Source: Roseomonas mucosa (GTDB lineage: Bacteria; Pseudomonadota; Alphaproteobacteria; Acetobacterales; Acetobacteraceae). From it: a stretch of DNA of 64,000 bases. Positions 1-64,000 of the stretch are shown piece by piece. The notes beneath the pieces are model-generated. The model was not told where the DNA came from, made no database searches, and worked only from the letters and a program-made list of their open reading frames with translations. Location: assembly GCA_945878375.1 (NCBI GenBank), contig CAMDWG010000006.1, positions 1 to 64,000 of the forward strand, in the 5' to 3' direction. Both the position numbers and the translations under genes were made by a program. The first letter of the stretch is position 1; each line of letters starts with the position of its first letter.

Positions 1-386
1 AGCGGCGCGTCGGTGGCTGGCGGGACGGGACGGGCGGGCTGTGCAGGAAGGTCCCGGGCCCCAGCCGGCACAGCCGCTCGCGCAGGCGCAGGCGCCACAG
101 CTGCGGGCGAGCCAACCTCGGCAAGATCGAGCGAGCGCGCCAGGGAAGCGCGTGCCAGCTCCACATAGATCTGGCGAAGCCGCCGCCAAGCAGGCGCGGC
201 CTCCGGGTGCTCGTCCAAATAGGCTTCCAGCATTCCGCGGGCGCCTTCGAAGTCTCGCGCCTCCTCCAGCATGGCTGCGCGAGTCAAGCGCCATGTAGCA
301 GGCTCGGCCGAAGCAGGCGCTGTCGCCATCCAGCCGAATACTGCAAAGCAAAGTATTGACAAATAAATATTTCGAATCAGGACCAC
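1..386 (-). CDS. Secreted TPR-like protein, N-terminal part (runs off the window)
   Basis: An open minus-strand frame enters the window at base 1 and has no stop up to the edge, so only about 128 N-terminal codons are visible. From a GTG at 386 the protein begins with Arg at residue 4, a hydrophobic core and an Ala-x-Ala-like cleavage region around residues 24-28, a typical Sec signal peptide. The mature part starts with a helical, TPR-like stretch (RAAMLEEARDFEGARGMLEA, then a PEAAPAWRRL segment) and passes into an Ala/Pro-rich linker. An ATG at 329 is an alternative start but would remove the signal peptide. No strong ribosome site is visible, so the exact start is uncertain. Function unknown. 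Confidence 0.55.
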   Translation of the reverse strand, partial: MVLIRNIYLSILCFAVFGWMATAPASAEPATWRLTRAAMLEEARDFEGARGMLEAYLDEHPEAAPAWRRLRQIYVELARASLARSLDLAEVGSPAAVAPAPARAAVPAGARDLPAQPARPVPPATDAP

Positions 387-569
387 AGCGCCTGAGCCGG
401 CGGATGAAAATATTTCTGCTACCGAAACATCGGGTCCGCAACGAAAAAAGGCGGAACACCCTGAAAATGGACTATATCTCAGCATTCGTGTCATGCGTTA
501 ACGCATTAACGGCACGATGCATTCGTGTCAACGACTGAGAGCCCGCTTCCTGACGCCTTTGCCAGTCGC

Positions 570-739
570 CTGAGAGGCCGTTTGAGAATGCTGGCGGCTG
601 AGGGGCCGCAGGGGATTTTCCGTCAATGCCAGGAAGCGGACGCCGCAGATGCTGGTCGCATCGGCAAATCCGCTGATGCCGCAGGGACGGAAACGACCCG
701 CGGAACCGACCCGTCCGGTGTTCTCAAACGGTCTCTGAG
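570..739. repeat. 19-bp imperfect inverted repeat pair
   Basis: The arms at 570-588 (CTGAGAGGCCGTTTGAGAA) and 721-739 (TTCTCAAACGGTCTCTGAG) are reverse complements at 17 of 19 positions and enclose 132 bases. The region carries no convincing gene. The pair lies next to a probable transposase remnant, so these may be ends or duplicated ends of a decayed insertion element. Confidence 0.5.
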
Positions 740-856
740 CGGGATGGCGCCGGCATCGGCTGCCCTTGCATCTATGGGCTCAACCACCCACCCGCGCGGC
801 TGCACCGCGAAGCCGCGCCGTGCAATGGACCGCCCCTGTCGTCCGGGCGCTCGCAT
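623..856 (-). pseudogene. Possible decayed IS5-family transposase C-terminus
   Basis: On the minus strand one frame reads RRGFAVQPRGWVVE, close to the GF-x-V-x-PRRWVVERTFAW signature of IS5-family transposases. In a second frame immediately downstream it continues with RCRRHPAQRPFEN, resembling the family's RCRRLAKDFEN segment. The frame change between these blocks and the missing catalytic regions indicate a small frameshifted remnant. Similarity is judged by eye only. The rest of 387-1128 shows no supportable gene. Confidence 0.33.
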
Positions 857-1128
857 GAAGAATTTGGCCCATAGCGCGTCCTTACATTACGCCGAGAAGA
901 CCGCACCATCCAATTCGTGGATCAAGCACCTAGATCGATGCCCGGTGAGATGGTACTTCTCAGCGCCTCATTTGAGCTGCACGCAGGCCAGTCTGTGCGC
1001 CCCCCCCTCTTCATGCATTTTTTACGACCGTTCTGCGACGCCTCCATGCGTGGCTCAAAGAAGCATGACGAGGCTTCCAGCACGCGGTGCGCCAGGAGAT
1101 TTTTGCCTTGTCCAGGAATGATCTTTCC

Positions 1129-1785
1129 ATGCCGACGCGCGTCGCCGATGGGAACCGGCGCTTGAAGCTCGGGGGATTGGTGGGGCTGCTGATGCTGCTC
1201 CAGGCCGGAGCGGGCCTCTTTGCACTTTGGTACAGCCACGCAGCCGACTCCGAAAGCCGCACGCGCCTGGGCGCCCTCGCCGCCTCGCTGGATGCGGTAC
1301 GAAGCACCCAGGCGAGCTTCGGCGTGCAGGTCCAGGAGTGGAAGAACATCCTTCTGCGCGACCGCGACCCGGCGCTTTCCGCACGCCATCGCGCAAGCTT
1401 CGAAGCGGCTGCCGGAAAGGTACAGGCCGAACTCGTCCGGGCTTCCGGGACGTATCAACTCGCCGCCGAGCGCGCTCCGGCGATCCAAGGCGCCCATGCC
1501 GATCTATCGGGACGCTACCGGCGCGAGATCGCAAACGCCGACTTCACGACGTTCGCCGGACAGGCCGCCGCGGATGTCGCGATCCGCGGGGCCGACCGCG
1601 CGCTCCAGATCCAGATCGACGCATTGGCCGACGCCCTGGCAGAGGAGCACCGCAACGAGGTGACACAGGCGGCGGCGGCGGCGGAACGCAGATACGGTGA
1701 ACTGCGCCTCGTTCTCTTCGTCTGTGCCGGCCTCGGATTGCTGGCGACCATCTTCCTGCTTGCAATCGCGCTGCGACGTCCCTGA
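1129..1785 (+). CDS. Two-TM sensory-domain-like membrane protein
   Basis: About 218 residues with a hydrophobic segment near the N-terminus (LVGLLMLLQAGAGLFAL), a roughly 150-residue helical, Ala/Arg/Glu-rich periplasmic part and a second membrane segment at the extreme C-terminus (LRLVLFVCAGLGLLATIFLL). This resembles a four-helix-bundle chemoreceptor input domain without any cytoplasmic HAMP or signalling domain. The ATG at 1129 is preferred, with AGGA about 12 bases upstream; a GTG at 1087 is the alternative. Its stop overlaps the start of the Na/Pi cotransporter gene (TGATG), implying translational coupling. A role sensing the transported anion is inference. Confidence 0.7.
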   Translation: MPTRVADGNRRLKLGGLVGLLMLLQAGAGLFALWYSHAADSESRTRLGALAASLDAVRSTQASFGVQVQEWKNILLRDRDPALSARHRASFEAAAGKVQAELVRASGTYQLAAERAPAIQGAHADLSGRYRREIANADFTTFAGQAAADVAIRGADRALQIQIDALADALAEEHRNEVTQAAAAAERRYGELRLVLFVCAGLGLLATIFLLAIALRRP

Positions 1786-3338
1786 TGGACATGCTGCCTG
1801 GTCTTTTCGGGGGCCTCGGCCTTTTCTTCCTGGGCGTGAAGGGCCTGTCGGGCCAACTCACAGCCATGGCCGGCGGGCGGATGCGCATGGCGATGGCCAA
1901 GGGCACCAGCGGCCCCGTTCAGGCCGCGCTCCTCGGTCTCATGCTGGGGTCCCTAACCCAGAGCAGCAATGCGGTGACTTTCATCACCGCCTCGATGCGC
2001 GCCGCCGGGATGATTCCGCCGCGCCGGGTGCTGCCTCTGCTCGCCTGGGCCAATGTCGGGACCGCAGGCCTTGTGCTGGTGGCAACGCTGGATCTGCGCA
2101 TTGCTGCCTTCTGGCTCCTGGGGCTGGCCGGCTTCGCCCTCTATTTCGCGGCGGATGGCGGAGGGCGCTGGCGACCCTTGCTGACGGCCCTGGCAGGACT
2201 TGGTTTCATGCTGCTCGGCCTCGGCATGATCAAGGCGAGCGCCGCGCCGCTGCGCGACGTGGAGATCGTCCGCACCGTGCTGGCCTTCGGTGGCGACGCG
2301 CGGCTGCCAGCCTTCCTGGTCGGCGTGTTGGTGACGCTGGTGACGCAATCTTCCTCCACCGTCTCAATCCTCGCCATCACGCTGAAGGCGGCGGGCCTGC
2401 TGAGCTTCGACCAGGCGGTAGCGATCATCTACGGTGCCTCGCTGGGCTCGGGTCTCGCCGTGGTGCTTCTGGCGGGCGGGCTCGAGGGCACCGCACGGCA
2501 GCCGGTGCTGTGGCAGGCAACGCTGCGCGCTGCGGGAGCGGGGATCTTCCTGCTGATGCTGGAGCTCGAGCGTGGCTTCGACATTCCACTGGTGCTGTGG
2601 GGCGTGGAACACCTGACGGACCAGATGGACACCCAGCTCGCGCTTGTCTTCCTGCTTCTGCAGGTGGTCACGGCGCTGCTTGTTGCGCCTCTTCACAGGC
2701 CGATCGAAAGGCTGCTGGACCGGTGGGCGCCGACAAGCGAGGACGAGATGCAGTCGCGCCCGCGCTACCTGTATCCGCAGGCGCTCGAAGATGCACCTTC
2801 CGCGCTGGAGTTGGTGGCCGCTGAACAGCGCCGGCTGGCGGAACGACTTCCGCGCCTGCTCGATCCCGTACGCGAAGACGCGGAGGGCGGCACCCCGGTC
2901 AGCGCCGTCGCGATGGCCGCGCTGGAGGCGGAGGTCTCGCGCTTCATCACCGCGCTCCTGGCGCGGGAGTTGCCGGCTGAGGCCCTGCACGACGCGGTGC
3001 GGCTCCAGACACGTCTTGGACTGATGACGGCGCTGCGCGAGACGGTCGGTGAATACGTGGCCACAGCCCAGGGGCCCGTGGGGGACGGCATGGCAGGGCC
3101 GGTCTCGGCCATGGCGGAGACGCTGCACCTCTTGCTTGAGGAACTGCGGGAGATCGGCGACGAGGCTGCCGCCGACTGGGTGGCCGAACTCGCCTCCGAC
3201 CGCGGCGAGATGATGCAGCGGTTGCGCCGACAGGTGGCGGGCTCCGCGCAGGAGCGCTTCTACGCGCTGACTGGGCTTTTCGAGCGCGCCGTCTGGCTGA
3301 TCCGCCGACTTGCTCTGCTGGAGACCGAGGCGGCCTGA
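1785..3338 (+). CDS. Na/Pi cotransporter family protein with PhoU-like tail
   Basis: 517 residues. The first 330 are strongly hydrophobic and contain the two QSS repeats typical of the PF02690 family (QSSNA near residues 59-63 and QSSST near 188-192), the inverted-repeat core of NptA/NPT2-type sodium-phosphate symporters. The last 180 residues are soluble and helical, as in family members carrying a PhoU-like domain. Predicted role: sodium-coupled uptake or export of phosphate or a related oxyanion at the inner membrane. The start overlaps the preceding gene by one base. Confidence 0.88.
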   Translation: MDMLPGLFGGLGLFFLGVKGLSGQLTAMAGGRMRMAMAKGTSGPVQAALLGLMLGSLTQSSNAVTFITASMRAAGMIPPRRVLPLLAWANVGTAGLVLVATLDLRIAAFWLLGLAGFALYFAADGGGRWRPLLTALAGLGFMLLGLGMIKASAAPLRDVEIVRTVLAFGGDARLPAFLVGVLVTLVTQSSSTVSILAITLKAAGLLSFDQAVAIIYGASLGSGLAVVLLAGGLEGTARQPVLWQATLRAAGAGIFLLMLELERGFDIPLVLWGVEHLTDQMDTQLALVFLLLQVVTALLVAPLHRPIERLLDRWAPTSEDEMQSRPRYLYPQALEDAPSALELVAAEQRRLAERLPRLLDPVREDAEGGTPVSAVAMAALEAEVSRFITALLARELPAEALHDAVRLQTRLGLMTALRETVGEYVATAQGPVGDGMAGPVSAMAETLHLLLEELREIGDEAAADWVAELASDRGEMMQRLRRQVAGSAQERFYALTGLFERAVWLIRRLALLETEAA

Positions 3339-3574
3339 ACCCGTCTCGCGCCGCAATCCTGGGGCGGAGCGTTGCCTTCAACGGCGATGAATCCAAGGTA
3401 GCGGGTGCCCGAGCCGCCCTGACGGACAAGGCACACTGGATCTCGGCATCCTCGGCACCCGCGCCTGAAGCCTTGGGATGTCCACCAAGCCCGGCCAACA
3501 CCACTCGCGCTTCTGTCGCCAGTGGGGGCTTCACCCCGCCCGGTTCAATTGCTATACGGCGCAGCCTCGGCTGA
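3339..3574. other. Intergenic stretch upstream of tRNA-Asn
   Basis: 236 bases between the cotransporter gene and the tRNA. No open frame with plausible protein character and no clear promoter were found. It presumably contains the tRNA promoter. Confidence 0.4.
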
Positions 3575-3649
3575 TCCGGCGTGGCGCAGCGGTAGCGCAG
3601 CGGACTGTTAATCCGTTGGTCGTTGGTTCGAATCCAACCGCCGGAGCCA
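3575..3649 (+). tRNA. tRNA-Asn (GUU anticodon)
   Basis: A complete cloverleaf can be drawn: acceptor TCCGGCG (3575-3581) pairs with CGCCGGA (3639-3645); the D arm is GCGC-AGCGGTA-GCGC; the anticodon loop CTGTTAA carries GTT at 3607-3609; the T arm is GTTGG-TTCGAAT-CCAAC. The discriminator is G and a genomically encoded CCA follows at 3647-3649. Confidence 0.97.
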
Positions 3650-3660
3650 TTTCTGCACTC

Positions 3661-3683
3661 CCCCGTGGGCACCGCCCACGGGG
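3661..3683 (+). terminator. Terminator-like hairpin after tRNA-Asn
   Basis: Perfect 10-bp stem CCCCGTGGGC / GCCCACGGGG with a 3-base loop (ACC), starting 12 bases after the tRNA end. No T-run follows, so it may act as a processing boundary or as a weak intrinsic terminator. Confidence 0.6.
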
Positions 3684-3728
3684 AAGTTGCGTTTCCGCCC
3701 TCCCCCTCGTGCCGGGCGCCCGCCGCCA

Positions 3729-4370
3729 ATGTCGCTGGACATCGCCCCGCCCCGCCTCGTGATTCTCGACTTCGACGGCACGCTGGCCGATAGCTGGCCC
3801 TGGCTGGTCGGCGCGCTGGCGGAGACGGCGCGGCATTTCGGCCTGCCGCCCATCACCCCCGCCCAGGCCGAGGCCCTGCGCGGCCAGGACAGCCAGGCGG
3901 CGCTGAAGGCGCTCGGCGTGCCGGCTTGGCAATTGCCGCGGCTCGGCAGCCATCTCCGCCGCCTCGCGGAAGCGGCGCCGGCCCCGCCGCTCTTTCCCGA
4001 AATCCCGGCGTTGCTGCACCGGCTGGCGGGCGCGGGGCTGACGCTCGCCATCGCCAGTTCCAACAGCGGCGCCCAGATCCGCCGCACGCTCGGGCCAGAG
4101 CTGACAGCGCTGATCGCCCACCAGGCCGTGGAGGCGTCGCTGTTCGGAAAGGCCGCGCGGTTCCGCCGCATCCTGCGCGCCAGCGGCATCCTTGCGACCG
4201 CGGCGATCGCCATTGGCGACGAGTCGCGGGACATCGCGGCCGCGCGCCGCGCCGGCATCGCGGCCGGCGCCGTCGGCTGGGGCTATGCCAAGCCAGCCCT
4301 TCTCGCGGCGCAGAGGCCCGACGCGCTATTCGACACGCCCGCCGACATCGCGCGCTTCTGCGGCGCCTGA
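3729..4370 (+). CDS. HAD-superfamily hydrolase (phosphoglycolate-phosphatase-like)
   Basis: About 213 residues with the HAD motifs in order: motif I DFDGTLAD with the nucleophile and acid/base Asp, motif II in IASSNSG, a basic motif III region, and motif IV GDESRDIAAARRAGI binding Mg. A helical cap lies between motifs I and II as in Gph-like phosphatases. The ATG at 3729 (MSLDIAPPRLVILDF) places motif I close to the N-terminus; an in-frame TTG at 3687 would add 14 Pro/Arg-rich residues and is unlikely. Substrate unknown. It converges on the PhnM-like gene. Confidence 0.85.
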   Translation: MSLDIAPPRLVILDFDGTLADSWPWLVGALAETARHFGLPPITPAQAEALRGQDSQAALKALGVPAWQLPRLGSHLRRLAEAAPAPPLFPEIPALLHRLAGAGLTLAIASSNSGAQIRRTLGPELTALIAHQAVEASLFGKAARFRRILRASGILATAAIAIGDESRDIAAARRAGIAAGAVGWGYAKPALLAAQRPDALFDTPADIARFCGA

Positions 4371-4381
4371 CGCGGCTTCCT

Positions 4382-5521
4382 TCAGCCCAGCCGCGCCGCC
4401 CCCAGCGGCGAGAGCCAGGCCAGCCGCCCGGCCGCGAAGGTCGCGACTGGCGCGCGGGTCGCGGGGTCCACCACCACGACATCCCCACGCAGCCCCGGCG
4501 CGATGCGCCCACGGTCCAGCAGCCCCGTCGCCGCCGCCGGATTGGTCGAGATCAGCGCCCAGGCGGAGGCCAGATCCAGCACCCCGCGCCCGGCCAGGAC
4601 GAAGGCGGCTTCCGCCATCGTCGGCCAGACGTAATCCGAGGCCAGCACCGTCACCAACCCGCGCTCCGCCAGCGGTGCCGCCGCCGACCAGCCCAGATGG
4701 CTGCCGCCGCGCACCACATTGGGCGCGCCCATCACCACATGCTCGCCGGCCGCGCGGGCCTCCGCCGCCACATCCTCCGCCATCGGGAATTCGCAGATGC
4801 TGGCGCCGAGCGCGCGGAAGTCGCGGCGCATGGGGGGTGTCGCATCGTCATGGCTCAGCATCGGGATGCCGGCCGCGCGCGCCGCCTCCGACAGGCGAAG
4901 CCGCGCCGCCGGCACTTCCGCGCGCCGCGCCCAGGCCTGCTCGGCCAGGGCGACGAAGGCGGCGGGCGCGATGCCGCAGCGGCCGGCATATTTCGCGACC
5001 TGCTTCGGATCGGCCACACGCTTCATGATCCCCGGCGTGTGGTCGTTATAGGCCAGCAATTGGACCCGGCCCGCGGCGATATCCGCCAGCACCTCCTCCA
5101 GCGCGTCGAGATTGTCGGCCTCGAAGCGGCAATGGATGCGGAGATCGACGCCCGCGGTGGCGCGTGCCTCCGCCACCGTCGTCAGGGTCTGGCGCCACGC
5201 CTCGATCCCGCGCAGCCCCGGTTCCCAGGACAGGGTCACGCCGAGATAGGCGGTGGTGATCCCGGCGGCGAGCAGTTGCGCGGCCGAATCGCGCAGCGCG
5301 AGTCCGGGCGGCACCGCGACGCCCGGCCGTGGCTGCATCTGGCGCTCATGCGCGTCGCCATGGATATCGACAAGGCCCGGCAGCACGAGCAGCCCCGCCG
5401 CGTCGAAGCGCCGTGCATCGGGCGAGGGATGCGCCGCCACGCGGGATGCCGCCAAGGCCACATCGACCCGCCGCAGCGCGCCATCGATCAGCGCCTCGCC
5501 ACCCTCGATCGACCAGCCCAT
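4382..5521 (-). CDS. PhnM-like amidohydrolase paralogue next to phnF
   Basis: 379 residues of the amidohydrolase superfamily, resembling PhnM (alpha-D-ribose 1-methylphosphonate 5-triphosphate diphosphatase). The metal-binding start is LPGLVDIHGDAHER-x-PRPGV where canonical PhnM has HTDNLER; downstream are LSHDDATPP, MGAPNVVRGGSH and LASDYVWP as in PhnM. The window carries a second, more canonical phnM at 10794, and the two differ clearly around the metal site and after AGITT. The start ATG at 5521 lies 11 bases after the phnF stop, so the two are probably co-transcribed. It may act on a different phosphonate-derived intermediate (inference). Confidence 0.82.
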   Translation of the reverse strand: MGWSIEGGEALIDGALRRVDVALAASRVAAHPSPDARRFDAAGLLVLPGLVDIHGDAHERQMQPRPGVAVPPGLALRDSAAQLLAAGITTAYLGVTLSWEPGLRGIEAWRQTLTTVAEARATAGVDLRIHCRFEADNLDALEEVLADIAAGRVQLLAYNDHTPGIMKRVADPKQVAKYAGRCGIAPAAFVALAEQAWARRAEVPAARLRLSEAARAAGIPMLSHDDATPPMRRDFRALGASICEFPMAEDVAAEARAAGEHVVMGAPNVVRGGSHLGWSAAAPLAERGLVTVLASDYVWPTMAEAAFVLAGRGVLDLASAWALISTNPAAATGLLDRGRIAPGLRGDVVVVDPATRAPVATFAAGRLAWLSPLGAARLG

Positions 5522-5532
5522 CCGCCGTCCCC

Positions 5533-6291
5533 TTACGAATCCACGACCAACTGCACTCGGCCGGCTGCGTAGCGGCCGAATGTGACATCCACCACCGCGC
5601 CGGTTGGGTCGATGTTCACCGCTTCCGCCACCAGGATCGGGCGCGCGCGGGATTGCTGGAGCAAGGCCGCTTCCTCCGGCGTCGGCAGGCGCGCGGTGAT
5701 GCGCGTGACCAGCCTCCGGTAATCCGGCACCCCGCAGGCTGCGAGCGCCGCCGAGATGGATGGATTTTCCGCCAGCAGCGCCGGCAACTGCCGAAAACGC
5801 GCCGCCGGGAAATGATGCGTGCCGATCACCACCGGTCGGCCATCGGCCAGCGCCACGCGTTCGGCCACGATCACCGCACGGCCGCGCCGGATGCCCAGCG
5901 CCTCGGCCAGAGAGGCATCCGCCGCCATCTCCGCCACCCGCAGCAGGCGGCCTTCGGGTTCGCGATTCTGGCGGCGGATGTTCTCCGAGAAGCGGGTGCG
6001 CGGGCCGAGGCGGTAATCGACCACATCCTCCGCCACGAAGCTGCCGCGGCCTTGTTCGATGCGGATCAGGCCTTTCCCTTCCACCTCCTCCATCGCGCGG
6101 CGGATGGTGTGGCGGTTGACGGCGAAGCGCGCGGCAAGCTCGGCTTCGGTCGGCAGCCGGGCGCCGGGCTTGTAGCCGCCGGCGGCGATATCGGCCTCGA
6201 TCGCCTGTTGGATCTGGCGCCACAGCGCGACGCCTTCGCGGCGCGCGAGGCCGCCGGCCGGTGTGGGGGGCGGGGTGGGACCATCCGTCAT
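5533..6291 (-). CDS. phnF: GntR/HutC-family phosphonate regulator PhnF
   Basis: 252 residues: an N-terminal GntR winged helix (LWRQIQQAIEADI, LPTEAELAARFAVNRHTIRRA) followed by a UTRA ligand-binding domain of the HutC type (DYRLGPRTRFSENIRRQ, IVAERVALADGRPVV). It is divergent from phnG, the classical position of PhnF, a repressor of C-P lyase operons. It probably binds the 78-base intergenic region, which contains an inverted CTAG repeat. The PhnM-like gene follows it in the same direction. Confidence 0.92.
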   Translation of the reverse strand: MTDGPTPPPTPAGGLARREGVALWRQIQQAIEADIAAGGYKPGARLPTEAELAARFAVNRHTIRRAMEEVEGKGLIRIEQGRGSFVAEDVVDYRLGPRTRFSENIRRQNREPEGRLLRVAEMAADASLAEALGIRRGRAVIVAERVALADGRPVVIGTHHFPAARFRQLPALLAENPSISAALAACGVPDYRRLVTRITARLPTPEEAALLQQSRARPILVAEAVNIDPTGAVVDVTFGRYAAGRVQLVVDS

Positions 6292-6334
6292 GGAAACTTC
6301 AACCTACTGGCCTCCCTGGGGTGGCAGTTTCAGC

Positions 6335-6368
6335 TTGACCTTAATAGGACGGACAACTAGTCGTCTAG
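6335..6368. promoter_or_regulatory. phnF/phnG divergent control region with inverted CTAG repeat
   Basis: The phnF-phnG gap contains TTGACC at 6335-6340, a -35-like element facing phnG. TTAATA at 6341-6346 reads as TATTAA on the other strand, a -10-like element facing phnF. The short inverted repeat CTAGTCGTCTAG lies at 6357-6368, just before phnG. HutC-type GntR proteins bind short inverted repeats, so the CTAG element is the candidate PhnF operator. No good -10 at normal spacing for phnG was found. Confidence 0.4.
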
Positions 6369-6386
6369 ATGAATTTGGACAGCCTC

Positions 6387-6863
6387 ATGGCCGAAACGCA
6401 GCCTCCCGTGCAGCCTCCATCGCCCCACATCGCTGAACGCCAGCGCTGGATGGGAATCCTGGCCCGTGCCAGCGCAGCGGAGATCGAACGCCACCTCGCG
6501 GATATCCCCGCGCCGCCGCCGCATCGGCGCCTGCGCGGGCCGGAGACCGGGTTGGTTATGGTCCGCGGTCGCGCCGGCGGCGATGGCGCCGCCTTCAACC
6601 TCGGCGAGATGACCGTCACGCGCTGCGCGGTGCGGCTGGAGGACGGGCGCGTGGGCCATGCCTATGTGTCCGGACGTGATGCGAAGCAGGCGGAGCTGGC
6701 AGCGCTGGTCGACGCGCTGCTGCTGGATGACGCCGCGCGCCCTGCCATCACCGCCGCCGTGATCGCACCGCTGGCCGCCGCGCAGGATGCGCGCCGCACG
6801 GCCGAAGCGCGGCGCGCAGCAGCAACGCGCGTGCAGTTCTTCACCATGACCCAGATGCGCTGA
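6387..6863 (+). CDS. phnG: C-P lyase subunit PhnG
   Basis: About 158 residues with the PhnG pattern RQRWMGILARA, ETGLVMVRGR, a GHAYVSGRDAKQAE stretch and a C-terminal VQFFTMTQMR. PhnG is a component of the PhnGHIJ core that converts ATP plus alkylphosphonate into ribose 1-phosphonate 5-triphosphate. The ATG at 6387 has GGA 7 bases upstream and keeps the putative operator outside the gene. An ATG at 6369 adds six residues and cannot be excluded. First gene of the plus-strand phn operon; phnH follows after 9 bases. Confidence 0.93.
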   Translation: MAETQPPVQPPSPHIAERQRWMGILARASAAEIERHLADIPAPPPHRRLRGPETGLVMVRGRAGGDGAAFNLGEMTVTRCAVRLEDGRVGHAYVSGRDAKQAELAALVDALLLDDAARPAITAAVIAPLAAAQDARRTAEARRAAATRVQFFTMTQMR

Positions 6864-6872
6864 AGGCCGCCG

Positions 6873-7436
6873 ATGGACACGCGCTTCCCCGGCTTCGCCG
6901 ACCCCGTCCTCGACGCCCAGGCCTGCTTCCGCGCGGTGCTGGAGGCGATGAGCCGCCCGGGCCGGATCCAGCCCATCACCCCGCCCCCCGAATTGCCGCC
7001 GGGCCTGTCGCCCGCGGCGGCCGCCGTGCTGCTCACCCTGGTCGATGCCGCGACCCCATTGCGCCTGGCCGCCGGCGAGGATGCCGCGTCATGGGTACAA
7101 TTCCATTGCGGCTGTCCGCTGGTCCCGGGCGCCGCCCCTTTTGTGCTGGACCCGGCCGCGCGGCTGCTCGACCTCGATCCCGGAACGGAAGAAGAGCCGG
7201 AGCGCGGCGCGACGCTGATCCTTGAGGTTGCGTCGCTACAGGATGCGCCGGGCTGGACCCTGTCCGGGCCGGGCATCCGCGACACGCATCACCTGCGCGT
7301 GGAAGGCGCGCCGGACGGCTTCCTGCGGGACTGGGCCGTGAGCCGGGCCCGCTTCCCGCGCGGCGTGGATGTCATCCTCTGCGCCGGCACCCGCATCGCC
7401 GGCCTGCCCCGCACCGTCCGGATCGAGGAAGCCTGA
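6873..7436 (+). CDS. phnH: C-P lyase subunit PhnH
   Basis: 187 residues with the PhnH hallmarks FADPVLDAQACFRAVLEAMSRPG near the start, a central LTLVDAATPLRL, and a C-terminal SGPGI and FPRGVDVILCAGTRIAGLPR. PhnH is the dimeric, pyridoxal-fold-like subunit of the C-P lyase core, required for phosphonate activation. Usual length. The phnI start codon lies one base after its stop. Confidence 0.94.
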   Translation: MDTRFPGFADPVLDAQACFRAVLEAMSRPGRIQPITPPPELPPGLSPAAAAVLLTLVDAATPLRLAAGEDAASWVQFHCGCPLVPGAAPFVLDPAARLLDLDPGTEEEPERGATLILEVASLQDAPGWTLSGPGIRDTHHLRVEGAPDGFLRDWAVSRARFPRGVDVILCAGTRIAGLPRTVRIEEA

Positions 7437-7437
7437 G

Positions 7438-8499
7438 ATGTATGTCGCGACCAAGGGCGGCGAACAGGCAATCGGCGCGGCCCATGCATGGCTGGCCGAG
7501 GAACGGCGCGGCGATCCCGCGTTGCCCGAGCTGGAGGCCGCGCAGATCGCCGAACAGCTCGGCCTCGCGGTCGATCGGGTGATGGGGGAAGGAAGCTGCC
7601 ATGATCGCGGCCTTGCGGCGCTGGCGGTGAAGCAGGCGCGCGGCGACCTGATCGAGGCCGCCTTCCTGCTGCGCGCCTATCGCACCACCCTGCCCCGCTT
7701 CGGTGCCAGCGCACCGATCGACACCGGGGCGATGGCAATCCGCCGGCGCATCAGCGCCACCTACAAGGACCTGCCGGGCGGCCAGGTGCTCGGCCCGACC
7801 TTCGACTACACGCACCGGCTGCTGGATTTTCGGCTGGCTGCGGCGGGCGAACCGCCGGAGCCAGCGCCGGAAGCCGAGCCCGATGGCGCGTCCGCGCCGC
7901 GCGTGACCGAACTGCTCGCGCGCGAAGGGCTGATGCAGCGAGAGACGCCGTCCGATGCCGAACCCGGCGACCTGACGCGCGAACCCCTCGCCTTCCCCGC
8001 AGACCGGCCCGTGCGGCTGCAAGCGCTGGCGCGCGGCGATGAGGGGTTCCTGCTCGGCCTCGGCTATTCGACCCAGCGGGGCTACGGCAACAACCACCCC
8101 TTCGTGGGCGAGATCCGCGTGGGCGATGTCGCGGTGGAATTCACGCCGCCGGAACTGGGCTTCGCGATCGAGCTGGGCGATATCGGCGTCACCGAATGCC
8201 AGATGGTGAACCAGTTCAAGGGCAGCCGCAGCGAGAAGCCTCAATTCACCCGCGGCTATGGCCTGGTCTTCGGCCATGCGGAACGCAAGGCGATGTCGAT
8301 GGCGCTGGTGGACCGCGCGCTGCGCGCCGATGAGCTGGGCGAGGAGGCCGTGGCCCCCGCGCAGCAGCCGGAGTTCGTGCTGTATCACTGCGACAATGTC
8401 GAGGCGACGGGCTTCGTCGAACACCTCAAGCTGCCGCACTACGTCGATTTCCAATCGGAACTCGAGAATGTCCGCGCGATGCGGGAGGCCGCGGAATGA
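7438..8499 (+). CDS. phnI: C-P lyase subunit PhnI (nucleosidase/core)
   Basis: 353 residues. The start MYVATKGGEQAI-AAH is the conserved PhnI N-terminus, which fixes the ATG at 7438; the open frame extends further upstream but only over phnH. Conserved blocks include RRISATYKDLPGGQVLG, LGYSTQRGYGNNHPFVGEIR and NQFKGSRSEKPQFTRGYG. PhnI displaces adenine from ATP for the phosphonate during assembly of the C-P lyase substrate. Its stop overlaps phnJ by 4 bases. Confidence 0.95.
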   Translation: MYVATKGGEQAIGAAHAWLAEERRGDPALPELEAAQIAEQLGLAVDRVMGEGSCHDRGLAALAVKQARGDLIEAAFLLRAYRTTLPRFGASAPIDTGAMAIRRRISATYKDLPGGQVLGPTFDYTHRLLDFRLAAAGEPPEPAPEAEPDGASAPRVTELLAREGLMQRETPSDAEPGDLTREPLAFPADRPVRLQALARGDEGFLLGLGYSTQRGYGNNHPFVGEIRVGDVAVEFTPPELGFAIELGDIGVTECQMVNQFKGSRSEKPQFTRGYGLVFGHAERKAMSMALVDRALRADELGEEAVAPAQQPEFVLYHCDNVEATGFVEHLKLPHYVDFQSELENVRAMREAAE

Positions 8500-9347
8500 G
8501 CCACGATACCGGCTATAATTTCGGCTACCTGGACGAAAGCACGAAGCGGATGATCCGCCGCGCGATCCTGAAGGGTGTCGCGATCCCAGGCCACCAGGTG
8601 CCCTTCGGGTCGCGGGAGATGCCGCTGCCCTATGGCTGGGGCACGGGCGGCATCCAGGTGACGGCGGCGATCCTCGGACCGTCGGATGTGCTGAAGGTGA
8701 TCGACCAGGGCGCCGACGACACGACCAATGCCGTCTCGATCCGCGCCTTCTTCCGCCGCGTGGCCGGCGTGGCGACGACCGAGCGCACGGCGGAAGCGAC
8801 GGTGATCCAGACGCGCCACCGCATCCCCGAACGCGCGCTGACGGAAGGCCAGGTGCTGGTCTACCAGGTGCCGATCCCGGAACCGCTGATGCGGCTGGAA
8901 CCGCGGATCGCGGAGACGCGACGGATGCACGCGCTGGCCGATTACGGGCTGATGCATGTGAAGCTGTATGAGGACATCGCGCGGCACGGCCAGATCGCGA
9001 CCAGCTACAACTACCCGGTGATGGTGGATGAACGCTACCTGATGTCGCCTTCCCCCATCCCGGCCTTCGACAATCCGAAGATGGACCACATGCCCGCGCT
9101 GCAGCTGTTCGGCGCGGGGCGGGAGAAGCGGATCTACGCCGTGCCGCCCTATACCCGCGTCCGCAGCCTGGATTTCGAGGACCACCCCTTCCGCCCGATC
9201 CGCGCGCCGCATGCCTGCGCGCTGTGCGGGTCGCGGGAGAGCTACCTGGACGAGGTCATCGTGGACGACCGGGGCGGGAAGATGTTCGTCTGCTCGGACA
9301 CCGACCACTGCACTGAGGTGCAGGCCGTGCGGGAGGCCGCCGAATGA
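8496..9347 (+). CDS. phnJ: Radical-SAM C-P lyase PhnJ
   Basis: 283 residues. The C-terminal cysteine motif CALC plus FVCSDTDHC places Cys at 241, 244, 266 and 272, matching the unusual PhnJ spacing that holds the 4Fe-4S cluster and catalytic thiol. The N-terminus (YNFGYLDESTKRMIRRAILKG) and the GWGTGGIQVTA block are also canonical. PhnJ cleaves the C-P bond of ribose 1-alkylphosphonate 5-phosphate, giving ribose 1,2-cyclic phosphate 5-phosphate. It overlaps phnI and phnK by 4 bases each. Confidence 0.96.
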   Translation: MSHDTGYNFGYLDESTKRMIRRAILKGVAIPGHQVPFGSREMPLPYGWGTGGIQVTAAILGPSDVLKVIDQGADDTTNAVSIRAFFRRVAGVATTERTAEATVIQTRHRIPERALTEGQVLVYQVPIPEPLMRLEPRIAETRRMHALADYGLMHVKLYEDIARHGQIATSYNYPVMVDERYLMSPSPIPAFDNPKMDHMPALQLFGAGREKRIYAVPPYTRVRSLDFEDHPFRPIRAPHACALCGSRESYLDEVIVDDRGGKMFVCSDTDHCTEVQAVREAAE

Positions 9348-10102
9348 CACCGCCCCTGCTCTCCGCCCGCGACCTGATGCTGCACTTTGGCCGCATCCCG
9401 GCGCTGGATGGCGTCGATCTCGACATCTGGCCCGGGGAGGTCGTCGCCATCGTCGGTGAATCCGGCAGCGGCAAGACGACGTTGCTGCGCGCGCTGTCGG
9501 GCCTGATGCGCCCCGATTCCGGCAGCGTCACCTATGCCGGGCAGGATGTGCTCGGCATGGGGGAAGCCGCGCGGCGGAACCTGATGCGGACCGAATGGGG
9601 CTTCGTGCACCAGAACCCCCGCGACGGGCTCCGCATGGGTGTCTCCGCCGGTGGCAATATCGGCGAACGGTTGATGGCCGTCGGCGCGCGCCACTATGGC
9701 AACATCCGCGCAGAGGCCACGGACTGGCTGCGGCGCGTCGAGATCGACGAAGCGCGGCTGGACGCGACACCGGGCAAGTTCTCGGGCGGCATGCAGCAGC
9801 GCCTGCAGATCGCCCGCACCTTGGTGACGCGCCCGCGCCTGGTGTTCATGGACGAGCCGACCGGCGGCCTGGATGTCAGCGTGCAGGCGCGGCTGCTCGA
9901 CCTGATCCGCGCGCTGGTGGCGGAGTTGGGGCTCGCGGTGCTCATCGTCACGCATGACATCGCCGCCGCGCGGCTGCTCGCGCACCGCATCCTGGTGATG
10001 CGCCACGGCAAGGTGGTGGAGGAAGGCTTGACCGACCGCGTGCTGGACGACCCGCAGCATCCCTATACGCAGCTGCTCGTCGCCTCGGTGCTCGCGGCAT
10101 GA
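9344..10102 (+). CDS. phnK: C-P lyase ABC-type ATPase PhnK
   Basis: 252 residues with Walker [10 protein letters not shown] at about residues 38-46, the signature [12 protein letters not shown], Walker [14 protein letters not shown] and the switch His in LIVTHD. PhnK docks on the PhnGHIJ core rather than on a membrane permease. Overlaps of 4 bases with both phnJ and phnL support a single translationally coupled operon. Confidence 0.93.
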
Positions 10103-10797
10103 GCTGGGCGATGCGGGCCGAGGGCCTGGGGAAATCCTTCACCCTGCATCTGCGGGGCGGCGTCACCCTACCCGTGCTGAGGGGGATCGAGCTTGCGGTG
10201 GCGCCGGGCGAATGCGTCGCGCTTGCTGGTCCCTCGGGGGCGGGCAAATCCACGCTGATGCGCTGCCTCTACGGCAATTACGGCGCCGAAGCCGGCCGCA
10301 TCCTGTTGCGCCATGACGGTGCGGAGGCTGACCTCGTCACGGCCGATGCGCGGCTGATGCGCGCGATCCGGCGCGATACGCTGGGCTATGTCTCGCAATT
10401 CCTGCGCGTGATCCCGCGCGTCCCGGCGCTGGAGATCGTGGCGGAGCCGATGATGGCGCGCGGCGTGGCGCGGGATGCGGCGCTGGCGCGGGCGGAGGCG
10501 CTGCTGACCCGCCTGAACCTGCCGGCCCGGCTGCACCAGCTGCCGCCCGCCACCTTCTCCGGCGGCGAACAGCAGCGCGTGAACCTTGCCCGCGGCTTCG
10601 CGCCCGATTATGCCGTGATGCTGCTGGATGAACCGACCGCGAGCCTCGACGCCGCCAACCGCGAGGTCGTGATCGCGCTGATCACGGAAGCCAAGGCGCG
10701 CGGCGCGGCGATCGTCGGCATCTTCCACGATGCCGAGGTGCGCGACCGCGTCGCCGACAGGCTGTTCGATGTCTCTCCCCTGCCAGAGGCCGCATGA
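10099..10797 (+). CDS. phnL: C-P lyase ABC-type ATPase PhnL
   Basis: 232 residues with Walker [10 protein letters not shown], the signature [13 protein letters not shown] and Walker [14 protein letters not shown], plus the PhnL-type N-terminus ([20 protein letters not shown]). PhnL joins PhnK in the C-P lyase assembly and is essential for phosphonate use in other bacteria. It overlaps phnM by 4 bases. Confidence 0.93.
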
Positions 10798-11936
10798 CGA
10801 CCGACATCATCCTGACCAACGCCCACCTTGTCCTGCGGGATGAGGTCGTCCACGGCACGATCGTGATCCGCGGCGAGCGGATCGCGGAGGTCCAGCCGGG
10901 CCGCAGCCACCTGGCTGCCGCGCACGACCTGGGCGGGGAGCACCTGATCCCCGGCATCGTGGATGTCCACACCGACAATCTGGAACGCCAGGTGCAGCCG
11001 CGCGCCAATGCCCGCTGGCCGTCGCGTTCCGCCATGCTGGCGCATGACACCCAGACCATCGCGGCGGGCGTCACGACGGTGCTGGATGCGCTCTGCCTCG
11101 GCGATCTCGGCTTCGATGCGGGGCGCACCAAGACCTTCCTGGACGGGGTCGCGGACCTCGATGCGCTGGCGCCGACCGGGCTGCTGAAAAGCGAGCACTT
11201 CCTGCATCTGCGCTGCGAATTGCCCGCCGCCGACATGCCGGAACTGGTGGAGCCGGTGGCCGACCATCCGCTGGTCCGGATGGTCAGCCTGATGGACCAC
11301 TCCCCGGGCGTCGGCCAGTACCGCGACCTGGCGCGCTACAGGCAGATGCGGGTCAAGCAGATGCACATGGCGCCGGCCGATGTGGAACGCCGGATCGGCG
11401 AATTGCTGGAGCAGCGTGGGCGTCTGCGCGAGCCCCAGCGCCGCTGGCTGCTGGACCGCGTGCGCCACCGCGACCTGCCGCTCGCCAGCCATGACGATGA
11501 CAGCGCCGAACAGGTCGCGCGCAACGCCGCCGACGGCATCATGATCAGCGAATTCCCGGTGGTGATGGAAGCGGCCCAGGAAGCGAAGCGCCTTGGCGTC
11601 GCGGTGATCGCGGGCGCGCCGAACATCGTCCGTGGCGGCAGCCATTCCGGCAACGTCGCCGCGGCCGATCTGGTGCGCGCCGGCGCGGTGGATGTGCTGG
11701 CGAGCGATTACGTCCCGCCCGCGATGGTGGAGGCTGCGTGGCTGTCCGCCGCCAGCGGCGCCATCACGCTGCCGCAGGCGGTCGGCATGATCACCGATGC
11801 CGCCGCACGGATGGCCGGCCTGGCCGATCGTGGCCGTATCGAGGCGGGGCTGCGCGCCGACCTGGTACAGGTCCGCCCGCATGAGGGCCATGCCATCATC
11901 CGCCGCGTTTGGCGCGCAGGCGAGCGGGTGGCGTGA
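10794..11936 (+). CDS. phnM: PhnM, ribose 1-methylphosphonate 5-triphosphate diphosphatase
   Basis: 380 residues. Canonical PhnM motifs: [20 protein letters not shown] at the metal centre, [46 protein letters not shown] and [10 protein letters not shown]. It removes pyrophosphate from alpha-D-ribose 1-alkylphosphonate 5-triphosphate before C-P cleavage. Last of the tightly overlapping phnGHIJKLM genes. A diverged paralogue lies at 4382-5521. Confidence 0.94.
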
Positions 11937-11937
11937 C

Positions 11938-12003
11938 CGCCTCCGATGCCAGAAGGGCGCAGGCGCCGGCGGCGCCGAGCACCGCAGGGCTGAATCGGAG
12001 GCG
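11938..12003 (+). promoter_or_regulatory. Intercistronic RNA hairpin masking the DUF1045 ribosome site
   Basis: CGCCTCCGAT (11938-11947) is the exact reverse complement of ATCGGAGGCG (11994-12003). An inner GGCGCC/GGCGCC pair lies at 11962-11976. The downstream arm contains GGAGG (11997-12001), the ribosome site of the next gene, so the stem would hide it. It could lower translation of that gene relative to phnM or protect the mRNA. Confidence 0.5.
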
Positions 12004-12006
12004 CCC

Positions 12007-12681
12007 ATGATGCGCGTTGCGTTGTACTGGGCGCCGCGGATCGATGATCCGCTGCATGCGCTCGGGTCCAGCTGGCTGGGGCGGGATGCGGAGACGGGCG
12101 CGACGCTGGCGCAGCCCGCCATCCCCGGCCTCGACATCGCCGCGCTGACGGCGGATGCCCGGGGATACGGGCTGCACGCCACGCTGAAGCCGCCCTTCCG
12201 CATCGCGACAAGCTGGCAGGCGGTGCGCGATGCAGCGATGGAGTTGGCCGCGCGGACCCGGCCCTTCGCCATGCCAGCGCTGCGGCTGGCGGAGCATCAC
12301 GGCTTCCTGGCCCTGCTGGAGGCCGAGACATCGCCGGCACTCCAGGCCTTCTGCGACGCCTGCGTCACCGCGCTCGACCCGCATCGCGCGCCGCCCACGG
12401 CCGAGGAGATCGCGCGCCGCAACCCGGCACGCCTGACGGACCGGCAAAGGGCCTATCTGGAACGCTGGGGCTATCATTATGTGCTGGACGAATGGTGGTT
12501 CCACGTCACGCTCACCGGGCGCCTGACGGACGCGCAGCGCGAGGTGGTGATGCCGCTGTTGGCCGCGCATCTGGGCGGTGCCCCCGCCCTGCCCCGCCGC
12601 GCGACGGAACTCTGCCTGTTCACCCAGGCCGCGCCCGGCGCGCCGTTCCTGATCGCGGAGCGGCTACCGCTGCTCGGCTGA
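12007..12681 (+). CDS. DUF1045 / 2H-phosphoesterase-like phosphonate protein
   Basis: 224 residues. Two H-x-T motifs mark a 2H phosphoesterase fold: HATLKPPF near residue 59 and FHVTLTG near 165. The start (MMRVALYWAPRIDDPLHALGSSWLGRD) and GYGLHATLKPPF are typical of DUF1045 proteins found in phn operons. A GGAGG site lies 5-8 bases before tandem ATG codons at 12007/12010. phnP is absent, so it may open the cyclic ribose phosphate product of PhnJ; that is inference from fold and context. Confidence 0.85.
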   Translation: MMRVALYWAPRIDDPLHALGSSWLGRDAETGATLAQPAIPGLDIAALTADARGYGLHATLKPPFRIATSWQAVRDAAMELAARTRPFAMPALRLAEHHGFLALLEAETSPALQAFCDACVTALDPHRAPPTAEEIARRNPARLTDRQRAYLERWGYHYVLDEWWFHVTLTGRLTDAQREVVMPLLAAHLGGAPALPRRATELCLFTQAAPGAPFLIAERLPLLG

Positions 12682-12686
12682 CGCAG

Positions 12687-13223
12687 CTACGCCATCGCCC
12701 CGCGCAGCACCGCGACGACAGCGGCGATGCCCTGGTCCGGCGATCCGTCATTCACCACCCGGCGGATATCGAGGCCCTGCGGCAACGGTGCTTCCCGGCT
12801 CAGGCGACGGGCGACATCCTCCACGCTTTCGCGCCCGCGCGCGGCGAGGCGCGCAGCGCGGAGTTCGAGCGGCGCGGTGATCTCCAGCACCAGCAGGGGA
12901 AAGCGCGCCGCAGCCTCCGCCAGCACACCGCGCGAGAGATTGGCGACGACGACGCGGCCCTGCCCGGCCTCGGCCAGGATGCTGGCGGGAATGCCATAGG
13001 ACAGGCCATGCGCGTCCCACCAGAGCGCGAAGTGGCCCTGGTCGCGCATCCGCGCGAACTCGGCGGCGGTCGCCGGCTGGTGATCCTCGCCGCCGGCCCC
13101 GCCAGGACGGGTGATGACGCGGCGGGCAAAGACGAAGCCCGTATCGCCGGCCAGCGCGGCGCGGGCGCCGTCCATCAGCGTGTCCTTGCCGGCGCCCGAA
13201 GGGCCCACCACACCGACGAGCAC
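12687..13223 (-). CDS. phnN: PhnN, ribose 1,5-bisphosphate phosphokinase
   Basis: 178 residues with an N-terminal P-loop GPSGAGKDTLMDGAR and guanylate-kinase-like features (FARRVITRP, FALWWDAHGLSYGIP, LVLEITAPLELRAARLAARGRE). PhnN makes PRPP from ribose 1,5-bisphosphate, closing the C-P lyase salvage route. It is on the strand opposite to phnG-M and convergent with the DUF1045 gene 5 bases away, so it must use its own promoter. Confidence 0.9.
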   Translation of the reverse strand: MLVGVVGPSGAGKDTLMDGARAALAGDTGFVFARRVITRPGGAGGEDHQPATAAEFARMRDQGHFALWWDAHGLSYGIPASILAEAGQGRVVVANLSRGVLAEAAARFPLLVLEITAPLELRAARLAARGRESVEDVARRLSREAPLPQGLDIRRVVNDGSPDQGIAAVVAVLRGAMA

Positions 13224-13303
13224 GCGACTTCTCCGTATTGACCGCGGCGCTTGTGCCTGTGCCTATCGCGCCGTTCAAGCGGCCGTCCATGAAGGTTCAT
13301 CGC

Positions 13304-15094
13304 ATGTTCACGACACGCCCCGAAATCGCCGGCACCTTCGGCGTCGTCGCCTCGACCCATTGGACCGCCTCACAGGTCGGCATGAGCGTGCTGGAACGCG
13401 GCGGCAACGCCTTCGACGCCGCAGCCGCCGCCGGCTTCACGCTGCAGGTGGCAGAGCCGCATCTGAACGGCCCGGGCGGCGATTGCCCGATCATCGTGCA
13501 TGACGCGAAATCCGGCGCGCAGCACGTGATCTGCGGCCAGGGTACAGCACCCGCCGGGCTTTCGGTTGCCCATGTGAAGGGCACGCTGGGCCTCGACCTC
13601 GTCCCCGGCACCGGGCTGCTGCCGGCGATGGTGCCCGGCGCCTTCGACGCCTGGGCGCGGATGCTGCGCGACCACGGCACCTGGTCGCTGCGCGACGTGC
13701 TGTCCTATGCCATCGGCTATGCGCGGCGCGGGATCCACTACGTCCCCCGCGTCATCGCGACGCTGAACACGGTGCGCCCGCTGTTCGAGACGGAATGGCC
13801 CACCTCCGCCGCGCTGTGGCTGCGCGATGGCGGGCCGCGCGAAGGGAAGCTCTGGGCCAATCCGGTCCTGGCCGACACCTGGGAACGGCTGGTGCGGGAA
13901 GCGGAAGCGGCGGGGCATGACCGCGTGGCGCAGATCGATGCCGCGCGCGACGCCTGGTATGGCGGCTTCATCGCCGAGGCGATCGACCGCTTTGTCCGCA
14001 CCAACGAGGTGATGGACACCTCCGGCCGCCGCCATCGCGGCGTGCTGACCGGCGACGACATGGCGAAGTGGCGCGCCCCGGTCGAGGCGCCGTTGCGGCG
14101 CGACTATCGCGGCACGACGCTGCTGAAATGCGGCGTCTGGAGCCAGGGCCCGACCATGCTGCAAACCATGGCGCTGCTGGAGGGCTTCGATATCGCCGGG
14201 ATGGACCCGCTCGGGGAGCGGTTCGCCCATACGGTCGTCGAATGCATGAAGCTCGCCTTCGCGGATCGTGAGGCCTTCTACGGCGATCCCGATTTCGCCG
14301 ATGTGCCCATCGCGACGCTGCTGTCGGAGGCCTATATCGCCGAACGCCGCAAGCTGGTGGGCGAGACGGCGTCGATGGAACTCCGCCCCGGCACCATCCC
14401 CGGCTACGACCGGCCCGCGCCGGACCTCGCCGCCGCCGTCGCGCGCGGCGAATGGGCCGCGCGCGCGCCGGGCGCGGGTGAACCGACGGTCTCGCGGCTA
14501 GGCGCCTCGGGCGCCGATACCTGCCATCTGGATATCATCGACCGCGAGGGGAACATGGTCAGCGCGACGCCGTCCGGCGGCTGGCTGCAATCGTCCCCGG
14601 TCATTCCCGAACTTGGCTTCTGCCTCGGCACGCGCGGGCAGATGTTCTGGCTGGATGAGTCGCTGCCGAACGGCCTGAAGCCCGGCAAGCGGCCGCGCAC
14701 CACGCTATCGCCAGCGATGGCGCTGAAGGATGGGCGCCCATGGATGACCTTCGGCACGCCCGGTGGCGAACAGCAGGACCAGTGGCAGCCCATCATGTTC
14801 GCCCGCATGGTCGATCACGCGATGGGAATCCAGCAGGCGATCGATGCGCCGTCCTTCCATACGGAGCACTGGGTCTCCTCCTTCTGGCCGCGCCCTGCGA
14901 AGCCCGGGAAGGTGGTGATCGAGGGCCGCTACGCACCCGATGTCGCGCCAGCGCTCGCCGCGCGCGGCCATCTGGTGGAGGTCGGTGGGGACTGGTCCGA
15001 AGGCCGGCTGACCGCCGCGCGGCAGGAACCGGATGGGCAGTTGTTCGCCGGCGCCAATCCGCGCGGCATGCAGGGCTATGCGGTGGGGCGCTGA
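13304..15094 (+). CDS. Gamma-glutamyltransferase-family Ntn hydrolase
   Basis: About 596 residues. N-terminal FGVVAST-HW, ERGGNAFDAA and PHLNGPGGD and a later GADTCHLDIID, with Thr of DTCH as probable nucleophile after self-cleavage, identify the family; KRPRTTLSPAMAL and MTFGTPGGEQQ follow as expected. No signal peptide is obvious, so it is probably cytoplasmic, unlike classical GGT. The ATG at 13304 has AAGG 8 bases upstream; ATG 13289 and an upstream start at 13238 are alternatives. Substrate unknown. Confidence 0.87.
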   Translation: MFTTRPEIAGTFGVVASTHWTASQVGMSVLERGGNAFDAAAAAGFTLQVAEPHLNGPGGDCPIIVHDAKSGAQHVICGQGTAPAGLSVAHVKGTLGLDLVPGTGLLPAMVPGAFDAWARMLRDHGTWSLRDVLSYAIGYARRGIHYVPRVIATLNTVRPLFETEWPTSAALWLRDGGPREGKLWANPVLADTWERLVREAEAAGHDRVAQIDAARDAWYGGFIAEAIDRFVRTNEVMDTSGRRHRGVLTGDDMAKWRAPVEAPLRRDYRGTTLLKCGVWSQGPTMLQTMALLEGFDIAGMDPLGERFAHTVVECMKLAFADREAFYGDPDFADVPIATLLSEAYIAERRKLVGETASMELRPGTIPGYDRPAPDLAAAVARGEWAARAPGAGEPTVSRLGASGADTCHLDIIDREGNMVSATPSGGWLQSSPVIPELGFCLGTRGQMFWLDESLPNGLKPGKRPRTTLSPAMALKDGRPWMTFGTPGGEQQDQWQPIMFARMVDHAMGIQQAIDAPSFHTEHWVSSFWPRPAKPGKVVIEGRYAPDVAPALAARGHLVEVGGDWSEGRLTAARQEPDGQLFAGANPRGMQGYAVGR

Positions 15095-15117
15095 CGGCGC
15101 CCCAACCAAAGCCCGGC

Positions 15118-15148
15118 CCCCACAAGGCCGCATGACGGCCTTGTGGGG
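15118..15148. terminator. Bidirectional terminator between convergent genes
   Basis: Perfect 13-bp stem CCCCACAAGGCCG / CGGCCTTGTGGGG with loop CATGA. It sits between the GGT gene (stop 15094) and the convergent lyase gene (stop 15156), the expected place for a shared terminator. No clear U-tract on either side. Confidence 0.75.
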
Positions 15149-15155
15149 CGGGCCA

Positions 15156-16073
15156 TTACTTGCCCCAGCGCAGCACCATCGGGTCGAGGCGCTTCGCGAC
15201 CTCGATCAGCCCCGCGCGAGTCGCTGGATGCAGCGGCGCGATGGGGGCGCGCGGCGCGCCGCAGCGGATGACGCCGCCTTCCTCCATCAGCGCCTTCGCA
15301 GCCAGCAGGCCGCATTGGCGGTTCTCGTAGTTGATCAGCGGCAGCCAGCGCGCATAGGCATCCATCGCGCCAATCCGGTCGCCGGCGAACCAGGCATCGG
15401 TGGTCTGCCGGATACCGTCGGGGAAGCCGCCGCCGGTCATGGACCCCGTGGCACCGGCATCGAGATCGGCCATCAGGGTGATCGCTTCCTCCCCATCCCA
15501 GGGGCCGATGATGGCGTCCCCGCCCAGCTCGATCAGCTCGCGCAGCTTGGCGGCGGCCTGCGGCACCTCGATCTTGAAGTAGGAGACATTCGCGATCTCC
15601 CGCGCCATGCGGGCCAGGAAGGGCGCGGACAGGGTGGTGCCGGACACCGGCGCGTCCTGGATCATGATCGGGATCGAGATCGCGTCGGAGACGCGGCGGA
15701 AGAACTCATGGATGCCCTTCTCCCCCACGCGGATCGTCGCGCCGTGATAGGGCGGCATGATCATGACCATCGCCGCGCCCATATCCTGCGCGCGGCGGCT
15801 GCGCTCGGCGCAGATATGGGTCGCGAAATGCGTCGTCGTCACGATCACCGGCACGCGGCCGGCGACATGCTGCAACGCAACCTGCATCACACGGTCGCGG
15901 TCCTCATCCGTCAGCACGAACTGCTCGGAAAAGTTCGCGAGGATGCAGAGACCCTCGGACCCCGCATCGATCATGAAGTCGATGGCGCGCTTCTGGCCTT
16001 CGAGGTCGAGTGCGCCATCGGCATGGAAGATGGTGGGGACGACCGGGAAGACCCCGCGATAGGGCTGTGGCAT
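15156..16073 (-). CDS. DapA/KDG-aldolase-family lyase or dehydratase
   Basis: 305 residues of the DHDPS superfamily TIM barrel. The Schiff-base Lys is in SYFKIEVP (about residue 167). The LYNxP element of true DapA is replaced by IMIQDAP, so it is not dihydrodipicolinate synthase. The subfamily includes 2-keto-3-deoxy sugar-acid dehydratases and aldolases. The ATG at 16073 has AGGAG 6 bases upstream. It lies just downstream of an IlvD/Edd dehydratase, the arrangement used for 2-keto-3-deoxyarabonate-type pathways. Last gene of the minus-strand cluster. Confidence 0.83.
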   Translation of the reverse strand: MPQPYRGVFPVVPTIFHADGALDLEGQKRAIDFMIDAGSEGLCILANFSEQFVLTDEDRDRVMQVALQHVAGRVPVIVTTTHFATHICAERSRRAQDMGAAMVMIMPPYHGATIRVGEKGIHEFFRRVSDAISIPIMIQDAPVSGTTLSAPFLARMAREIANVSYFKIEVPQAAAKLRELIELGGDAIIGPWDGEEAITLMADLDAGATGSMTGGGFPDGIRQTTDAWFAGDRIGAMDAYARWLPLINYENRQCGLLAAKALMEEGGVIRCGAPRAPIAPLHPATRAGLIEVAKRLDPMVLRWGK

Positions 16074-16086
16074 CGGGGGCTCCTGC

Positions 16087-17814
16087 TCAGTGGTTGTCGC
16101 GCGGCACGGGCGCACCGGAACTGCCGACGAGGAAGTCGAGGTCAGCGCCCTCATTCGCCTGCTGCACGTGGTCCAGATACATCTTCACATAGCCGCGCGT
16201 GGCCGCCGGGGCGGGCGGCACCCAGGCGGCACGGCGCGCGGCCATTTCGGCATCGTCCACATGCAGGTGCAGGCTGCGCGCCGCGACATCGAGGGTGATG
16301 AGATCGCCGTTCTTCACCAGCGCGAGCGGCCCGCCCGCCGCGGCTTCCGGCGCCACATGCAGCACGACGGTGCCATAGGCGGTGCCGGACATGCGCGCGT
16401 CAGAGATGCGGATCATGTCCCGCACGCCCTGCTTCAGCAGTTTCGAAGGGATCGGCATGTTCCCGACCTCGGCCATGCCGGGGTAGCCCTTCGGGCCGCA
16501 ATTCTTCAGCACCATGACGCAGTCGGCATCGATATCGAGGTTGGGGTCGTCCTTGCGGGCGTGCAGATCCTCGATCGTCTCGAACACGACCGCGCGGCCG
16601 GTGTGGCGCATCAACTTCGGGGATGCGGCGGACGGCTTGATGACGGCGCCATCGGGCGCGAGGTTGCCGCGCAGCACCGCCATGCCGGCATCCGGCTTGA
16701 AGGGCTGGTCCCAGGGCGTGATGACGTCCGGGCGCCAGCAGCGCGCGTCCTTCACATTCTCCCAGATCGGCTTGCCATTCGCGGTCGGCGCGTCGCGGTT
16801 CAGCAGCCCCGCCTCGCCCAGCGCCTTCAGCACCACGGGCAGGCCGCCGGCCTCGTAGAAATCCTCCATCAGGAAGCGGCCCGACGGCATCAGGTCCACC
16901 AGGCACGGAATCCCGCGCCCGAGCGCGTCGAGATCATCCAGCGTGAAGGGCACGCCGAGCCGCCGCGCGATGGCCAGCAGATGCACCACCGCATTGGTCG
17001 ACCCGCCGATCGCGCCCAGCACCCGCACCGCATTCTCGAAAGCGGCGCGCGTCAGGATCTTCGAGATGGTGAGGTCCTCATGCACCATCCCGACGATGCG
17101 CCGCCCGGCCATACGCGCCAGCAGGTTGCGCCGCGCATCGGCGGCCGGGATCGCGGCGTTCTGCGGCAGGCCGAGCCCCATCGCTTCCACCAGGGACGCC
17201 ATGGTGGAGGCCGTGCCCATCGTCATGCAGGACCCGGCGGAGCGGTTCATGCCGGCTTCCGCCTCGTGGAATTCCTCCAGCGTCACCTCACCCGCGCGCA
17301 GCTGCTCGCTCATGGAGATGATGTTGGTGCCGGAGCCGATGATCTGCCCGCGATAGACGCCACGCAGCTGCGGCCCGCCGGACACGCCGATGGTCGGCAG
17401 ATCGACGCTCGCCGCGCCCATCACCAGGGATGGCGTGGTCTTGTCGCAGCCCATCAGCAGCACGGCGCCGTCCAGCGGATGCGCGCGCAGCGCTTCCTCG
17501 ACATCCATCGCGGCGAGGTTGCGATAGAGCATCGCAGTCGGCCGCATCGTCACCTCGCCAAGCGAGGAGACGGGGAATTCCAGCGGATAGCCGCCGGCTT
17601 CCAGGATGCCGTCCCGCACATGCCGCGCCAGGTCGCGGAAATGGGCGTTGCAGGGCGTCAGTTCCGACCAGGTGTTGCAGATGCCGATGACGGGGCGGCC
17701 ATCGAACTGGTCCTGCGGCGTGCCGTGATTCTTCAGGAAGGACCGGTAGTAGAACCCCATCTTGTCCTGGCGGCCGAACCAGGCCTGGCTGCGAAGCGGC
17801 TTCTTGGCGGTCAT
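16087..17814 (-). CDS. IlvD/Edd-family sugar-acid dehydratase
   Basis: 575 residues. Candidate Fe-S ligands C55 (TPCNAH), C123 (MGCDKTTPS) and C196 (GSCMTMGTAS) match the IlvD/Edd pattern. The N-terminus KPLRSQAWFG-x-DKMGFYYRSF resembles L-arabinonate and other sugar-acid dehydratases rather than branched-chain IlvD. Expected reaction: dehydration of an aldonate to a 2-keto-3-deoxy acid, which the adjacent DapA-family enzyme would process. Spacing to the pdxA-like gene is 6 bases. Confidence 0.87.
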   Translation of the reverse strand: MTAKKPLRSQAWFGRQDKMGFYYRSFLKNHGTPQDQFDGRPVIGICNTWSELTPCNAHFRDLARHVRDGILEAGGYPLEFPVSSLGEVTMRPTAMLYRNLAAMDVEEALRAHPLDGAVLLMGCDKTTPSLVMGAASVDLPTIGVSGGPQLRGVYRGQIIGSGTNIISMSEQLRAGEVTLEEFHEAEAGMNRSAGSCMTMGTASTMASLVEAMGLGLPQNAAIPAADARRNLLARMAGRRIVGMVHEDLTISKILTRAAFENAVRVLGAIGGSTNAVVHLLAIARRLGVPFTLDDLDALGRGIPCLVDLMPSGRFLMEDFYEAGGLPVVLKALGEAGLLNRDAPTANGKPIWENVKDARCWRPDVITPWDQPFKPDAGMAVLRGNLAPDGAVIKPSAASPKLMRHTGRAVVFETIEDLHARKDDPNLDIDADCVMVLKNCGPKGYPGMAEVGNMPIPSKLLKQGVRDMIRISDARMSGTAYGTVVLHVAPEAAAGGPLALVKNGDLITLDVAARSLHLHVDDAEMAARRAAWVPPAPAATRGYVKMYLDHVQQANEGADLDFLVGSSGAPVPRDNH

Positions 17815-17820
17815 CTTCCG

Positions 17821-18828
17821 TCAGCCCTGCGCGCGGCGCCGCGCGCCCATGGCGCAGGCAAGGTCGAAGGCCGCCTGCAGCGCGCCGACGCGTGCAATGC
17901 CCTTGCCCTGGATGTCGAAGCCCGTGCCATGGGCGCAGGTCACGATCGGCACCGGCAGGCCGCCGGCGACCGTGATGCCGCGCCAGAAGCCCATCAGCTT
18001 CATCGCGATCTGACCCTGGTCATGGTACATGGTGACGATCGCATCCACGTCGCGCGTGCCATCCTGCTTCGGCTGGGCGCGGAGGAAGATGGTGTCGGCG
18101 GGGTACGGCCCCTCGCAGGGCAGGCCGCGACGGCGCGCTTCCTCCAGCGCGGGGCCGATGAGTTCGATCTCCTCGCGGCCGAAGGCGCCGTTGTCGCCAT
18201 TATGCGGATTGAGGCCGCAGACCGCGATGCGCGGCTGTTCGATGCCGGCCTGCACCAGCGCATCGCGGATCAGCGCGACGGCGCCGATCACCTTCTCCGG
18301 CGTGATGAGGTCCGCCACTTCCCGCAGCGCCACATGGCTGGTCACGCGACAGGTCCAGAGCCCGTCCAGCACGTTGAACTCGCTATGCGCGCCCTTGTGG
18401 CCCAGCACCTCGGCGAACCAGTGCAGCTCATCGGGATGGCCCATCTTCGCCATGTGGAGCGACGCCTTGTTCAGCGGCGCGAAGCAGATGCCGTCCACCG
18501 TGCCGGCCTGCGCCAGCGCCAGGCATTCGCGGAGCGTGTCCATGGCATGCGTGCCGCCCTCGGCGCTCGACACGCAGCGCGGGATGGGCGCGGTGCGGCG
18601 CACCTCATGCAGCGCGATGCGGCCGGGGGCGAGCGCCGCCGGGTCGTTCACGCGGGTGATCGGCAGGTCCACGCCCGCGATCCGCATGCCTTCCGCCAAT
18701 TCGTCCGGGTCCGCCACCAGCAGCAGCGCGGCCTTGCTGCGGTTGGCTTCCTCGGACAGCAGCTTGGCCATGATCTCCGGCCCGATGCCGGCGGGATCAC
18801 CGAGGACAAGGGCGAGGCGGGGCGTCAT
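17821..18828 (-). CDS. PdxA-family NAD-dependent 4-phosphate dehydrogenase
   Basis: 335 residues with PdxA motifs GDPAGIGPEIMAKLL, LNKASLHMAKMGHPDE (metal His), NPHNGDNGAFGREE and the C-terminal MYHDQGQIAMKLMGF. In catabolic clusters such paralogues (PdxA2) oxidise and decarboxylate four-carbon sugar-acid 4-phosphates such as threonate or erythronate phosphate, not pyridoxine precursors. Location between tctA and a dehydratase argues for that role. The usual partner kinase (DUF1537 family) is not in the window. Confidence 0.86.
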   Translation of the reverse strand: MTPRLALVLGDPAGIGPEIMAKLLSEEANRSKAALLLVADPDELAEGMRIAGVDLPITRVNDPAALAPGRIALHEVRRTAPIPRCVSSAEGGTHAMDTLRECLALAQAGTVDGICFAPLNKASLHMAKMGHPDELHWFAEVLGHKGAHSEFNVLDGLWTCRVTSHVALREVADLITPEKVIGAVALIRDALVQAGIEQPRIAVCGLNPHNGDNGAFGREEIELIGPALEEARRRGLPCEGPYPADTIFLRAQPKQDGTRDVDAIVTMYHDQGQIAMKLMGFWRGITVAGGLPVPIVTCAHGTGFDIQGKGIARVGALQAAFDLACAMGARRRAQG

Positions 18829-20336
18829 TCGGCAACTCTCCGGCTGGGTTGCGCGCCGCGGCTCAGCAGCGCGGCCAGGACGGGCCAGGCGAGCAGCAGC
18901 AGCGCGAGGGTGGTGATGGAACCGACAAGCCAGTTGGACCAGAAGATGGTCAGGTCGCCCTGGCTCAACAGCATGGATTGGCGGAACGCGTCCTCGGCCT
19001 TGTCGCCGAGCACCATGGCCAGCACCATGGGCGCGATCGGGTAGTCGAGCTTCTTCATCATGTAGCCGACGACACCGAAGCCGATCGCCAGCAGCACATC
19101 GAAGCCGTTGGAGGAGACCATCCAGGCCCCGCTGATGCAGATCGCCATGATCATCGGCGCCAGAAGCCCGATCGGCACCCGCATGACGGAGGCGAAGATC
19201 GGCACGGTGCTGAGCACAAGAACGACCGCGACCAGGTTGGCCACATACATGCTGGCGATCAGCCCCCAGACGAAGTCCGGCTTGTCCTGGAACAGCATCG
19301 GGCCCGGTTGCAGGCCCCAGATCATCAGCCCGCCGAGCATCACCGCCGCGGTCGCCGATCCGGGCACGCCGAGCGCAAGCATCGGCAGCAGCGCGGAGAC
19401 GCCCGCGGCGTGGTCCGAGGTCTCCGGGCTGACGACGCCCTCGGGCTCGCCCTTCCCGAAATTCTCACGCCGCTTGGAAAAGCGTCGCGCCACGCCGTAG
19501 GACATGAAGGACGCCGCCGTCGGCCCGCCCGGCGTCAGCCCCATCCAGACGCCGATGGCCGCGCTGCGGATCAGCGCGACGGTGTAGCGCGGCATCTCCG
19601 CCAGCGTGCGCAGGACGGCGGCAAGACGCACGCGCGCCCGGATGCCCTCCACCTTCTCCGTCTCATCCGCCGTCGAGAGCAATTCGCCGATGCCGAACAG
19701 GCCGATCACCGCGACGAGGAAGGAGATGCCGCGGACCAGCTGGTCCTGCCCGAAGGTCAACCGCATCTCGCCGGAGACCGTGTCCATCCCGATGGTCGCC
19801 AGCGACAGGCCCACCAGCAGCGAAACCGCCGTCTTCAGGGGATCGCTGCCACCCATTCCGATGAAGGCGCAGAAGGCGAGGAGATAGACGGCGAAATACT
19901 CGGCCGGGCTGAAGCGCAGCGCGAAGCCGGCAATGTCGTCCGCCACGATGGTGATGGTGATGACGCCGACCAGCGCGCCGAAGCCCGAGCACAGGAAGGC
20001 GAGCGACAGCGCCTCCGCCGCCTTGCCCTGCTTCGCCATCGGATGCCCGTCGAAGGTGGTCGCGACGGAAGACGGCTCGCCGGGGATGTTGAACAGGATC
20101 GAGGTGGTGGACCCGCCGAGCAGCGCGCCCCAGTACATGGAGGACAGCAGGATGATGGCGCTGACCGGCGGCATGAAGAAGGTCAGCGGCATCAACAGCG
20201 CCACCCCGTTCGGCGCGCCGAGCCCCGGCAGGACGCCAACGAGGATGCCGATCAGCACGCCCACCACCATCAGCCCGATGTGGTAGGCGGTCAGCGCGAC
20301 CTCGAAGCCGTGCAGAAGCGCCGCGAGGCCTTCCAT
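18825..20336 (-). CDS. Tripartite tricarboxylate transporter large subunit TctA
   Basis: 503 residues, about 10-12 membrane segments. It contains the TctA hallmarks GVLPGLGAPNGVALLMPLTF, GALLGGSTTSILFNIPGEP near the start and GLTPGGPTAASFMSYG plus LALGVPGSATAAVMLGGL in the second half, the duplicated TctA core. It works with TctB and a periplasmic TctC to import carboxylates. The ATG at 20336 overlaps the tctB stop; the upstream open frame is spurious. It overlaps the pdxA-like gene by 4 bases. Confidence 0.92.
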   Translation of the reverse strand: MEGLAALLHGFEVALTAYHIGLMVVGVLIGILVGVLPGLGAPNGVALLMPLTFFMPPVSAIILLSSMYWGALLGGSTTSILFNIPGEPSSVATTFDGHPMAKQGKAAEALSLAFLCSGFGALVGVITITIVADDIAGFALRFSPAEYFAVYLLAFCAFIGMGGSDPLKTAVSLLVGLSLATIGMDTVSGEMRLTFGQDQLVRGISFLVAVIGLFGIGELLSTADETEKVEGIRARVRLAAVLRTLAEMPRYTVALIRSAAIGVWMGLTPGGPTAASFMSYGVARRFSKRRENFGKGEPEGVVSPETSDHAAGVSALLPMLALGVPGSATAAVMLGGLMIWGLQPGPMLFQDKPDFVWGLIASMYVANLVAVVLVLSTVPIFASVMRVPIGLLAPMIMAICISGAWMVSSNGFDVLLAIGFGVVGYMMKKLDYPIAPMVLAMVLGDKAEDAFRQSMLLSQGDLTIFWSNWLVGSITTLALLLLAWPVLAALLSRGAQPSRRVAE

Positions 20337-20830
20337 CAGTAGATCCCCAGCGCTTCCTCGAGCGGACCCTTCGCGAGCGGGACGCCGAGCCAGACCTCGA
20401 ACATCAGGAAGAACCCGGCAGGCATGGCGAGCGCGATCAGCAGGGACAGCGCCCAGCCCGCGCGGGCCGTGCGGCGCGCCATCCACAACAGGTAGAGCAT
20501 CATGGGCACATAGGCGCCGAGCGGCGCCAGCGCGGCGCCAAAGACCAAGGTCGGCACCAGCAGCGCCGCAACCCGGCGCGGCGCGCCGGGCTCGCAGAAG
20601 CGTCCCGGAACGCCGGCCCGAAGCTGGCGCAGGGCGAGAAGCGTCGCGACGCCGATCAGCAGCAGCCCGATGCGGAACGGGAAATACCCGGCGCCGGGGC
20701 CTGTCGGTCCCCAGCCCGTGTCGTGCTGCAGCGCGCCGAAGACGACCACCGCGCCGAAGCCCGCGGCGGCGAGCGCCATGCCCACCTCCGCGGTCCGGCG
20801 GCCGCCCAAGCCCCCCTCAGGACTGCTCAT
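20336..20830 (-). CDS. Tripartite tricarboxylate transporter small subunit TctB
   Basis: 164 residues, four predicted membrane helices, beginning with a short cytoplasmic Gly-rich leader and carrying the TctB GPGAGYFPFRIGLLLIG block. Small membrane partner of the downstream TctA, overlapping it by one base. A 14-bp tandem duplication covers the start codon and creates a five-codon ORF directly upstream. Confidence 0.85.
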   Translation of the reverse strand: MSSPEGGLGGRRTAEVGMALAAAGFGAVVVFGALQHDTGWGPTGPGAGYFPFRIGLLLIGVATLLALRQLRAGVPGRFCEPGAPRRVAALLVPTLVFGAALAPLGAYVPMMLYLLWMARRTARAGWALSLLIALAMPAGFFLMFEVWLGVPLAKGPLEEALGIY

Positions 20831-20844
20831 TCAGGACTGCTCAT
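20817..20844 (-). repeat. 14-bp tandem duplication across the tctB start
   Basis: TCAGGACTGCTCAT occurs twice head to tail (20817-20830, 20831-20844). On the coding (minus) strand each copy begins ATGAGCAGTCCTGA. The outer copy therefore forms the mini-ORF MSSPE whose TGA overlaps the ATG of tctB, while the inner copy is the tctB start itself. Confidence 0.85.
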
Positions 20845-20877
20845 CGCGCCGCTCTGCGCCCCTTGTCGATGGGGCGA

Positions 20878-21927
20878 TCAGCCCTGCTCGACCAGCCAGC
20901 CATAGTCGCGGAAATGCGCGCGGTTGGTGGCTTCATCCGCGCGAATGAAGTCGGCCAACGCGGTTCCGGTCTGCCACAGCGCGCCCTGGCTGCCGCTTTC
21001 GAGCCAGGCCTGCCATTCCGGCGTGGCGCGCACGCGGTCCAGCAACTGCGTCCAGAAGGCGGCCTGCGCGTCGGTGGTACGCGCCGGCAGCCACACGGTG
21101 CGCGGCATGCGGAAATCGGCCGGGCCAATGCCCGCTTCGGTCGAGGTCGGGATGTCGGACCAGCCGACGCCGTTATGGACCTTCTCCGTCAGCGTCAGGC
21201 GCCGCGGATTGAAGACGCACAGCGGACGAACGCGGCCCGCGCGCCACTGGCCGACATTCTCGGCCGGGTTGTTGGTGTTGGCGTCCACATGCCCGCCGGC
21301 CAACTGCACCGCGACCTCGCCACCGGAACGGAACGGCACATAGGTGAAGCTGACGCCCGTCGCGCGCTCGATCAGCTTGGTCAGGATGTGGTCGGTGTCA
21401 CGCGCCTGGCTGCCACCCATCCGGAAGGCGCCGCCACGCGCACGCGCCGCATCGATCAACTCGCGTGCGTTACGGAAAGGCGCATCGGTGTGCGTCCAGA
21501 GGATGAACTCGTCTGCCGCCATCGACGCGACGGGGCGCAGGTCCGCCAGGCTGTAGCCGACGCGCGTGACCAGCGGCATCAGCCACACATTGTTCGTGCC
21601 GAAGACCACCTTGTGCGGGTCGCCCGCAGCGCCGCGGCCATAGACGAACGCCTCGGTCCCCGCGCCGCCGCCCTTGTTCGAGACGATCACGGGGGTCCGC
21701 AGCAGGCTGTACTTCTGGATGATCGACTGAACGATGCGCGCGAACTGGTCGGTGCCGCCGCCCGGTCCCGCGGCCACGATGAACTCCACCGGCCGCTGCG
21801 GCTGCCAGCCCGCGCCCTGCGCCAGCGCGGGACGCGCCAGCAAGGCGGCCCCGGTGCCGAGCAGCAGCGCACGACGCGACGGGCGAAGCGCGGAGATGGT
21901 TGCGGATGCGGCGTCGTGATGCGCCAT
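20878..21927 (-). CDS. Bug/TctC-family periplasmic receptor (cluster 1)
   Basis: 349 residues with an Arg-rich, twin-Arg-like signal region (RPSRRALLLGTGAALLARPALAQ) and the Bug fold signatures RPVEFIVAAGPGGGTDQFAR, VSNKGGGAGTEAFVYG and FRMGGSQARDTDHILTKLIE. It binds an organic acid and delivers it to TctAB encoded downstream. First gene of the minus-strand cluster, divergent from a GntR regulator 147 bases away. Confidence 0.92.
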   Translation of the reverse strand: MAHHDAASATISALRPSRRALLLGTGAALLARPALAQGAGWQPQRPVEFIVAAGPGGGTDQFARIVQSIIQKYSLLRTPVIVSNKGGGAGTEAFVYGRGAAGDPHKVVFGTNNVWLMPLVTRVGYSLADLRPVASMAADEFILWTHTDAPFRNARELIDAARARGGAFRMGGSQARDTDHILTKLIERATGVSFTYVPFRSGGEVAVQLAGGHVDANTNNPAENVGQWRAGRVRPLCVFNPRRLTLTEKVHNGVGWSDIPTSTEAGIGPADFRMPRTVWLPARTTDAQAAFWTQLLDRVRATPEWQAWLESGSQGALWQTGTALADFIRADEATNRAHFRDYGWLVEQG

Positions 21928-22015
21928 GGCGAACTCCTCCCTTTGAAGCGCGGGCGATCTTTGGCGTCACACCGCGTGCCGCGCGGAGGTTGAACGAGGC
22001 GCCGCGCGCTTGTCA

Positions 22016-22036
22016 ACCGGCCCGGTCACCGGACCA
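22016..22036. promoter_or_regulatory. Candidate GntR operator between tctC and its regulator
   Basis: CCGGTCACCGG (22022-22032) is a perfect palindrome around a central C and overlaps GGTC-ACCG-GACC (22024-22035), a second inverted repeat. It lies in the divergent gap between the Bug receptor and the GntR gene. FadR-type regulators bind GGT/ACC-containing inverted repeats, so it is the best operator candidate in the gap. Confidence 0.4.
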
Positions 22037-22074
22037 GTAGACCTTCGCCGCGGGACCGCGTTAGGCTCGGCCCC

Positions 22075-22788
22075 ATGCATGACAGCTTCGCCCTGCTGCA
22101 ATCCGCCGTCTCGAAGCGCACGATGCGCGAGCAGATCACGGATCGGCTCGCCGGCATGATCGTCTCCGGCCTCCTGCGACCGGGCGATGCGATGCCGGGG
22201 GAGCGCGAATTGGCCGCGCAGCTGGATGTGAGCCGCGAGACGGTGCGCGGCGCGATCCAGGCCCTGGCCGCGCGCGGCCTGATCGAGGTCGCGCAGGGTG
22301 CGCGATCCCGCGTCCTGCCCGCCGCCAGTTGGACCGCCCGCCCCGCCCCCGTCGCGCGCTACACGCCGGAGGAAGTGCATGGCGCGCGCCTGGTGCTGGA
22401 AGTGGCCGCCGCCGAGGCCGCCGCACGCCACGCGGATGCCGCGACCCGCGCCCGCCTGACGGAGCTTGCGGCCGAGCAGGGTCGCGCGCTGGAGGATCCG
22501 GCCGCCTTCCACATCTCGGGCTCCGAATTCCATGCGACGCTGCAGCGCGCGGGTGGCAACCGCCTTCTCGCCGCGCTGATTGCGGAGGCGTACGGCCAGT
22601 CCTCGGAACTCAGTCACCGCGCGCTGGCCGCGCCCGGCGCGATGCGGCGATCCTGGCTGGACCACAAGCGCATCGCCGCGGCCATCGAGGCGCGCGACCC
22701 GGAAGCGGCCGCGGCCGCCATGCGCCGGCATCTGGAACGCATCGGCACCGCCGCAAGACGCGCCACGGACAATCGCGACGCGGCCTGA
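22075..22788 (+). CDS. GntR/FadR-type (FCD) transcriptional regulator
   Basis: 237 residues: N-terminal winged helix (MREQITDRLAGMIVSGLLRPGDAMPGEREL..LDVSRETVRGAIQALAARGLIEV) and a C-terminal helical FCD-type effector domain (EVAAAEAAARHADAATRARL, SEFHATLQRAGGNRLLAAL, HKRIAAAIEARDPEAAAAAM). Likely controls both flanking sugar-acid/carboxylate clusters and responds to their substrate or an intermediate. The dehydrogenase gene follows after 31 bases in the same direction. Confidence 0.9.
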   Translation: MHDSFALLQSAVSKRTMREQITDRLAGMIVSGLLRPGDAMPGERELAAQLDVSRETVRGAIQALAARGLIEVAQGARSRVLPAASWTARPAPVARYTPEEVHGARLVLEVAAAEAAARHADAATRARLTELAAEQGRALEDPAAFHISGSEFHATLQRAGGNRLLAALIAEAYGQSSELSHRALAAPGAMRRSWLDHKRIAAAIEARDPEAAAAAMRRHLERIGTAARRATDNRDAA

Positions 22789-22819
22789 GACCGGCCGCGC
22801 ATCAGGGGGAAACAGGACA

Positions 22820-24205
22820 TTGCTGTTCACGTCGATCTTCAGCCCGGCAGCCGAGCGCCCCGTTGTCGCGGCGCTTCTCGGCTGTGGTGAGTTCGGGCTG
22901 TCGCTCATCGCGCAGACCCGGCGCCTCAAGGGGCTTCGCATTGTCGCGGCGCTCGATCTCGACACCGCGCGGGTCGCCGCGAACCTGGCCGTGGATGGCG
23001 TGCCGCATCGCCGCTGTGAAGGCCCGGCCGATATCCGCGCCGCCATCGTCGCCGGAGAGGTCGCGCTGACGTCCCGCATCGACGACCTGCTCGCCACACC
23101 GGGCCTGGAGCTGGTGGTGGAGGCGACAGGCCATCCGGAAGGCGCCGCGCGCCATGCGCTCGCGGCCATCGCGGCGGGCAAGCATGTCGCGATGGTGTCG
23201 AAGGAATCCGAATGCGTCGTCGGCCCGCTGCTGGCGGCGAAGGCGCGCGCGGCGGGGCTGTCCTACACCTTGGTCGAGGGCGACCAGCCGGCGCTGCTGG
23301 TCAGCCTGATGAGCTGGGCGCGCGTGCTGGGCCTGCCCATCCTCGCGGCCGGCAAGTCGAGCGAGTACGACTACGTCTTCGATCCCGCCACCGGCCGCAC
23401 ACGCTGGCTGACGGAGGAAGTGGACAGCCCGGAGATCGCCGCGTTGATGGCGCTGGGGGACGACGCGGCCGGCACCATCGCCGCGCGCGCCGCGGCGCTG
23501 GCCGCGCTGCCGCAGCGGACCGTGCCCGATTACTGCGAGATGGCGCTGGTCGCCAACGCCACCGGCCTGCCCATCGCGCGCCCGGACTTTCACGCGCCGC
23601 TCGCACGGACGCCGGAATTGCCGCAGCTCTATGGCCTGAAGGCCGAAGGCGGGCTGCTGGACCGCGTTGGCGTGATCGATGTCTTCAACTGCCTTCGCCG
23701 CCCGGATGAAGCCTCCTTCGCCGGCGGTGTCTTCGTGGTGGTCGAGCTGGCCGACCGCCGGACGGGGGAGTTGTTCGCGGGCAAGGGCATCCCCGTCTCC
23801 CGCGACCGGCGGCGGGCGCTGATCTACAACCCCTCGCACCTGCTGGGGGTGGAAGCGCCGATCTCCGCCATGGCGGCCGGGCGGCTCGGGCACAGCGTGC
23901 CGGATGCGGGGTATCGCCCGGTGGTGGATCTGGTGGCACGCGCGGCGCGGGACCTGCCGGCGGGCCATGCGATCCAGATGGAGGGCAATCGCCATGCCGT
24001 GCCGGGCCTCGATGCGCTGCTGCTGCCCACGGCGCCCGCCAAGGGCGCGTCGCCCGCGCCCTATTACCTGGCGGTCGGGCAGCGGCTGCGGCGGCCTGTC
24101 GCGGCCGGCGCGCTGATCACCTGCGACGACCTGGAGATCCCCGCCGACAGCCTGCTGTGGCAGCTGCGGGCGGAACAAGACGCAAGTTTTCCGTTGACCC
24201 CGTGA
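22820..24205 (+). CDS. Homoserine-dehydrogenase-like oxidoreductase with SAF domain
   Basis: About 461 residues. The N-terminus is a Rossmann fold (VAALLGCGEFGLSLIAQTRRL), then a homoserine-dehydrogenase-type region (LVVEATGHPEGAARHAL, GKHVAMVSKESE) and a C-terminal SAF-like domain (YYLAVGQRLRRPVAAGALIT). Such proteins occur beside sugar-acid catabolic genes and are distinct from biosynthetic homoserine dehydrogenase. No ATG fits the conserved N-terminus; TTG at 22820 with a GGGGGA tract about 9 bases upstream is the best start. Substrate unknown. Confidence 0.78.
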   Translation: MLFTSIFSPAAERPVVAALLGCGEFGLSLIAQTRRLKGLRIVAALDLDTARVAANLAVDGVPHRRCEGPADIRAAIVAGEVALTSRIDDLLATPGLELVVEATGHPEGAARHALAAIAAGKHVAMVSKESECVVGPLLAAKARAAGLSYTLVEGDQPALLVSLMSWARVLGLPILAAGKSSEYDYVFDPATGRTRWLTEEVDSPEIAALMALGDDAAGTIAARAAALAALPQRTVPDYCEMALVANATGLPIARPDFHAPLARTPELPQLYGLKAEGGLLDRVGVIDVFNCLRRPDEASFAGGVFVVVELADRRTGELFAGKGIPVSRDRRRALIYNPSHLLGVEAPISAMAAGRLGHSVPDAGYRPVVDLVARAARDLPAGHAIQMEGNRHAVPGLDALLLPTAPAKGASPAPYYLAVGQRLRRPVAAGALITCDDLEIPADSLLWQLRAEQDASFPLTP

Positions 24206-24231
24206 CAGAACCCGCACGTCGCGCCTAGGCT
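24202..24231 (+). promoter_or_regulatory. Possible promoter for the second tct cluster
   Basis: GTGACA (24202-24207) and TAGGCT (24226-24231) are separated by 18 bases, 30 bases ahead of the receptor ATG. The -35 is close to consensus and the -10 is weak. A similar TAGGCTCGG word precedes the GntR gene at 22062. This could allow the transporter genes to be expressed apart from the dehydrogenase gene. Confidence 0.3.
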
Positions 24232-24260
24232 CAGCGAAACCTGTCTGGGAGGACGATGAG

Positions 24261-25238
24261 ATGACCAACCACATCACGCGCCGGGTCGCGCTCGGCGCCG
24301 GCCTCGCGAGCTTCGCGATCGGCGGCAAGGCGCTTGCGGCTTGGCCGGAACGGCCGATCTCGCTGATCGTGCCCTATCCTGCCGGCGGCGGCACGGACAT
24401 CGTGGCCCGCACGCTCGCGCCGCTGATGGAGCGCGAATTGCGCGGCAGCATCAATGTGGTGAACCGCGCCGGCGGTGGTGGCATCACGGGGCATGAAGCG
24501 ATCTCTCGCGCGCAGCCCGATGGCTACACGATCGGGATGATCACCAACGATCTTTCCTTCTACACGCATCTTGGCCAGTCGCGGCTGACGCATCGCGACT
24601 TCTCCAAGATCGGCCAGACGAATGAGATCGTCGGCAGCGTCACGGTGAAGGGTGATTCGCCCTATCGCAAATTGTCCGACCTGCTCGACGCGATCCGCGC
24701 GAATCCGGGCCGCCTGCGCGGCACCGGCGCAGCGCCGGGCGTGAACTGGCATGTCGGCTTCCTCGGGATGGCCGACAGCCTTCGGATCGACCCGCGCAGC
24801 GTGATCTGGGTGCCGGCACAGGGCGGCACGCTCGGCCACCAGGATGTCGCGGCGGGGGGATCTGAATTCTCCACCTCCTCGCTCGCGGAAGCACGCGCGC
24901 TGCTGGAGGCGCAGCGCGTGCGCACGCTCGCGCTGATGGGCGATGCGCGGGCCGAGCAGTTCCCGGACATCCCCACCCTGAAGGAGGCGACCGGCAGCGA
25001 CTGGACCTTCTCCGTCGTGCACGGCATGGGCGGCCCGCGCGCCCTGCCCGCCGAGATCCGCAATCGCCTCAACGAGGCGCTGCGGAAGGCGCATGCGAGC
25101 GACGAGTTCCAGGCCGCCATGCGGCAGCGGACCATTCGCGCGGTGAACCGCCAACCGGATGCATGGGAAGCGGTGCTGGAGCAGCAGCTCAATACCTATG
25201 GGCGCTTGCTGCGCGACGCCGGGCTGGCGCGGGGCTGA
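24261..25238 (+). CDS. Bug/TctC-family periplasmic receptor (cluster 2)
   Basis: 325 residues with a short signal sequence (RRVALGAGLASFAIGGKALAA) and Bug signatures RPISLIVPYPAGGGTDIVAR, NVVNRAGGGGITGHEAISRA and GGPRALPAEIRNRLNEAL. Receptor for the adjacent TctB-TctA pair. The ligand is unknown and probably differs from cluster 1 because the sequences are clearly diverged. Confidence 0.92.
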   Translation: MTNHITRRVALGAGLASFAIGGKALAAWPERPISLIVPYPAGGGTDIVARTLAPLMERELRGSINVVNRAGGGGITGHEAISRAQPDGYTIGMITNDLSFYTHLGQSRLTHRDFSKIGQTNEIVGSVTVKGDSPYRKLSDLLDAIRANPGRLRGTGAAPGVNWHVGFLGMADSLRIDPRSVIWVPAQGGTLGHQDVAAGGSEFSTSSLAEARALLEAQRVRTLALMGDARAEQFPDIPTLKEATGSDWTFSVVHGMGGPRALPAEIRNRLNEALRKAHASDEFQAAMRQRTIRAVNRQPDAWEAVLEQQLNTYGRLLRDAGLARG

Positions 25239-25293
25239 ACGCCTTGCCTCCGTGCAGGGCGGCGGTCCGTTGCGCGGACAGGGCCAGTCGCTG

Positions 25294-25734
25294 ATGCGGC
25301 GCCTGATGGGGTCGCTACCGATTGGGCTTCTCGGGCTGGTGGTGCTGCTGCTGGCCCGGGATTTTCCGCCGATCCCAGGCCAGGCCTATGGGCCTGGCCT
25401 GTTCCCGATGCTGATCGGCGCGGGGCTCATCGCCTGCGCGATCGGGGCCGGGCTGCAGGCGCCGGTGCCGCGTGGAGTCCCGCCCACAACCTCCGCGCGC
25501 GTCGCGGCGCTGGCCTATGCGCTGGCGCCGCTGGTCGTGCTGGTGGCCTGGGATGTCGCGGGCTGGCCGCTGATCGCGCTGGTGCTCGGCACGGCGCTGC
25601 TCATGCTCGGCGGCGCGCGGCCGATCGTGGCGCTGGTCGCGGCCTTCTGCTTCGCCGCCGTGACCTGGGCGCTTTTCGCCATGCTGCTGCGCGTGCCCCT
25701 GCCGCGCGGTCCACTCGACTTCCTGCCCTACTGA
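25294..25734 (+). CDS. Tripartite tricarboxylate transporter small subunit TctB (cluster 2)
   Basis: About 146 residues with four hydrophobic helices and the TctB motif QAYGPGLFPMLIG. The ATG at 25294 (MRRLMGSLPIGLLGLVV) starts just before the first helix. A second ATG at 25306 is possible, and the longer upstream frame overlaps the receptor gene. tctA follows after 12 bases. Confidence 0.82.
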   Translation: MRRLMGSLPIGLLGLVVLLLARDFPPIPGQAYGPGLFPMLIGAGLIACAIGAGLQAPVPRGVPPTTSARVAALAYALAPLVVLVAWDVAGWPLIALVLGTALLMLGGARPIVALVAAFCFAAVTWALFAMLLRVPLPRGPLDFLPY

Positions 25735-25746
25735 GGACACTCCGGC

Positions 25747-27240
25747 ATGGATGCCCTGCTGCGCGCCGCCGGGATGATCGCCGACCCCCAGGTGATGCTG
25801 ACCATCCTGGCCGCGTCGTTCTTCGGCCTTGTGGTGGGCTTCATTCCCGGGCTGACGGCCACCATGGCCACCGCGCTGCTGGTGCCCTTCGCGATGTTCC
25901 TCGACCCCGTGGCCGCGATCGCGGCCATCGTCGCCTCCACCGCCATGGCGATCTTCGCGGGCGACATTCCGGGCACGCTGCTCCGCTTACCCGGGACGCC
26001 GGCTTCCGCCGCCTATGTGGACCATTCCTACCGCCTGGCGATGAGCGGCCGCGCGGGCGAGGTGCTGGGCGTGAACCTGATCTTCTCGGCGCTGGGCGGC
26101 GTCCTGGGCACGCTGGTCCTGGTGCTGGCGGCGCCGACGCTGGCGGATTACGCGCTGAGCCTGTCGTCCTTCGAGTTCTTCTGGCTCGCGGTGCTGGGGC
26201 TGTCCTGCGCTGTCTTCGTCGTGGGCGACAATGTCGCCAAGGGCGCGGCCGCGCTGCTGTTCGGGCTGCTGCTGGCGACGGTCGGGCGCGACTACACCTC
26301 CGGCTTCCCGCGCTTCAACTTCGGCGAGCCCGATCTGCTCGACGGCGTTCCCTTCGTCGCGGCGCTGATCGGCTTCTTCGCACTACCGGAGATCATCCGC
26401 ACCATGCTGGCGCCGGATGCCAAGGGCGCCACGCCGGTTGCCCAGGCGTCGCGCATCTTCGCGGGGATGGGTCGCGCCCTGCTTCGCTGGCGCTGGAACT
26501 TCCTGCGCTCCGGCCTGCTCGGCACAACGGTCGGCGCGCTGCCGGGGGCAGGCGCGGACACCGCGGCCTGGACCTCCTATGCCGTGTCGCGCCGGCTGTC
26601 CAAGGACCCCGAGGCCTGGAACCGCGATAGCGTGGAGGGCATCGTCGATGCCACCAGCGCCAACAATGCGGCGCTGTCCGGCGCCTGGATTCCGGCGCTG
26701 GTCTTCGCCATTCCTGGCGACACCATCACCGCCATCGCGATCGCCGTGCTGTACATGAAGAATGTCACGCCCGGGCCTTCGATCTTCCTCGAGAACGCGC
26801 ATGTGCTCTACGCGGTGTTCATCACCTTCTTCGTCGCCAACCTGCTGATGATCCCGCTGGGATGGCTCGCGATCCGCGCGGCGATCCCGATCCTGCGCCT
26901 GCCGCGCAAGATCTTGATGGCCCCGCTGCTGCTCTTCGCCTGCCTCGGCGCCTATTCGGTGGAGAACAGCATGTTCGGCATTGGCGTGATGCTGGCCTGC
27001 GGCTTCATCGGCTACTGGATGGAGGAGAACGGCTATCCGGTCGGTCCCGCGGTGCTCGGCATGGTGATGGGACGGCTGGTGGAGGAACACCTCATGACCT
27101 CGCTCATCAAGGTGCAGGGCGATGTGACGCGGTTCTTCGAGCGTCCGGTCGCCACGGCGCTCGCCCTCTTCACCCTGCTCGTCTGGCTCTGGCCACTGGC
27201 ACGCTGGCTGGCCCGGACCATGCGGCGCCGCGCGGCGTGA
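25747..27240 (+). CDS. Tripartite tricarboxylate transporter large subunit TctA (cluster 2)
   Basis: 497 residues, multispanning. It contains the TctA pattern GLVVGFIPGLTATMATALLVPF, FAGDIPGTLLRLPGTPASAA and, in the second half, GTTVGALPGAGADTAAWTSY and AIPGDTITAIAIAVLYMK. It couples carboxylate import to the ion gradient. The next gene begins within a few bases of its stop. Confidence 0.92.
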   Translation: MDALLRAAGMIADPQVMLTILAASFFGLVVGFIPGLTATMATALLVPFAMFLDPVAAIAAIVASTAMAIFAGDIPGTLLRLPGTPASAAYVDHSYRLAMSGRAGEVLGVNLIFSALGGVLGTLVLVLAAPTLADYALSLSSFEFFWLAVLGLSCAVFVVGDNVAKGAAALLFGLLLATVGRDYTSGFPRFNFGEPDLLDGVPFVAALIGFFALPEIIRTMLAPDAKGATPVAQASRIFAGMGRALLRWRWNFLRSGLLGTTVGALPGAGADTAAWTSYAVSRRLSKDPEAWNRDSVEGIVDATSANNAALSGAWIPALVFAIPGDTITAIAIAVLYMKNVTPGPSIFLENAHVLYAVFITFFVANLLMIPLGWLAIRAAIPILRLPRKILMAPLLLFACLGAYSVENSMFGIGVMLACGFIGYWMEENGYPVGPAVLGMVMGRLVEEHLMTSLIKVQGDVTRFFERPVATALALFTLLVWLWPLARWLARTMRRRAA

Positions 27241-27248
27241 TCCCCGCC

Positions 27249-28127
27249 ATGCGCATCGGCTTCATCGGCATCGGCATCATGGGCGAGGCGATGGTTCGCC
27301 GCCTGATGGACTGCGGGCACGGCCCCGTGACGGTGTGGAACCTCGAACCGGAACGGCTCGCGACCGTGGTGCCGCATGGCGCCATCCCCGCGCCGAGCCC
27401 GGCCGCCGTCGCGGCGGCGAGCGATGTCGTGATGCTCTGCGTGCTGCACACCGAAGCCGTCCGTAACGTCGTCTTCGGGGCGGAGGGCGTGGCGCGGGCA
27501 CCGGGCGGCCGGGGCAAGCTGCTGGTCGATCTCTCCACCGCCGATCCGGACGAGACACGCCGCATGGCGGCGGCGCTGCGGGCGGAGACAGGCATGGCGT
27601 GGGTCGATGCGCCCGTCTCCGGCGGGCCGCTGGCCGCGCGGGCCGGGACGCTGGCGGTGATGGCGGGCGGTGCGGAGGCCGATTTCGCCACAGCGCTGCC
27701 GCTGCTCCGCTCCCTCGCCGCCAATGTCACGCGGATGGGGGATATCGGGGCAGGCCAGACGACGAAGGTGATCAACCAGGCGATCGTCGGCACAGGCTTC
27801 GTGCTGATGGCCGAGGCGCTGACCCTGGCCGAGGCCGCGGGAATCGACGCGGCCGCCCTGCCCGGCTGTCTCGCCGGCGGCTTCGCCGACAGCGAGTTGC
27901 TGCGCCGTATCTGGCCGCAGATGCAGACCCGCCGATTCGAACCGCCAGCCAGCTATGCCCGCCAACTGCTGAAGGACATGAAGGCCGTGCAGGCCTTCGC
28001 AGAGGGCCTCGGGGCGGAGCTGCCCGTGGTCGCGGCCGCCGCGGCCCGCTATGCGGACTTCGTTTCGCAAGGTAATGAGTTGGCCGACAGCGCCGCGATC
28101 CTGCGGCTCTACCGTGCCGACGCGTGA
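27249..28127 (+). CDS. 3-Hydroxyisobutyrate-dehydrogenase-family oxidoreductase
   Basis: 292 residues with the N-terminal dinucleotide motif GFIGIGIMGEAMVRRL, the substrate motif DAPVSGGPLAARAGTLAVM and the catalytic Lys block GAGQTTKVINQ. Family members oxidise beta-hydroxyacids or reduce semialdehydes such as tartronate semialdehyde. ATG 27249 is used; an in-frame GTG at 27237 overlaps the tctA stop and is an alternative. Its position in the tct cluster suggests a hydroxy-acid step. Confidence 0.86.
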   Translation: MRIGFIGIGIMGEAMVRRLMDCGHGPVTVWNLEPERLATVVPHGAIPAPSPAAVAAASDVVMLCVLHTEAVRNVVFGAEGVARAPGGRGKLLVDLSTADPDETRRMAAALRAETGMAWVDAPVSGGPLAARAGTLAVMAGGAEADFATALPLLRSLAANVTRMGDIGAGQTTKVINQAIVGTGFVLMAEALTLAEAAGIDAAALPGCLAGGFADSELLRRIWPQMQTRRFEPPASYARQLLKDMKAVQAFAEGLGAELPVVAAAAARYADFVSQGNELADSAAILRLYRADA

Positions 28128-29083
28128 GTAACCAGATGGCCCCTTCCGCTGCCCGCTACCTGGCCTCCGGACGGGATGCCGACCTGCCGGTGATCGACGC
28201 GCACCACCATATCTGGGACCTGTCGGCCAACCACCATCCCTGGCTGGCCGAGGGGGCGCCGACGCAGTTCCGCTACGGCGACAGCAGCAAGCTGCGGCGC
28301 AACTACATGCCGGCCGATTACCGGCGGGACGCGGCGGGGCAGAACATCGTCGCCACGGTCTATATGGAAGCCGAGCACGACCCCGCCGACCCGCTGCGGG
28401 AGACGCGCTGGGTGCATGAGGTCGCTGCGCGCGAGGGGCTACCGCAGGCCATGGCCGGCGCCGTCTTCCTGGACCGTGACGACGCGCCGGATCTTATCCG
28501 CGCCCAGGCCGCCTTTCCCCTGGTCCGCAGCCTGCGCCACAAGCCGCGCGGGGTTGATGCCGCCACGGCCTACGATCCTGCACACCGCATCCCCGGGTCC
28601 ATGCGCTGCCCCCGTTGGCGCGCGGGCTATCGCCACTTGGCCGAGTCCGGCCTGTTCTTCGAATTGCAGACACCCTGGTGGCACCTGCCGGATGCGCTGG
28701 AACTCGCGCGCGACAATCCGGACACGCTGATCGTGCTGAACCATCTCGGCCTGCCGGCCAACCGCAGCGACCGGGGGCTGGCCGGTTGGCGCGAGGCGAT
28801 GGCGCGGCTTTCCGACGCCCCCAACATCCGCGTGAAGCTGTCCGGCATCTGCGTGCCGAGGGAGCCTTGGACGCCCGCCCTCAATGGCTGGATCGTGCTG
28901 GAGGCCGTGAAGCTGTTCGGCGCCGCGCGCTGCATGTGGGCCAGCAACTTCCCCGTGGACGGCCTTGTCTCCGGCTTCGGGGAGATCCTGGACGGGATGC
29001 GGGAGATCACGGCCAACCTGCCGCGGGAGGACCGCCTGCGGATCTTCCAAGGCACCGCCGCGGCGACCTACCGGCTGGCGTGA
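28124..29083 (+). CDS. Amidohydrolase-family lactonase-like enzyme (COG3618 type)
   Basis: 319 residues starting at a GTG that overlaps the previous stop. The metal motif VIDAHHHIWDLSANHHPWL is characteristic of the fuconolactonase / 2-pyrone-4,6-dicarboxylate lactonase group; IVATVYMEAEHDP, NHLGLPANRS and MWASNFPVDGL follow in family order. It would hydrolyse a sugar lactone or related ester to feed the neighbouring acid pathway (inference). Last gene of the plus-strand cluster. Confidence 0.86.
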   Translation: MSNQMAPSAARYLASGRDADLPVIDAHHHIWDLSANHHPWLAEGAPTQFRYGDSSKLRRNYMPADYRRDAAGQNIVATVYMEAEHDPADPLRETRWVHEVAAREGLPQAMAGAVFLDRDDAPDLIRAQAAFPLVRSLRHKPRGVDAATAYDPAHRIPGSMRCPRWRAGYRHLAESGLFFELQTPWWHLPDALELARDNPDTLIVLNHLGLPANRSDRGLAGWREAMARLSDAPNIRVKLSGICVPREPWTPALNGWIVLEAVKLFGAARCMWASNFPVDGLVSGFGEILDGMREITANLPREDRLRIFQGTAAATYRLA

Positions 29084-29097
29084 GGCGACGCCGGCAC

Positions 29098-29127
29098 GCG
29101 ACCCGGCGGCCAGCGCCGCCGGGTCGC
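29098..29127. terminator. Bidirectional terminator hairpin
   Basis: Perfect 12-bp stem GCGACCCGGCGG / CCGCCGGGTCGC with a 6-base loop, filling the gap between the convergent lactonase-like and CBS-protein genes. Confidence 0.75.
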
Positions 29128-29134
29128 GCGCCGC

Positions 29135-30265
29135 TCAGCGCCGGGCCGTGGCGTGGCCCTGCTTGCCGCGGTCCCGCGCCATGCCGGACAGGGCGCGGCC
29201 GATCCCCTGCCAAGCGCCAGCTTCCCGCGCCAGATCACCGAGCGAGACGATGCCGACAAGGCGCTTGTCGCGGTTCAGCACCGGCATGCGCCGGAGTTGG
29301 CGTCCCCGCATGCTCTCCGCCACCGCGCCCAGATCCTCATCCTCGAAGACATAGGCGGTGCCGGGCGTCATCACCTCCCGCACCTTGGTGCGGGCCGGAT
29401 CCTTGCCCTCGGCCAGCACACGCACCGCCAGGTCGCGATCGGTGATCATGCCGATGAGCCGGTCATTCTCGCCGACCGGGACGGCGCCGGCATCGGCCTC
29501 GCCCATCAGGCGGGCGGCCTGCTGGACGCTGTCCTCCGGATTCACGACACGGACATCGCGGGTCATCACCTCCGCCACGCGCGGGCCGCGCTGGTCCTGG
29601 CCGCCGCCACGGTTCTGGCGTCCCTCGCCATTGCGGCGCTCCATCTGCTCCTCCAGCGGGCGCAGCGCCTCATCGGCTGTGCGGCGCGTGGCGCGGAGCA
29701 TGGTCGCGCCGCCCTCGACCAGGGTTTCGAGATACTCGCGCATGAAGGAACCCTGCAGTTCCACCACGGCGCCGGGGTTGGTGCGCCTCAACATCTCCTG
29801 CGTCATTCGCAGGTTCGTCCGCATCACGCCGTTCATCAGCTGACTCATCGCATCCTGCATGTCCTGCAGCCCGCCGCCGGCGGTCCGCGGCATCATCATC
29901 AGGCGGCCGATGTCATGCGCCATGCGGCGGATCGCCTCCGCGGTACGTTCGGCGGTCTCCTCCATGTCATGCGCGGCGCCCTCGGCCATGTCGCGGCCGC
30001 CCTCGGCAAGGGTCTGCGTGCCGCTGCGCGCCATCTCGCCCATCGCCTCGCCGCCGCGTTGCATCGCCTCCGTGCCCATCTCGGCATTGGCGCGCATCGC
30101 GGTGGTCGCGGCCTGTCCGCCGCGCTGGCCGGTCTCCGCGCCGGCCTCGGCGCCCTGGCGCATCTGCGCGCCTCCGGCACGCGCGGCCTCCTGCGGGCTG
30201 CGGCCGCCGCGCTCACGGCCAGCCTCGCCCGCGCCGGGCGTGTCCTGCTGCCTGGTCTCTGCCAT
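29135..30265 (-). CDS. Phasin-like helical domain fused to two CBS domains
   Basis: 376 residues. Residues 1-95 are low-complexity and Gly/Ala/Glu/Gln-rich with repeated GAEAG/MQRGGEAM-like units. About 95-230 is amphipathic and helical like phasins (DMQDAMSQLMNGVMRTNLRM, SFMREYLETLVEGGATMLRA). Residues 240-360 hold two CBS repeats (VAEVMTRDVRVVNPEDSVQQ ... IGMITDRDLAVRV; VREVMTPGTAYVFEDEDLGA ... LVGIVSLGDLA). The ATG at 30265 has AGGAG 7 bases upstream. CBS pairs bind adenine nucleotides; phasins coat polyester granules. Nucleotide-regulated granule or membrane association is inference. Confidence 0.75.
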   Translation of the reverse strand: MAETRQQDTPGAGEAGRERGGRSPQEAARAGGAQMRQGAEAGAETGQRGGQAATTAMRANAEMGTEAMQRGGEAMGEMARSGTQTLAEGGRDMAEGAAHDMEETAERTAEAIRRMAHDIGRLMMMPRTAGGGLQDMQDAMSQLMNGVMRTNLRMTQEMLRRTNPGAVVELQGSFMREYLETLVEGGATMLRATRRTADEALRPLEEQMERRNGEGRQNRGGGQDQRGPRVAEVMTRDVRVVNPEDSVQQAARLMGEADAGAVPVGENDRLIGMITDRDLAVRVLAEGKDPARTKVREVMTPGTAYVFEDEDLGAVAESMRGRQLRRMPVLNRDKRLVGIVSLGDLAREAGAWQGIGRALSGMARDRGKQGHATARR

Positions 30266-30515
30266 GCTGCCACTCCTCGCTTGTCGTGTTGGGATGCGAT
30301 CCGGCAGCCATGGCTTCGGCGACCGGGTCCTGGGCAAGCGGCAGGGTGGATCGTCCGGCCACGCCCCCACGGACCGGATCTCAACGAGGCGCGGCGGGAT
30401 GGGTTGCCCGCCGAGGCGCGGACAATACGCAGAAGGCGCAGAAGGCGGATGCGGTTCCGCACCGGGCGCGGGACGAAACGTGCCGGGCCCGGCGGAACGG
30501 TGGCGCGGCCTCGCC

Positions 30516-32144
30516 TCAGACCGTGTCCGGCGCCTCCCGGCCCCGGATGAAATCGGCCGCCTTCTCCGCGATCATCATCGTCGTGGCGTAGGTGTTGGCC
30601 GAGGGCATCGCCGGCATGATCGACGCATCGACGATCCGCAGCGCCTCCATCCCATGCACCAGCAACCGGTCGGAGACCACCGCGCCGGGGTCCGTCGCGG
30701 GGCCCATGCGCGCCGTGCCGATCAGGTGGTAGGTCGTGCTGCCGTTCTTCTTCGCGAAATCCAGCAGCTCGTCATCCGTCTGCGCCTCGGCGCCGGGCAG
30801 CGTCTCCAGATCCAGGAAGGCGGCCAGCTGCGGCGTGCCCAGCATCCGCCGCACAAGCCGGATGCCACCGAGATGGACGCGGACATCCATCGGGTCCGAG
30901 AGATAGTTCGGGTTGATCTCCGGATCCTCGAACACATCCGCGCTGCGCGCGCGGACCCAGCCATGGCTTTCCGGCCTGTGCTGCCAGGACCCCGCGGTTA
31001 CCCCCGGATAGTCGTCCAGGATATAGACCTTCCCCGCGGCGTAGGAGCCGGGGGTGAAGACGCATTGCAGGTCGGGCTGGTCGAGCCCCTCGAAGCTCTT
31101 CCAGAACACATGCACATGCGACGGCGCGGTCGCCAGGATGTTCGGCCGGCGCGTCGCCCAGCGCGCAAGCTGCAGGCCGAGCTTCAGGCCGCGCGACAAT
31201 TCGTTCAGCGTCTCCACCCCCGGCTTCGCCCGCATGACGATGCGGGAGGCGTAGTGGTCGCGGAAATTCGCGCCAACCCCGCGCAACTCATGCACCACCG
31301 GCACGCCGAGCCGTCCCAGCAGATCCGCCGGCCCGACGCCCGAGACCTGCAGCAGCCGCGCCGTGTTGACCGTGCCGGTGGACAGGATCACCTCTCGCCG
31401 CGCGCGAACTTCCTTTGCCGGCGCGCCGGGCGCGGCGAGGTAGCGGATGCCGACCGCGCGCTTGCCTTCAAACAGAATGCGGCTGGCGCGGGCGTTGGTG
31501 CGGACCTCCAGGTTCTTCCGCGCCATGGCGGGATGGAGGAAGGCGCGCGCAGCGGAGACGCGGCGCCCGTTGCGGATGGTGCGCTGGAAATAGCCGACCC
31601 CCGCCTGGTCGCCCGAATTGTAGTCCCGCGTGCGCGGGATGCCGAGGCCGATGCAGCCCTGGATGAAGGCTTCCGAGACAGGGTGGATCCAATCCATGTC
31701 GGTGACCGGCACCGCGTCCGCATTGCGGCCGCGCGTGTCGTCGGACAGGCCGATGCGGTTCTCGCTGCGCCGGTAATAGGGCAGGCAATCCGCATAGCCC
31801 CAGCCGCGATTGCCGCGCTGCGCCCAGTTGTCGAGATCCGCCGGCTGGCCACGATTGTAGATCATGCCATTCACCGAGGACCCGCCGCCGAGCGTGCGGC
31901 CCTGGATCGTCGGGATGCTGCGCCCGCCGGTCATCTCCGTCGGTTCCGTGCGGAACTGCCAGGTGACGGAGGGATCGACCATCGTCTTGATGAAGCCGGC
32001 CGGGATGTGGATCCAGGGATTGCGGTCGGGCGGGCCCGCTTCCAGCACGCAGACGGTGACGGCGGGGTCTTCCGTCAGCCGGGCCGCCAGCACCGATCCG
32101 GCGGCGCCGGAGCCTACGATCACATAGTCGAAGCTGTCGGTCAT
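30516..32144 (-). CDS. GMC-family FAD oxidoreductase (choline-dehydrogenase-like)
   Basis: 542 residues. N-terminal FAD motif DYVIVGSGAAGSVLAARL, GMC signature 1 around GRTLGGGSSVNGMIYNRG, signature 2 around VILSTGTVNTARLLQVSGVG, and the C-terminal HLIGTARMG plus DASIMPAMPSANTYATTMMI block. Oxidises an alcohol with FAD; substrate unknown. The ATG at 32144 shares its A with the TGA of the upstream RidA gene (a GTG at 32147 also fits). It forms a unit with RidA. Confidence 0.9.
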   Translation of the reverse strand: MTDSFDYVIVGSGAAGSVLAARLTEDPAVTVCVLEAGPPDRNPWIHIPAGFIKTMVDPSVTWQFRTEPTEMTGGRSIPTIQGRTLGGGSSVNGMIYNRGQPADLDNWAQRGNRGWGYADCLPYYRRSENRIGLSDDTRGRNADAVPVTDMDWIHPVSEAFIQGCIGLGIPRTRDYNSGDQAGVGYFQRTIRNGRRVSAARAFLHPAMARKNLEVRTNARASRILFEGKRAVGIRYLAAPGAPAKEVRARREVILSTGTVNTARLLQVSGVGPADLLGRLGVPVVHELRGVGANFRDHYASRIVMRAKPGVETLNELSRGLKLGLQLARWATRRPNILATAPSHVHVFWKSFEGLDQPDLQCVFTPGSYAAGKVYILDDYPGVTAGSWQHRPESHGWVRARSADVFEDPEINPNYLSDPMDVRVHLGGIRLVRRMLGTPQLAAFLDLETLPGAEAQTDDELLDFAKKNGSTTYHLIGTARMGPATDPGAVVSDRLLVHGMEALRIVDASIMPAMPSANTYATTMMIAEKAADFIRGREAPDTV

Positions 32145-32542
32145 CACGCGGTCTTCCAGGCCACCAGGTCGATCTCCACCAGCGCGCCGCGTGCGAGGCC
32201 CGTGACGCCGATGGTGGTGCGCGCGGGCAGGCGATCGGCGGGGAAATAGGATGCGTAGGTACGGTTCATAGCCGCGTAGTCGCGTTCAAAATCCGTCAGG
32301 TAGATGCGCGCCTGCACCACATCGGACAGCGCATAGCCCGCCCCCGCCAGCACGCGCTGGAGGTTCGCCATCACCTGCCTGGTCTGCGCCTCGACCCCCT
32401 CGGGCAGCGGCTGGAGGTTGTCGGCGGGATCGGTCGGCATCTGCCCCGTCACCAGCAGCCACGGCCCGACGCGCACGGCATGGCTGAAGGGCGCGACCCG
32501 GTCCGGGCCATCCGGCAGGGTGAGGAACACGGGAGCATCCAT
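32144..32542 (-). CDS. RidA/YjgF-family protein
   Basis: 132 residues with RidA features: PFSHAVRVGPWLLVTGQMP, QVMANLQRVLAGAGYALSDV, ARIYLTDFERDYAAMNRTYA and the conserved Arg in LPARTTIGV. RidA enzymes hydrolyse reactive enamines and imines; family members also serve in specific catabolic routes. The ATG at 32542 gives the usual length; upstream frame extension is spurious. Overlaps the GMC gene and follows the SDR gene by 16 bases. Confidence 0.88.
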   Translation of the reverse strand: MDAPVFLTLPDGPDRVAPFSHAVRVGPWLLVTGQMPTDPADNLQPLPEGVEAQTRQVMANLQRVLAGAGYALSDVVQARIYLTDFERDYAAMNRTYASYFPADRLPARTTIGVTGLARGALVEIDLVAWKTA

Positions 32543-32558
32543 GGCTGTGCCCTTCTCG

Positions 32559-33362
32559 TCAGAGGTTGCGCCGTGCGGCGCGCAGCGTGGGCAGGCCGAT
32601 CCCCGTGGCCTCGAACCCGCCATCCACCGCGATGACCTGTCCGGTGATGTAGCTGGCGCGGGCGCTGCAGAGGAAGACGATGGTCTCCGCCAATTCGCTT
32701 TCCAGCCCGTACCGGTTCAGCGGGATCGTGTCGTGGTAGTCCTTGCGGATCTCCGGCGAATGGACCGCCTTCGCCATCGCGGTGTCCACCGGCCCGGGCG
32801 CCACCGCGTTCACGCGGATGCCGAGCGCGGCCAGTTCCACTGCCTGCTGCTTGGTCAGATGCGCCAGCGCCGCCTTGCTAGTGCCATAGGCAACCCGCAG
32901 CGTGGACGCGCGCAGGCCGGAGATGGAGGTGATGTTCACCACCGCCCCGCCGCCGCCCTCTGCCATCAGCGGCGCGGCCGCGTTGGTGGCGACGAAGGGG
33001 CCGGTGAGGTTCACGGCCATCACCCGCGCCCATTCCTCCGGAGTCGTCTCCAGCATCGGCTTGAAGACGGCGGTGCCGGCATTGTTCACCAGCGCATCAA
33101 GCCGCCCGAACAGCGCCGCCGCCCGACGCACCGCGGCCTGGACCGAGGCGACCTCTGCCACGTCGCAGGGCAGCGCGAGCGTCGCGCCCGGGGCGTCGAG
33201 GGCGGCCATCGCGGCATCGAGCAGCGCCGGATCGATATCCAGCAGCGCGACGCGCCAGCCCTCGGCCAGGAAGCGCCGCGCGGTGGCGAGGCCGATGCCG
33301 CGACCGGCACCGGTGACCAGCGCCACCGGCGGGCCGGGCCGGGGGGCGGTTGCTGGCGGCAT
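32559..33362 (-). CDS. Short-chain dehydrogenase/reductase
   Basis: 267 residues. Cofactor motif ALVTGAGRGIGLATARRF, NNAG (LVNNAGTAVFKP), catalytic Ser in NITSISG and YxxxK in AYGTSKAA, ending with GQVIAVDGGFEATG. A classical SDR of about 260 residues. It begins the minus-strand SDR-RidA-GMC operon, so an alcohol/ketone conversion linked to the GMC enzyme is plausible. ATG 33362 chosen because the fold starts 15 residues later. Confidence 0.9.
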   Translation of the reverse strand: MPPATAPRPGPPVALVTGAGRGIGLATARRFLAEGWRVALLDIDPALLDAAMAALDAPGATLALPCDVAEVASVQAAVRRAAALFGRLDALVNNAGTAVFKPMLETTPEEWARVMAVNLTGPFVATNAAAPLMAEGGGGAVVNITSISGLRASTLRVAYGTSKAALAHLTKQQAVELAALGIRVNAVAPGPVDTAMAKAVHSPEIRKDYHDTIPLNRYGLESELAETIVFLCSARASYITGQVIAVDGGFEATGIGLPTLRAARRNL

Positions 33363-33553
33363 GGATGCGTCCTCCGTTCTCCGCGCGTGGCCTGGGCATG
33401 GTTCCACGCCGCGCGGCATCCGCCCAGGGGGCGTCAAAAGACACGGCGCGGCACAAGGCGGCGCCGACCACCGGCGGCCGCCTCGCGCAGGGGTGATGCC
33501 GCTTCGCGCGCCTGCCGCCGCACATCTTCTGCAGCAGCAGCGGGAGAGACGGC

Positions 33554-33988
33554 ATGCCCAGCACAGGCCTCGAGGTCTTGGATCGGACGATCCAGCTCAC
33601 GCATATCTGGCTCGACGAGATCATGGATGCGACCGGCGAGGACCGGCAGGCCGCGTGGCACGCGCTCGGCGCCGTGTTGCGCGCGCTGCGGGACCGCCTG
33701 CCCATCGAGGTGGCGATGCATCTCGGCGCGCAGCTACCCCTGCTGGTGCGCGGCACCTATGCCGAGCAATGGCACCTCGCCGGCCCGCCCACGCCGGTGC
33801 GGGGGATGGAGGAGTTCCTGGACCTCGTGGCCTCGCATCTGGGCCGGGGACGCGCGATCGGGCCGGATGCCGCGACGGCCGCCGTCTTCCGGACGCTGGT
33901 GCGGCATATCGATGCGGGCCAGGTGGACAAGGTGCTGGCCGTGCTGCCCGGCGAGATCCGTGATGCGCTTCGCGCGGCGACGAGCTGA
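33554..33988 (+). CDS. DUF2267-family protein
   Basis: 144 residues matching the DUF2267 pattern: RTIQLTHIWLDEIMDATGED-x-AWHALGAVLRALRDRLP, EVAMHLGAQLPLLVRGTYAEQW and a C-terminal KVLAVLPGEIRDAL. Function is not established; such genes often sit with universal stress proteins, as here. It is 12 bases ahead of the UspA gene. Confidence 0.85.
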   Translation: MPSTGLEVLDRTIQLTHIWLDEIMDATGEDRQAAWHALGAVLRALRDRLPIEVAMHLGAQLPLLVRGTYAEQWHLAGPPTPVRGMEEFLDLVASHLGRGRAIGPDAATAAVFRTLVRHIDAGQVDKVLAVLPGEIRDALRAATS

Positions 33989-34000
33989 GCGGAGGGGAAC

Positions 34001-34837
34001 ATGGCGATCCGCGACATCCTTGTGCACCTGGACGCCGCGCCGGCCGCGGCCGCGCGCCTCGACCTCGCAGCCGCGCTGGCGCGGCGACATGGCGCGCGGC
34101 TGACCGGCCTGATGGTGATCGACATCGTGCTGCCGCCCATCGCGACCCCCGATGGCGGCGGCGCCGCGCTCGGCCCGCTGCTGGAGGCGATGCGGCGCGA
34201 CGCGCTGGTCGAGGCCGAAGGCATCCGAACGCGGTTCGAGGAAACGCGATCACGCCACGGCGTGGCAGGCGAGTGGCGCATGCCCGAGGGCCTGACAGCG
34301 CCTCTCGTTGCGCGCCACGGCCGCACGGCGGATCTGGTCGTGCTCGGGCAGCCCGATCCCGAAGGCGGAGCGCCCAACGCCACGGCGGTGTTCGAGGGTG
34401 CGCTGTTCTCCTCTGGCCGGCCGGTGCTCGTGGTGCCGTATGCCGGGCGCTTCACGGATGTCGGCCGCCGCGCCCTGATCGCCTGGAACGGGCGGCGCGA
34501 AGCCGCACGGGCCGTCCATGACGCCCTGCCGCTGCTGGCCGGGGGCGAACACGCGCTTGTGCTGACGGTAGGGCCTGAGCCACCGGAGGCTGAGGATGAC
34601 CCCTCGGCGGAGTTACTGCGCCACCTGGCGCGCCACGACCTGCCCGTCAGCGCCGCACATGAGGTCGCGGGCGATCTGGATGTGGCGGACTTCATCTTGA
34701 ACCGCGCCGCCGAGAGCGGCGCGGACCTACTGGTGATGGGCGCCTATGGCCATTCGCGCTTGCGCGAATTCGTACTCGGCGGGGCAACGCGCAGGATCCT
34801 GCGGCAGATGACGTTGCCGGTGCTGATGGCGCATTGA
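34001..34837 (+). CDS. Tandem universal stress protein (UspA x2)
   Basis: 278 residues, two Usp units. Unit 1 starts with RDILVHLDAAPAAAARL. Unit 2 ends with the ATP-binding signature VMGAYGHSRLREFVLGGATR (G-2x-G-9x-G-T), while the first unit has only part of that motif (VVLGQPDPEG). Cytoplasmic, probably induced in stress together with the DUF2267 protein. Confidence 0.88.
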   Translation: MAIRDILVHLDAAPAAAARLDLAAALARRHGARLTGLMVIDIVLPPIATPDGGGAALGPLLEAMRRDALVEAEGIRTRFEETRSRHGVAGEWRMPEGLTAPLVARHGRTADLVVLGQPDPEGGAPNATAVFEGALFSSGRPVLVVPYAGRFTDVGRRALIAWNGRREAARAVHDALPLLAGGEHALVLTVGPEPPEAEDDPSAELLRHLARHDLPVSAAHEVAGDLDVADFILNRAAESGADLLVMGAYGHSRLREFVLGGATRRILRQMTLPVLMAH

Positions 34838-34842
34838 ATCTT

Positions 34843-34873
34843 CCCCGCGAAACCGCGTTTCGGCTTCGCGGGG
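34843..34873. terminator. Bidirectional terminator hairpin
   Basis: Stem CCCCGCGAA / TTCGCGGGG (9 bp) with a 13-base loop containing a further CCG/CGG pair, in the gap between the convergent UspA and glutaredoxin-DinB genes. Confidence 0.65.
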
Positions 34874-34885
34874 CGTCCCCTTGCG

Positions 34886-35695
34886 CTACGCCGTGCGGCG
34901 CAGCTTCGCGGGATCGGCCTCGTCCCAGACCTTCTCCGGCATCGGTAGCCCGTCGAAGGTCTCGCGGCCCAGCGGGCGGTCCGGCGCGATGCCGAGGCCT
35001 TCGAGCACCCACATGAACTGCCGAACATGCTGCCCGGCATGCCAGACGGTGCGCTCCAGGAATTCGTGCATCGTCTGTTCGCCGTAATACACATCGGCGC
35101 GCGCCGACCAGTCGCGCGTCCGGCCGGGCCCATCGAACCAGGCGGACATCCGCACGCGCATCTCCTCGCAATAGGCGATCAGCTTCGCGCGGTCGCTGTC
35201 TTCTTCCGCCGGCACGCGCATGTAGCTGTCGAAGGTCAGTGGGATGCCGTCCTCATGCTCCAGGAAAGCATCGGCGATGTTGGCGATGTGCCAGCCGAGC
35301 TGCGCGAAGCTGCGCGGGCGGTTCGGCAGCATTTGCGCCAGCGCGTGATCCGGCATCTGCGCCAGGAAGCGCGCCGCCCCGGCCAGCACCGCATCCAGCC
35401 GCTGCCGCATCTCCGCCACCGGCAGCATCTTCGTCGCGCCATAGGGGATGTCGCAGAGCTTCGCCACGTCGCGCAGGATCTGGCCATTCGCCCAGGCGTC
35501 GCCACGGGTGACGATCGGCACCTGCTTCAGCCCGAACTGCTCCAGCTCGGCATAGGCGCTCTCATCCTCCAGCACATTGCGCGACAGGAAGGGCACGCCG
35601 TGCTTCTGCAGGAATTCCTTCGTGCGGAGGCAGGAGGAGCAGCCGGTCATCCAATAGACGCGGATCGCGCCATCGGCCGTGGTGGTGGTTCCCAT
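34886..35695 (-). CDS. Glutaredoxin-like / DinB-like fusion protein
   Basis: 269 residues. Residues 10-85 are glutaredoxin-like: VYWMTGCSSCLRTKEFL with C19-S-S-C22, and a cis-Pro loop QVPIVTRG at about residue 60. Residues 100-230 resemble the DinB/YfiT four-helix fold with candidate metal His residues in LGWHIANIADAFLEHE and TVWHAGQHVRQFM. DinB-type enzymes use bacillithiol, mycothiol or glutathione-like thiols, so the fusion suggests a thiol-linked transferase or isomerase (inference). Last gene of the minus-strand ABC-transporter operon. Confidence 0.78.
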   Translation of the reverse strand: MGTTTTADGAIRVYWMTGCSSCLRTKEFLQKHGVPFLSRNVLEDESAYAELEQFGLKQVPIVTRGDAWANGQILRDVAKLCDIPYGATKMLPVAEMRQRLDAVLAGAARFLAQMPDHALAQMLPNRPRSFAQLGWHIANIADAFLEHEDGIPLTFDSYMRVPAEEDSDRAKLIAYCEEMRVRMSAWFDGPGRTRDWSARADVYYGEQTMHEFLERTVWHAGQHVRQFMWVLEGLGIAPDRPLGRETFDGLPMPEKVWDEADPAKLRRTA

Positions 35696-35710
35696 GGTCG
35701 TCCCCTTCCC

Positions 35711-36352
35711 TCACGCGCCCTGCGCGGAAAGTGCGGCGAGATAGGACACCACCTCGTCACAGCGCACAACGTCACCATACTTGGCGTTGATGTCGAACAG
35801 GTTGGCGTCATGCGGCCCGTCGTGGCGGTCACCGACGCATTCCTGGGGCACGATCACGCGATAGCCATGCTGCACCCCGTCGAGCGCACCGGCCCGCACG
35901 CAGCCGCTGGTGGAGCAACCCGCGAGGATCAGCGTATCGACGCCCATCGCGGCCAGCATCGGCGCCAGCGGCGTGCCGAAGAAGGGGCTCGGATACTGCT
36001 TCACCAGCACCACTTCCTCGGGCAGCGGGGCGACGGCCGGGTCGATCTGCGCCAGCTTCTCGCCGGCCACCATCTTCCGCAGCGCCGGCACCTTGCGAAC
36101 GAACCAGCCACCATCGGCGCCGGAGGGATGGTATTCCACCCGCGTATGGATCACCGGCACGCCGGCCGCCCGCGCCGCCGCCAACAGCGGGACCGTGTCG
36201 CGCACCGCGCGGACCACGCCCTCGGCGAAGAAGGGCGAGCCGGGCGTGGTGTAGGCCAGGGTGAAATCGATGACGATGACGGCCGGCTTGCGGCCGTAGC
36301 CGACCTTGCCGTCGAAGACGCCCACGTAGTTCTGTTCACGCGTCGTGGTCAT
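35711..36352 (-). CDS. Isochorismatase-family cysteine hydrolase
   Basis: 213 residues. Catalytic triad elements: Asp in AVIVIDFTLAY, Lys in VVLVKQYPSPFFGT and the nucleophile Cys in LILAGCSTSGCVRAG. Close in pattern to N-carbamoylsarcosine/maleamate amidohydrolases. It follows the transporter ATPase gene by 13 bases, so it probably hydrolyses an imported amide or ureide or its product. The start ATG 36352 excludes a long Arg-rich upstream frame. Confidence 0.88.
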   Translation of the reverse strand: MTTTREQNYVGVFDGKVGYGRKPAVIVIDFTLAYTTPGSPFFAEGVVRAVRDTVPLLAAARAAGVPVIHTRVEYHPSGADGGWFVRKVPALRKMVAGEKLAQIDPAVAPLPEEVVLVKQYPSPFFGTPLAPMLAAMGVDTLILAGCSTSGCVRAGALDGVQHGYRVIVPQECVGDRHDGPHDANLFDINAKYGDVVRCDEVVSYLAALSAQGA

Positions 36353-36365
36353 GGGTCGTCCCTTT

Positions 36366-37397
36366 TCAGCTTTCGTCGGGGAAGTGGCAGGCGGCGAAAT
36401 GCGTCGTCGCGCCGGCCGGGGCCAGCAGCGGATCCTGTTCCACGCAGCTTCGCGGCAGGCGCGCGCCGGCGGCCTCCACCGTGTCGCCGCCACGGGCGGC
36501 CACGAGCCGCGCACGCGGGCAGCGTGGATGGAAGCGGCAGCCGGAGGGCAGTGCAGCCGCGCTGCCGATCTCCCCGATCGGGCGGATGCGCGCCCTGCCC
36601 CGTTCCTTCGCCGGATCGGGCCGCGGCACGGCCGAGAGCAGCGAGACGGTATAGGGATGGCGCGGCGCGCCATGCAGCGCATCGCGCGGCGCGAGTTCCA
36701 CGATCCGGCCCAGATACATCACCGCCACGCGGTCGCTGACATGGCGCACCACGCCCAGGTCATGGGCGATGAACAGGAACGCGACGCCCGACCGCGCCTG
36801 GATTTCCGCCAGCAGGTTCAGGATCTGCGCCTGCACCGAGACATCCAGCGCACTGACCGGTTCATCCAGCACGACAAGGGCGGGATCGAGCGCGATGGCG
36901 CGGGCAATGCCGATGCGCTGGCGCTGCCCGCCCGAGAATTCATGCGGATAGCGCGCCGCCATGGCCGGGGAGAGGCCGACGCGCGAGAGAAGCTCCGCCG
37001 CCCGGCGAGAGGCCTCCGCCCGCGCGATGCCATGCGCGACCATCGGTTCCACGATGATCGCACCCGCCGTCATGCGCGGGTCGAGCGATCCATAGGGGTC
37101 CTGGAACACCATCTGCATGCGCGGCCGCAAGGCGCGCAGCCCCGCCTTCGAAGCTGCCGTCACATCCTGGCCATCGAAGCGCACCGTGCCGGTGCTCGGC
37201 TCAATCAGGCGCAGCACGAGCCGGCCGAGCGTGCTCTTGCCGCTGCCCGTCTCCCCAACCAGGCCGAGCGTCTCGCCCCGCGCGAGGGAGAAGGAGACGC
37301 TATCGACGGCCCGCACCTCCGGGCGCTTCGCGCCGAACAGGGCGCGGCCGCCGCCGAAGCTCTTCCGCAGGCCTTCGACCTCAAGCAGCACGCTCAT
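36366..37397 (-). CDS. Dipeptide-type ABC transporter ATPase (OppF/DppF-like)
   Basis: 343 residues. Walker A GETGSGKST, signature SGGQRQRIGIARA, Walker B ALVVLDEPVSALDVSVQ, followed by the oligopeptide-family C-terminal extension with Cys motif (CRFHPRCPRA). Energises import with the second ATPase. Overlaps the OppD-like gene by 4 bases. Confidence 0.92.
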   Translation of the reverse strand: MSVLLEVEGLRKSFGGGRALFGAKRPEVRAVDSVSFSLARGETLGLVGETGSGKSTLGRLVLRLIEPSTGTVRFDGQDVTAASKAGLRALRPRMQMVFQDPYGSLDPRMTAGAIIVEPMVAHGIARAEASRRAAELLSRVGLSPAMAARYPHEFSGGQRQRIGIARAIALDPALVVLDEPVSALDVSVQAQILNLLAEIQARSGVAFLFIAHDLGVVRHVSDRVAVMYLGRIVELAPRDALHGAPRHPYTVSLLSAVPRPDPAKERGRARIRPIGEIGSAAALPSGCRFHPRCPRARLVAARGGDTVEAAGARLPRSCVEQDPLLAPAGATTHFAACHFPDES

Positions 37398-38377
37398 GCC
37401 GCTTCCCCCAGCGCGTCCTGCCGGTGGCAGGCGGCGGCATGGCCCGCGCCGCGTAGCATCGGGCGCTCCGTGCGGCAGCCGGCCGCGTCGGCCACGGCGA
37501 AGCAGCGTGGCGCGAAGGCGCAGCCAGCCGGGCGCCGGACGGGATCGGGGGGGCTTCCGCCAATCGGCGCCAGCTTGGTTCCCGGCGGCGCATCGATGTC
37601 GGGGATGCTGCGGAACAGGGAGATCGTGTAGGGGTGGCGCGGCGCGCGGAACACTTTCTCCACCGTGCCCGTCTCCACCAGCCGTCCCGCATACATCACG
37701 GCGACCCGGTCCGCCTGCCGCGCCACGACGCCAAGGTCATGGGTGATCAGGACCATCGCCATTCGGTCCGCATCGCGCAGATCGCCCAGCAGGTCGAGCA
37801 TCTGCGCCTGCACGGTCACGTCGAGCGCCGTCGTCGGTTCGTCCGCGATCAGCACCCGCGGGCCCAGCGCAATCGCCATCGCGGTCAGCACGCGCTGGCG
37901 CATGCCGCCGGAGAATTGGTGAGGATAGGCATCCACGCGGCTCGCGGGGTCCGGGATCTGCACGCGCGCCAGCAATTCCACCGCGCGGTCGCGCGCGGCT
38001 CTGCGGCTGATCGGAAGATGCGCGCGCAGTACCTCCGTGATCTGATCGCCCACCTTGAAGACGGGATTGAGGCCGGTCAGCGGGTCCTGGAACACCATGC
38101 CGATGCGCGCTCCGCGCATGCGGCGCAATTCCTCGGGGCGCAGCTTGAGAAGGTCCACGCCATCCAGCAGCGCCTGCCCCGCAATCACGCGCCCGGGCTT
38201 CGGCAGCAGGCCGAGGGCGGAGGTGAAGGTGACGGTCTTTCCTGATCCGCTCTCACCCACCACCGCCAGCGTCTCGCCGGGCTCGACATGCAGGGATACA
38301 TCCTCCACCAGCCGCACCGCGGCCTTCTCGCCAGGTACGGCGGCGGTCAGGCCGCGCAATTCGAAAGCGGCGGTCAC
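37394..38377 (-). CDS. Dipeptide-type ABC transporter ATPase (OppD/DppD-like)
   Basis: 327 residues from a GTG start at 38377 that overlaps the DppC stop (GTGA). Walker [11 protein letters not shown], signature SGGMRQRVLTAMA, Walker B VLIADEPTTALDVTVQ, and a C-terminal CAFAPRC motif. The open frame continues upstream through dppC in a spurious reading. Partner of the DppF-like ATPase. Confidence 0.9.
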   Translation of the reverse strand: MTAAFELRGLTAAVPGEKAAVRLVEDVSLHVEPGETLAVVGESGSGKTVTFTSALGLLPKPGRVIAGQALLDGVDLLKLRPEELRRMRGARIGMVFQDPLTGLNPVFKVGDQITEVLRAHLPISRRAARDRAVELLARVQIPDPASRVDAYPHQFSGGMRQRVLTAMAIALGPRVLIADEPTTALDVTVQAQMLDLLGDLRDADRMAMVLITHDLGVVARQADRVAVMYAGRLVETGTVEKVFRAPRHPYTISLFRSIPDIDAPPGTKLAPIGGSPPDPVRRPAGCAFAPRCFAVADAAGCRTERPMLRGAGHAAACHRQDALGEAA

Positions 38378-39273
38378 AGCAGCTTCCCCGTGTTGCGCCG
38401 CATCTGCGGATCGAGGTTGTCGCGCAACCCGTCGCCCAGCAGGTTCAGCACCACCACCGTGAAGGCGATGCAGAGCCCGGCAGACAGCGAGATCAGCGGA
38501 TTGGTGGTGATGGAGGTCTGCCCTTCCGCGATCACATTGCCCCAGGTCGGCGTCGGAGGCTGCACTCCGAGGCCGAGGAAGGACAGCCCAGCTTCCGCCA
38601 GGATCGCCGTCGCGGCGCTGACGGTCGCCACCACGATCACCGGCGGCAGGGCGTTCGGGATGACATGCCGTACCACGATGTTCCAGGGCGTCAGCCCGAT
38701 GGCGCGCGACGCCTCGATGAACGGGCGCGGGCGGATCGTCATGACAACGGATCGCATCACCGCGGCCACGCGCGGCGTGTAGGCGATGGCGACGGCCAGG
38801 ATGATGCTGTCGAGCGTGTTGCCCCGCGCCGCGACCAGCGCCAGCGCCAGCAGGAAGGATGGGAAGGCCAGCAGAATGTCGATGAAGGCCACCAGCAGGC
38901 GTTCCAGCCAACCGCCCGCATAGCCCGCGACAGCCCCGATGATCGTCCCCGCACTCAATGAGATCAGGACGACGAAAAACCCGACCTGGAGCGAGACCTG
39001 CGCCCCATGGATCAGGCGCGAGGCCACGCAGCGCCCGAACTGGTCCGTGCCGAGCCAATAGGTCGCCGAAGGCGGCGCGAGGTTGTTCATCAGATCGGTG
39101 CGGGTCGGCGAATGCGGTGCGATCCAGGGCGCGAAGATCGCCACCAGCACCAGCAGCAGGATGCCGGCGCAACCGATGACGAAGCCAGGATGGCGGGCAT
39201 AGCGACGGATGGCGGCGCGGCGGCGCGCTGCCGCCTCCGCCGCCGCATCGATCTCCTCCAGCGTCGCGCTCAT
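38374..39273 (-). CDS. Dipeptide-type ABC transporter permease (DppC-like)
   Basis: 299 residues, six membrane helices; the N-terminal helix is followed by APHSPTRTDLMNNLAPPS-x-YWLGTDQFGRCVASRLIHG, the DppC/OppC hallmark, and the EAA loop around EASRAIGLTPWNIVVRHVIP. Overlaps dppB-like by 4 bases and the OppD-like gene by 4 bases. Confidence 0.92.
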   Translation of the reverse strand: MSATLEEIDAAAEAAARRRAAIRRYARHPGFVIGCAGILLLVLVAIFAPWIAPHSPTRTDLMNNLAPPSATYWLGTDQFGRCVASRLIHGAQVSLQVGFFVVLISLSAGTIIGAVAGYAGGWLERLLVAFIDILLAFPSFLLALALVAARGNTLDSIILAVAIAYTPRVAAVMRSVVMTIRPRPFIEASRAIGLTPWNIVVRHVIPNALPPVIVVATVSAATAILAEAGLSFLGLGVQPPTPTWGNVIAEGQTSITTNPLISLSAGLCIAFTVVVLNLLGDGLRDNLDPQMRRNTGKLL

Positions 39274-40211
39274 CCTTGACGCAGCCTCGGGTCGATCATG
39301 CCGTAAACCACGTCGAGAATGGTGTTGAGAAGGACCACCGACGCCGCCAGCACCAGCACCCCCGCCTGCACCAACTGGTAGTCGCGCGCGAGGATCGCCT
39401 TCAGGATGGTGGAGCCGAGGCCGGGACGGCTGAACACCGCCTCGACCAGGATCGCGTTACCGAGGGACCAGGCGAAGGTGACGCCGATCACCGCGAGCAC
39501 CGGAATCAGCGCGTTGCGAAGCGCCAGATTCCAGACAATGCGCCGCTCAGGCACCCCCATGGCGCGCGCAACGCGGATATGGTCCTGCCCGAGTACCTCG
39601 AGCATCGCCGACCGCGTCAGCCGCGCGATATAGGCCGCGACCGACAGGCCGAGGACCAGCGCCGGCAACGCCATATGGTGCAGCCCGGTCCAGAAGCCGG
39701 GCTCGCTGGAGGCGCCGAGCGCCGGAAACAGCCCCAAGGCATGCGACAGCGTCAGGATGGCCACCAGCCCGACCCAGAAGACGGGGAAAGAGATGCCGCC
39801 CAGCGCGACCAGCATCACCAGCACATCCACCGCGCTGCCCTGCCGCACCGCCGCGATGATGCCGAGCGGCACGCCGACCGCCACGGCCACCAGCATGCCC
39901 GCCACGGCCAGCGCCGCGGAAGGCGGCACCGCCGCCCAGATCTCCGCCAGCGCCGGCTCGCCGGTGACAACCGAGACGCCGAGATTGCCCTGCGCCGCGC
40001 CGGCAAGGAACACGAAGTATTGCTGCCAGACCGGCAGATCCAGGCCGAGGCGCGCGCGCAAGGTTGCGAGCGCCTCGGTGGTCGCGAAGTCGCCCAACAT
40101 GTAAAGCGCGGGATCGCCCGGAATGGCCCTCATCAGAAAGAAGGCCACCGTGACGATCCCGACCAGCGCGACGGCCAACTGGCCGAGGCATCGGGCGACA
40201 AGAAGCAGCAT
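39270..40211 (-). CDS. Dipeptide-type ABC transporter permease (DppB-like)
   Basis: 313 residues, six helices. DppB/OppB features: FFLMRAIPGDPALYMLGD at the N-terminus and the EAA loop DHIRVARAMGVPERRIVWNLALRNAL. It shares one base with the substrate-binding protein gene upstream. Pairs with DppC to form the inner-membrane channel. Confidence 0.92.
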   Translation of the reverse strand: MLLLVARCLGQLAVALVGIVTVAFFLMRAIPGDPALYMLGDFATTEALATLRARLGLDLPVWQQYFVFLAGAAQGNLGVSVVTGEPALAEIWAAVPPSAALAVAGMLVAVAVGVPLGIIAAVRQGSAVDVLVMLVALGGISFPVFWVGLVAILTLSHALGLFPALGASSEPGFWTGLHHMALPALVLGLSVAAYIARLTRSAMLEVLGQDHIRVARAMGVPERRIVWNLALRNALIPVLAVIGVTFAWSLGNAILVEAVFSRPGLGSTILKAILARDYQLVQAGVLVLAASVVLLNTILDVVYGMIDPRLRQG

Positions 40212-41767
40212 CAGGCGCTACGCAGCGAAACCGGGGCCACGTTCACCGTGAACAGGCTGTTCTGCACGAAGCCCTGCACCGTCGGGCCATGCGCGATGAA
40301 CAGCCGGTCCGCGTAGAGCGGGATCACCGGCAGGTCGTCCATCGTCTGCCGCAGGATACGCGCATAGACGGCGCGACGCCCGGCCAGATCGGCGGCACGG
40401 GCCGCTTCCGCGAGCAGCGCATCGGCGCGGTCGTAGCGCGAGGTGTTGAGCCCCGGCGGATGCGAGCGCGTGTGGTACAGCGTCACCAGCGGGCTGTCCG
40501 GATCGGGCGGGCCGACCACGGCGGTGATGCAGGACTGCACATTGCCGCTGCTGCGCGCCTGGACATAAGCCCCACGTTCCAGCACCCGCACGGTCGCCTG
40601 GATGCCGACCTGCTGCAGGTCATTGGCCAGGGCCACCGGGAAGCGATCGAAGGGGTTCAGCCCGACGGTCGTGATCTCGAAGCGGAAGTTGGAGACCCCG
40701 GCCTCCCGCAGCAGGGCGCGGGCGCGATCGGGGTCAAAGGCGTAGCGGGGCACGCCGTCCTCGCTGAATTCCTGGAAGGTCGAGGTCAGGACGCTGGTGG
40801 CTTCGAACTTCGTGCCGCGGAAGAAGCCGTCGATCAGCGCGCGGCGGTTCATGGCATGCGCCATGGCACGCCGGACGCGGATGTCGCGGAGCGGGCCGAC
40901 GGTGGTGTTCAGCACCAGGTTGACCGTGTTGTTGGCTGGGCGGTCTAGCACCGAGATCCCCTGTGCGCGGCGCAGGCGCTCGATCACCTCGGGCGTCTGC
41001 AGCGCGTAGAAGATGTCGAGCTCGCGATTCTCCAGCGCGATGGCCGCCGCCGTCTCGTCGCGGACGATGCGGAAGACGACCTCGGACAGGGTGGAGGCGC
41101 CGCCGAAGTAAGCCGGATTGGCAGAGAGCCGCACCTCGTTGCCCGTGGTCCAGCGTTCGAACACGAACGGCCCGGTGCCGATCGGGTTCATGCTGTAGCG
41201 CTCACCGATCTCCGTCACCGCGCGGCGAGAGACGATCCAGCCCTGGTTGAAGGCGCAGAGCTTGTGCAGGAAGCCGGAATTCGCATTCTCCAGCATGAAG
41301 CGCACCGTCAGCGGATCCGGCGTCTGGATCTCACGCAGGCCGGCGAGCTGGCCGCGATAGAGGCTGCCCGTCGCCGGGTCGAGCACGCGCTCGAAGGAGA
41401 ACTTGACGTCGTCCGAAGTGAAGGCGCCGTAGCCCTTGTGCCAGGTCACGTTCGGCCGCAGGCGGAAGGTCCAGACCGTGCCATCGGCGGAGACCTCGTA
41501 GCCGGTCGCCAGATCGGGGACGATCTCGTTGGTGCGCTGGTCGTATTGCACCAGGCCGCTGTAGATGTGGCTGGCGATCGACTGGTTCTCGTTCTGGAAG
41601 ATCCGCGCCGGATCCAGCTGCGAAATGTCGGAGCCGAAGCGCACGCGCAGCGTGCGCGCGCCCTGCGCCATCACCGGGCTTCCGAACGCCCCGCCCAGCG
41701 CGATGCCCGCGGCACCGGCCAGCATGCCGCGCCGGCCGAAGCCGGGGGGCAACCTCGTCTCAGTCAT
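40211..41767 (-). CDS. Family-5 periplasmic substrate-binding protein (DppA-like)
   Basis: 518 residues with an N-terminal export signal containing GRRGMLAGAAGIALGGAFGSPVMAQ, then the SBP_bac_5 pattern (TLRVRFGSDISQLDPARIFQ, LVQYDQRTNEIVPDLATGYE, TVWTFRLRPNVTWHKGYGAF). Binds a peptide or small amide/glycoside for the DppBCDF system. ATG 41767 keeps the signal peptide compact; a start at 41794 would add MNTKRESER. It overlaps a 51-codon ORF by 8 bases. Confidence 0.9.
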   Translation of the reverse strand: MTETRLPPGFGRRGMLAGAAGIALGGAFGSPVMAQGARTLRVRFGSDISQLDPARIFQNENQSIASHIYSGLVQYDQRTNEIVPDLATGYEVSADGTVWTFRLRPNVTWHKGYGAFTSDDVKFSFERVLDPATGSLYRGQLAGLREIQTPDPLTVRFMLENANSGFLHKLCAFNQGWIVSRRAVTEIGERYSMNPIGTGPFVFERWTTGNEVRLSANPAYFGGASTLSEVVFRIVRDETAAAIALENRELDIFYALQTPEVIERLRRAQGISVLDRPANNTVNLVLNTTVGPLRDIRVRRAMAHAMNRRALIDGFFRGTKFEATSVLTSTFQEFSEDGVPRYAFDPDRARALLREAGVSNFRFEITTVGLNPFDRFPVALANDLQQVGIQATVRVLERGAYVQARSSGNVQSCITAVVGPPDPDSPLVTLYHTRSHPPGLNTSRYDRADALLAEAARAADLAGRRAVYARILRQTMDDLPVIPLYADRLFIAHGPTVQGFVQNSLFTVNVAPVSLRSA

Positions 41768-41915
41768 TCTTTCGCTCTCCCTTTTTGTGTTCATCCTCGG
41801 CGGCCGGGTTCGCCGGCCGGAGTTCCTTCGCCCAGTCGCGCGGCAAGCGCGCGGCGGCGTCCGCCATGGCCGCAGCCAGGACGGCGGCACGCTCGGCGTA
41901 GCGGGGCGGCGTCAT
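41760..41915 (-). CDS. 51-codon ORF between amidase and transporter genes
   Basis: Starts with an ATG overlapping the amidase stop (ATGA) and stops inside the first codons of the substrate-binding protein gene, so it is coupled on both sides. The peptide starts MTPPRYAERAAVLAAAMADA, continues ARLPRDWAKELRPANP and ends in a charged EHKKGERKND tail. The first 42 codons have strong G/C third positions. Small partner proteins of amidases (AtzG-like) occur at this position elsewhere, but no clear sequence match was recognised. It could also be a chance frame. Confidence 0.5.
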   Translation of the reverse strand: MTPPRYAERAAVLAAAMADAAARLPRDWAKELRPANPAAEDEHKKGERKND

Positions 41916-43270
41916 GCCGGCCTCCGCAGGCGCCAGGGCGTCGCGGCTTCATAGGCCATCGCAAGGCGGAACAGCGCGGCTTCATCGTGCGGCCGCGCCA
42001 TCGCGTGCCAGTGCAGCGGCAGCCCCGCGCGCGAGAAGCCGTTGCACTGCACCAGGGCCGGCAGCCCCGCGAGGCTCGCCGGCGTCAGCATCGTCTCGCT
42101 GGTGTAGGCGGTCGATTCCGGTTCCACCCCGAGGCGCGGGGGAAGGTGCAGCGCCCCGAAGCCGAGCAGCACATCATGCTCGGCCCACATCCCCTCCATC
42201 GCCTCGGTGAAGACCCGGCGAAAACGCTGGGCCGCGAGGTAGTCCACGGCACGCACACCGGCACCGGCGAGCAACTTGTCCCGCAACGCGGCGCCGAGCA
42301 GATCGGCGCCGTCGCGCAATTCCTTCTCATGGATCGCGGCGGATTCGGCGGCGCCGATCAGGCGCGCCGCATCCAGGCACGCCGAAGCGGGCCATGGCAG
42401 CGCCGCATCCCGGATCCGCGCGCCGAGCCGCGACAAAACGGAAAGTCCATTCTCCAGCGCCGCGGCCATCTCCGCATCCGGCGCGGGGAAGCCAGGGCCC
42501 GGATCGCGCAGCACGCCGACACGCAGTGCCGCGAGGCCGGCGGAGCCTGCCTTCCGCAGCGCCGATCCATGCAGCGAATCGAGGACGATGGCGATGTCCT
42601 CCGCCGTCCAGGCGATCGGGCCGGGGCGGTCCAGTGAAAAGGTGTTGGGCAGCGCACCGGACAGCGGCAGCAGGCCCGGCGTCGCCACGACGCCGCAGCA
42701 CCCCGTCGCGGCCGCCGGCAGGCGCACGGAGCCTGTGGTGTCCGACCCGATGGCGAACAGCGCCATCCCCGTCGCGACCGCCACACCCGCACCGGTCGAG
42801 GACCCGCCGGTGAAGCGGCTGGTGTCCCAAGGGTTGCGCGCCGGCGGGGCCGGCAGGTCGAAATGCTCGGCGCCCGTGCCTGTCCCGTATTCCCAGGTGG
42901 CGAGCTTGCCGAGAAGCACCGCGCCGGTCCCGCGCAGCCCCTTCACCAGCACCGCGTCCTGCGTTGCAACGCGCGCCGCGCGGAAGCGCGAATTGGCGGT
43001 GGCGGCCAGGTCCGCCACATCGAAGGTGTCCTTGATCGCCCAGGGGATGCCCGATAGTGGGCCTGCCGCAGGTGTCGCCGCGGCGCCGCGCGCGCCCTCC
43101 GCATCCAGATGCAGGAAGGCATGCAAGGCACCGTCCCGCGCAGCGATGCGGGCAAGGCAATCTTCAACCAGCCGCGCCGCGCTCAGCGCGCCGCTTTGGA
43201 GCCCAGCCAGCGCATCGGCCAGGCTCGGCAGGCTGTTTTGTATGCAACCGGTATGCAGGCTGTCCGTCAT
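41912..43270 (-). CDS. Amidase-signature-family hydrolase
   Basis: 452 residues. The Ser-cisSer-Lys triad is recognisable: Lys in GIPWAIKDTFDV, Ser in TGGSSTGAGVAVATG and the nucleophile Ser in GSDTTGSVRLPAA. It resembles allophanate hydrolase/AtzE and GatA-like amidases but lacks extra domains. Located between a GntR regulator (4-base overlap) and an ABC importer, so it probably hydrolyses the imported amide. The first codons contain an operator-like word. Confidence 0.9.
   Translation of the reverse strand: MTDSLHTGCIQNSLPSLADALAGLQSGALSAARLVEDCLARIAARDGALHAFLHLDAEGARGAAATPAAGPLSGIPWAIKDTFDVADLAATANSRFRAARVATQDAVLVKGLRGTGAVLLGKLATWEYGTGTGAEHFDLPAPPARNPWDTSRFTGGSSTGAGVAVATGMALFAIGSDTTGSVRLPAAATGCCGVVATPGLLPLSGALPNTFSLDRPGPIAWTAEDIAIVLDSLHGSALRKAGSAGLAALRVGVLRDPGPGFPAPDAEMAAALENGLSVLSRLGARIRDAALPWPASACLDAARLIGAAESAAIHEKELRDGADLLGAALRDKLLAGAGVRAVDYLAAQRFRRVFTEAMEGMWAEHDVLLGFGALHLPPRLGVEPESTAYTSETMLTPASLAGLPALVQCNGFSRAGLPLHWHAMARPHDEAALFRLAMAYEAATPWRLRRPA
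43237..43249. promoter_or_regulatory. Operator-like word inside the amidase start
   Basis: TTTGTATGCAACC at 43237-43249, a copy of the word at 43997-44009, with a further GTATGCA just beside it (43251-43257). It includes TTG-TATG-CAA, an imperfect palindrome of the type bound by FCD GntR proteins. It lies within the first codons of the amidase gene. Confidence 0.4.
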
Positions 43271-43935
43271 GCGGCCTGCCTGCCGCGACGCTCGCGGGCC
43301 GTGGCGGCGCGGAAGACGGCCCTGCCCGCCTGGACATGCGCACGCATCACGGCCGAGGCCCAGGCCGCGTCGCCGACCACGATTGCGGCGATCATTTCCC
43401 GATGCTGGTCCATGCTCCGCCGCAGTCCTGCAGAATCGAAATTCCGAAAATTCCGCAGCGCCATCGGCGGCACGGCAAGGCTCGACAGAATGGCGCTGCA
43501 GCGCGCCTGGCCGCTCATTTCCCAGAGGGCGCGATGAAAACGGACATTGGCGTCCGAAATGGCCTCGACGGCCGCCTGGCTATCCGCGGGCAGCGCGGAT
43601 TCCGCCTGTTCGCAGGCGGCTTCCATCACGGCCACAAGCCGTCGGTCGGCCGCATTGGCTGCATGTTCCGCCGCGTGGCTCTCAAGCACCGCGCGAAGGT
43701 CATAGACCTCCTCGATATCCGCATCGGACCACTCGGCGGCGAAGGCGCCCTGGTTCGGCACGACGCGCAGCCAGCCCTCCGCATCGAGGCGCCGCAGCGC
43801 TTCGCGCACCGGGGTGCGGCTGACACCGAGCTGCGCGGCGAGGTCTTCCTCGCGCAGGCGGGAGCCGGGCGGATAGGTTCCGTCCGCCAGCCTCCGCCGC
43901 AGCGTCAGATAGGCCTGTTCCCAGGCAGTCGCCAT
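43267..43935 (-). CDS. GntR/FCD-family transcriptional regulator
   Basis: 222 residues: winged helix (YLTLRRRLADGTYPPGSRL..LGVSRTPVREALRRLDAEGW) and an FCD domain (DIEEVYDLRAVLESHAAEHA, DANVRFHRALWEMSG, MDQHREMIAAIVVGD) with the His/Asp metal-ligand pattern. The ATG at 43935 has a GGGAGAGG site immediately upstream, better than the ATG at 43986. First gene of the amidase-dpp operon, which it probably represses. Confidence 0.9.
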   Translation of the reverse strand: MATAWEQAYLTLRRRLADGTYPPGSRLREEDLAAQLGVSRTPVREALRRLDAEGWLRVVPNQGAFAAEWSDADIEEVYDLRAVLESHAAEHAANAADRRLVAVMEAACEQAESALPADSQAAVEAISDANVRFHRALWEMSGQARCSAILSSLAVPPMALRNFRNFDSAGLRRSMDQHREMIAAIVVGDAAWASAVMRAHVQAGRAVFRAATARERRGRQAA

Positions 43936-43996
43936 CACCTCTCCCGCCCAGCACGGAGGCATCACCACCCCTCTTGCGCCATGCATCGGTCACAGG

Positions 43997-44009
43997 TTTG
44001 TATGCAACC
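43997..44009. promoter_or_regulatory. Operator-like word in the GntR/lyase divergent region
   Basis: TTTGTATGCAACC at 43997-44009, identical over 13 bases to the copy at 43237. It sits 62 bases upstream of the GntR ATG and about 55 bases before the divergent lyase ATG, a good place to control both directions. Confidence 0.5.
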
Positions 44010-44063
44010 CAGCCGTCCACCGCAAGACATTACTGGACGTTTACCGTCCCGGAGAAAGCCAAG

Positions 44064-44930
44064 ATGCCCCGCCAATCGCTCAAGCCCCTCCTCGCCCGCG
44101 GCAAGTGCCTCGTCGCGCCCGGCGTCTTCGACCTGATCTCGACCCACATCCTGAACCAGCATGGCGCCGAAGCGACCTATATGACGGGCTTCGGCGTCGT
44201 CGCCTCCGCGCTCGGGCTGCCGGATGCAGGGCTCGCGACCTATACGGAGATGCTGGATCGCGCGCGGCGCATCGCCGAATTCTCCAAGGCGCCTGTCATT
44301 GCCGATGCCGATACCGGCTATGGTGGCCTGCTGAATGTGCGTCACACCGTGCGCGGCTACGAAGCCGCGGGGATCGCGGCCATCCAGCTCGAGGACCAGG
44401 AGTTTCCCAAGAAGTGCGGCCACACCCCAGGCCGCCGCGTGATCCCGCTGACGGACATGGTCCGCAAGATCGAGGTCGCGGCGGATAGCCGGTCTTCGGC
44501 CGACTTCCTCATCATCGCGCGCACCGATTCCCGCACCACGCTGGGGCTCGACGAGGCGCTGCGCCGGGCAGAGGCCTTCGCGAAGGCCGGCGCCGACATC
44601 CTGTTCGTCGAAAGCCCCGAAAGCGAGGCCGAGATGGAGGCAATCGGCCGCGCCTTCGACCAGCCGCTGCTCGCGAACATGGTCGAAGGCGGCCGGACGC
44701 CGATCCTGCCGCGTGCGCGGCTTGCCGAACTCGGCTTCCAGGTGGCGATCTATCCTGCCGCCGGCTTCCTCTCCACCGCCGCGACGCTGGATCAGATGTA
44801 CCGGCATCTGGCGACGACGGGCAGCAGCCTCGATGCGCCGGTTCCGGTCTTCGACTTCAAGAAGCTGACGGACATCCTGGGCTTCCCCGACGTCCACGCC
44901 TTCGAGCGACGCTGGGCCGACGGCGCCTGA
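44064..44930 (+). CDS. PEP-mutase/isocitrate-lyase-superfamily enzyme
   Basis: 288 residues. Superfamily motifs: ATYMTGFGVVASALGLPD, metal site APVIADADTGYGG, and KKCGHTPGR with the catalytic Cys of the lyase subgroup. This points to a methylisocitrate-lyase, dimethylmalate-lyase or oxaloacetate-decarboxylase type rather than a phosphomutase. The ATG at 44064 is preceded by GGAG. Divergent from the GntR gene and probably under its control. Confidence 0.87.
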   Translation: MPRQSLKPLLARGKCLVAPGVFDLISTHILNQHGAEATYMTGFGVVASALGLPDAGLATYTEMLDRARRIAEFSKAPVIADADTGYGGLLNVRHTVRGYEAAGIAAIQLEDQEFPKKCGHTPGRRVIPLTDMVRKIEVAADSRSSADFLIIARTDSRTTLGLDEALRRAEAFAKAGADILFVESPESEAEMEAIGRAFDQPLLANMVEGGRTPILPRARLAELGFQVAIYPAAGFLSTAATLDQMYRHLATTGSSLDAPVPVFDFKKLTDILGFPDVHAFERRWADGA

Positions 44931-44948
44931 CCTTCCTGCGGAGCACGA

Positions 44949-44980
44949 GGGAACGCGCGCCCGGTGGGCCGCGCATTCCC
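44949..44980 (+). terminator. Terminator-like hairpin
   Basis: Stem GGGAACGCGCG / CGCGCATTCCC (10 of 11 pairs) with a 10-base loop, 18 bases after the lyase stop. Only a weak T content follows. The remaining bases to 45108 hold no recognisable gene. Confidence 0.5.
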
Positions 44981-45108
44981 TTGCGTTCCGCCATCGACAC
45001 GCTGCGCTTTGGCAAGGCGCGCGACACCGCGTTGACGAGGACCTCGCGCCGGCGCAGCGTTCAGATCACGACAAGGCCTCAAGGCCGATCGTGGAGGAGA
45101 TGCAACAG

Positions 45109-45669
45109 ATGAGCGCCGTCGCCGATCCCGACAACGTATCCGTGGCGGAGATGGAGCGCTTCGTCGCACGCTTCGCCACCCTGCGCGGATCCGAGGAAGC
45201 TTTCGTGGACTCCAAGCTGCCGGGCAGCCGGCGCTTCAAGATCAATCTGGTTGGCATGGGCGTCGTCGAGCGCAACGACATCCCCGACCTGAGGCCGAAC
45301 ATTCCCCTGCCTGCGACGGGCTTCAACCTCGGCATGATCCAGGCCGAGCATGGCAACGGCGCGGCGCTGCATTCGCACACGACGGAGGAGGTCTTCATGC
45401 CTCTCGTCGGTCCCTGGTCCGTTTATTGGAAGACCGATGACGGCGAAAAGGAGATCGTGCTGCAGCCCTTCGACTGCATCCACGTCCCCGTCGGTGTCTA
45501 TCGCGGCTTCCGCTACGTCGGCGAAGGCAAGGGAACCCTGCTGACCATCATCGGCGGGCCGGATGCGGGCAAGGTGGCGTGGGAGCCGGGTATCCTGGCA
45601 GCCGCGGCAGCGATGGGCGTCTCGCGCGATGCGAGCGGCCAGGTGCATGGTCTGAAGAAGGAGGTTTGA
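45109..45669 (+). CDS. Cupin-domain protein
   Basis: 186 residues. The cupin metal motif H-x-H-x4-E is seen in GAALHSHTTEEVFMPLVGPW, and the second motif around FDCIHVPVGVYRGFRYVGEG. A single cupin, possibly a dioxygenase, isomerase or sensor-type protein. ATG 45109 has GGAGG 11 bases upstream; a GTG at 45091 and an ATG at 45100 overlap that site. First gene of a run cupin-Bug-molybdopterin subunit-SDR-CMD. Confidence 0.85.
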   Translation: MSAVADPDNVSVAEMERFVARFATLRGSEEAFVDSKLPGSRRFKINLVGMGVVERNDIPDLRPNIPLPATGFNLGMIQAEHGNGAALHSHTTEEVFMPLVGPWSVYWKTDDGEKEIVLQPFDCIHVPVGVYRGFRYVGEGKGTLLTIIGGPDAGKVAWEPGILAAAAAMGVSRDASGQVHGLKKEV

Positions 45670-45673
45670 CACC

Positions 45674-46654
45674 ATGACGATCAGGCTTTCGCGCCGCGCG
45701 GCGCTTTCGCTTCCCCTCGCCGCCGCGGCGGCGCCGGCTTTCGCGCAGGGCGACTTCCCGTCGCGTACGGTCAGCATCATCGTGCCCTTCCCGCCAGGCG
45801 GGGCGACCGACCTCATCGCACGACCCTTCGGCGCCGCCTTGCAGCGGCATTGGGGGCAATCCGTCGTGCTGCAGAATCGCGGCGGCGCGGGCGGCGCGGT
45901 GGGGATGAATGCCGGCGCACAGGCGCGGGCCGACGGCTATACCGGCGTGATCGCGCATGTCTCCTATTCCTCGATCCCGCCGGCGGATGCGCTGTTCAAC
46001 CGTCCGTCCAGCTTCGATCCCGCCACGCTGGCCCCGGTCGCGCTGCTGACGGCCGACCCCCTGATGATCGTGGTGAAGGCCGATGCGCCGTGGCGCACCT
46101 GGCTGGAATTCGCCGAGGAGGCACGGCGGCGCCCGGGGCAGATCGCCTATGGGTCCTCCGGCCCCTACAGCGCCGTGCACATTCCCTTCGAGATGCTGGC
46201 ACAGGCCGGCAACTTCCAGCTGAACCACGTGCCCTTCTCGGGCGGTGGGCCAGCCATCGCTGCGGTTCTCGGCGGCCATGTCGCGGCCACCGCCAGCACG
46301 CCGGCCGTCGTCGCGCCGTATATCCGCCAGGGGCAGATGCGTGCGCTGGTCAATACCGGGGCGCGCCGTGTGGCGCTGCTGCCGGATGTCCCGACGGGCA
46401 TCGAGCTCGGCTTCGCCGGGGTGGAGTTCTACCTCTGGGTCGGCTTCTTCACCCAGGCCGGCACGGATGCCGCGATCCAGGCGCGGCTGCGCCAGGCCGT
46501 GGCGGCCACCACCCGCGACCCAGAGATGCTGCGACAGTTGGAAACCGCCGGCCTCGTCCTCGACCATCGTGAGGGGCAGGGTTTCGCCGACTTCCTCGCG
46601 GCCGATCGCCAGCGCGTGACCGCGGTGGTGAACCGCATCGGCCGCGTGGAGTAG
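45674..46654 (+). CDS. Bug/TctC-family periplasmic receptor (orphan)
   Basis: 326 residues, signal RLSRRAALSLPLAAAAAPAFAQ, then TVSIIVPFPPGGATDLIARP and VVLQNRGGAGGAVGMNAGAQ characteristic of Bug proteins. No TctA or TctB gene is adjacent, so it must share a membrane component or act as a sensor. Four bases after the cupin gene. Confidence 0.9.
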   Translation: MTIRLSRRAALSLPLAAAAAPAFAQGDFPSRTVSIIVPFPPGGATDLIARPFGAALQRHWGQSVVLQNRGGAGGAVGMNAGAQARADGYTGVIAHVSYSSIPPADALFNRPSSFDPATLAPVALLTADPLMIVVKADAPWRTWLEFAEEARRRPGQIAYGSSGPYSAVHIPFEMLAQAGNFQLNHVPFSGGGPAIAAVLGGHVAATASTPAVVAPYIRQGQMRALVNTGARRVALLPDVPTGIELGFAGVEFYLWVGFFTQAGTDAAIQARLRQAVAATTRDPEMLRQLETAGLVLDHREGQGFADFLAADRQRVTAVVNRIGRVE

Positions 46655-46659
46655 TCGCC

Positions 46660-48999
46660 TTGGGCAGCTGGCGCTTCGTCGGGCAATCCCTTCCGCGGAC
46701 CGAGGATCGCCGGCTGCTCACCGGGCTTGGCCGCTACACGGCGGACCTCGCGGCGGCGGATGCGTGCCGGCTCGTGGTGCTGCGTTCGCCGCATGCGGCG
46801 GCGCGCATCCGCGGCTTCGATGTCGCGGCCGCCGCGCGGATGCCGGGCGTGCGGCTGGTGCTGACGCCGGACGATCCAGACATCGCGCGGCTGGGCTGCT
46901 TCACCTCCAAGATCCGGCGCACGGCGCCGGATGGGTCGCCGAACTTCGTGCCTCCATACCGTTCGCTCTCGGCGGGCGTGGCGTGTTTCGTCGGCGATGC
47001 GGTCGCGGCCGTGGTGGCCGATACGCTGGCCCAGGCGAAAGATGCGGCGGAGGCGATCGTCATCGACTGGGGCACGCTGCCGGCGGTCTCCGACCTGCGC
47101 GCCGCCGTCCAACCCGGCGCGCCGACCGTATGGGCGGAGGCACCAGGCAATATCTGCTTCACGCAGGATGTCGGCGATCGCGCGGCGGTCCTTTCGGCGC
47201 TGGAGGGCGCGGCGCATCGCGTGACGCTGAGCTACCCGATCAGCCGCGTCACCGCCGCGCCGATGGAAACCCGCGCGGCGCTGGCCCGCTGGGATGCGGC
47301 GGAAGAACGCTACACGCTGGTCGCGCCGCTGCAGAACCCGCACTACCTGCGCGAGGAATATGCCGACCGCATTCTCGGTATTCCAGGACACCAGCTGCGC
47401 GTCATCTCGCCGGATGTCGGGGGCGCCTTCGGGCTCAAAGAATCGCCCTTCCCCGAATTCGGACTGGCGCTGGTCGCCGCGCGGCGGATCGGGCGCGAGG
47501 TGCTGTGGGTGGCGGATCGCAGCGAAGCCTTCCTCGGCGACCATCACGCCCGCGACATGCAGGCGACGGTCACGCTCGGCCTCGACGCGGACGGCATCTT
47601 CCAGGCGCTGCTGTATGAATGCGATTCCAACCTGGGCGCCTATCTGTCCTGGAACGGCACGCATGTGCCCGTGAACAATCTCGGCGGCCTGTCCGGCGTC
47701 TATCGCTGCCGTCGCGTCCATGCGCGGGTGCGCGGCGTCTTCACGCATACGCAGCCGACATCGCCCTATCGCGGCGCGGGACGACCAGAAGCGACCTATG
47801 CCATCGAACGCGCCATCGACCTGGCGGCGGCGCGAATGGGGCTCGATCCGGCCGAGTTGCGGCGGCGCAACCTGATCAGGCCGGAGCAGATGCCGTGGAA
47901 CACCGGCTTCATGTTCACCTACGACTCCGGCGAATTCGAACGGAACATGGATGACGCGCTGCATCTCGCGCAGTTGCCCGGACTGCCAGCGCGGCGCGAG
48001 GCGGCCCGGGCGCGCGGCAAGCTGCTCGGCTTCGGGATGGCCAATGCCATCGAGATTGCCAATGGCCCGATCACCGGCTGCCTGACCGAAAGCGCCGATA
48101 TCACCTTCGATTCCACGGGCGCGGCGACCATCACGCTCGGTGTGCATTCCCAGGGCCAGGGCCACATCACGACCTTCGCCCAGATCGCGGCCGATATGCT
48201 GGCGCTGACCCCGGATGCGATCCGCATCCGCCTGGGTGACACCGAGCAGATCGAACACGGCACGGGCACCTTCGGATCCCGTTCGGTCGTCGCCGCCGGC
48301 GCCGCGCTGTCGCGTGCGGCAGAGGGCATCGTCGCGCGCGGCAAGCGGATCGCCGCGCAGCGTCTGGAATGCGCGGAACCCGATATCGCCTTCGGACCGG
48401 ACGGTTTCTCCGTGACTGGCACGGATCGGCGCTTGTCGATGCGCGACGTGGCGCGACTGGCCTTCAGCCTGCCGCCCGCGCGGATCGGCGGGCTCGGCCT
48501 GTCGGAAAAGGCGATCGTCGCGCCGGATGCCGCGACCTTCCCCAATGGCTGCCACGCCTGTGAGGTGGAGGTGGACTCCGAGACCGGCGCCTGGACACTG
48601 ACGCGCTATGTCGTCGTGGACGATGTCGGGCGCGTCATCAACCCGAAGCTGGTGAAGGGCCAGATCCATGGCGGCGTCGCGCAGGGCGTGGGCCAGATCA
48701 TGGGGGAAGCGATCCGCTTCGATGCGGAAGGCGGCCAGCTGCTGTCGGGGTCCTTCATGGACTACCAGATGCCGCGCGCGCTCGACCTGCCTGCCATCGC
48801 CTGCAAGAGCAACGAGGTTCCGACCGCGCTGAACCCGCTCGGCGCCAAGGGGGCTGGCGAGGCCGGGACGGTCGGCGCGCTGGCCTGCGTCATCAACGCG
48901 CTGGTCGATGCGCTGCGGCCGCTCGGCGTGACGCATCTCGACATGCCGGCGACGGCGGAGACCGTCTGGCGCGCGATGCAGCAGGCGAAAGCCGCATGA
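46660..48999 (+). CDS. Xanthine-dehydrogenase-family molybdopterin subunit (orphan)
   Basis: 779 residues from a TTG at 46660 with GGAG 8 bases upstream; no ATG fits. It begins GQSLPRTEDRRLLTGLGRYTAD as in large molybdopterin subunits. PYRGAGRPEATYAIE and the C-terminal GAKGAGEAG (with the catalytic-type Glu) are present. The CO-dehydrogenase AYRCSFR loop is missing, so it is not a CO dehydrogenase. No FAD or 2Fe-2S subunit gene is adjacent. It overlaps the SDR gene by 4 bases. Substrate unknown. Confidence 0.88.
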   Translation: MGSWRFVGQSLPRTEDRRLLTGLGRYTADLAAADACRLVVLRSPHAAARIRGFDVAAAARMPGVRLVLTPDDPDIARLGCFTSKIRRTAPDGSPNFVPPYRSLSAGVACFVGDAVAAVVADTLAQAKDAAEAIVIDWGTLPAVSDLRAAVQPGAPTVWAEAPGNICFTQDVGDRAAVLSALEGAAHRVTLSYPISRVTAAPMETRAALARWDAAEERYTLVAPLQNPHYLREEYADRILGIPGHQLRVISPDVGGAFGLKESPFPEFGLALVAARRIGREVLWVADRSEAFLGDHHARDMQATVTLGLDADGIFQALLYECDSNLGAYLSWNGTHVPVNNLGGLSGVYRCRRVHARVRGVFTHTQPTSPYRGAGRPEATYAIERAIDLAAARMGLDPAELRRRNLIRPEQMPWNTGFMFTYDSGEFERNMDDALHLAQLPGLPARREAARARGKLLGFGMANAIEIANGPITGCLTESADITFDSTGAATITLGVHSQGQGHITTFAQIAADMLALTPDAIRIRLGDTEQIEHGTGTFGSRSVVAAGAALSRAAEGIVARGKRIAAQRLECAEPDIAFGPDGFSVTGTDRRLSMRDVARLAFSLPPARIGGLGLSEKAIVAPDAATFPNGCHACEVEVDSETGAWTLTRYVVVDDVGRVINPKLVKGQIHGGVAQGVGQIMGEAIRFDAEGGQLLSGSFMDYQMPRALDLPAIACKSNEVPTALNPLGAKGAGEAGTVGALACVINALVDALRPLGVTHLDMPATAETVWRAMQQAKAA

Positions 49000-49739
49000 G
49001 CCGACGGATCGCCCTGGTCACCGGCGCCGGAGACGGGCTGGGCCGCGCCATCGCACTCGATCTGGCGCGGCACGGCTACGATCTCGTCGTGACCGACCTC
49101 GACACCGGACTGCTCAAGACGACGGTAGAGGAAGCTTCGGCCTGCGGCGCGCGCGTGCTGCCGGTCGTGCTCGACCTGCGCCGGCAGGACTCCATCGAGG
49201 CAGCGCTGGAGGCCGCCGCCGCCCTCGGGCCGCTCGACCTGCTTGTGAACAACGCGGCCTTCACGTTGAACCGCCCGGCCATCGAGTTCGGCTGGGACGA
49301 GTATGACGCCGTGATGGATGTGAACCTGAAGGGCACCTACTTCCTCACGACCGGCTATGCGCGGCGCTGCATCGCTACGGCGCGGGCGGGCGCGGTGGTG
49401 ATGCTCGCCTCGACGCATGGGCTGACGGGGCTGGCAGGCCGCTCGGTCTACGGGATCTCCAAGGGTGGCATCGTGCAGATGACGCGCATGCTCGCCATCG
49501 AATGGGCGGAACGCGGCGTGCGGGTGAATGCGGTCGCGCCCGCCACCGTCATCACGCCGTCCCGCGCGCAGATGCTGGCGGACCCCGCGCGGCGCGCGGC
49601 GATGCTGGAACGCCTGCCGCAGCGCCGCTTCCCGACCGCCGAGGACGTCGCCGCCGCGGTGCGGTATCTGGGCGGGGCGGAAGCGGCTTCCGTCACCGGG
49701 CAGATCCTGGCCGTGGATGGCGGGCTCACGGCGGCCTGA
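48996..49739 (+). CDS. Short-chain dehydrogenase/reductase
   Basis: 247 residues. RIALVTGAGDGLGRAIALDLARHG, NNAAF in place of NNAG, catalytic Ser in MLASTHGL and SVYGISKGG as YxxxK, ending TGQILAVDGGLTAA. Overlaps the molybdopterin-subunit gene by 4 bases, so it probably acts on the same pathway's alcohol or ketone. Confidence 0.9.
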   Translation: MSRRIALVTGAGDGLGRAIALDLARHGYDLVVTDLDTGLLKTTVEEASACGARVLPVVLDLRRQDSIEAALEAAAALGPLDLLVNNAAFTLNRPAIEFGWDEYDAVMDVNLKGTYFLTTGYARRCIATARAGAVVMLASTHGLTGLAGRSVYGISKGGIVQMTRMLAIEWAERGVRVNAVAPATVITPSRAQMLADPARRAAMLERLPQRRFPTAEDVAAAVRYLGGAEAASVTGQILAVDGGLTAA

Positions 49740-49750
49740 GGAGACAGACG

Positions 49751-50293
49751 ATGGCACGGCTTCCCTATGTCGATCCGGCGGCGCTGCCGGCCGATCAGCG
49801 CGACCTGCTGGTGCGGCCGATCCACCTGTATCGCGCAATGGTGAATGCCCCCGGCATTACGCGCGCCTTCCTGGGCCTGGCCAACCAGATCCGCCATGCA
49901 AGCAAGCTCGATGCACGGCTGCGGGAACTCGCGATCCTGCAGGTCGCCTGGGATACGCGCTCGGCCTATGAATGGTCGCACCATGTGAAGATCGGGCGCA
50001 ATTTCGGCATCACCGATGCCGATCTCCGCGCCATCTCCGGCGGCAACTGGCAGGCGCTGCAAGCAGACGCACAGGCTGTGCTGACGGCGGCCGCGGGCAT
50101 CGTGCGGGAAGGCGATCTGCCCGACGCACAGGTGGAGGCGCTCCGCGCCGCCTTCGGCGAGGAAGTGCTGACCGAGCTACTGCTCATCTGCTCGATCTAT
50201 GTCGGCCTCGCGCGCTTCCTGCATGTCGCGCGGATCGAGGTCGAGGCCGACTACATGCCGGAACTGCGGGAATTCCCGCTGCCCCCGGGCTGA
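49751..50293 (+). CDS. Carboxymuconolactone-decarboxylase-family protein
   Basis: 180 residues with the CMD/AhpD-like core LDARLRELAILQVAW, EWSHHVKIG and LISGGNW-like region followed by a long C-terminal helix. It lacks the CxxC of AhpD, so a peroxidase role is unlikely; a lactone decarboxylase-type role is possible. ATG 49751 is 11 bases after the SDR stop; the longer upstream frame overlaps the SDR. Confidence 0.85.
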   Translation: MARLPYVDPAALPADQRDLLVRPIHLYRAMVNAPGITRAFLGLANQIRHASKLDARLRELAILQVAWDTRSAYEWSHHVKIGRNFGITDADLRAISGGNWQALQADAQAVLTAAAGIVREGDLPDAQVEALRAAFGEEVLTELLLICSIYVGLARFLHVARIEVEADYMPELREFPLPPG

Positions 50294-50307
50294 CGCGCGG
50301 GACGGCG

Positions 50308-50329
50308 GGGGGGCTCGCTTCAGCCCCCC
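50308..50329. terminator. Terminator hairpin between convergent genes
   Basis: GGGGGGCT (50308-50315) pairs with AGCCCCCC (50322-50329) around a 6-base loop. It overlaps the stop codon of the minus-strand oxidoreductase gene. Confidence 0.55.
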
Positions 50330-51255
50330 TCCCCCACCCGGTTGCCGCCACCGAGCGTCTCACCCGCCAGACGTTCGCTGAACTGGGCCATCGCGGTGTG
50401 GTCCTGGCCCGGGCCGAGCATGGTGGATGCCGCCGCCCACATCTCCCGGCACAGCGCCGCGAAAGGCGCGGGGGTCGCGGTATCATGCGCCACGGCCAGC
50501 GCGACGCCGAGATCCTTTGTCATCAGATCCAGGCCGAAGCCGGCATCGAAGCGGCGCGACAGCACGAACTGGCTGAACTTCTTCTGCGTGCTGTTGTTCA
50601 TGCCCGTCGAGGCGTTCAGTACCTGGACCATCTGCGCGGGATCGAGGCCGAAGCGCTGGCCGATCAGCAGCGCCTCCACGCCGATCAAGAAGCCGGCGGC
50701 GCTGACCAGATTGTTCAGCGCCTTCATCGCCTGCCCGGCGCCCACGCCGCCGACATGGGTCAGCGCCGTGCCCATCGCGCGCAGCACGGGATCGGCGCGG
50801 GCGACATCGGCCGCCTCGCCGCCCAGCATGATGGCCAATTCGCCGGTCCTGGCACGCGGCACGCCGCCCGAGACGGGGGCGTCGATCATCGCGACGCCGC
50901 GCGGGGCCAGTGCCTCCGCGAAGCCGCGCGTGGCCGTGGGCACGCCGGATGTCATCTCGATCAGCAGCATGCCGGGCGCCAGCGCATCGCCCATCGCGGC
51001 GATGGCATCGCCCACCTGCTTCGAGGTCGGCAGGATGGTGATGACGGCATCTGCCCCGCGCGCGGCGGTCGCGGCATCCGCCGCTGCGATACCACCGACT
51101 TCCGCCGCGAAGCGCGCGGCGCGGCCGGGGGCGGCATCGCAGGCCACCACCTCGAACCCCGCGCCGACCAGCCGCGCGGCCATGGGCCAGCCCATATTGC
51201 CGATGCCGATGAACGCGATGCGGCGCAGCGCGCCGCCAGGGGCCGCCGCGCTCAT
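50320..51255 (-). CDS. 3-Hydroxyisobutyrate-dehydrogenase-family oxidoreductase
   Basis: 311 residues: IAFIGIGNMGWPMAARLV for NAD(P), DAPVSGGVPRARTGELAIM for substrate, and GAGQAMKALNN with the catalytic Lys. A beta-hydroxyacid dehydrogenase; substrate unknown. ATG 51255 overlaps the NIPSNAP stop by 4 bases and excludes an Arg-rich upstream frame. Confidence 0.88.
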   Translation of the reverse strand: MSAAAPGGALRRIAFIGIGNMGWPMAARLVGAGFEVVACDAAPGRAARFAAEVGGIAAADAATAARGADAVITILPTSKQVGDAIAAMGDALAPGMLLIEMTSGVPTATRGFAEALAPRGVAMIDAPVSGGVPRARTGELAIMLGGEAADVARADPVLRAMGTALTHVGGVGAGQAMKALNNLVSAAGFLIGVEALLIGQRFGLDPAQMVQVLNASTGMNNSTQKKFSQFVLSRRFDAGFGLDLMTKDLGVALAVAHDTATPAPFAALCREMWAAASTMLGPGQDHTAMAQFSERLAGETLGGGNRVGEGG

Positions 51256-51578
51256 CGCACGGCGGAGAAGGCGGTGGGCTGCAGGATCATGTTGTCGATG
51301 GCGGCGACGATCGGTCCGTCGCGCTCGCTCTCGGCGCGCTTCGCGATCCATTCGGGATCGACGACGAAGGCGCCCCACTTGGCCTCACGCTCCGCGAGCG
51401 AGTCCCAGGCCAGGAGGTAGTAGAGATCACCATTGCCCTCGCCCAGCGCCACGGTCCAGAAGCCGGCCTGGCGGATGCCATGGCGTTCCCAGATGCCAAG
51501 GGTGGTGGTCTCGAAGCGCTTCAGCAGCGCCGGCAGACGCCCCGGCAGGCAACGGTAGATACGAAGCTCGTGGATCAT
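51252..51578 (-). CDS. NIPSNAP-family small protein
   Basis: 108 residues, a ferredoxin-like dimeric alpha-beta barrel type. IHELRIYRCLPGRLPALLKRF, GFWTVALGEGNGDLYYLLAW and SLAEREAKWGAFV are typical NIPSNAP segments. Role not established; such proteins often accompany oxidative catabolic genes. Translationally coupled to the dehydrogenase gene downstream. Confidence 0.85.
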   Translation of the reverse strand: MIHELRIYRCLPGRLPALLKRFETTTLGIWERHGIRQAGFWTVALGEGNGDLYYLLAWDSLAEREAKWGAFVVDPEWIAKRAESERDGPIVAAIDNMILQPTAFSAVR

Positions 51579-51652
51579 CCTATGGTCCTCCCTGCCGCCA
51601 GCGGTAGCACGACGGCAAAGCGACGCGAAGCGCGCAGAGGGAGGGACCGATC

Positions 51653-52471
51653 ATGACCCCGGATGCCCAGCGGGACGACGACATCTACGAGGTGCACGCA
51701 ATCAAATACGCGCACAGCCCGCGTACGACAGGCGCGAATTTCCTGGGCGGCGATCCGCATGACCTGTCGCCGATGCCGCTCGATTACTTCGTCTGGCTGA
51801 TCCGCGGGCGGACGCGCAGCTTCGTGCTGGATACGGGCTTCGACCGCGAGGTCGCCGCGAAGCGTGGCCGGCAATTGATCCGCACGCCGGCGGAAGGGCT
51901 CGGCATGCTCGGCGTGGCTGCGGACAGCGTGCAGGACGTGATCCTGTCCCACATGCATTACGACCATGCCGGCAACCACGCCATGTTCCCCGCCGCGCGC
52001 TACCACATCCAGGATCGGGAAATGGCCTTCTGCACCGGCCGCTGCATGTGCCACGACACGATGCGCGCCCCCTTCGAGGCGACGGATGTCACCGCGATGG
52101 TACAGCGCGTCTTCGAAGGCCGCGCCTGCTTCCATGACGGCGCGGCGGAGATCGCGCCGGGGATCAGCCTGCACCATGTCGGCGGGCATTCACTGGGCCT
52201 GCAAGTGGTCCGCGTGCGGACGCGGCGCGGCTTCGTGGTGCTGGCCTCCGATGCGACACATTTCTACGCCCATGTCGAGCGGAAGCGGGTCTTCCCGATT
52301 GTCGCCGATGTGCCGGCCGTGCTGGCGGGCTACGAGACGCTGAACCGCCTCGCCTCCTCGCCAGCGCATATCATACCGGGGCACGACCCGCTGGTCCTGG
52401 CGCACTATCCGGCCTCGGCCCCGGGGCTCGAGGGGATCGCGGCCAGGCTGGATGCGGAGCCGCTGGACTAA
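51653..52471 (+). CDS. Metallo-beta-lactamase-fold hydrolase, AHL-lactonase-like
   Basis: 272 residues. The zinc motif H-x-H-x-D-H is seen in ILSHMHYDHAGNH. Further ligands lie at HHVGGHSLGLQ (His), LASDATHFY (Asp) and IIPGHDPLV (His). The overall order matches N-acyl-homoserine-lactone lactonases, but related proteins hydrolyse other lactones and esters. ATG 51653 follows a GGGAGGG site. A purely metabolic lactonase is equally possible here. Confidence 0.83.
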   Translation: MTPDAQRDDDIYEVHAIKYAHSPRTTGANFLGGDPHDLSPMPLDYFVWLIRGRTRSFVLDTGFDREVAAKRGRQLIRTPAEGLGMLGVAADSVQDVILSHMHYDHAGNHAMFPAARYHIQDREMAFCTGRCMCHDTMRAPFEATDVTAMVQRVFEGRACFHDGAAEIAPGISLHHVGGHSLGLQVVRVRTRRGFVVLASDATHFYAHVERKRVFPIVADVPAVLAGYETLNRLASSPAHIIPGHDPLVLAHYPASAPGLEGIAARLDAEPLD

Positions 52472-53457
52472 TCGGCGCGGATGCGCCCGGCCGTCACCAC
52501 GCGCTTCCAGCGTTCGAGTTCGGAGGCGGCAAGACGCGCATAATCCCCCGGCGGGCCACCGCGCGGCGTGGTGCCACGTTCGGCTAGCTGGCGGCGCAGC
52601 CCGGGATCGGCCAGCGTGGCCTGCAGCGCCGCCGACATCCGCGCCACCACGGCATCGGATGCCGAGCGGTGGGTGTGCAGCCCGAACCAGGCCTCGGCCT
52701 CGAAGCCCTGCAGGCCGAATTCGGCGCCGAGTTCCGACAGAGCCGGCACATCGGGTAGGTCCGGCAGCCGCTCACGTGAGGTGACGGCGAGCGCCACGAC
52801 GGTCCCGGCGCGGATCTGCGGCAGGGCGGTGGGCAGGTTGTCGATAAAGCTGTCAACCTCGCCGCCCATCACCGCGGTCATGCCGGGGCCCGCGCCGCGA
52901 TAAGGCACATGGGTGATCCGCACGCCCGCCAACTGGTTGATCAGCTCCCCCGTCAGATGCGTCGAGGTGCCGTTGCCGGCGGAGGCGAAGTTGCGCGTAT
53001 CCGGCGCGGCGCGGGCGGCACGCAGGAAGGCCCGCACATCGCCATTCGGCACCTTCTGCCGGTTCGCCACCCACACATTCGGCACGGTCACCAGCAGCGT
53101 CACCGCGCGGAAATCCGTGGTCGGGTTGTAGGGCAGGTTCGGATAGAGCGCCGGGCCAATGGCGTGGGACGCGATCTGCGACAGGAACAGCGCATGATCG
53201 TCGCCCTCCCGCGCGAAGCGGCCGGCAGAGAGCGTGCTGCCGGCGCCGGGCTGGTTCTCCACCACCACCTGGCGGCCGATCTGGGTCCGCAGCGCGGCGG
53301 CGACCAGCCGGGCCACCACATCCGTCGTGCCGCCGGGCGGGAAGGGCACGATCAGCCGCACATCGCGGCTGGGCCAGGAGTCCTGGGCCGAGGCCCCCGT
53401 TGCCGCAAGGGCCGTGGCTGCCCCGGCAAGCAGAGTGCGGCGTGTGACCGAAACCAT
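52468..53457 (-). CDS. Bug/TctC-family periplasmic receptor (orphan)
   Basis: 329 residues, signal TRRTLLAGAATALAATGASAQ, then DVRLIVPFPPGGTTDVVAR, VVENQPGAGSTLSAGRFARE and HVPYRGAGPGMTAVMGGEVD as in Bug receptors. ATG 53457; the frame extends far upstream through the nitrile-hydratase gene in antisense and that part is spurious. No adjacent TctAB. Convergent with the lactonase-like gene and divergent from the hydratase gene. Confidence 0.9.
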   Translation of the reverse strand: MVSVTRRTLLAGAATALAATGASAQDSWPSRDVRLIVPFPPGGTTDVVARLVAAALRTQIGRQVVVENQPGAGSTLSAGRFAREGDDHALFLSQIASHAIGPALYPNLPYNPTTDFRAVTLLVTVPNVWVANRQKVPNGDVRAFLRAARAAPDTRNFASAGNGTSTHLTGELINQLAGVRITHVPYRGAGPGMTAVMGGEVDSFIDNLPTALPQIRAGTVVALAVTSRERLPDLPDVPALSELGAEFGLQGFEAEAWFGLHTHRSASDAVVARMSAALQATLADPGLRRQLAERGTTPRGGPPGDYARLAASELERWKRVVTAGRIRAD

Positions 53458-53526
53458 GTTTGTTGTCCTTCTCCCGACGAGGCCGCAAGGATGCCAGCCA
53501 CACCGCGCCCCTGTCGAGACGGCGGC

Positions 53527-53554
53527 TTGCGGCGCCGTCGCTGCGTGCCACAAT
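53527..53554 (+). promoter_or_regulatory. Possible promoter for the nitrile-hydratase-like gene
   Basis: TTGCGG (53527-53532) and CACAAT (53549-53554) separated by 16 bases, with the ATG 21 bases further on. A weak sigma-70-like match in the divergent gap. Confidence 0.3.
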
Positions 53555-53574
53555 CCCAGCCCCAGGAGACTCCG

Positions 53575-54603
53575 ATGGCCGCGTCGTACACCCCGCCCCC
53601 GCATGACATCGGCGGCCGCCACCACGCCCCGATCGCGCAGGAGGAACACGACTACGCGCATTGGGAGAAGGAGGCGGACGCGATCCGCATGCTGCTGGCC
53701 GATGGCCGGCGGCGCCTGTTCACCACCGATGAAAGCCGGCGCGTCCAGGAACAGCTGGACGACGAGACCTATTGGAAGACCCCGTATTACGAGCGCTGGA
53801 TCCATGCCTTCTCGACGCTGCTGATCGAGAAGGGCGTGCTGCCCCTGCCCCGGATCGAGGCAGAGGAAGCGCGGCTGCGCGCGGCCGGCGAGGACCGGGT
53901 GGAAGGCACCGCGGCCGGTGGCCATGCGGAGCACGATCATGATCACGATCATGATCACGACCATGATCACGACCATCCCTACCAGGAAGATCATGACGCG
54001 CATGTCGACATCCTCTCGCCGCTCCGGCTGCGTGCCATCGCGGTGCGGAACCTGCTGCTGGCCGATGGCGTGCTGACCCCGGCCGAGATCCGGGCCGAGA
54101 TCGAGCGGATGGACAGCCGCGGCACCCATAACGGCGCGCGTGTCGTCGCCCGCGCCTGGACCGACCCGGCCTTCGCCGCGCGGCTGGCCGAAGATGCGGG
54201 CTCGGCGGTGCAGGAATTGGGCCTCGCGAAGGGCGAGACCGTGTTGACCGCGCTGTTCAACACGCCAGAGACGCACAACCTCGTCGTCTGCACGCTGTGT
54301 TCCTGCTATCCGCGCAGCGTGCTGGGCCGGCCGCCGGCCTGGTACAAATCCCGCGCCTACCGCGCGCGGGCGGTGCGCGACCCGCGCGGTATCCTGGCGG
54401 AATTCGGCACCACCCTGCCGGACGGCACGACGATCCGCGTCCACGACAGCAATGGGGAACTACGCTACCTGGTCGTGCCCGAACGCCCGGCCGGCACCGA
54501 GGACTGGGACGAGGCGCGGCTGCAAACCCTTGTCACCCGCGACAGCATGATCGGCGTGGCGTTGCTCCAGGCCCCCGTGACGGAAGGAAACGACCCGCGA
54601 TGA
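53575..54603 (+). CDS. Cobalt-type nitrile hydratase / thiocyanate hydrolase-like single-chain fusion
   Basis: 342 residues, three parts. Residues 1-100 resemble the beta-subunit N-terminal domain (HDIGGRHH, ADAIRMLL, TPYYERWIHAFSTLLIEKG). Residues 117-143 are a His/Asp linker with ten to eleven His. Residues 145-342 are an alpha/gamma subunit with the metal motif VCTLCSCYP (C239, C242, C244), whose CTLC form indicates cobalt. The beta C-terminal barrel is missing and no gene for it follows. AGGAG precedes ATG 53575. It overlaps a cysteine hydrolase by 4 bases, suggesting nitrile to amide to acid. Whether it hydrates nitriles or cyanate-like substrates is open. Confidence 0.82.
   Translation: MAASYTPPPHDIGGRHHAPIAQEEHDYAHWEKEADAIRMLLADGRRRLFTTDESRRVQEQLDDETYWKTPYYERWIHAFSTLLIEKGVLPLPRIEAEEARLRAAGEDRVEGTAAGGHAEHDHDHDHDHDHDHDHPYQEDHDAHVDILSPLRLRAIAVRNLLLADGVLTPAEIRAEIERMDSRGTHNGARVVARAWTDPAFAARLAEDAGSAVQELGLAKGETVLTALFNTPETHNLVVCTLCSCYPRSVLGRPPAWYKSRAYRARAVRDPRGILAEFGTTLPDGTTIRVHDSNGELRYLVVPERPAGTEDWDEARLQTLVTRDSMIGVALLQAPVTEGNDPR
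53932..53976 (+). repeat. Tandem 12-bp repeat coding for the His-Asp linker
   Basis: Units CACGATCATGAT, CACGATCATGAT and CACGACCATGAT followed by a partial CACGACCAT. Repeated GATC/ATGATC units encode alternating His and Asp. The in-frame 12-base period means unit gain or loss would change linker length without a frameshift. Confidence 0.9.
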
Positions 54604-55292
54604 CCGACAAGCTCGAGAAATGGCGCGGCTATGTACCGGATGAGGAGCTGGAAACCTACCGCAAGGGCGGCTTCGCGCGCCGGATCGGCTTCGGCCGGCG
54701 GCCGGCGCTGCTCAACATCGACACGACCTACATGTTCGTCGATCCCGCCTATTCCCAATGCGGACGAGAGATGACGTCGCTGATGGCGGCGGTGACGCGG
54801 CTGACCGAAACCTTCCGCGCGCTCGACCTCCCGATCTACTACAGCCGCCGCGACGACCGGACCCACCCGACCTATCGCGGGCTGTGGAACGAGAAGCTCG
54901 GCACGGCCGGCGACTTCCAGTACAGCCGCGACAAGCGCGCGGATGAATGGCCCGATTCCTATGCCCCACGGCCGCAGGACCGGGTCATCTTCAAGAACAA
55001 GCCGAGCTGCTTCTTCCAGACGCCGCTCGACACCTTCCTGCGCTACGACGGCGTGGACACGCTGGTCATCTGCGGCATCTCCACCTCGGGCTGCGTGCGG
55101 CACGGCGCGGTGGACGCCTTCTCCCACAATTTCCGTCCCATCCTGGTCGAGGAAGCCTGCGGCGACCGCAGCCCCCAGGCGCACAAGGCCAACCTGTTCG
55201 ACATGGACATGAAGTTCTGCGACGTGGAGCGGCTGGACTATGTCCTGGCGCAGCTCGCGGCCTATGGGGGGGCGACGCGCGCCGCCGAATAG
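54600..55292 (+). CDS. Isochorismatase-family cysteine hydrolase (amidohydrolase-like)
   Basis: 230 residues. Asp in ALLNIDTTYMFVD, Lys in DRVIFKNKPSCFFQTPL and nucleophile Cys in VICGISTSGCVRHGA form the expected triad. Similar in layout to N-carbamoylsarcosine and maleamate amidohydrolases. ATGA overlap with the hydratase gene makes it the natural candidate for hydrolysing the amide formed from a nitrile. Distinct from the copy at 35711. Confidence 0.88.
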   Translation: MTDKLEKWRGYVPDEELETYRKGGFARRIGFGRRPALLNIDTTYMFVDPAYSQCGREMTSLMAAVTRLTETFRALDLPIYYSRRDDRTHPTYRGLWNEKLGTAGDFQYSRDKRADEWPDSYAPRPQDRVIFKNKPSCFFQTPLDTFLRYDGVDTLVICGISTSGCVRHGAVDAFSHNFRPILVEEACGDRSPQAHKANLFDMDMKFCDVERLDYVLAQLAAYGGATRAAE

Positions 55293-55415
55293 GGGCGCGG
55301 CCATGCCTGGGCGCTGCTTCGCCGGTCGCCTTGACAGCGTCCTGCAACCGACTGATCTCTCCCCCCGGGAGCGGGGCTGGCGCCATGACGCCGGCCGCCG
55401 AGGGGAACGACGTGC

Positions 55416-56291
55416 ATGAAGTGGCCGCCCTTCGCATATCTTCGGGCCGGGAGCCTGGACGATGTCTGGCGCGCCCAGGCCGACTACGGTCCGGGCGCGC
55501 AACTTGTCGCCGGCGGGCAGACGCTGCTCGCGACGCTCGCCTTCCGCCTTTCGGAACCGAGCATCCTGGTGGACATCACGCGGGTTCCGGAGCTGGCGGG
55601 GATCACCCTCGGCGATGGTGCGCTCCGCATCGGCGCGCTGACGCGCCATGCCGAGCTTGGCCGCGACCCGCTGGTGGCAAGGCATGCCCCGCTGCTGGTG
55701 CAAGCCGTCCCGCTGATCGCCCATCCGGCGATCCGCAACCGGGGCACGATCGGCGGAAGCCTCGCCTATGCCGATCCGGCGGCCGAGCTGCCGGCCTGCA
55801 TCGTGGCGCTTGATGCCACCCTGGTCCTCTGCTCGCCGCGCGGCCAGCGGCGGGTGCCCGCCCGCGATTTCTTCACCGGCCTGTTCGAGACCGCCTTGCA
55901 GGCGGATGAGCTGATCGCCGCCGTCGAGGTGCCCTGCGCCACCCCCGCGACGCGCGTCGCCATCGACGAGGTTGCGCGGCGGTCGGGTGACTATGCGATG
56001 GCCGGCCTCGCGGCCTGCCTGACGCTGGGCGCGGATGGGGTGGTGGCGTCACCGCGGCTCGTCTGCTTCGGGGTCGGCACCGGCCCCGTCTCGGCAGGGC
56101 GCGCGGCCGCGGCCCTGGCGGGCCGCCCGCTGACGCAGGAGAGCATTGCGTCGGCCACGGCGGCGCTGGATGGCGATCTCGACCCGCCCGCCGACCTGCA
56201 TGGACCGCCCGAGATGAAGCTGCATCTCGTGCGCGTCCTGCTCCGGCGAACCCTGACCCGCTTCCTCCCTGCGCAGGAGAACGCCGCATGA
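55416..56291 (+). CDS. Molybdenum hydroxylase FAD-binding subunit
   Basis: 291 residues. FAD motifs AQLVAGGQTLLATL and NRGTIGGSLAYADPAAELPA are those of medium subunits of xanthine-dehydrogenase/CO-dehydrogenase-type enzymes. Transfers electrons from the 2Fe-2S subunit. Overlaps the ferredoxin-type subunit gene by 4 bases. Confidence 0.92.
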   Translation: MKWPPFAYLRAGSLDDVWRAQADYGPGAQLVAGGQTLLATLAFRLSEPSILVDITRVPELAGITLGDGALRIGALTRHAELGRDPLVARHAPLLVQAVPLIAHPAIRNRGTIGGSLAYADPAAELPACIVALDATLVLCSPRGQRRVPARDFFTGLFETALQADELIAAVEVPCATPATRVAIDEVARRSGDYAMAGLAACLTLGADGVVASPRLVCFGVGTGPVSAGRAAAALAGRPLTQESIASATAALDGDLDPPADLHGPPEMKLHLVRVLLRRTLTRFLPAQENAA

Positions 56292-56773
56292 CTGCGCGCA
56301 TGGACATCACCCTGACGGTCAATGGCGAACGCGTCACGCGCAGCGTGGAGCCGCGCCGACACCTGATCGATTTCCTCCGCACCGATCTGGGCCTGACGGG
56401 CAGCCATGCCGGCTGCGAGCATGGCGTCTGCGGCGCCTGCACGGTGCGCGTCGATGGCGAGATCGTGCGCGGCTGCCTGGTGCTGGCCGCGAGCCTCGAC
56501 GGCGCCGAGGTGACGACGATCGAGGGCCTGACCGACAGCGGCGAGGTCGCGGACCTGCAGGCCGCCTTCGTCGCACGCAATGCCGCGCAATGCGGCTTCT
56601 GCACGCCCGGCATGGTGATGGCGGCGGCCGATATCCTGCGCCACCACGCTGATGCCGATCGCGGCGCGATCCGCGAACACCTCTCGGGCAATTACTGCCG
56701 GTGCACCGGCTACCAGGCGATCGTGGACGCGGTGGAGCAGACCCTGGCCGCCCGGAAGGAAGCCGCGCGATGA
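56288..56773 (+). CDS. Molybdenum hydroxylase 2Fe-2S subunit
   Basis: 161 residues with two [2Fe-2S] sites: CEHGVCGACTVRVDGEIVRGC (plant-ferredoxin type) and CGFCTPGM ... CRCTGY (helical domain). A typical small subunit of the family. It overlaps both neighbours by 4 bases. Confidence 0.94.
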   Translation: MTARMDITLTVNGERVTRSVEPRRHLIDFLRTDLGLTGSHAGCEHGVCGACTVRVDGEIVRGCLVLAASLDGAEVTTIEGLTDSGEVADLQAAFVARNAAQCGFCTPGMVMAAADILRHHADADRGAIREHLSGNYCRCTGYQAIVDAVEQTLAARKEAAR

Positions 56774-59166
56774 ACGACATGCCGACGCCGGAGAGCATCG
56801 GGCTCTCGCGTGCCGACCTGCCGAATTCCTATATCGGCCGCTCCGTGCCGCGCCCCAACGTGCCGAAGCTGGTCCAGGGCCGCGCGACCTATACGGACGA
56901 TGTGGCGCTGCCGCGCATGGTGCATGCGGCCTTCCTTCGCAGCCCCCACGCGCATGCGCGCATCATCTCTGTCGATGCGGCGGCAGCGCGGGCCGTGCCG
57001 GGCGTGGTGCGCGTTTTCACCGGTGCCGACATCGCGGCGCTCTGCGATCCCTGGGTGGCGACGCTCGAGCACCTGAAGGGCATGAAGTCCGCGCCGCAAT
57101 ACCCGCTGCCGCTGGACCGCGCGACCTGGCAGGGCGAGCCGCTGGTGGCCGTGGTGGCCGAAAGCCGTGCGGCAGCGGAAGATGGCGTGGCCGCGCTCGA
57201 TGTGCGGTTCGAGCCCCTGCCCGCGCAGCTCGACATGGAAACGGCGCTCGATCCAGATGCGGTGGTGATCCATCCGCAGCTCGGCGACAACCTGGTCTTC
57301 ACGCGCACCGCCGAGAAGGGCGATGTCGCCGCCGCCTTCGCCGCCGCCCACCGGGTGGTGGAAGCCACCTTCGTCACCGCGCGCCATACCGGCGTAACTC
57401 TGGAACCGCGCAGCATCCTGGCCGACTACAACCGCGCCGAGGGCACGCTGACGGTGCATCACTCCACCCAGGCGCCGCACATGATGCAAGGCGTCTTCGC
57501 GAAGCAGCTGCGGATGGACGAATCCCAGGTGCGCGTCATCTGCAAGGATGTGGGCGGGTCCTTCGGCATCAAGGTGCATGTCTACCCGGACGAGGTCGCC
57601 GTCGCCGCCATGTCGAAGGCGATGGGGCGGCCGGTGAAGTTCATCGCCGACCGGTTCGAGAGCTTCGTCTCCGACATCCATGCGCGCGACCACCGCATCA
57701 CCGGGCGCATCGCGGTGGATGCGGAGGGCAAGATCCTCGGCTTCGACATCGATGACCGCACGGGCATCGGGCCCTATTCCGTCTACCCCCGCACCAGCGC
57801 CATCGAGGGCAACCAGGTGGTGAACCTGTGCGGCGGGCCCTATGACTTCGCCAATTACCGCTGCACCACCACCGTCGTGCTGCAGAACAAGGCGCCGACC
57901 TGCCAGTACCGCGCCGTCGGCCACCCCATCGCGACCACGGTCACGGAAGGGCTGGTGGATCTGGCGGCGGAGGCGCTCGGCCTCGATCCGGTCGAGATCC
58001 GGCGCCGAAACCTCATTCGCGACGATGCCTATCCCTATACCTCGCCGCCCGGCATGCGCTTCGAGGGGCTGTCGCACCATGCGGCGCTGGACAAGCTGCT
58101 GGCGATGGTGCCCCTCGACCGGATCCGGGCCGACCAGGCGGAACAGCGCCGGAAGGGCATCCATCGCGGCTTCGGCATCGCCAGCTTCATCGAGCTGACC
58201 AACCCCTCCCCCTTCATGTACGGCATCGGCGGGGCGCGCATCTCCGCGCAGGATGGTGCGACGGTGCGGATGGATCCGGACGGCTCTGTCGTCGTGATGT
58301 CGGGGGTCACGGAACAGGGCCAGGGGACGGAAGCGATCCTCGCCCAGATCGTGGCGCATGGCGTCGGCGTGCCGGCCAACCGCGTGAAGGTCATCACCGG
58401 CGACACCCAGACGACACCCTATGGCGGCGGCACCTGGGCCTGCCGCGGCGCCGGCATCGGCGGAGAGGCTGCGCTGCAATCCGCCATCGCGCTGAAGCAG
58501 CAGATCCTGCAGGTGGCCGGCACCATGCTGCAGGCCGCGCCGGACAGCCTCGACATCGTCATGGGCCAGGTGGTGGACCGCGACACCGGCCGGGACCGCA
58601 TCGCGCTGTCCGAGATCGGGCGCATCGTCTATTTCCGCGGCGATACGCTGCCGAAGGACCTGCCGCGCGAATTCGTGCAGACGCGCCACTTCATCACCAA
58701 GGACTATCCCTTCGCCTTCACCAACGGCATCCAGGCCAGCTGGGTGGAAGTCGATACCGACACAGGCATGGTGAAGCTGCTGGAGCATTGGTGCGTCGAG
58801 GATTGCGGGCGCGTCATCAATCCGATGCTGGTGGACGAACAGGTGCGCGGCGGCATCGTGCAGGGCCTGGGCGGCGCGCTGTACGAGCATTGCGTCTATG
58901 ATGGCCAGGGTAACCTGCTGACCACGACCATGGCCGACTACCTCGTGCCGATGTCGGCCGAGATGCCGGAGATGCATGTGGGCCATGTCGAGACGCCGAC
59001 GAAGGAAAGCCTGCTCGGCGCCAAGGGCGCCGGCGAAGCCGGGACTGCCGGCGCGCCGGCCGCCGTGATGAACGCGATCAACGACGCGCTGCGCCCGCTG
59101 GCCGCGCGCGTGCTCGAACAACCCTTCACGCCCGCGCGCATCCTGCGTGCGCTGGGCCGCATCTGA
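56770..59166 (+). CDS. Molybdenum hydroxylase molybdopterin subunit
   Basis: 798 residues. PRPNVPKLVQGRATYTDDVAL at the N-terminus, QYRAVGHPIATTVTEG in the substrate loop and GAKGAGEAGTAGAPAAVMNA near the C-terminus with the catalytic-type Glu. No AYRCSFR, so not a CO dehydrogenase. Hydroxylates an aromatic or N-heterocyclic or aldehyde substrate; which one is not visible. Completes the three-subunit enzyme. Confidence 0.92.
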   Translation: MNDMPTPESIGLSRADLPNSYIGRSVPRPNVPKLVQGRATYTDDVALPRMVHAAFLRSPHAHARIISVDAAAARAVPGVVRVFTGADIAALCDPWVATLEHLKGMKSAPQYPLPLDRATWQGEPLVAVVAESRAAAEDGVAALDVRFEPLPAQLDMETALDPDAVVIHPQLGDNLVFTRTAEKGDVAAAFAAAHRVVEATFVTARHTGVTLEPRSILADYNRAEGTLTVHHSTQAPHMMQGVFAKQLRMDESQVRVICKDVGGSFGIKVHVYPDEVAVAAMSKAMGRPVKFIADRFESFVSDIHARDHRITGRIAVDAEGKILGFDIDDRTGIGPYSVYPRTSAIEGNQVVNLCGGPYDFANYRCTTTVVLQNKAPTCQYRAVGHPIATTVTEGLVDLAAEALGLDPVEIRRRNLIRDDAYPYTSPPGMRFEGLSHHAALDKLLAMVPLDRIRADQAEQRRKGIHRGFGIASFIELTNPSPFMYGIGGARISAQDGATVRMDPDGSVVVMSGVTEQGQGTEAILAQIVAHGVGVPANRVKVITGDTQTTPYGGGTWACRGAGIGGEAALQSAIALKQQILQVAGTMLQAAPDSLDIVMGQVVDRDTGRDRIALSEIGRIVYFRGDTLPKDLPREFVQTRHFITKDYPFAFTNGIQASWVEVDTDTGMVKLLEHWCVEDCGRVINPMLVDEQVRGGIVQGLGGALYEHCVYDGQGNLLTTTMADYLVPMSAEMPEMHVGHVETPTKESLLGAKGAGEAGTAGAPAAVMNAINDALRPLAARVLEQPFTPARILRALGRI

Positions 59167-59189
59167 ACAAGCAGGGAGGAGACATCGCC

Positions 59190-60263
59190 ATGACCATCCG
59201 CCGTCGCGGCCTTCTGGCCGGCACAGCCGCGCTGCCGATCTTTGCCGCGCACACCGCCGTCGCGCAGACCGCGCTGACGATCCAGATCGCGGCCAGCCAC
59301 CCGGTCCAGAATTTCTGGATCCATATCATGAAGAACGTGTTCCAGCCGGAGGTGGACAAGTTCCTCCGCGACAACGGCAACACGCATCGCATCAACTGGC
59401 GCGAGGCCTATGGCGGCACGCTGTATCGCTTCCAGGACACGATGGAAGCCGTGCGCGACAACATCACCGACATCGGCTATGTTGGCACGCTTTGGGAGGG
59501 CAGCACCATGCCCCTCCAGAACGTCACCTACTTCACGCCCTTCGCCACCGGCGACCACGGCCTGATCGCGAACGCCTTTGAGACCATGAATGAGACGGTT
59601 CCGGCGATCCGCCAGAACTGGAACGGGCTGAACATGGTCCCGCTCAGCTCCTACATCACCGACACTTACCACATCTGGTCGAACTTCCCGATCCGGACGC
59701 TGGACGACCTGCGCAACCGCAAGATTTCCGCGCCGGGCACCAGCGCGAACTGGCTGCAGGGCACGGGCGCGACGCCGGTGGATGGCGCGCTGACCACCTA
59801 CTACACCGACATCCAGACCGGCGTGTCCGAAGGCGCGCTGTCCTTCTATGTCGGGATCCTGCCGACGCGGGTCTATGAGGTCGCGCGCTTCATCACCGAA
59901 TGCGACGTGGGCGCGATGTATGTCGGCGGCATCGCCGTGAACCGCCAGCGCTACGAACGCTACCCGGAGGTGGTCCGCCGCGCCCTGGTCGCGGCCGGCA
60001 AGGCCTCGACGGCCGCGCATATCCGCGACGTCTCCGACCGCATCGCGACGGCAAAGCGCGACATGGTGGCGCGCGGCGCCGTCGTCACGACGCTGCCGGC
60101 TGCCGAGCGCGAGCGCTGGATCCGCGGCCTGCCCAACATCGCGCGCAGCTGGGCCGACAACTCGGGCGCCGCGTCGCGCGATGTGCTGAACGCGTATTTC
60201 TCCGCGATCCGCGCCGGCGGGCAGACGCCTGGCCGCAACTGGGATCGCGAACTGACCGCCTGA
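59190..60263 (+). CDS. TRAP transporter substrate-binding protein (DctP-like)
   Basis: 357 residues. Signal TIRRRGLLAGTAALPIFAAHTAVAQ, then a DctP fold with ITDIGYVGTLWEG, the conserved Arg region RTLDDLRNRKISAPGTSANW and EGALSFYVGILPTRVYEVARF. Binds an organic acid in the periplasm. Followed after 21 bases by the small permease gene. Confidence 0.9.
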   Translation: MTIRRRGLLAGTAALPIFAAHTAVAQTALTIQIAASHPVQNFWIHIMKNVFQPEVDKFLRDNGNTHRINWREAYGGTLYRFQDTMEAVRDNITDIGYVGTLWEGSTMPLQNVTYFTPFATGDHGLIANAFETMNETVPAIRQNWNGLNMVPLSSYITDTYHIWSNFPIRTLDDLRNRKISAPGTSANWLQGTGATPVDGALTTYYTDIQTGVSEGALSFYVGILPTRVYEVARFITECDVGAMYVGGIAVNRQRYERYPEVVRRALVAAGKASTAAHIRDVSDRIATAKRDMVARGAVVTTLPAAERERWIRGLPNIARSWADNSGAASRDVLNAYFSAIRAGGQTPGRNWDRELTA

Positions 60264-60284
60264 CCATCGGGCCGGAGCGCCGCC

Positions 60285-60842
60285 ATGGCTGATGATATCG
60301 ACATGGCGGCGCTCAACGCCGCCGCCGCGCCGCGGTCCTTCGACCCGGTGCGGCTGCTGCTGGACTCCCTGGCCGCCATCGGCACGATCTGGACCTTCGG
60401 CCTGATGTGCCTGATCTGCGCCGATGTGGTCGGGCGGTCCTTCCTGAACGCGCCGATCACCGGCGTGGCCGAGATCGCCGCCCATTCGGTGGTCGGCATC
60501 GTGTTCCTGCAACTGGGCGCCACCATCTACAACCGCCGCATGACGCGCGCCGACTTCCTGATCGATCGCATCCTGCGCGCCGCCCCCGCGCTGGGGCGCA
60601 GCATGGAGATCGCCTTCATGCTGATCGGTGCGGCGGTCATGGGCTTCATCGCCCAGGCCGCGTGGGACCCGATGTGGAATTCCATCGCACGCGGCGAATT
60701 CTTCGGCGTGCAGGGCCTGTTCACCGTGCCAACCTGGCCCTTCAGGGCGCTGATCGCGCTGGGCGGGTCGGCCGGCGCGCTGGCCTATCTGGTGCTGGTG
60801 GGCACCGAGGCGCGACGAATGCTGCGCGGCGGGCGGGGCTGA
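60285..60842 (+). CDS. TRAP transporter small permease (DctQ-like)
   Basis: 185 residues, four membrane segments, with CADVVGRSFLNAPITGVAEIA typical of DctQ. Pairs with the DctM-like protein encoded 4 bases downstream. Confidence 0.9.
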   Translation: MADDIDMAALNAAAAPRSFDPVRLLLDSLAAIGTIWTFGLMCLICADVVGRSFLNAPITGVAEIAAHSVVGIVFLQLGATIYNRRMTRADFLIDRILRAAPALGRSMEIAFMLIGAAVMGFIAQAAWDPMWNSIARGEFFGVQGLFTVPTWPFRALIALGGSAGALAYLVLVGTEARRMLRGGRG

Positions 60843-60846
60843 GGCG

Positions 60847-62163
60847 ATGGACGAGATCACCATCGGCTTCGTGCTGATCGGCGCCATGGTCGGACTGATC
60901 GTGCTCGGCCTGCCCATCGGCATCTCCCTGATCTCGACGGCCGCCGTCGGCGTCTGGCTGATCCGCGACAATCCGGACCTTGCCTTCCGCTTCGCCGCCA
61001 TGGCGACCTATTCGGGCATCCAGGACTACATCTTCGCCACCATCCCACTCTTCGTACTGATGGGGCTGCTGGTCAGCATATCGGATATCGGCAAAGACAC
61101 CTTCGAGGTCGCGCAGGCCCTGCTGCGCCGGGTACGCGGCGGGCTGGGGCATGCGACCGTCGGCGCGAACGCCGTCTTTGCCGCCGTCACCGGCGTCTCC
61201 ATCGCGTCTGCCGCCGTCTTCACCAAGGTCGCGGTGCCGGAAATGGTGCGCCATGGCTATTCCATGCGCTTCGCGGCCGGCACGGTCGCCGGCTCCTCGA
61301 TCCTCGGCATGCTGATCCCGCCCTCGCTGCTGATGATCGTCTATGGCGTGCTGGCCGAGGTCTCGATCGGCAACATGTTCATCGCCGGCGTCATCCCGGG
61401 GATCATCATCGCGCTCGGCTTCTCCGTGATGATCTGGGTCTATGCGACCTTCTTCCCCGAACGGATCATGGCCCACGCCGCGCAGGCCGAGCCCGCGCAT
61501 CGCGCGATGCCGCCCGGCGAGATGGCGATGAAATCCGTGCCCATCATGGCGCTGGTCGCGCTGATCCTGGGCGGGCTCTACACCGGCTTCTTCACGCCAA
61601 CCGAGGCCGGCGCCGTGGGCGCGGCGGGCGCGCTGATCCTGGCCCTGCTGCGCCGGCGCCTCGACGGCCCGAAATTCTGGCGCGTGCTGCGCGAGACCGG
61701 CCTCGTCTCCGCCGCCATCCTGTTCCTGCTGATCGCGGCCGGTCTCTATTCGCGCATGCTGTCCATGGCCGGGGTGCCGCAGGCGATTGGCGAGATGGTG
61801 GAGCATCTCGGCCTTGGCCCCTACGGCTTCCTGCTGGTTTTCGTGATCATCGTGCTGCTGATGGGCATGATCCTGGACAGCACCTCGATCCTGCTCATCA
61901 TGGTGCCGATCGGCGCGCCCATCGCCTCCGCACTCGGCTTCGACCTGGTGCATTTCGGCATCATGGTCATCATTGCGGTGGAGATGGGGCTGCTGACGCC
62001 GCCCTTCGGCATATCGGTCTTCACCGTGAAGGCGACGCTCAACGATCCCAAGGTCGGGATCGAGCAGATCTTCGCCGGCGCACTACCCTTCGTCGCCGTG
62101 ATGGGCGCCGCGCTGGTGCTGATCGCGCTGATCCCGTGGCTTGCCACGGCGCTGGTGACCTGA
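60847..62163 (+). CDS. TRAP transporter large permease (DctM-like)
   Basis: 438 residues, about 12 membrane segments. DctM features: LGLPIGISLISTAAVG, AAVTGVSIASAAVFTKVAVPEM, GSSILGMLIPPSLLMIVYG and FTPTEAGAVGAAGALI. Sodium-driven import partner. The cyclase gene follows after 2 bases. Confidence 0.93.
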   Translation: MDEITIGFVLIGAMVGLIVLGLPIGISLISTAAVGVWLIRDNPDLAFRFAAMATYSGIQDYIFATIPLFVLMGLLVSISDIGKDTFEVAQALLRRVRGGLGHATVGANAVFAAVTGVSIASAAVFTKVAVPEMVRHGYSMRFAAGTVAGSSILGMLIPPSLLMIVYGVLAEVSIGNMFIAGVIPGIIIALGFSVMIWVYATFFPERIMAHAAQAEPAHRAMPPGEMAMKSVPIMALVALILGGLYTGFFTPTEAGAVGAAGALILALLRRRLDGPKFWRVLRETGLVSAAILFLLIAAGLYSRMLSMAGVPQAIGEMVEHLGLGPYGFLLVFVIIVLLMGMILDSTSILLIMVPIGAPIASALGFDLVHFGIMVIIAVEMGLLTPPFGISVFTVKATLNDPKVGIEQIFAGALPFVAVMGAALVLIALIPWLATALVT

Positions 62164-62165
62164 CG

Positions 62166-62942
62166 ATGCCGCGCCGCATCGTCGATCTCTCCGTCGCGCT
62201 CGAAGCCGGGATCGCCTCGGACCCGCCGGGGCACACGCCGGAGATCACCTATATCGACCACCGCCAGAGCGCGGCGGATGTGGTGCGCTTCTTCCCGGGC
62301 CTCGCGACGCAAGACCTTCCCGGCGGCGAGGGCTGGGCGATCGAACGGCTGAACCTGTCCACCCACACCGGCACGCATCTGGATGCGCCCTACCATTTCC
62401 ATTCCACGATGGATGGCGGGAAGCGGGCCTGGACGATCGATGAGGTGCCGCTGGACTGGTGCTTCGGGCGCGGCGTGAAGCTGGATTTCCGCCACCTCCC
62501 CGACGGCCATGTCGTGACCGCCGACGAGGTGGCGGCGGAGCTGGCCCGCGTGGATGTCACCCTGCAGCCCTTCGACATCGTGCTGGTGAATACCGCCGCT
62601 GGCGCGCGCTACGGCCAGCCGGATTATGTCAGCCGTGGCTGCGGCATGGGGCGAGAGGCGACGCTGTACCTCACGGAACGCGGCGTGCGCGTCTGCGGCA
62701 CCGATGCCTGGTCCTGGGACGCGCCCTTCATCCACACCGCGCGCCGCTATGCCGAGACGAAGGATGCAGGGCTGATCTGGGAAGGCCACCGCGCCGGCAT
62801 GGTGCGCGCCTATTGCCATATCGAGAAGCTGGCGAACCTCGAAGCCCTGCCGGCGACCGGTTTCCAGGTCGCCTGCTTCCCCTTCAAGATCAAGGGCGCC
62901 TCCGCCGGCTTCACCCGCGCGGTGGCGATCTTCGAGGAGTAG
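62166..62942 (+). CDS. Cyclase/kynurenine-formamidase-family hydrolase
   Basis: 258 residues. The metal motif HTGTHLDAPYHF (H-x-G-T-H-x-D-x-P-x-H) identifies the family, which includes arylformamidases, isatin hydrolases and amide hydrolases. Its place at the end of the molybdenum hydroxylase/TRAP run suggests hydrolysis of a ring or amide product. The start ATG 62166 follows the DctM stop. Confidence 0.9.
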   Translation: MPRRIVDLSVALEAGIASDPPGHTPEITYIDHRQSAADVVRFFPGLATQDLPGGEGWAIERLNLSTHTGTHLDAPYHFHSTMDGGKRAWTIDEVPLDWCFGRGVKLDFRHLPDGHVVTADEVAAELARVDVTLQPFDIVLVNTAAGARYGQPDYVSRGCGMGREATLYLTERGVRVCGTDAWSWDAPFIHTARRYAETKDAGLIWEGHRAGMVRAYCHIEKLANLEALPATGFQVACFPFKIKGASAGFTRAVAIFEE

Positions 62943-62954
62943 CCCCCCGCCGCC

Positions 62955-64000
62955 CTATCCAGTGATGCCGATCTGCCAGGGCGCGAATTCATGGCGCCCG
63001 AGGCCGAGTTCCTCGCTCTTGCTCTTCTCGCCCGACGCGACGCGCAGCATCAGGTCGAGGATGCGTTCGCCCATCTCCGGCAAGCTCGCCATGCCGTCCA
63101 GCACCTCGCCGCAATTGATGTCCATGTCGTCTTCCAGCCGGCGATACATGGGCGTGTTGGTCGCGAGCTTGATGGAGGGCACGGGCTTCGCGCCATACAT
63201 GGACCCGCGCCCGGTGGTGAAGGCGATCATGTTGGCGCCGCCCGCGATCTGCCCGGTGGCGGAGACAGGATCGAAGCCGGGCGTATCCATGAAGACGAAG
63301 CCCTTTTCCGTCACCGGCTCAGCGTAGCGATAGACGCCCATCAGCGGCCCGGTGCCGCCCTTCATCATCGCGCCCAGCGACTTCTCCAGGATGTTCGCAA
63401 GGCCCCCGGCCTGGTTGCCGGGGCTGACCACGCCGTTGATTTGCGTGTCCCGCCCCGCGGCATAGACATCCTTCCACCAGCGGATGCGCTCCAGCAGCTT
63501 CTCGCCGATCTCCTGGCTCGCGGCGCGGCGTGTCAGCGTGTGCTCGACGCCATAGATCTCCGGTGTCTCGGAGAGGATGCCGGTCCCGCCATGCCGCGCG
63601 AGCAGATCGATCGCGGCGCCGAGGGCGGGATTGGCGGTGATGGAGGAAAACCCGTCGGACCCGCCGCATTGCAGCCCGACACACAGGTGGCTGGCATCCA
63701 CCGTGCTGCGTGTCGCGCGGTTGGCTTCGGGCAGCATCTCCCGCACCGTGGCGATGCCGGCCTCGATGCTCTTCTTCGTGCCGCCGACCTCCTGCATCAC
63801 CATCGTCCGCAACATCGGCCCGGCTTCGAGCCGCTGGGATCCGAGTAGCGTCGCGATCTGGTTGCGCTCGCAGCCCAGCCCGACCACCAGCACGCCGGCC
63901 ACATTGGCGTGGCGCATATAGCCACCCAGCGTGCGGCGCAGCAGGTCCATCGGCTCCCCCGAAAGCTCCATCCCGCAGCCGGTGGAATGGGTGAAGGCGG
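62955..64000 (-). CDS. UxaA/altronate-dehydratase-family hydrolyase (C-terminal part)
   Basis: About 348 residues in the window; the gene continues past base 64000. AFTHSTGCGMELSGEP at the edge, LGCERNQIATLL, HLCVGLQCGGSDGFSSITANPA, MDTPGFDPVSATGQIAGG and DINCGEVLDG are hallmarks of UxaA-type dehydratases (altronate and galactarate). It ends with EFAPWQIGITG. Convergent with the cyclase gene. Likely dehydrates a sugar acid. Confidence 0.9.
   Translation of the reverse strand, partial: AFTHSTGCGMELSGEPMDLLRRTLGGYMRHANVAGVLVVGLGCERNQIATLLGSQRLEAGPMLRTMVMQEVGGTKKSIEAGIATVREMLPEANRATRSTVDASHLCVGLQCGGSDGFSSITANPALGAAIDLLARHGGTGILSETPEIYGVEHTLTRRAASQEIGEKLLERIRWWKDVYAAGRDTQINGVVSPGNQAGGLANILEKSLGAMMKGGTGPLMGVYRYAEPVTEKGFVFMDTPGFDPVSATGQIAGGANMIAFTTGRGSMYGAKPVPSIKLATNTPMYRRLEDDMDINCGEVLDGMASLPEMGERILDLMLRVASGEKSKSEELGLGRHEFAPWQIGITG

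Follow-up and report, generated by a model that had tools for sequence, protein, structure and literature searches.

The 64,000-nucleotide stretch of Roseomonas mucosa DNA analysed here (the window) carries a natural fusion of the N-terminal domain of a beta subunit (betaN) to the His-tailed alpha subunit of a cobalt-type enzyme of the nitrile hydratase (NHase) family. Nitrile hydratase is cobalt-dependent and catalyses the addition of water to nitriles. The reading that we favour, at somewhat better than even confidence and on the basis of sequence comparison, is that this fusion and a C-terminal beta domain (betaC) encoded in trans make up a two-polypeptide NHase-type enzyme. The fused protein, most likely incomplete alone, would assemble with the SH3-like betaC in a layout that amounts to a two-polypeptide version of the three-chain thiocyanate hydrolase (SCNase). 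Its alpha domain would bind cobalt via the motif CTLCSC, and the two "claw" arginines of the active site would come one from the fused chain (R55) and the other from an HxR motif of betaC. The substrate would be a nitrile, and in the window's organism a coupled isochorismatase-type hydrolase could cleave the amide formed.

The fused gene lies at positions 53575..54603 of the forward strand, exactly the frame given in the initial annotation, and encodes 342 residues plus a stop codon from an ATG start. Three observations make it look like a real gene: G+C content at third codon positions is 0.85 (0.86-0.90 in three neighbours), an AGGAGA resembling a Shine-Dalgarno sequence (53564..53569, forward strand) stands 5 bases ahead of the ATG, and the frame is intact in 33 of the 37 orthologous fused loci, L077-L113 (the frame test took in L077-L111). 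A chance open reading frame or frame artefact is ruled out by these intact orthologues together with the coding composition. Among the remaining loci, L090, L112, and L113 run off their contigs; L081, from a metagenome bin, has a frameshift in the alpha part of the fused gene (L081:10001-10792), due either to sequencing error or to decay. A premature stop suspected in L013 turned out to be the normal end of the gene.

The domain structure proposed initially was borne out by a Pfam scan. The NHase_beta_N model matches residues 9-104 (53599..53886, forward strand) with 67.4 bits against a cut-off of 21.5, which excludes the possibility that residues 1-100 are unrelated to beta subunits. A complete alpha domain follows in the same bacterial chain (residues 151-329, 54025..54561, forward strand; NHase_alpha, 256 bits against a cut-off of 27.2), and within it, at residues 239-244 (54289..54306, forward strand), is the metal-binding motif CTLCSC, which we take to be of the cobalt type by its Thr. 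The motif is invariant in all 25 aligned fused proteins, an alignment made without that of genome G045. The betaC barrel is missing from the fused chain, as had been noted: no NHase_beta_C match was found at E values up to 1, and so the chain, unlike the eukaryote-type fusions, does not join a complete beta subunit, with both its N and its C part, to alpha. The structure model of the fused protein (mean pLDDT of 73.6, pTM of 0.63) has its best solved matches among Co-type NHase alpha chains, with E values from 8.9e-18; matches to NHase and SCNase beta chains are weak, with E values from 0.018.

What the fused chain lacks can be judged from the claw arginines. The available text of PMC7587978 describes two beta arginines that hold the oxidised active-site cysteines of NHase; both are said there to be needed, activity being lost when one of them is altered. 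R55 of the fused chain aligns with beta-Arg52 of the Pseudomonas putida enzyme (3qxe_B) and does not vary among the 25 fused proteins that were aligned. By the same alignment the second arginine lies in an HxR motif of betaC, the numbering in both cases being our own reading, and the fused chain alone is without it. Since both arginines are said to be required in NHase and the second, by this alignment, lies in betaC, betaC is likely to be needed.

A search for a split beta C-domain gene elsewhere in the genome, as the initial annotation had proposed, found one on a different contig (C1). It belongs to a second NHase-type cluster, betaN-betaC-alpha, at about 380270-381430 (L036:8267-9428, reverse strand), in which the beta subunit is split into two small genes (betaN of 97 residues, betaC of 94) followed by an alpha gene without a His tail (194-201 residues, depending on the start). 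No other betaC was found in the window's genome. The same annotation had named a full beta subunit plus an activator gene elsewhere as evidence that would count against its proposal; the beta parts do exist, in this second cluster with its own alpha gene, while none of 24 genomes has an NHase activator over the TIGR03889 cut-off in a search run without a positive control.

To look for a hidden betaC, 15 betaC sequences were searched against the window and 46 loci, with flanks of up to 10 kb per side and often less. None was found in the 64-kb window or in the fetched flanks of any of the 37 fused loci, and the same scan detected betaC at nine of nine unfused control loci; a betaC hidden near the fusion is thus ruled out for the window and these 37 loci. 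In trans, exactly one betaC is present in all 20 of the family's fusion genomes and in each of four more, three of which have a fusion while the fourth is unfused, that is, one in each of the 23 fusion genomes examined. This co-occurrence is weak evidence of pairing, because in 19 of the 20 family genomes a second betaN adjoins the betaC. In the window's genome, identity between the alpha domain of the fusion and that of the split cluster is only 57%, and it is therefore not obvious that one betaC would serve both.

The one-contig genome G045 serves as a natural experiment. It has a single alpha match and a single betaN match genome-wide, and both are the fused gene. In contig coordinates its betaC is some 2.3 Mb from the fusion, flanked by an amidase gene and transporter genes; the syntenic site of G125, a genome of the same genus, holds betaN-betaC-alpha. 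The G045 betaC is intact (101 residues) and sits within a decayed split cluster (L074:8044-8640), of which there remain about 16-26 codons from the start of betaN (tblastn E value of 1.7e-4) and 26-50 codons from the end of alpha (E value of 8.7e-7), the latter without the metal motif. Between G045 and G125, identity is 80% for betaC, 84-90% for five neighbours, and 78% for the fused protein. Changes at codon positions 1/2/3 number 3/4/5 in the betaN remnant and 11/5/6 in the alpha remnant, where the third position is not favoured, compared to 14/5/36 in betaC, where most are at the third. Changes at first and second positions amount to 23/84 in the remnants versus 19/190 in betaC (Fisher p of 0.0004), and dN/dS for betaC is 0.111/0.70 (NG86). 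Given its intact frame and third-position bias, against the unbiased changes in the remnants, betaC has apparently been kept under constraint in G045 while its cis partners decayed. The split cluster is kept in the other two genomes of this genus that were examined.

Counting against the two-polypeptide reading, G045 is a single case, and its fusion (L023) has CMLCSC, whereas all 19 others of the 20 in the family have CTLCSC. Its fused protein has evolved about twice as fast as those of two congeners (end branch of 0.26 versus 0.13 and 0.13), and its betaC is also faster (dN of 0.111 versus 0.044 between G125 and G176, NG86). Because of the altered motif and the faster evolution of both proteins, the G045 fusion itself may be altered, and a function in decay is conceivable there.

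The chain had been described initially as a single-chain protein. That it works by itself or as a homo-oligomer, with betaC dispensable, we consider unlikely, although no fused locus has a betaC in cis, the fused gene has neighbours of its own, and "solo-subunit" NHases are mentioned in the accessible part of a review (PMC7193024). With the second claw arginine placed in betaC by alignment, with betaC kept in the 23 fusion genomes examined, and with betaC alone outliving the split alpha and betaN in G045, the single-chain label is probably wrong. More doubtful still is a role in maturation, in which the betaN-like part would act as an activator and the fusion would load cobalt into, or swap alpha into, the split enzyme. 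NHase activators of the P14K type bind alpha, according to the portion of PMC4709657 at hand, and the lack of any activator over the cut-off in the 24 genomes (again, a search without a positive control), the presence of the His/Asp tract, and sub-threshold activator matches of the betaN part of the fusions in 3 of the 24 genomes are all consistent with such a role. The betaN part of the window protein, however, scores 67.4 bits on NHase_beta_N versus 13 bits on the activator model, the conserved transport neighbour described below points to an enzyme, and G045 has no other alpha left to mature.

We give similarly little credence to the possibility that the same modules form a hydrolase of thiocyanate, or of a similar small C-N compound. 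Each part has its counterpart in SCNase, betaN matching chain B, betaC chain A, and alpha chain C, and 2dd4_B is the best beta match after four P. putida entries. The fused alpha part, however, reaches neither NCBIfam equivalog cut-off, scoring 246.9 bits on the nitrile model, just below its cut-off of 249.85, but 184.4 bits on the thiocyanate hydrolase gamma-subunit model, for which the cut-off is 291.45. The coupled amidase-like hydrolase, a coupling seen in the window only, would also suit an amide product. The two-polypeptide NHase-type enzyme remains our preferred reading, at the confidence given above.

The two domains of the fused protein are joined by a His/Asp tract at residues 117-143 (53923..54003, forward strand), with 11 His and 11 Asp at the junction, mostly as (HD) repeats. 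Residues 110-144 of the model fall below a pLDDT of 50, as in disordered stretches, and the tract is thus probably disordered. Its position matches that of the His tail on free alpha subunits. In relatives, a similar tract opens the free alpha subunits, among them the alpha of the G125 split cluster (L070) and those of several other genera, and by alignment the P. putida alpha chain (3qxe) has a short His-rich N-terminal tail. Among 33 unfused alpha sequences, 28 carry 5-14 His within the 70 residues ahead of the domain, counted in the open frame rather than from a start codon and in a list that leans to His tails, part of it having been picked from the best matches to a tract-containing query. 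The remaining ones include the three split alphas read from the window's own genus, which have little His there (1, 1, and 4 in 70 residues). The linker reported initially is thus present, with its 11 His at the junction, but it is not special to the fusion; the His tails on many unfused alphas rule out an invention of the fusion. As a tract of the same type starts the free alphas of relatives, this one is best regarded as the tail of an alpha subunit that the fusion has retained. A putative cobalt-chaperone role of betaN or of the tract is possible, given that no activator gene exceeded the cut-off in the 24 genomes. The (His)17 stretch of the Monosiga protein is described in the accessible part of PMC7193024 as not needed for metal incorporation.

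The window's fusion is one of many in its family. When the fused protein was searched against 397 genomes of the family, 223 gave some match, mostly to alpha subunits alone, and at least 20, the window's own counted, were found to have the fusion, although weaker fusions could be missed at this depth. The other 19 are 68-83% identical to the window protein (that of G331 is cut by a contig end), and the family's fusions occur in Falsiroseomonas, Roseomonas, Neoroseomonas, and Elioraea. In an order-wide sample, 28 of 395 genomes passed a threshold of E 1e-75, two of them matching the alpha part only and 26 with fusions, including a partly covered one in G1191. From a named collection came 46 loci, of which 37 are fusions (L077-L113), hosted by the same four genera and by metagenome bins. 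A class-wide sample of 385 genomes added fusions in at least three genomes (G421, G552, and G649) of one further alphaproteobacterial family, f26, with two copies in two of the three. The motif is CTLCSC in two of these fusions (L124 and L127) and CSLCSC, presumably the iron-type form, in the others (L128, L139, and L140). No fusion beyond the Alphaproteobacteria was found in 398 phylum-wide genomes at E values of 1e-72 or below, a threshold at which weaker ones could be missed. In a fourth genome of the class-wide sample, G604 (L123), betaN and a stop codon are followed directly by a His-tailed alpha, adjacent and unfused with no betaC between them, an arrangement that resembles the fusion in unfused form.

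When 58 alpha domains were placed in a tree, the fusions fell into separate, supported clades, the 20 from the family in one and the five from f26 in the other, and forcing them into one clade costs 23.9 log units (AU p of 0.027). A single origin of all the fusions is accordingly disfavoured. Two independent origins, each without betaC and each with a His-rich junction, are favoured by these results though not proved.

Downstream of the fused gene, an isochorismatase-family hydrolase of 230 residues is encoded at 54600..55292 on the same strand, and its start overlaps the fused-gene stop (ATGA). The best solved relative is N-carbamoylsarcosine amidohydrolase (E value of 1.4e-34), and the hydrolase is a possible co-translated partner of the fused gene in the window. 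Orthologues near 13 of the 37 fused loci lie on the other strand or beyond the transport gene; the stop-start overlap was seen in the window only, and the coupling was rejected as a general feature. On the other side, divergent from the fused gene, is a TctC/Bug-type solute-binding protein (52468..53457, reverse strand), an orthologue of which stands beside the fused gene in 34 of the 37 loci; in the other three, the contigs begin at the fused gene or immediately ahead of it. The combination of an uptake protein, a hydratase, and an amidase would fit the use of a nitrile or a related compound.

Several other genes were seen in these neighbourhoods. An RraA-like gene recurs beside TctC, with one cluster of open reading frames found in 15 of 36 loci (L077-L112; for example L081:8130-8888, reverse strand), the assignment having been checked by Pfam for one cluster member. 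Two molybdenum hydroxylase-like sets of the xanthine dehydrogenase family flank the fused gene in the window (55416-59166 and 46660-48999), one of them in the same direction and just downstream of the hydrolase; the one protein of these sets that was scanned (56770-59163) is below all cut-offs. At 51653-52471 is a metallo-beta-lactamase-fold protein that resembles AHL lactonases and 4-pyridoxolactonase, far below the curated cut-offs.

The arrangement can be compared with several known systems. The Co-type NHase of P. putida (3qxe) shares with the fused chain an alpha with CTLCSC and a His-rich N-terminal tail and a betaN whose R52/E56 have equivalents, but in 3qxe betaN and betaC form one chain and alpha is separate, whereas here betaN and alpha are fused and betaC is encoded elsewhere. 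Thiocyanate hydrolase of Thiobacillus thioparus (2dd4) has the same modules, with chain B corresponding to betaN, A to betaC, and C to alpha, on three separate chains; the fusion combines two of the three into one, and the split cluster of the window's genome, like thiocyanate hydrolase, has three genes. The split betaN-betaC-alpha clusters of the same family also have these modules, including a His-tailed alpha in G125, but as three overlapping genes without a fusion. Beta-alpha fusion NHases are known from Monosiga brevicollis and other eukaryotes, and the available parts of the reports (PMC2603476 and PMC3323583) describe the same 5'-beta-alpha-3' order and, in several, a His-rich stretch between the parts. 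In the Monosiga fusion, unlike in the bacterial chain, both subunits are reported there as complete, betaC included, and in this respect the architecture is indeed distinct from that of the eukaryotic fusions, as first suggested.

Literature searches found no bacterial betaN-alpha fusion named in the titles or abstract openings of the papers listed, and nothing on a Roseomonas nitrile hydratase. As the excerpted part of PMC4009401 names NHase 3QXE in a list of complexes with subunits that some other species has in fused form, such an NHase fusion may already have been counted in databases. As far as the literature searched shows, the bacterial combination of a betaN-alpha fusion and a betaC in trans is a new variant.

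NHases are industrial catalysts whose cobalt uptake and subunit assembly are still under study. With betaN fused to alpha, betaC separate, and no activator found so far, the fusion offers a test of which part loads cobalt (betaN, the His tail, or an external activator) and a ready-made test of betaC as an exchangeable part, for which G045 provides a minimal natural two-gene set for reconstitution. We also put forward, tentatively and knowing that it could well be wrong, a wider picture in which one free betaC would serve, within one cell, both the split betaN/alpha pair and the fusion, giving two enzymes of different substrate range; the fusion would have arisen at least twice, and the older partner would have been discarded in G045.
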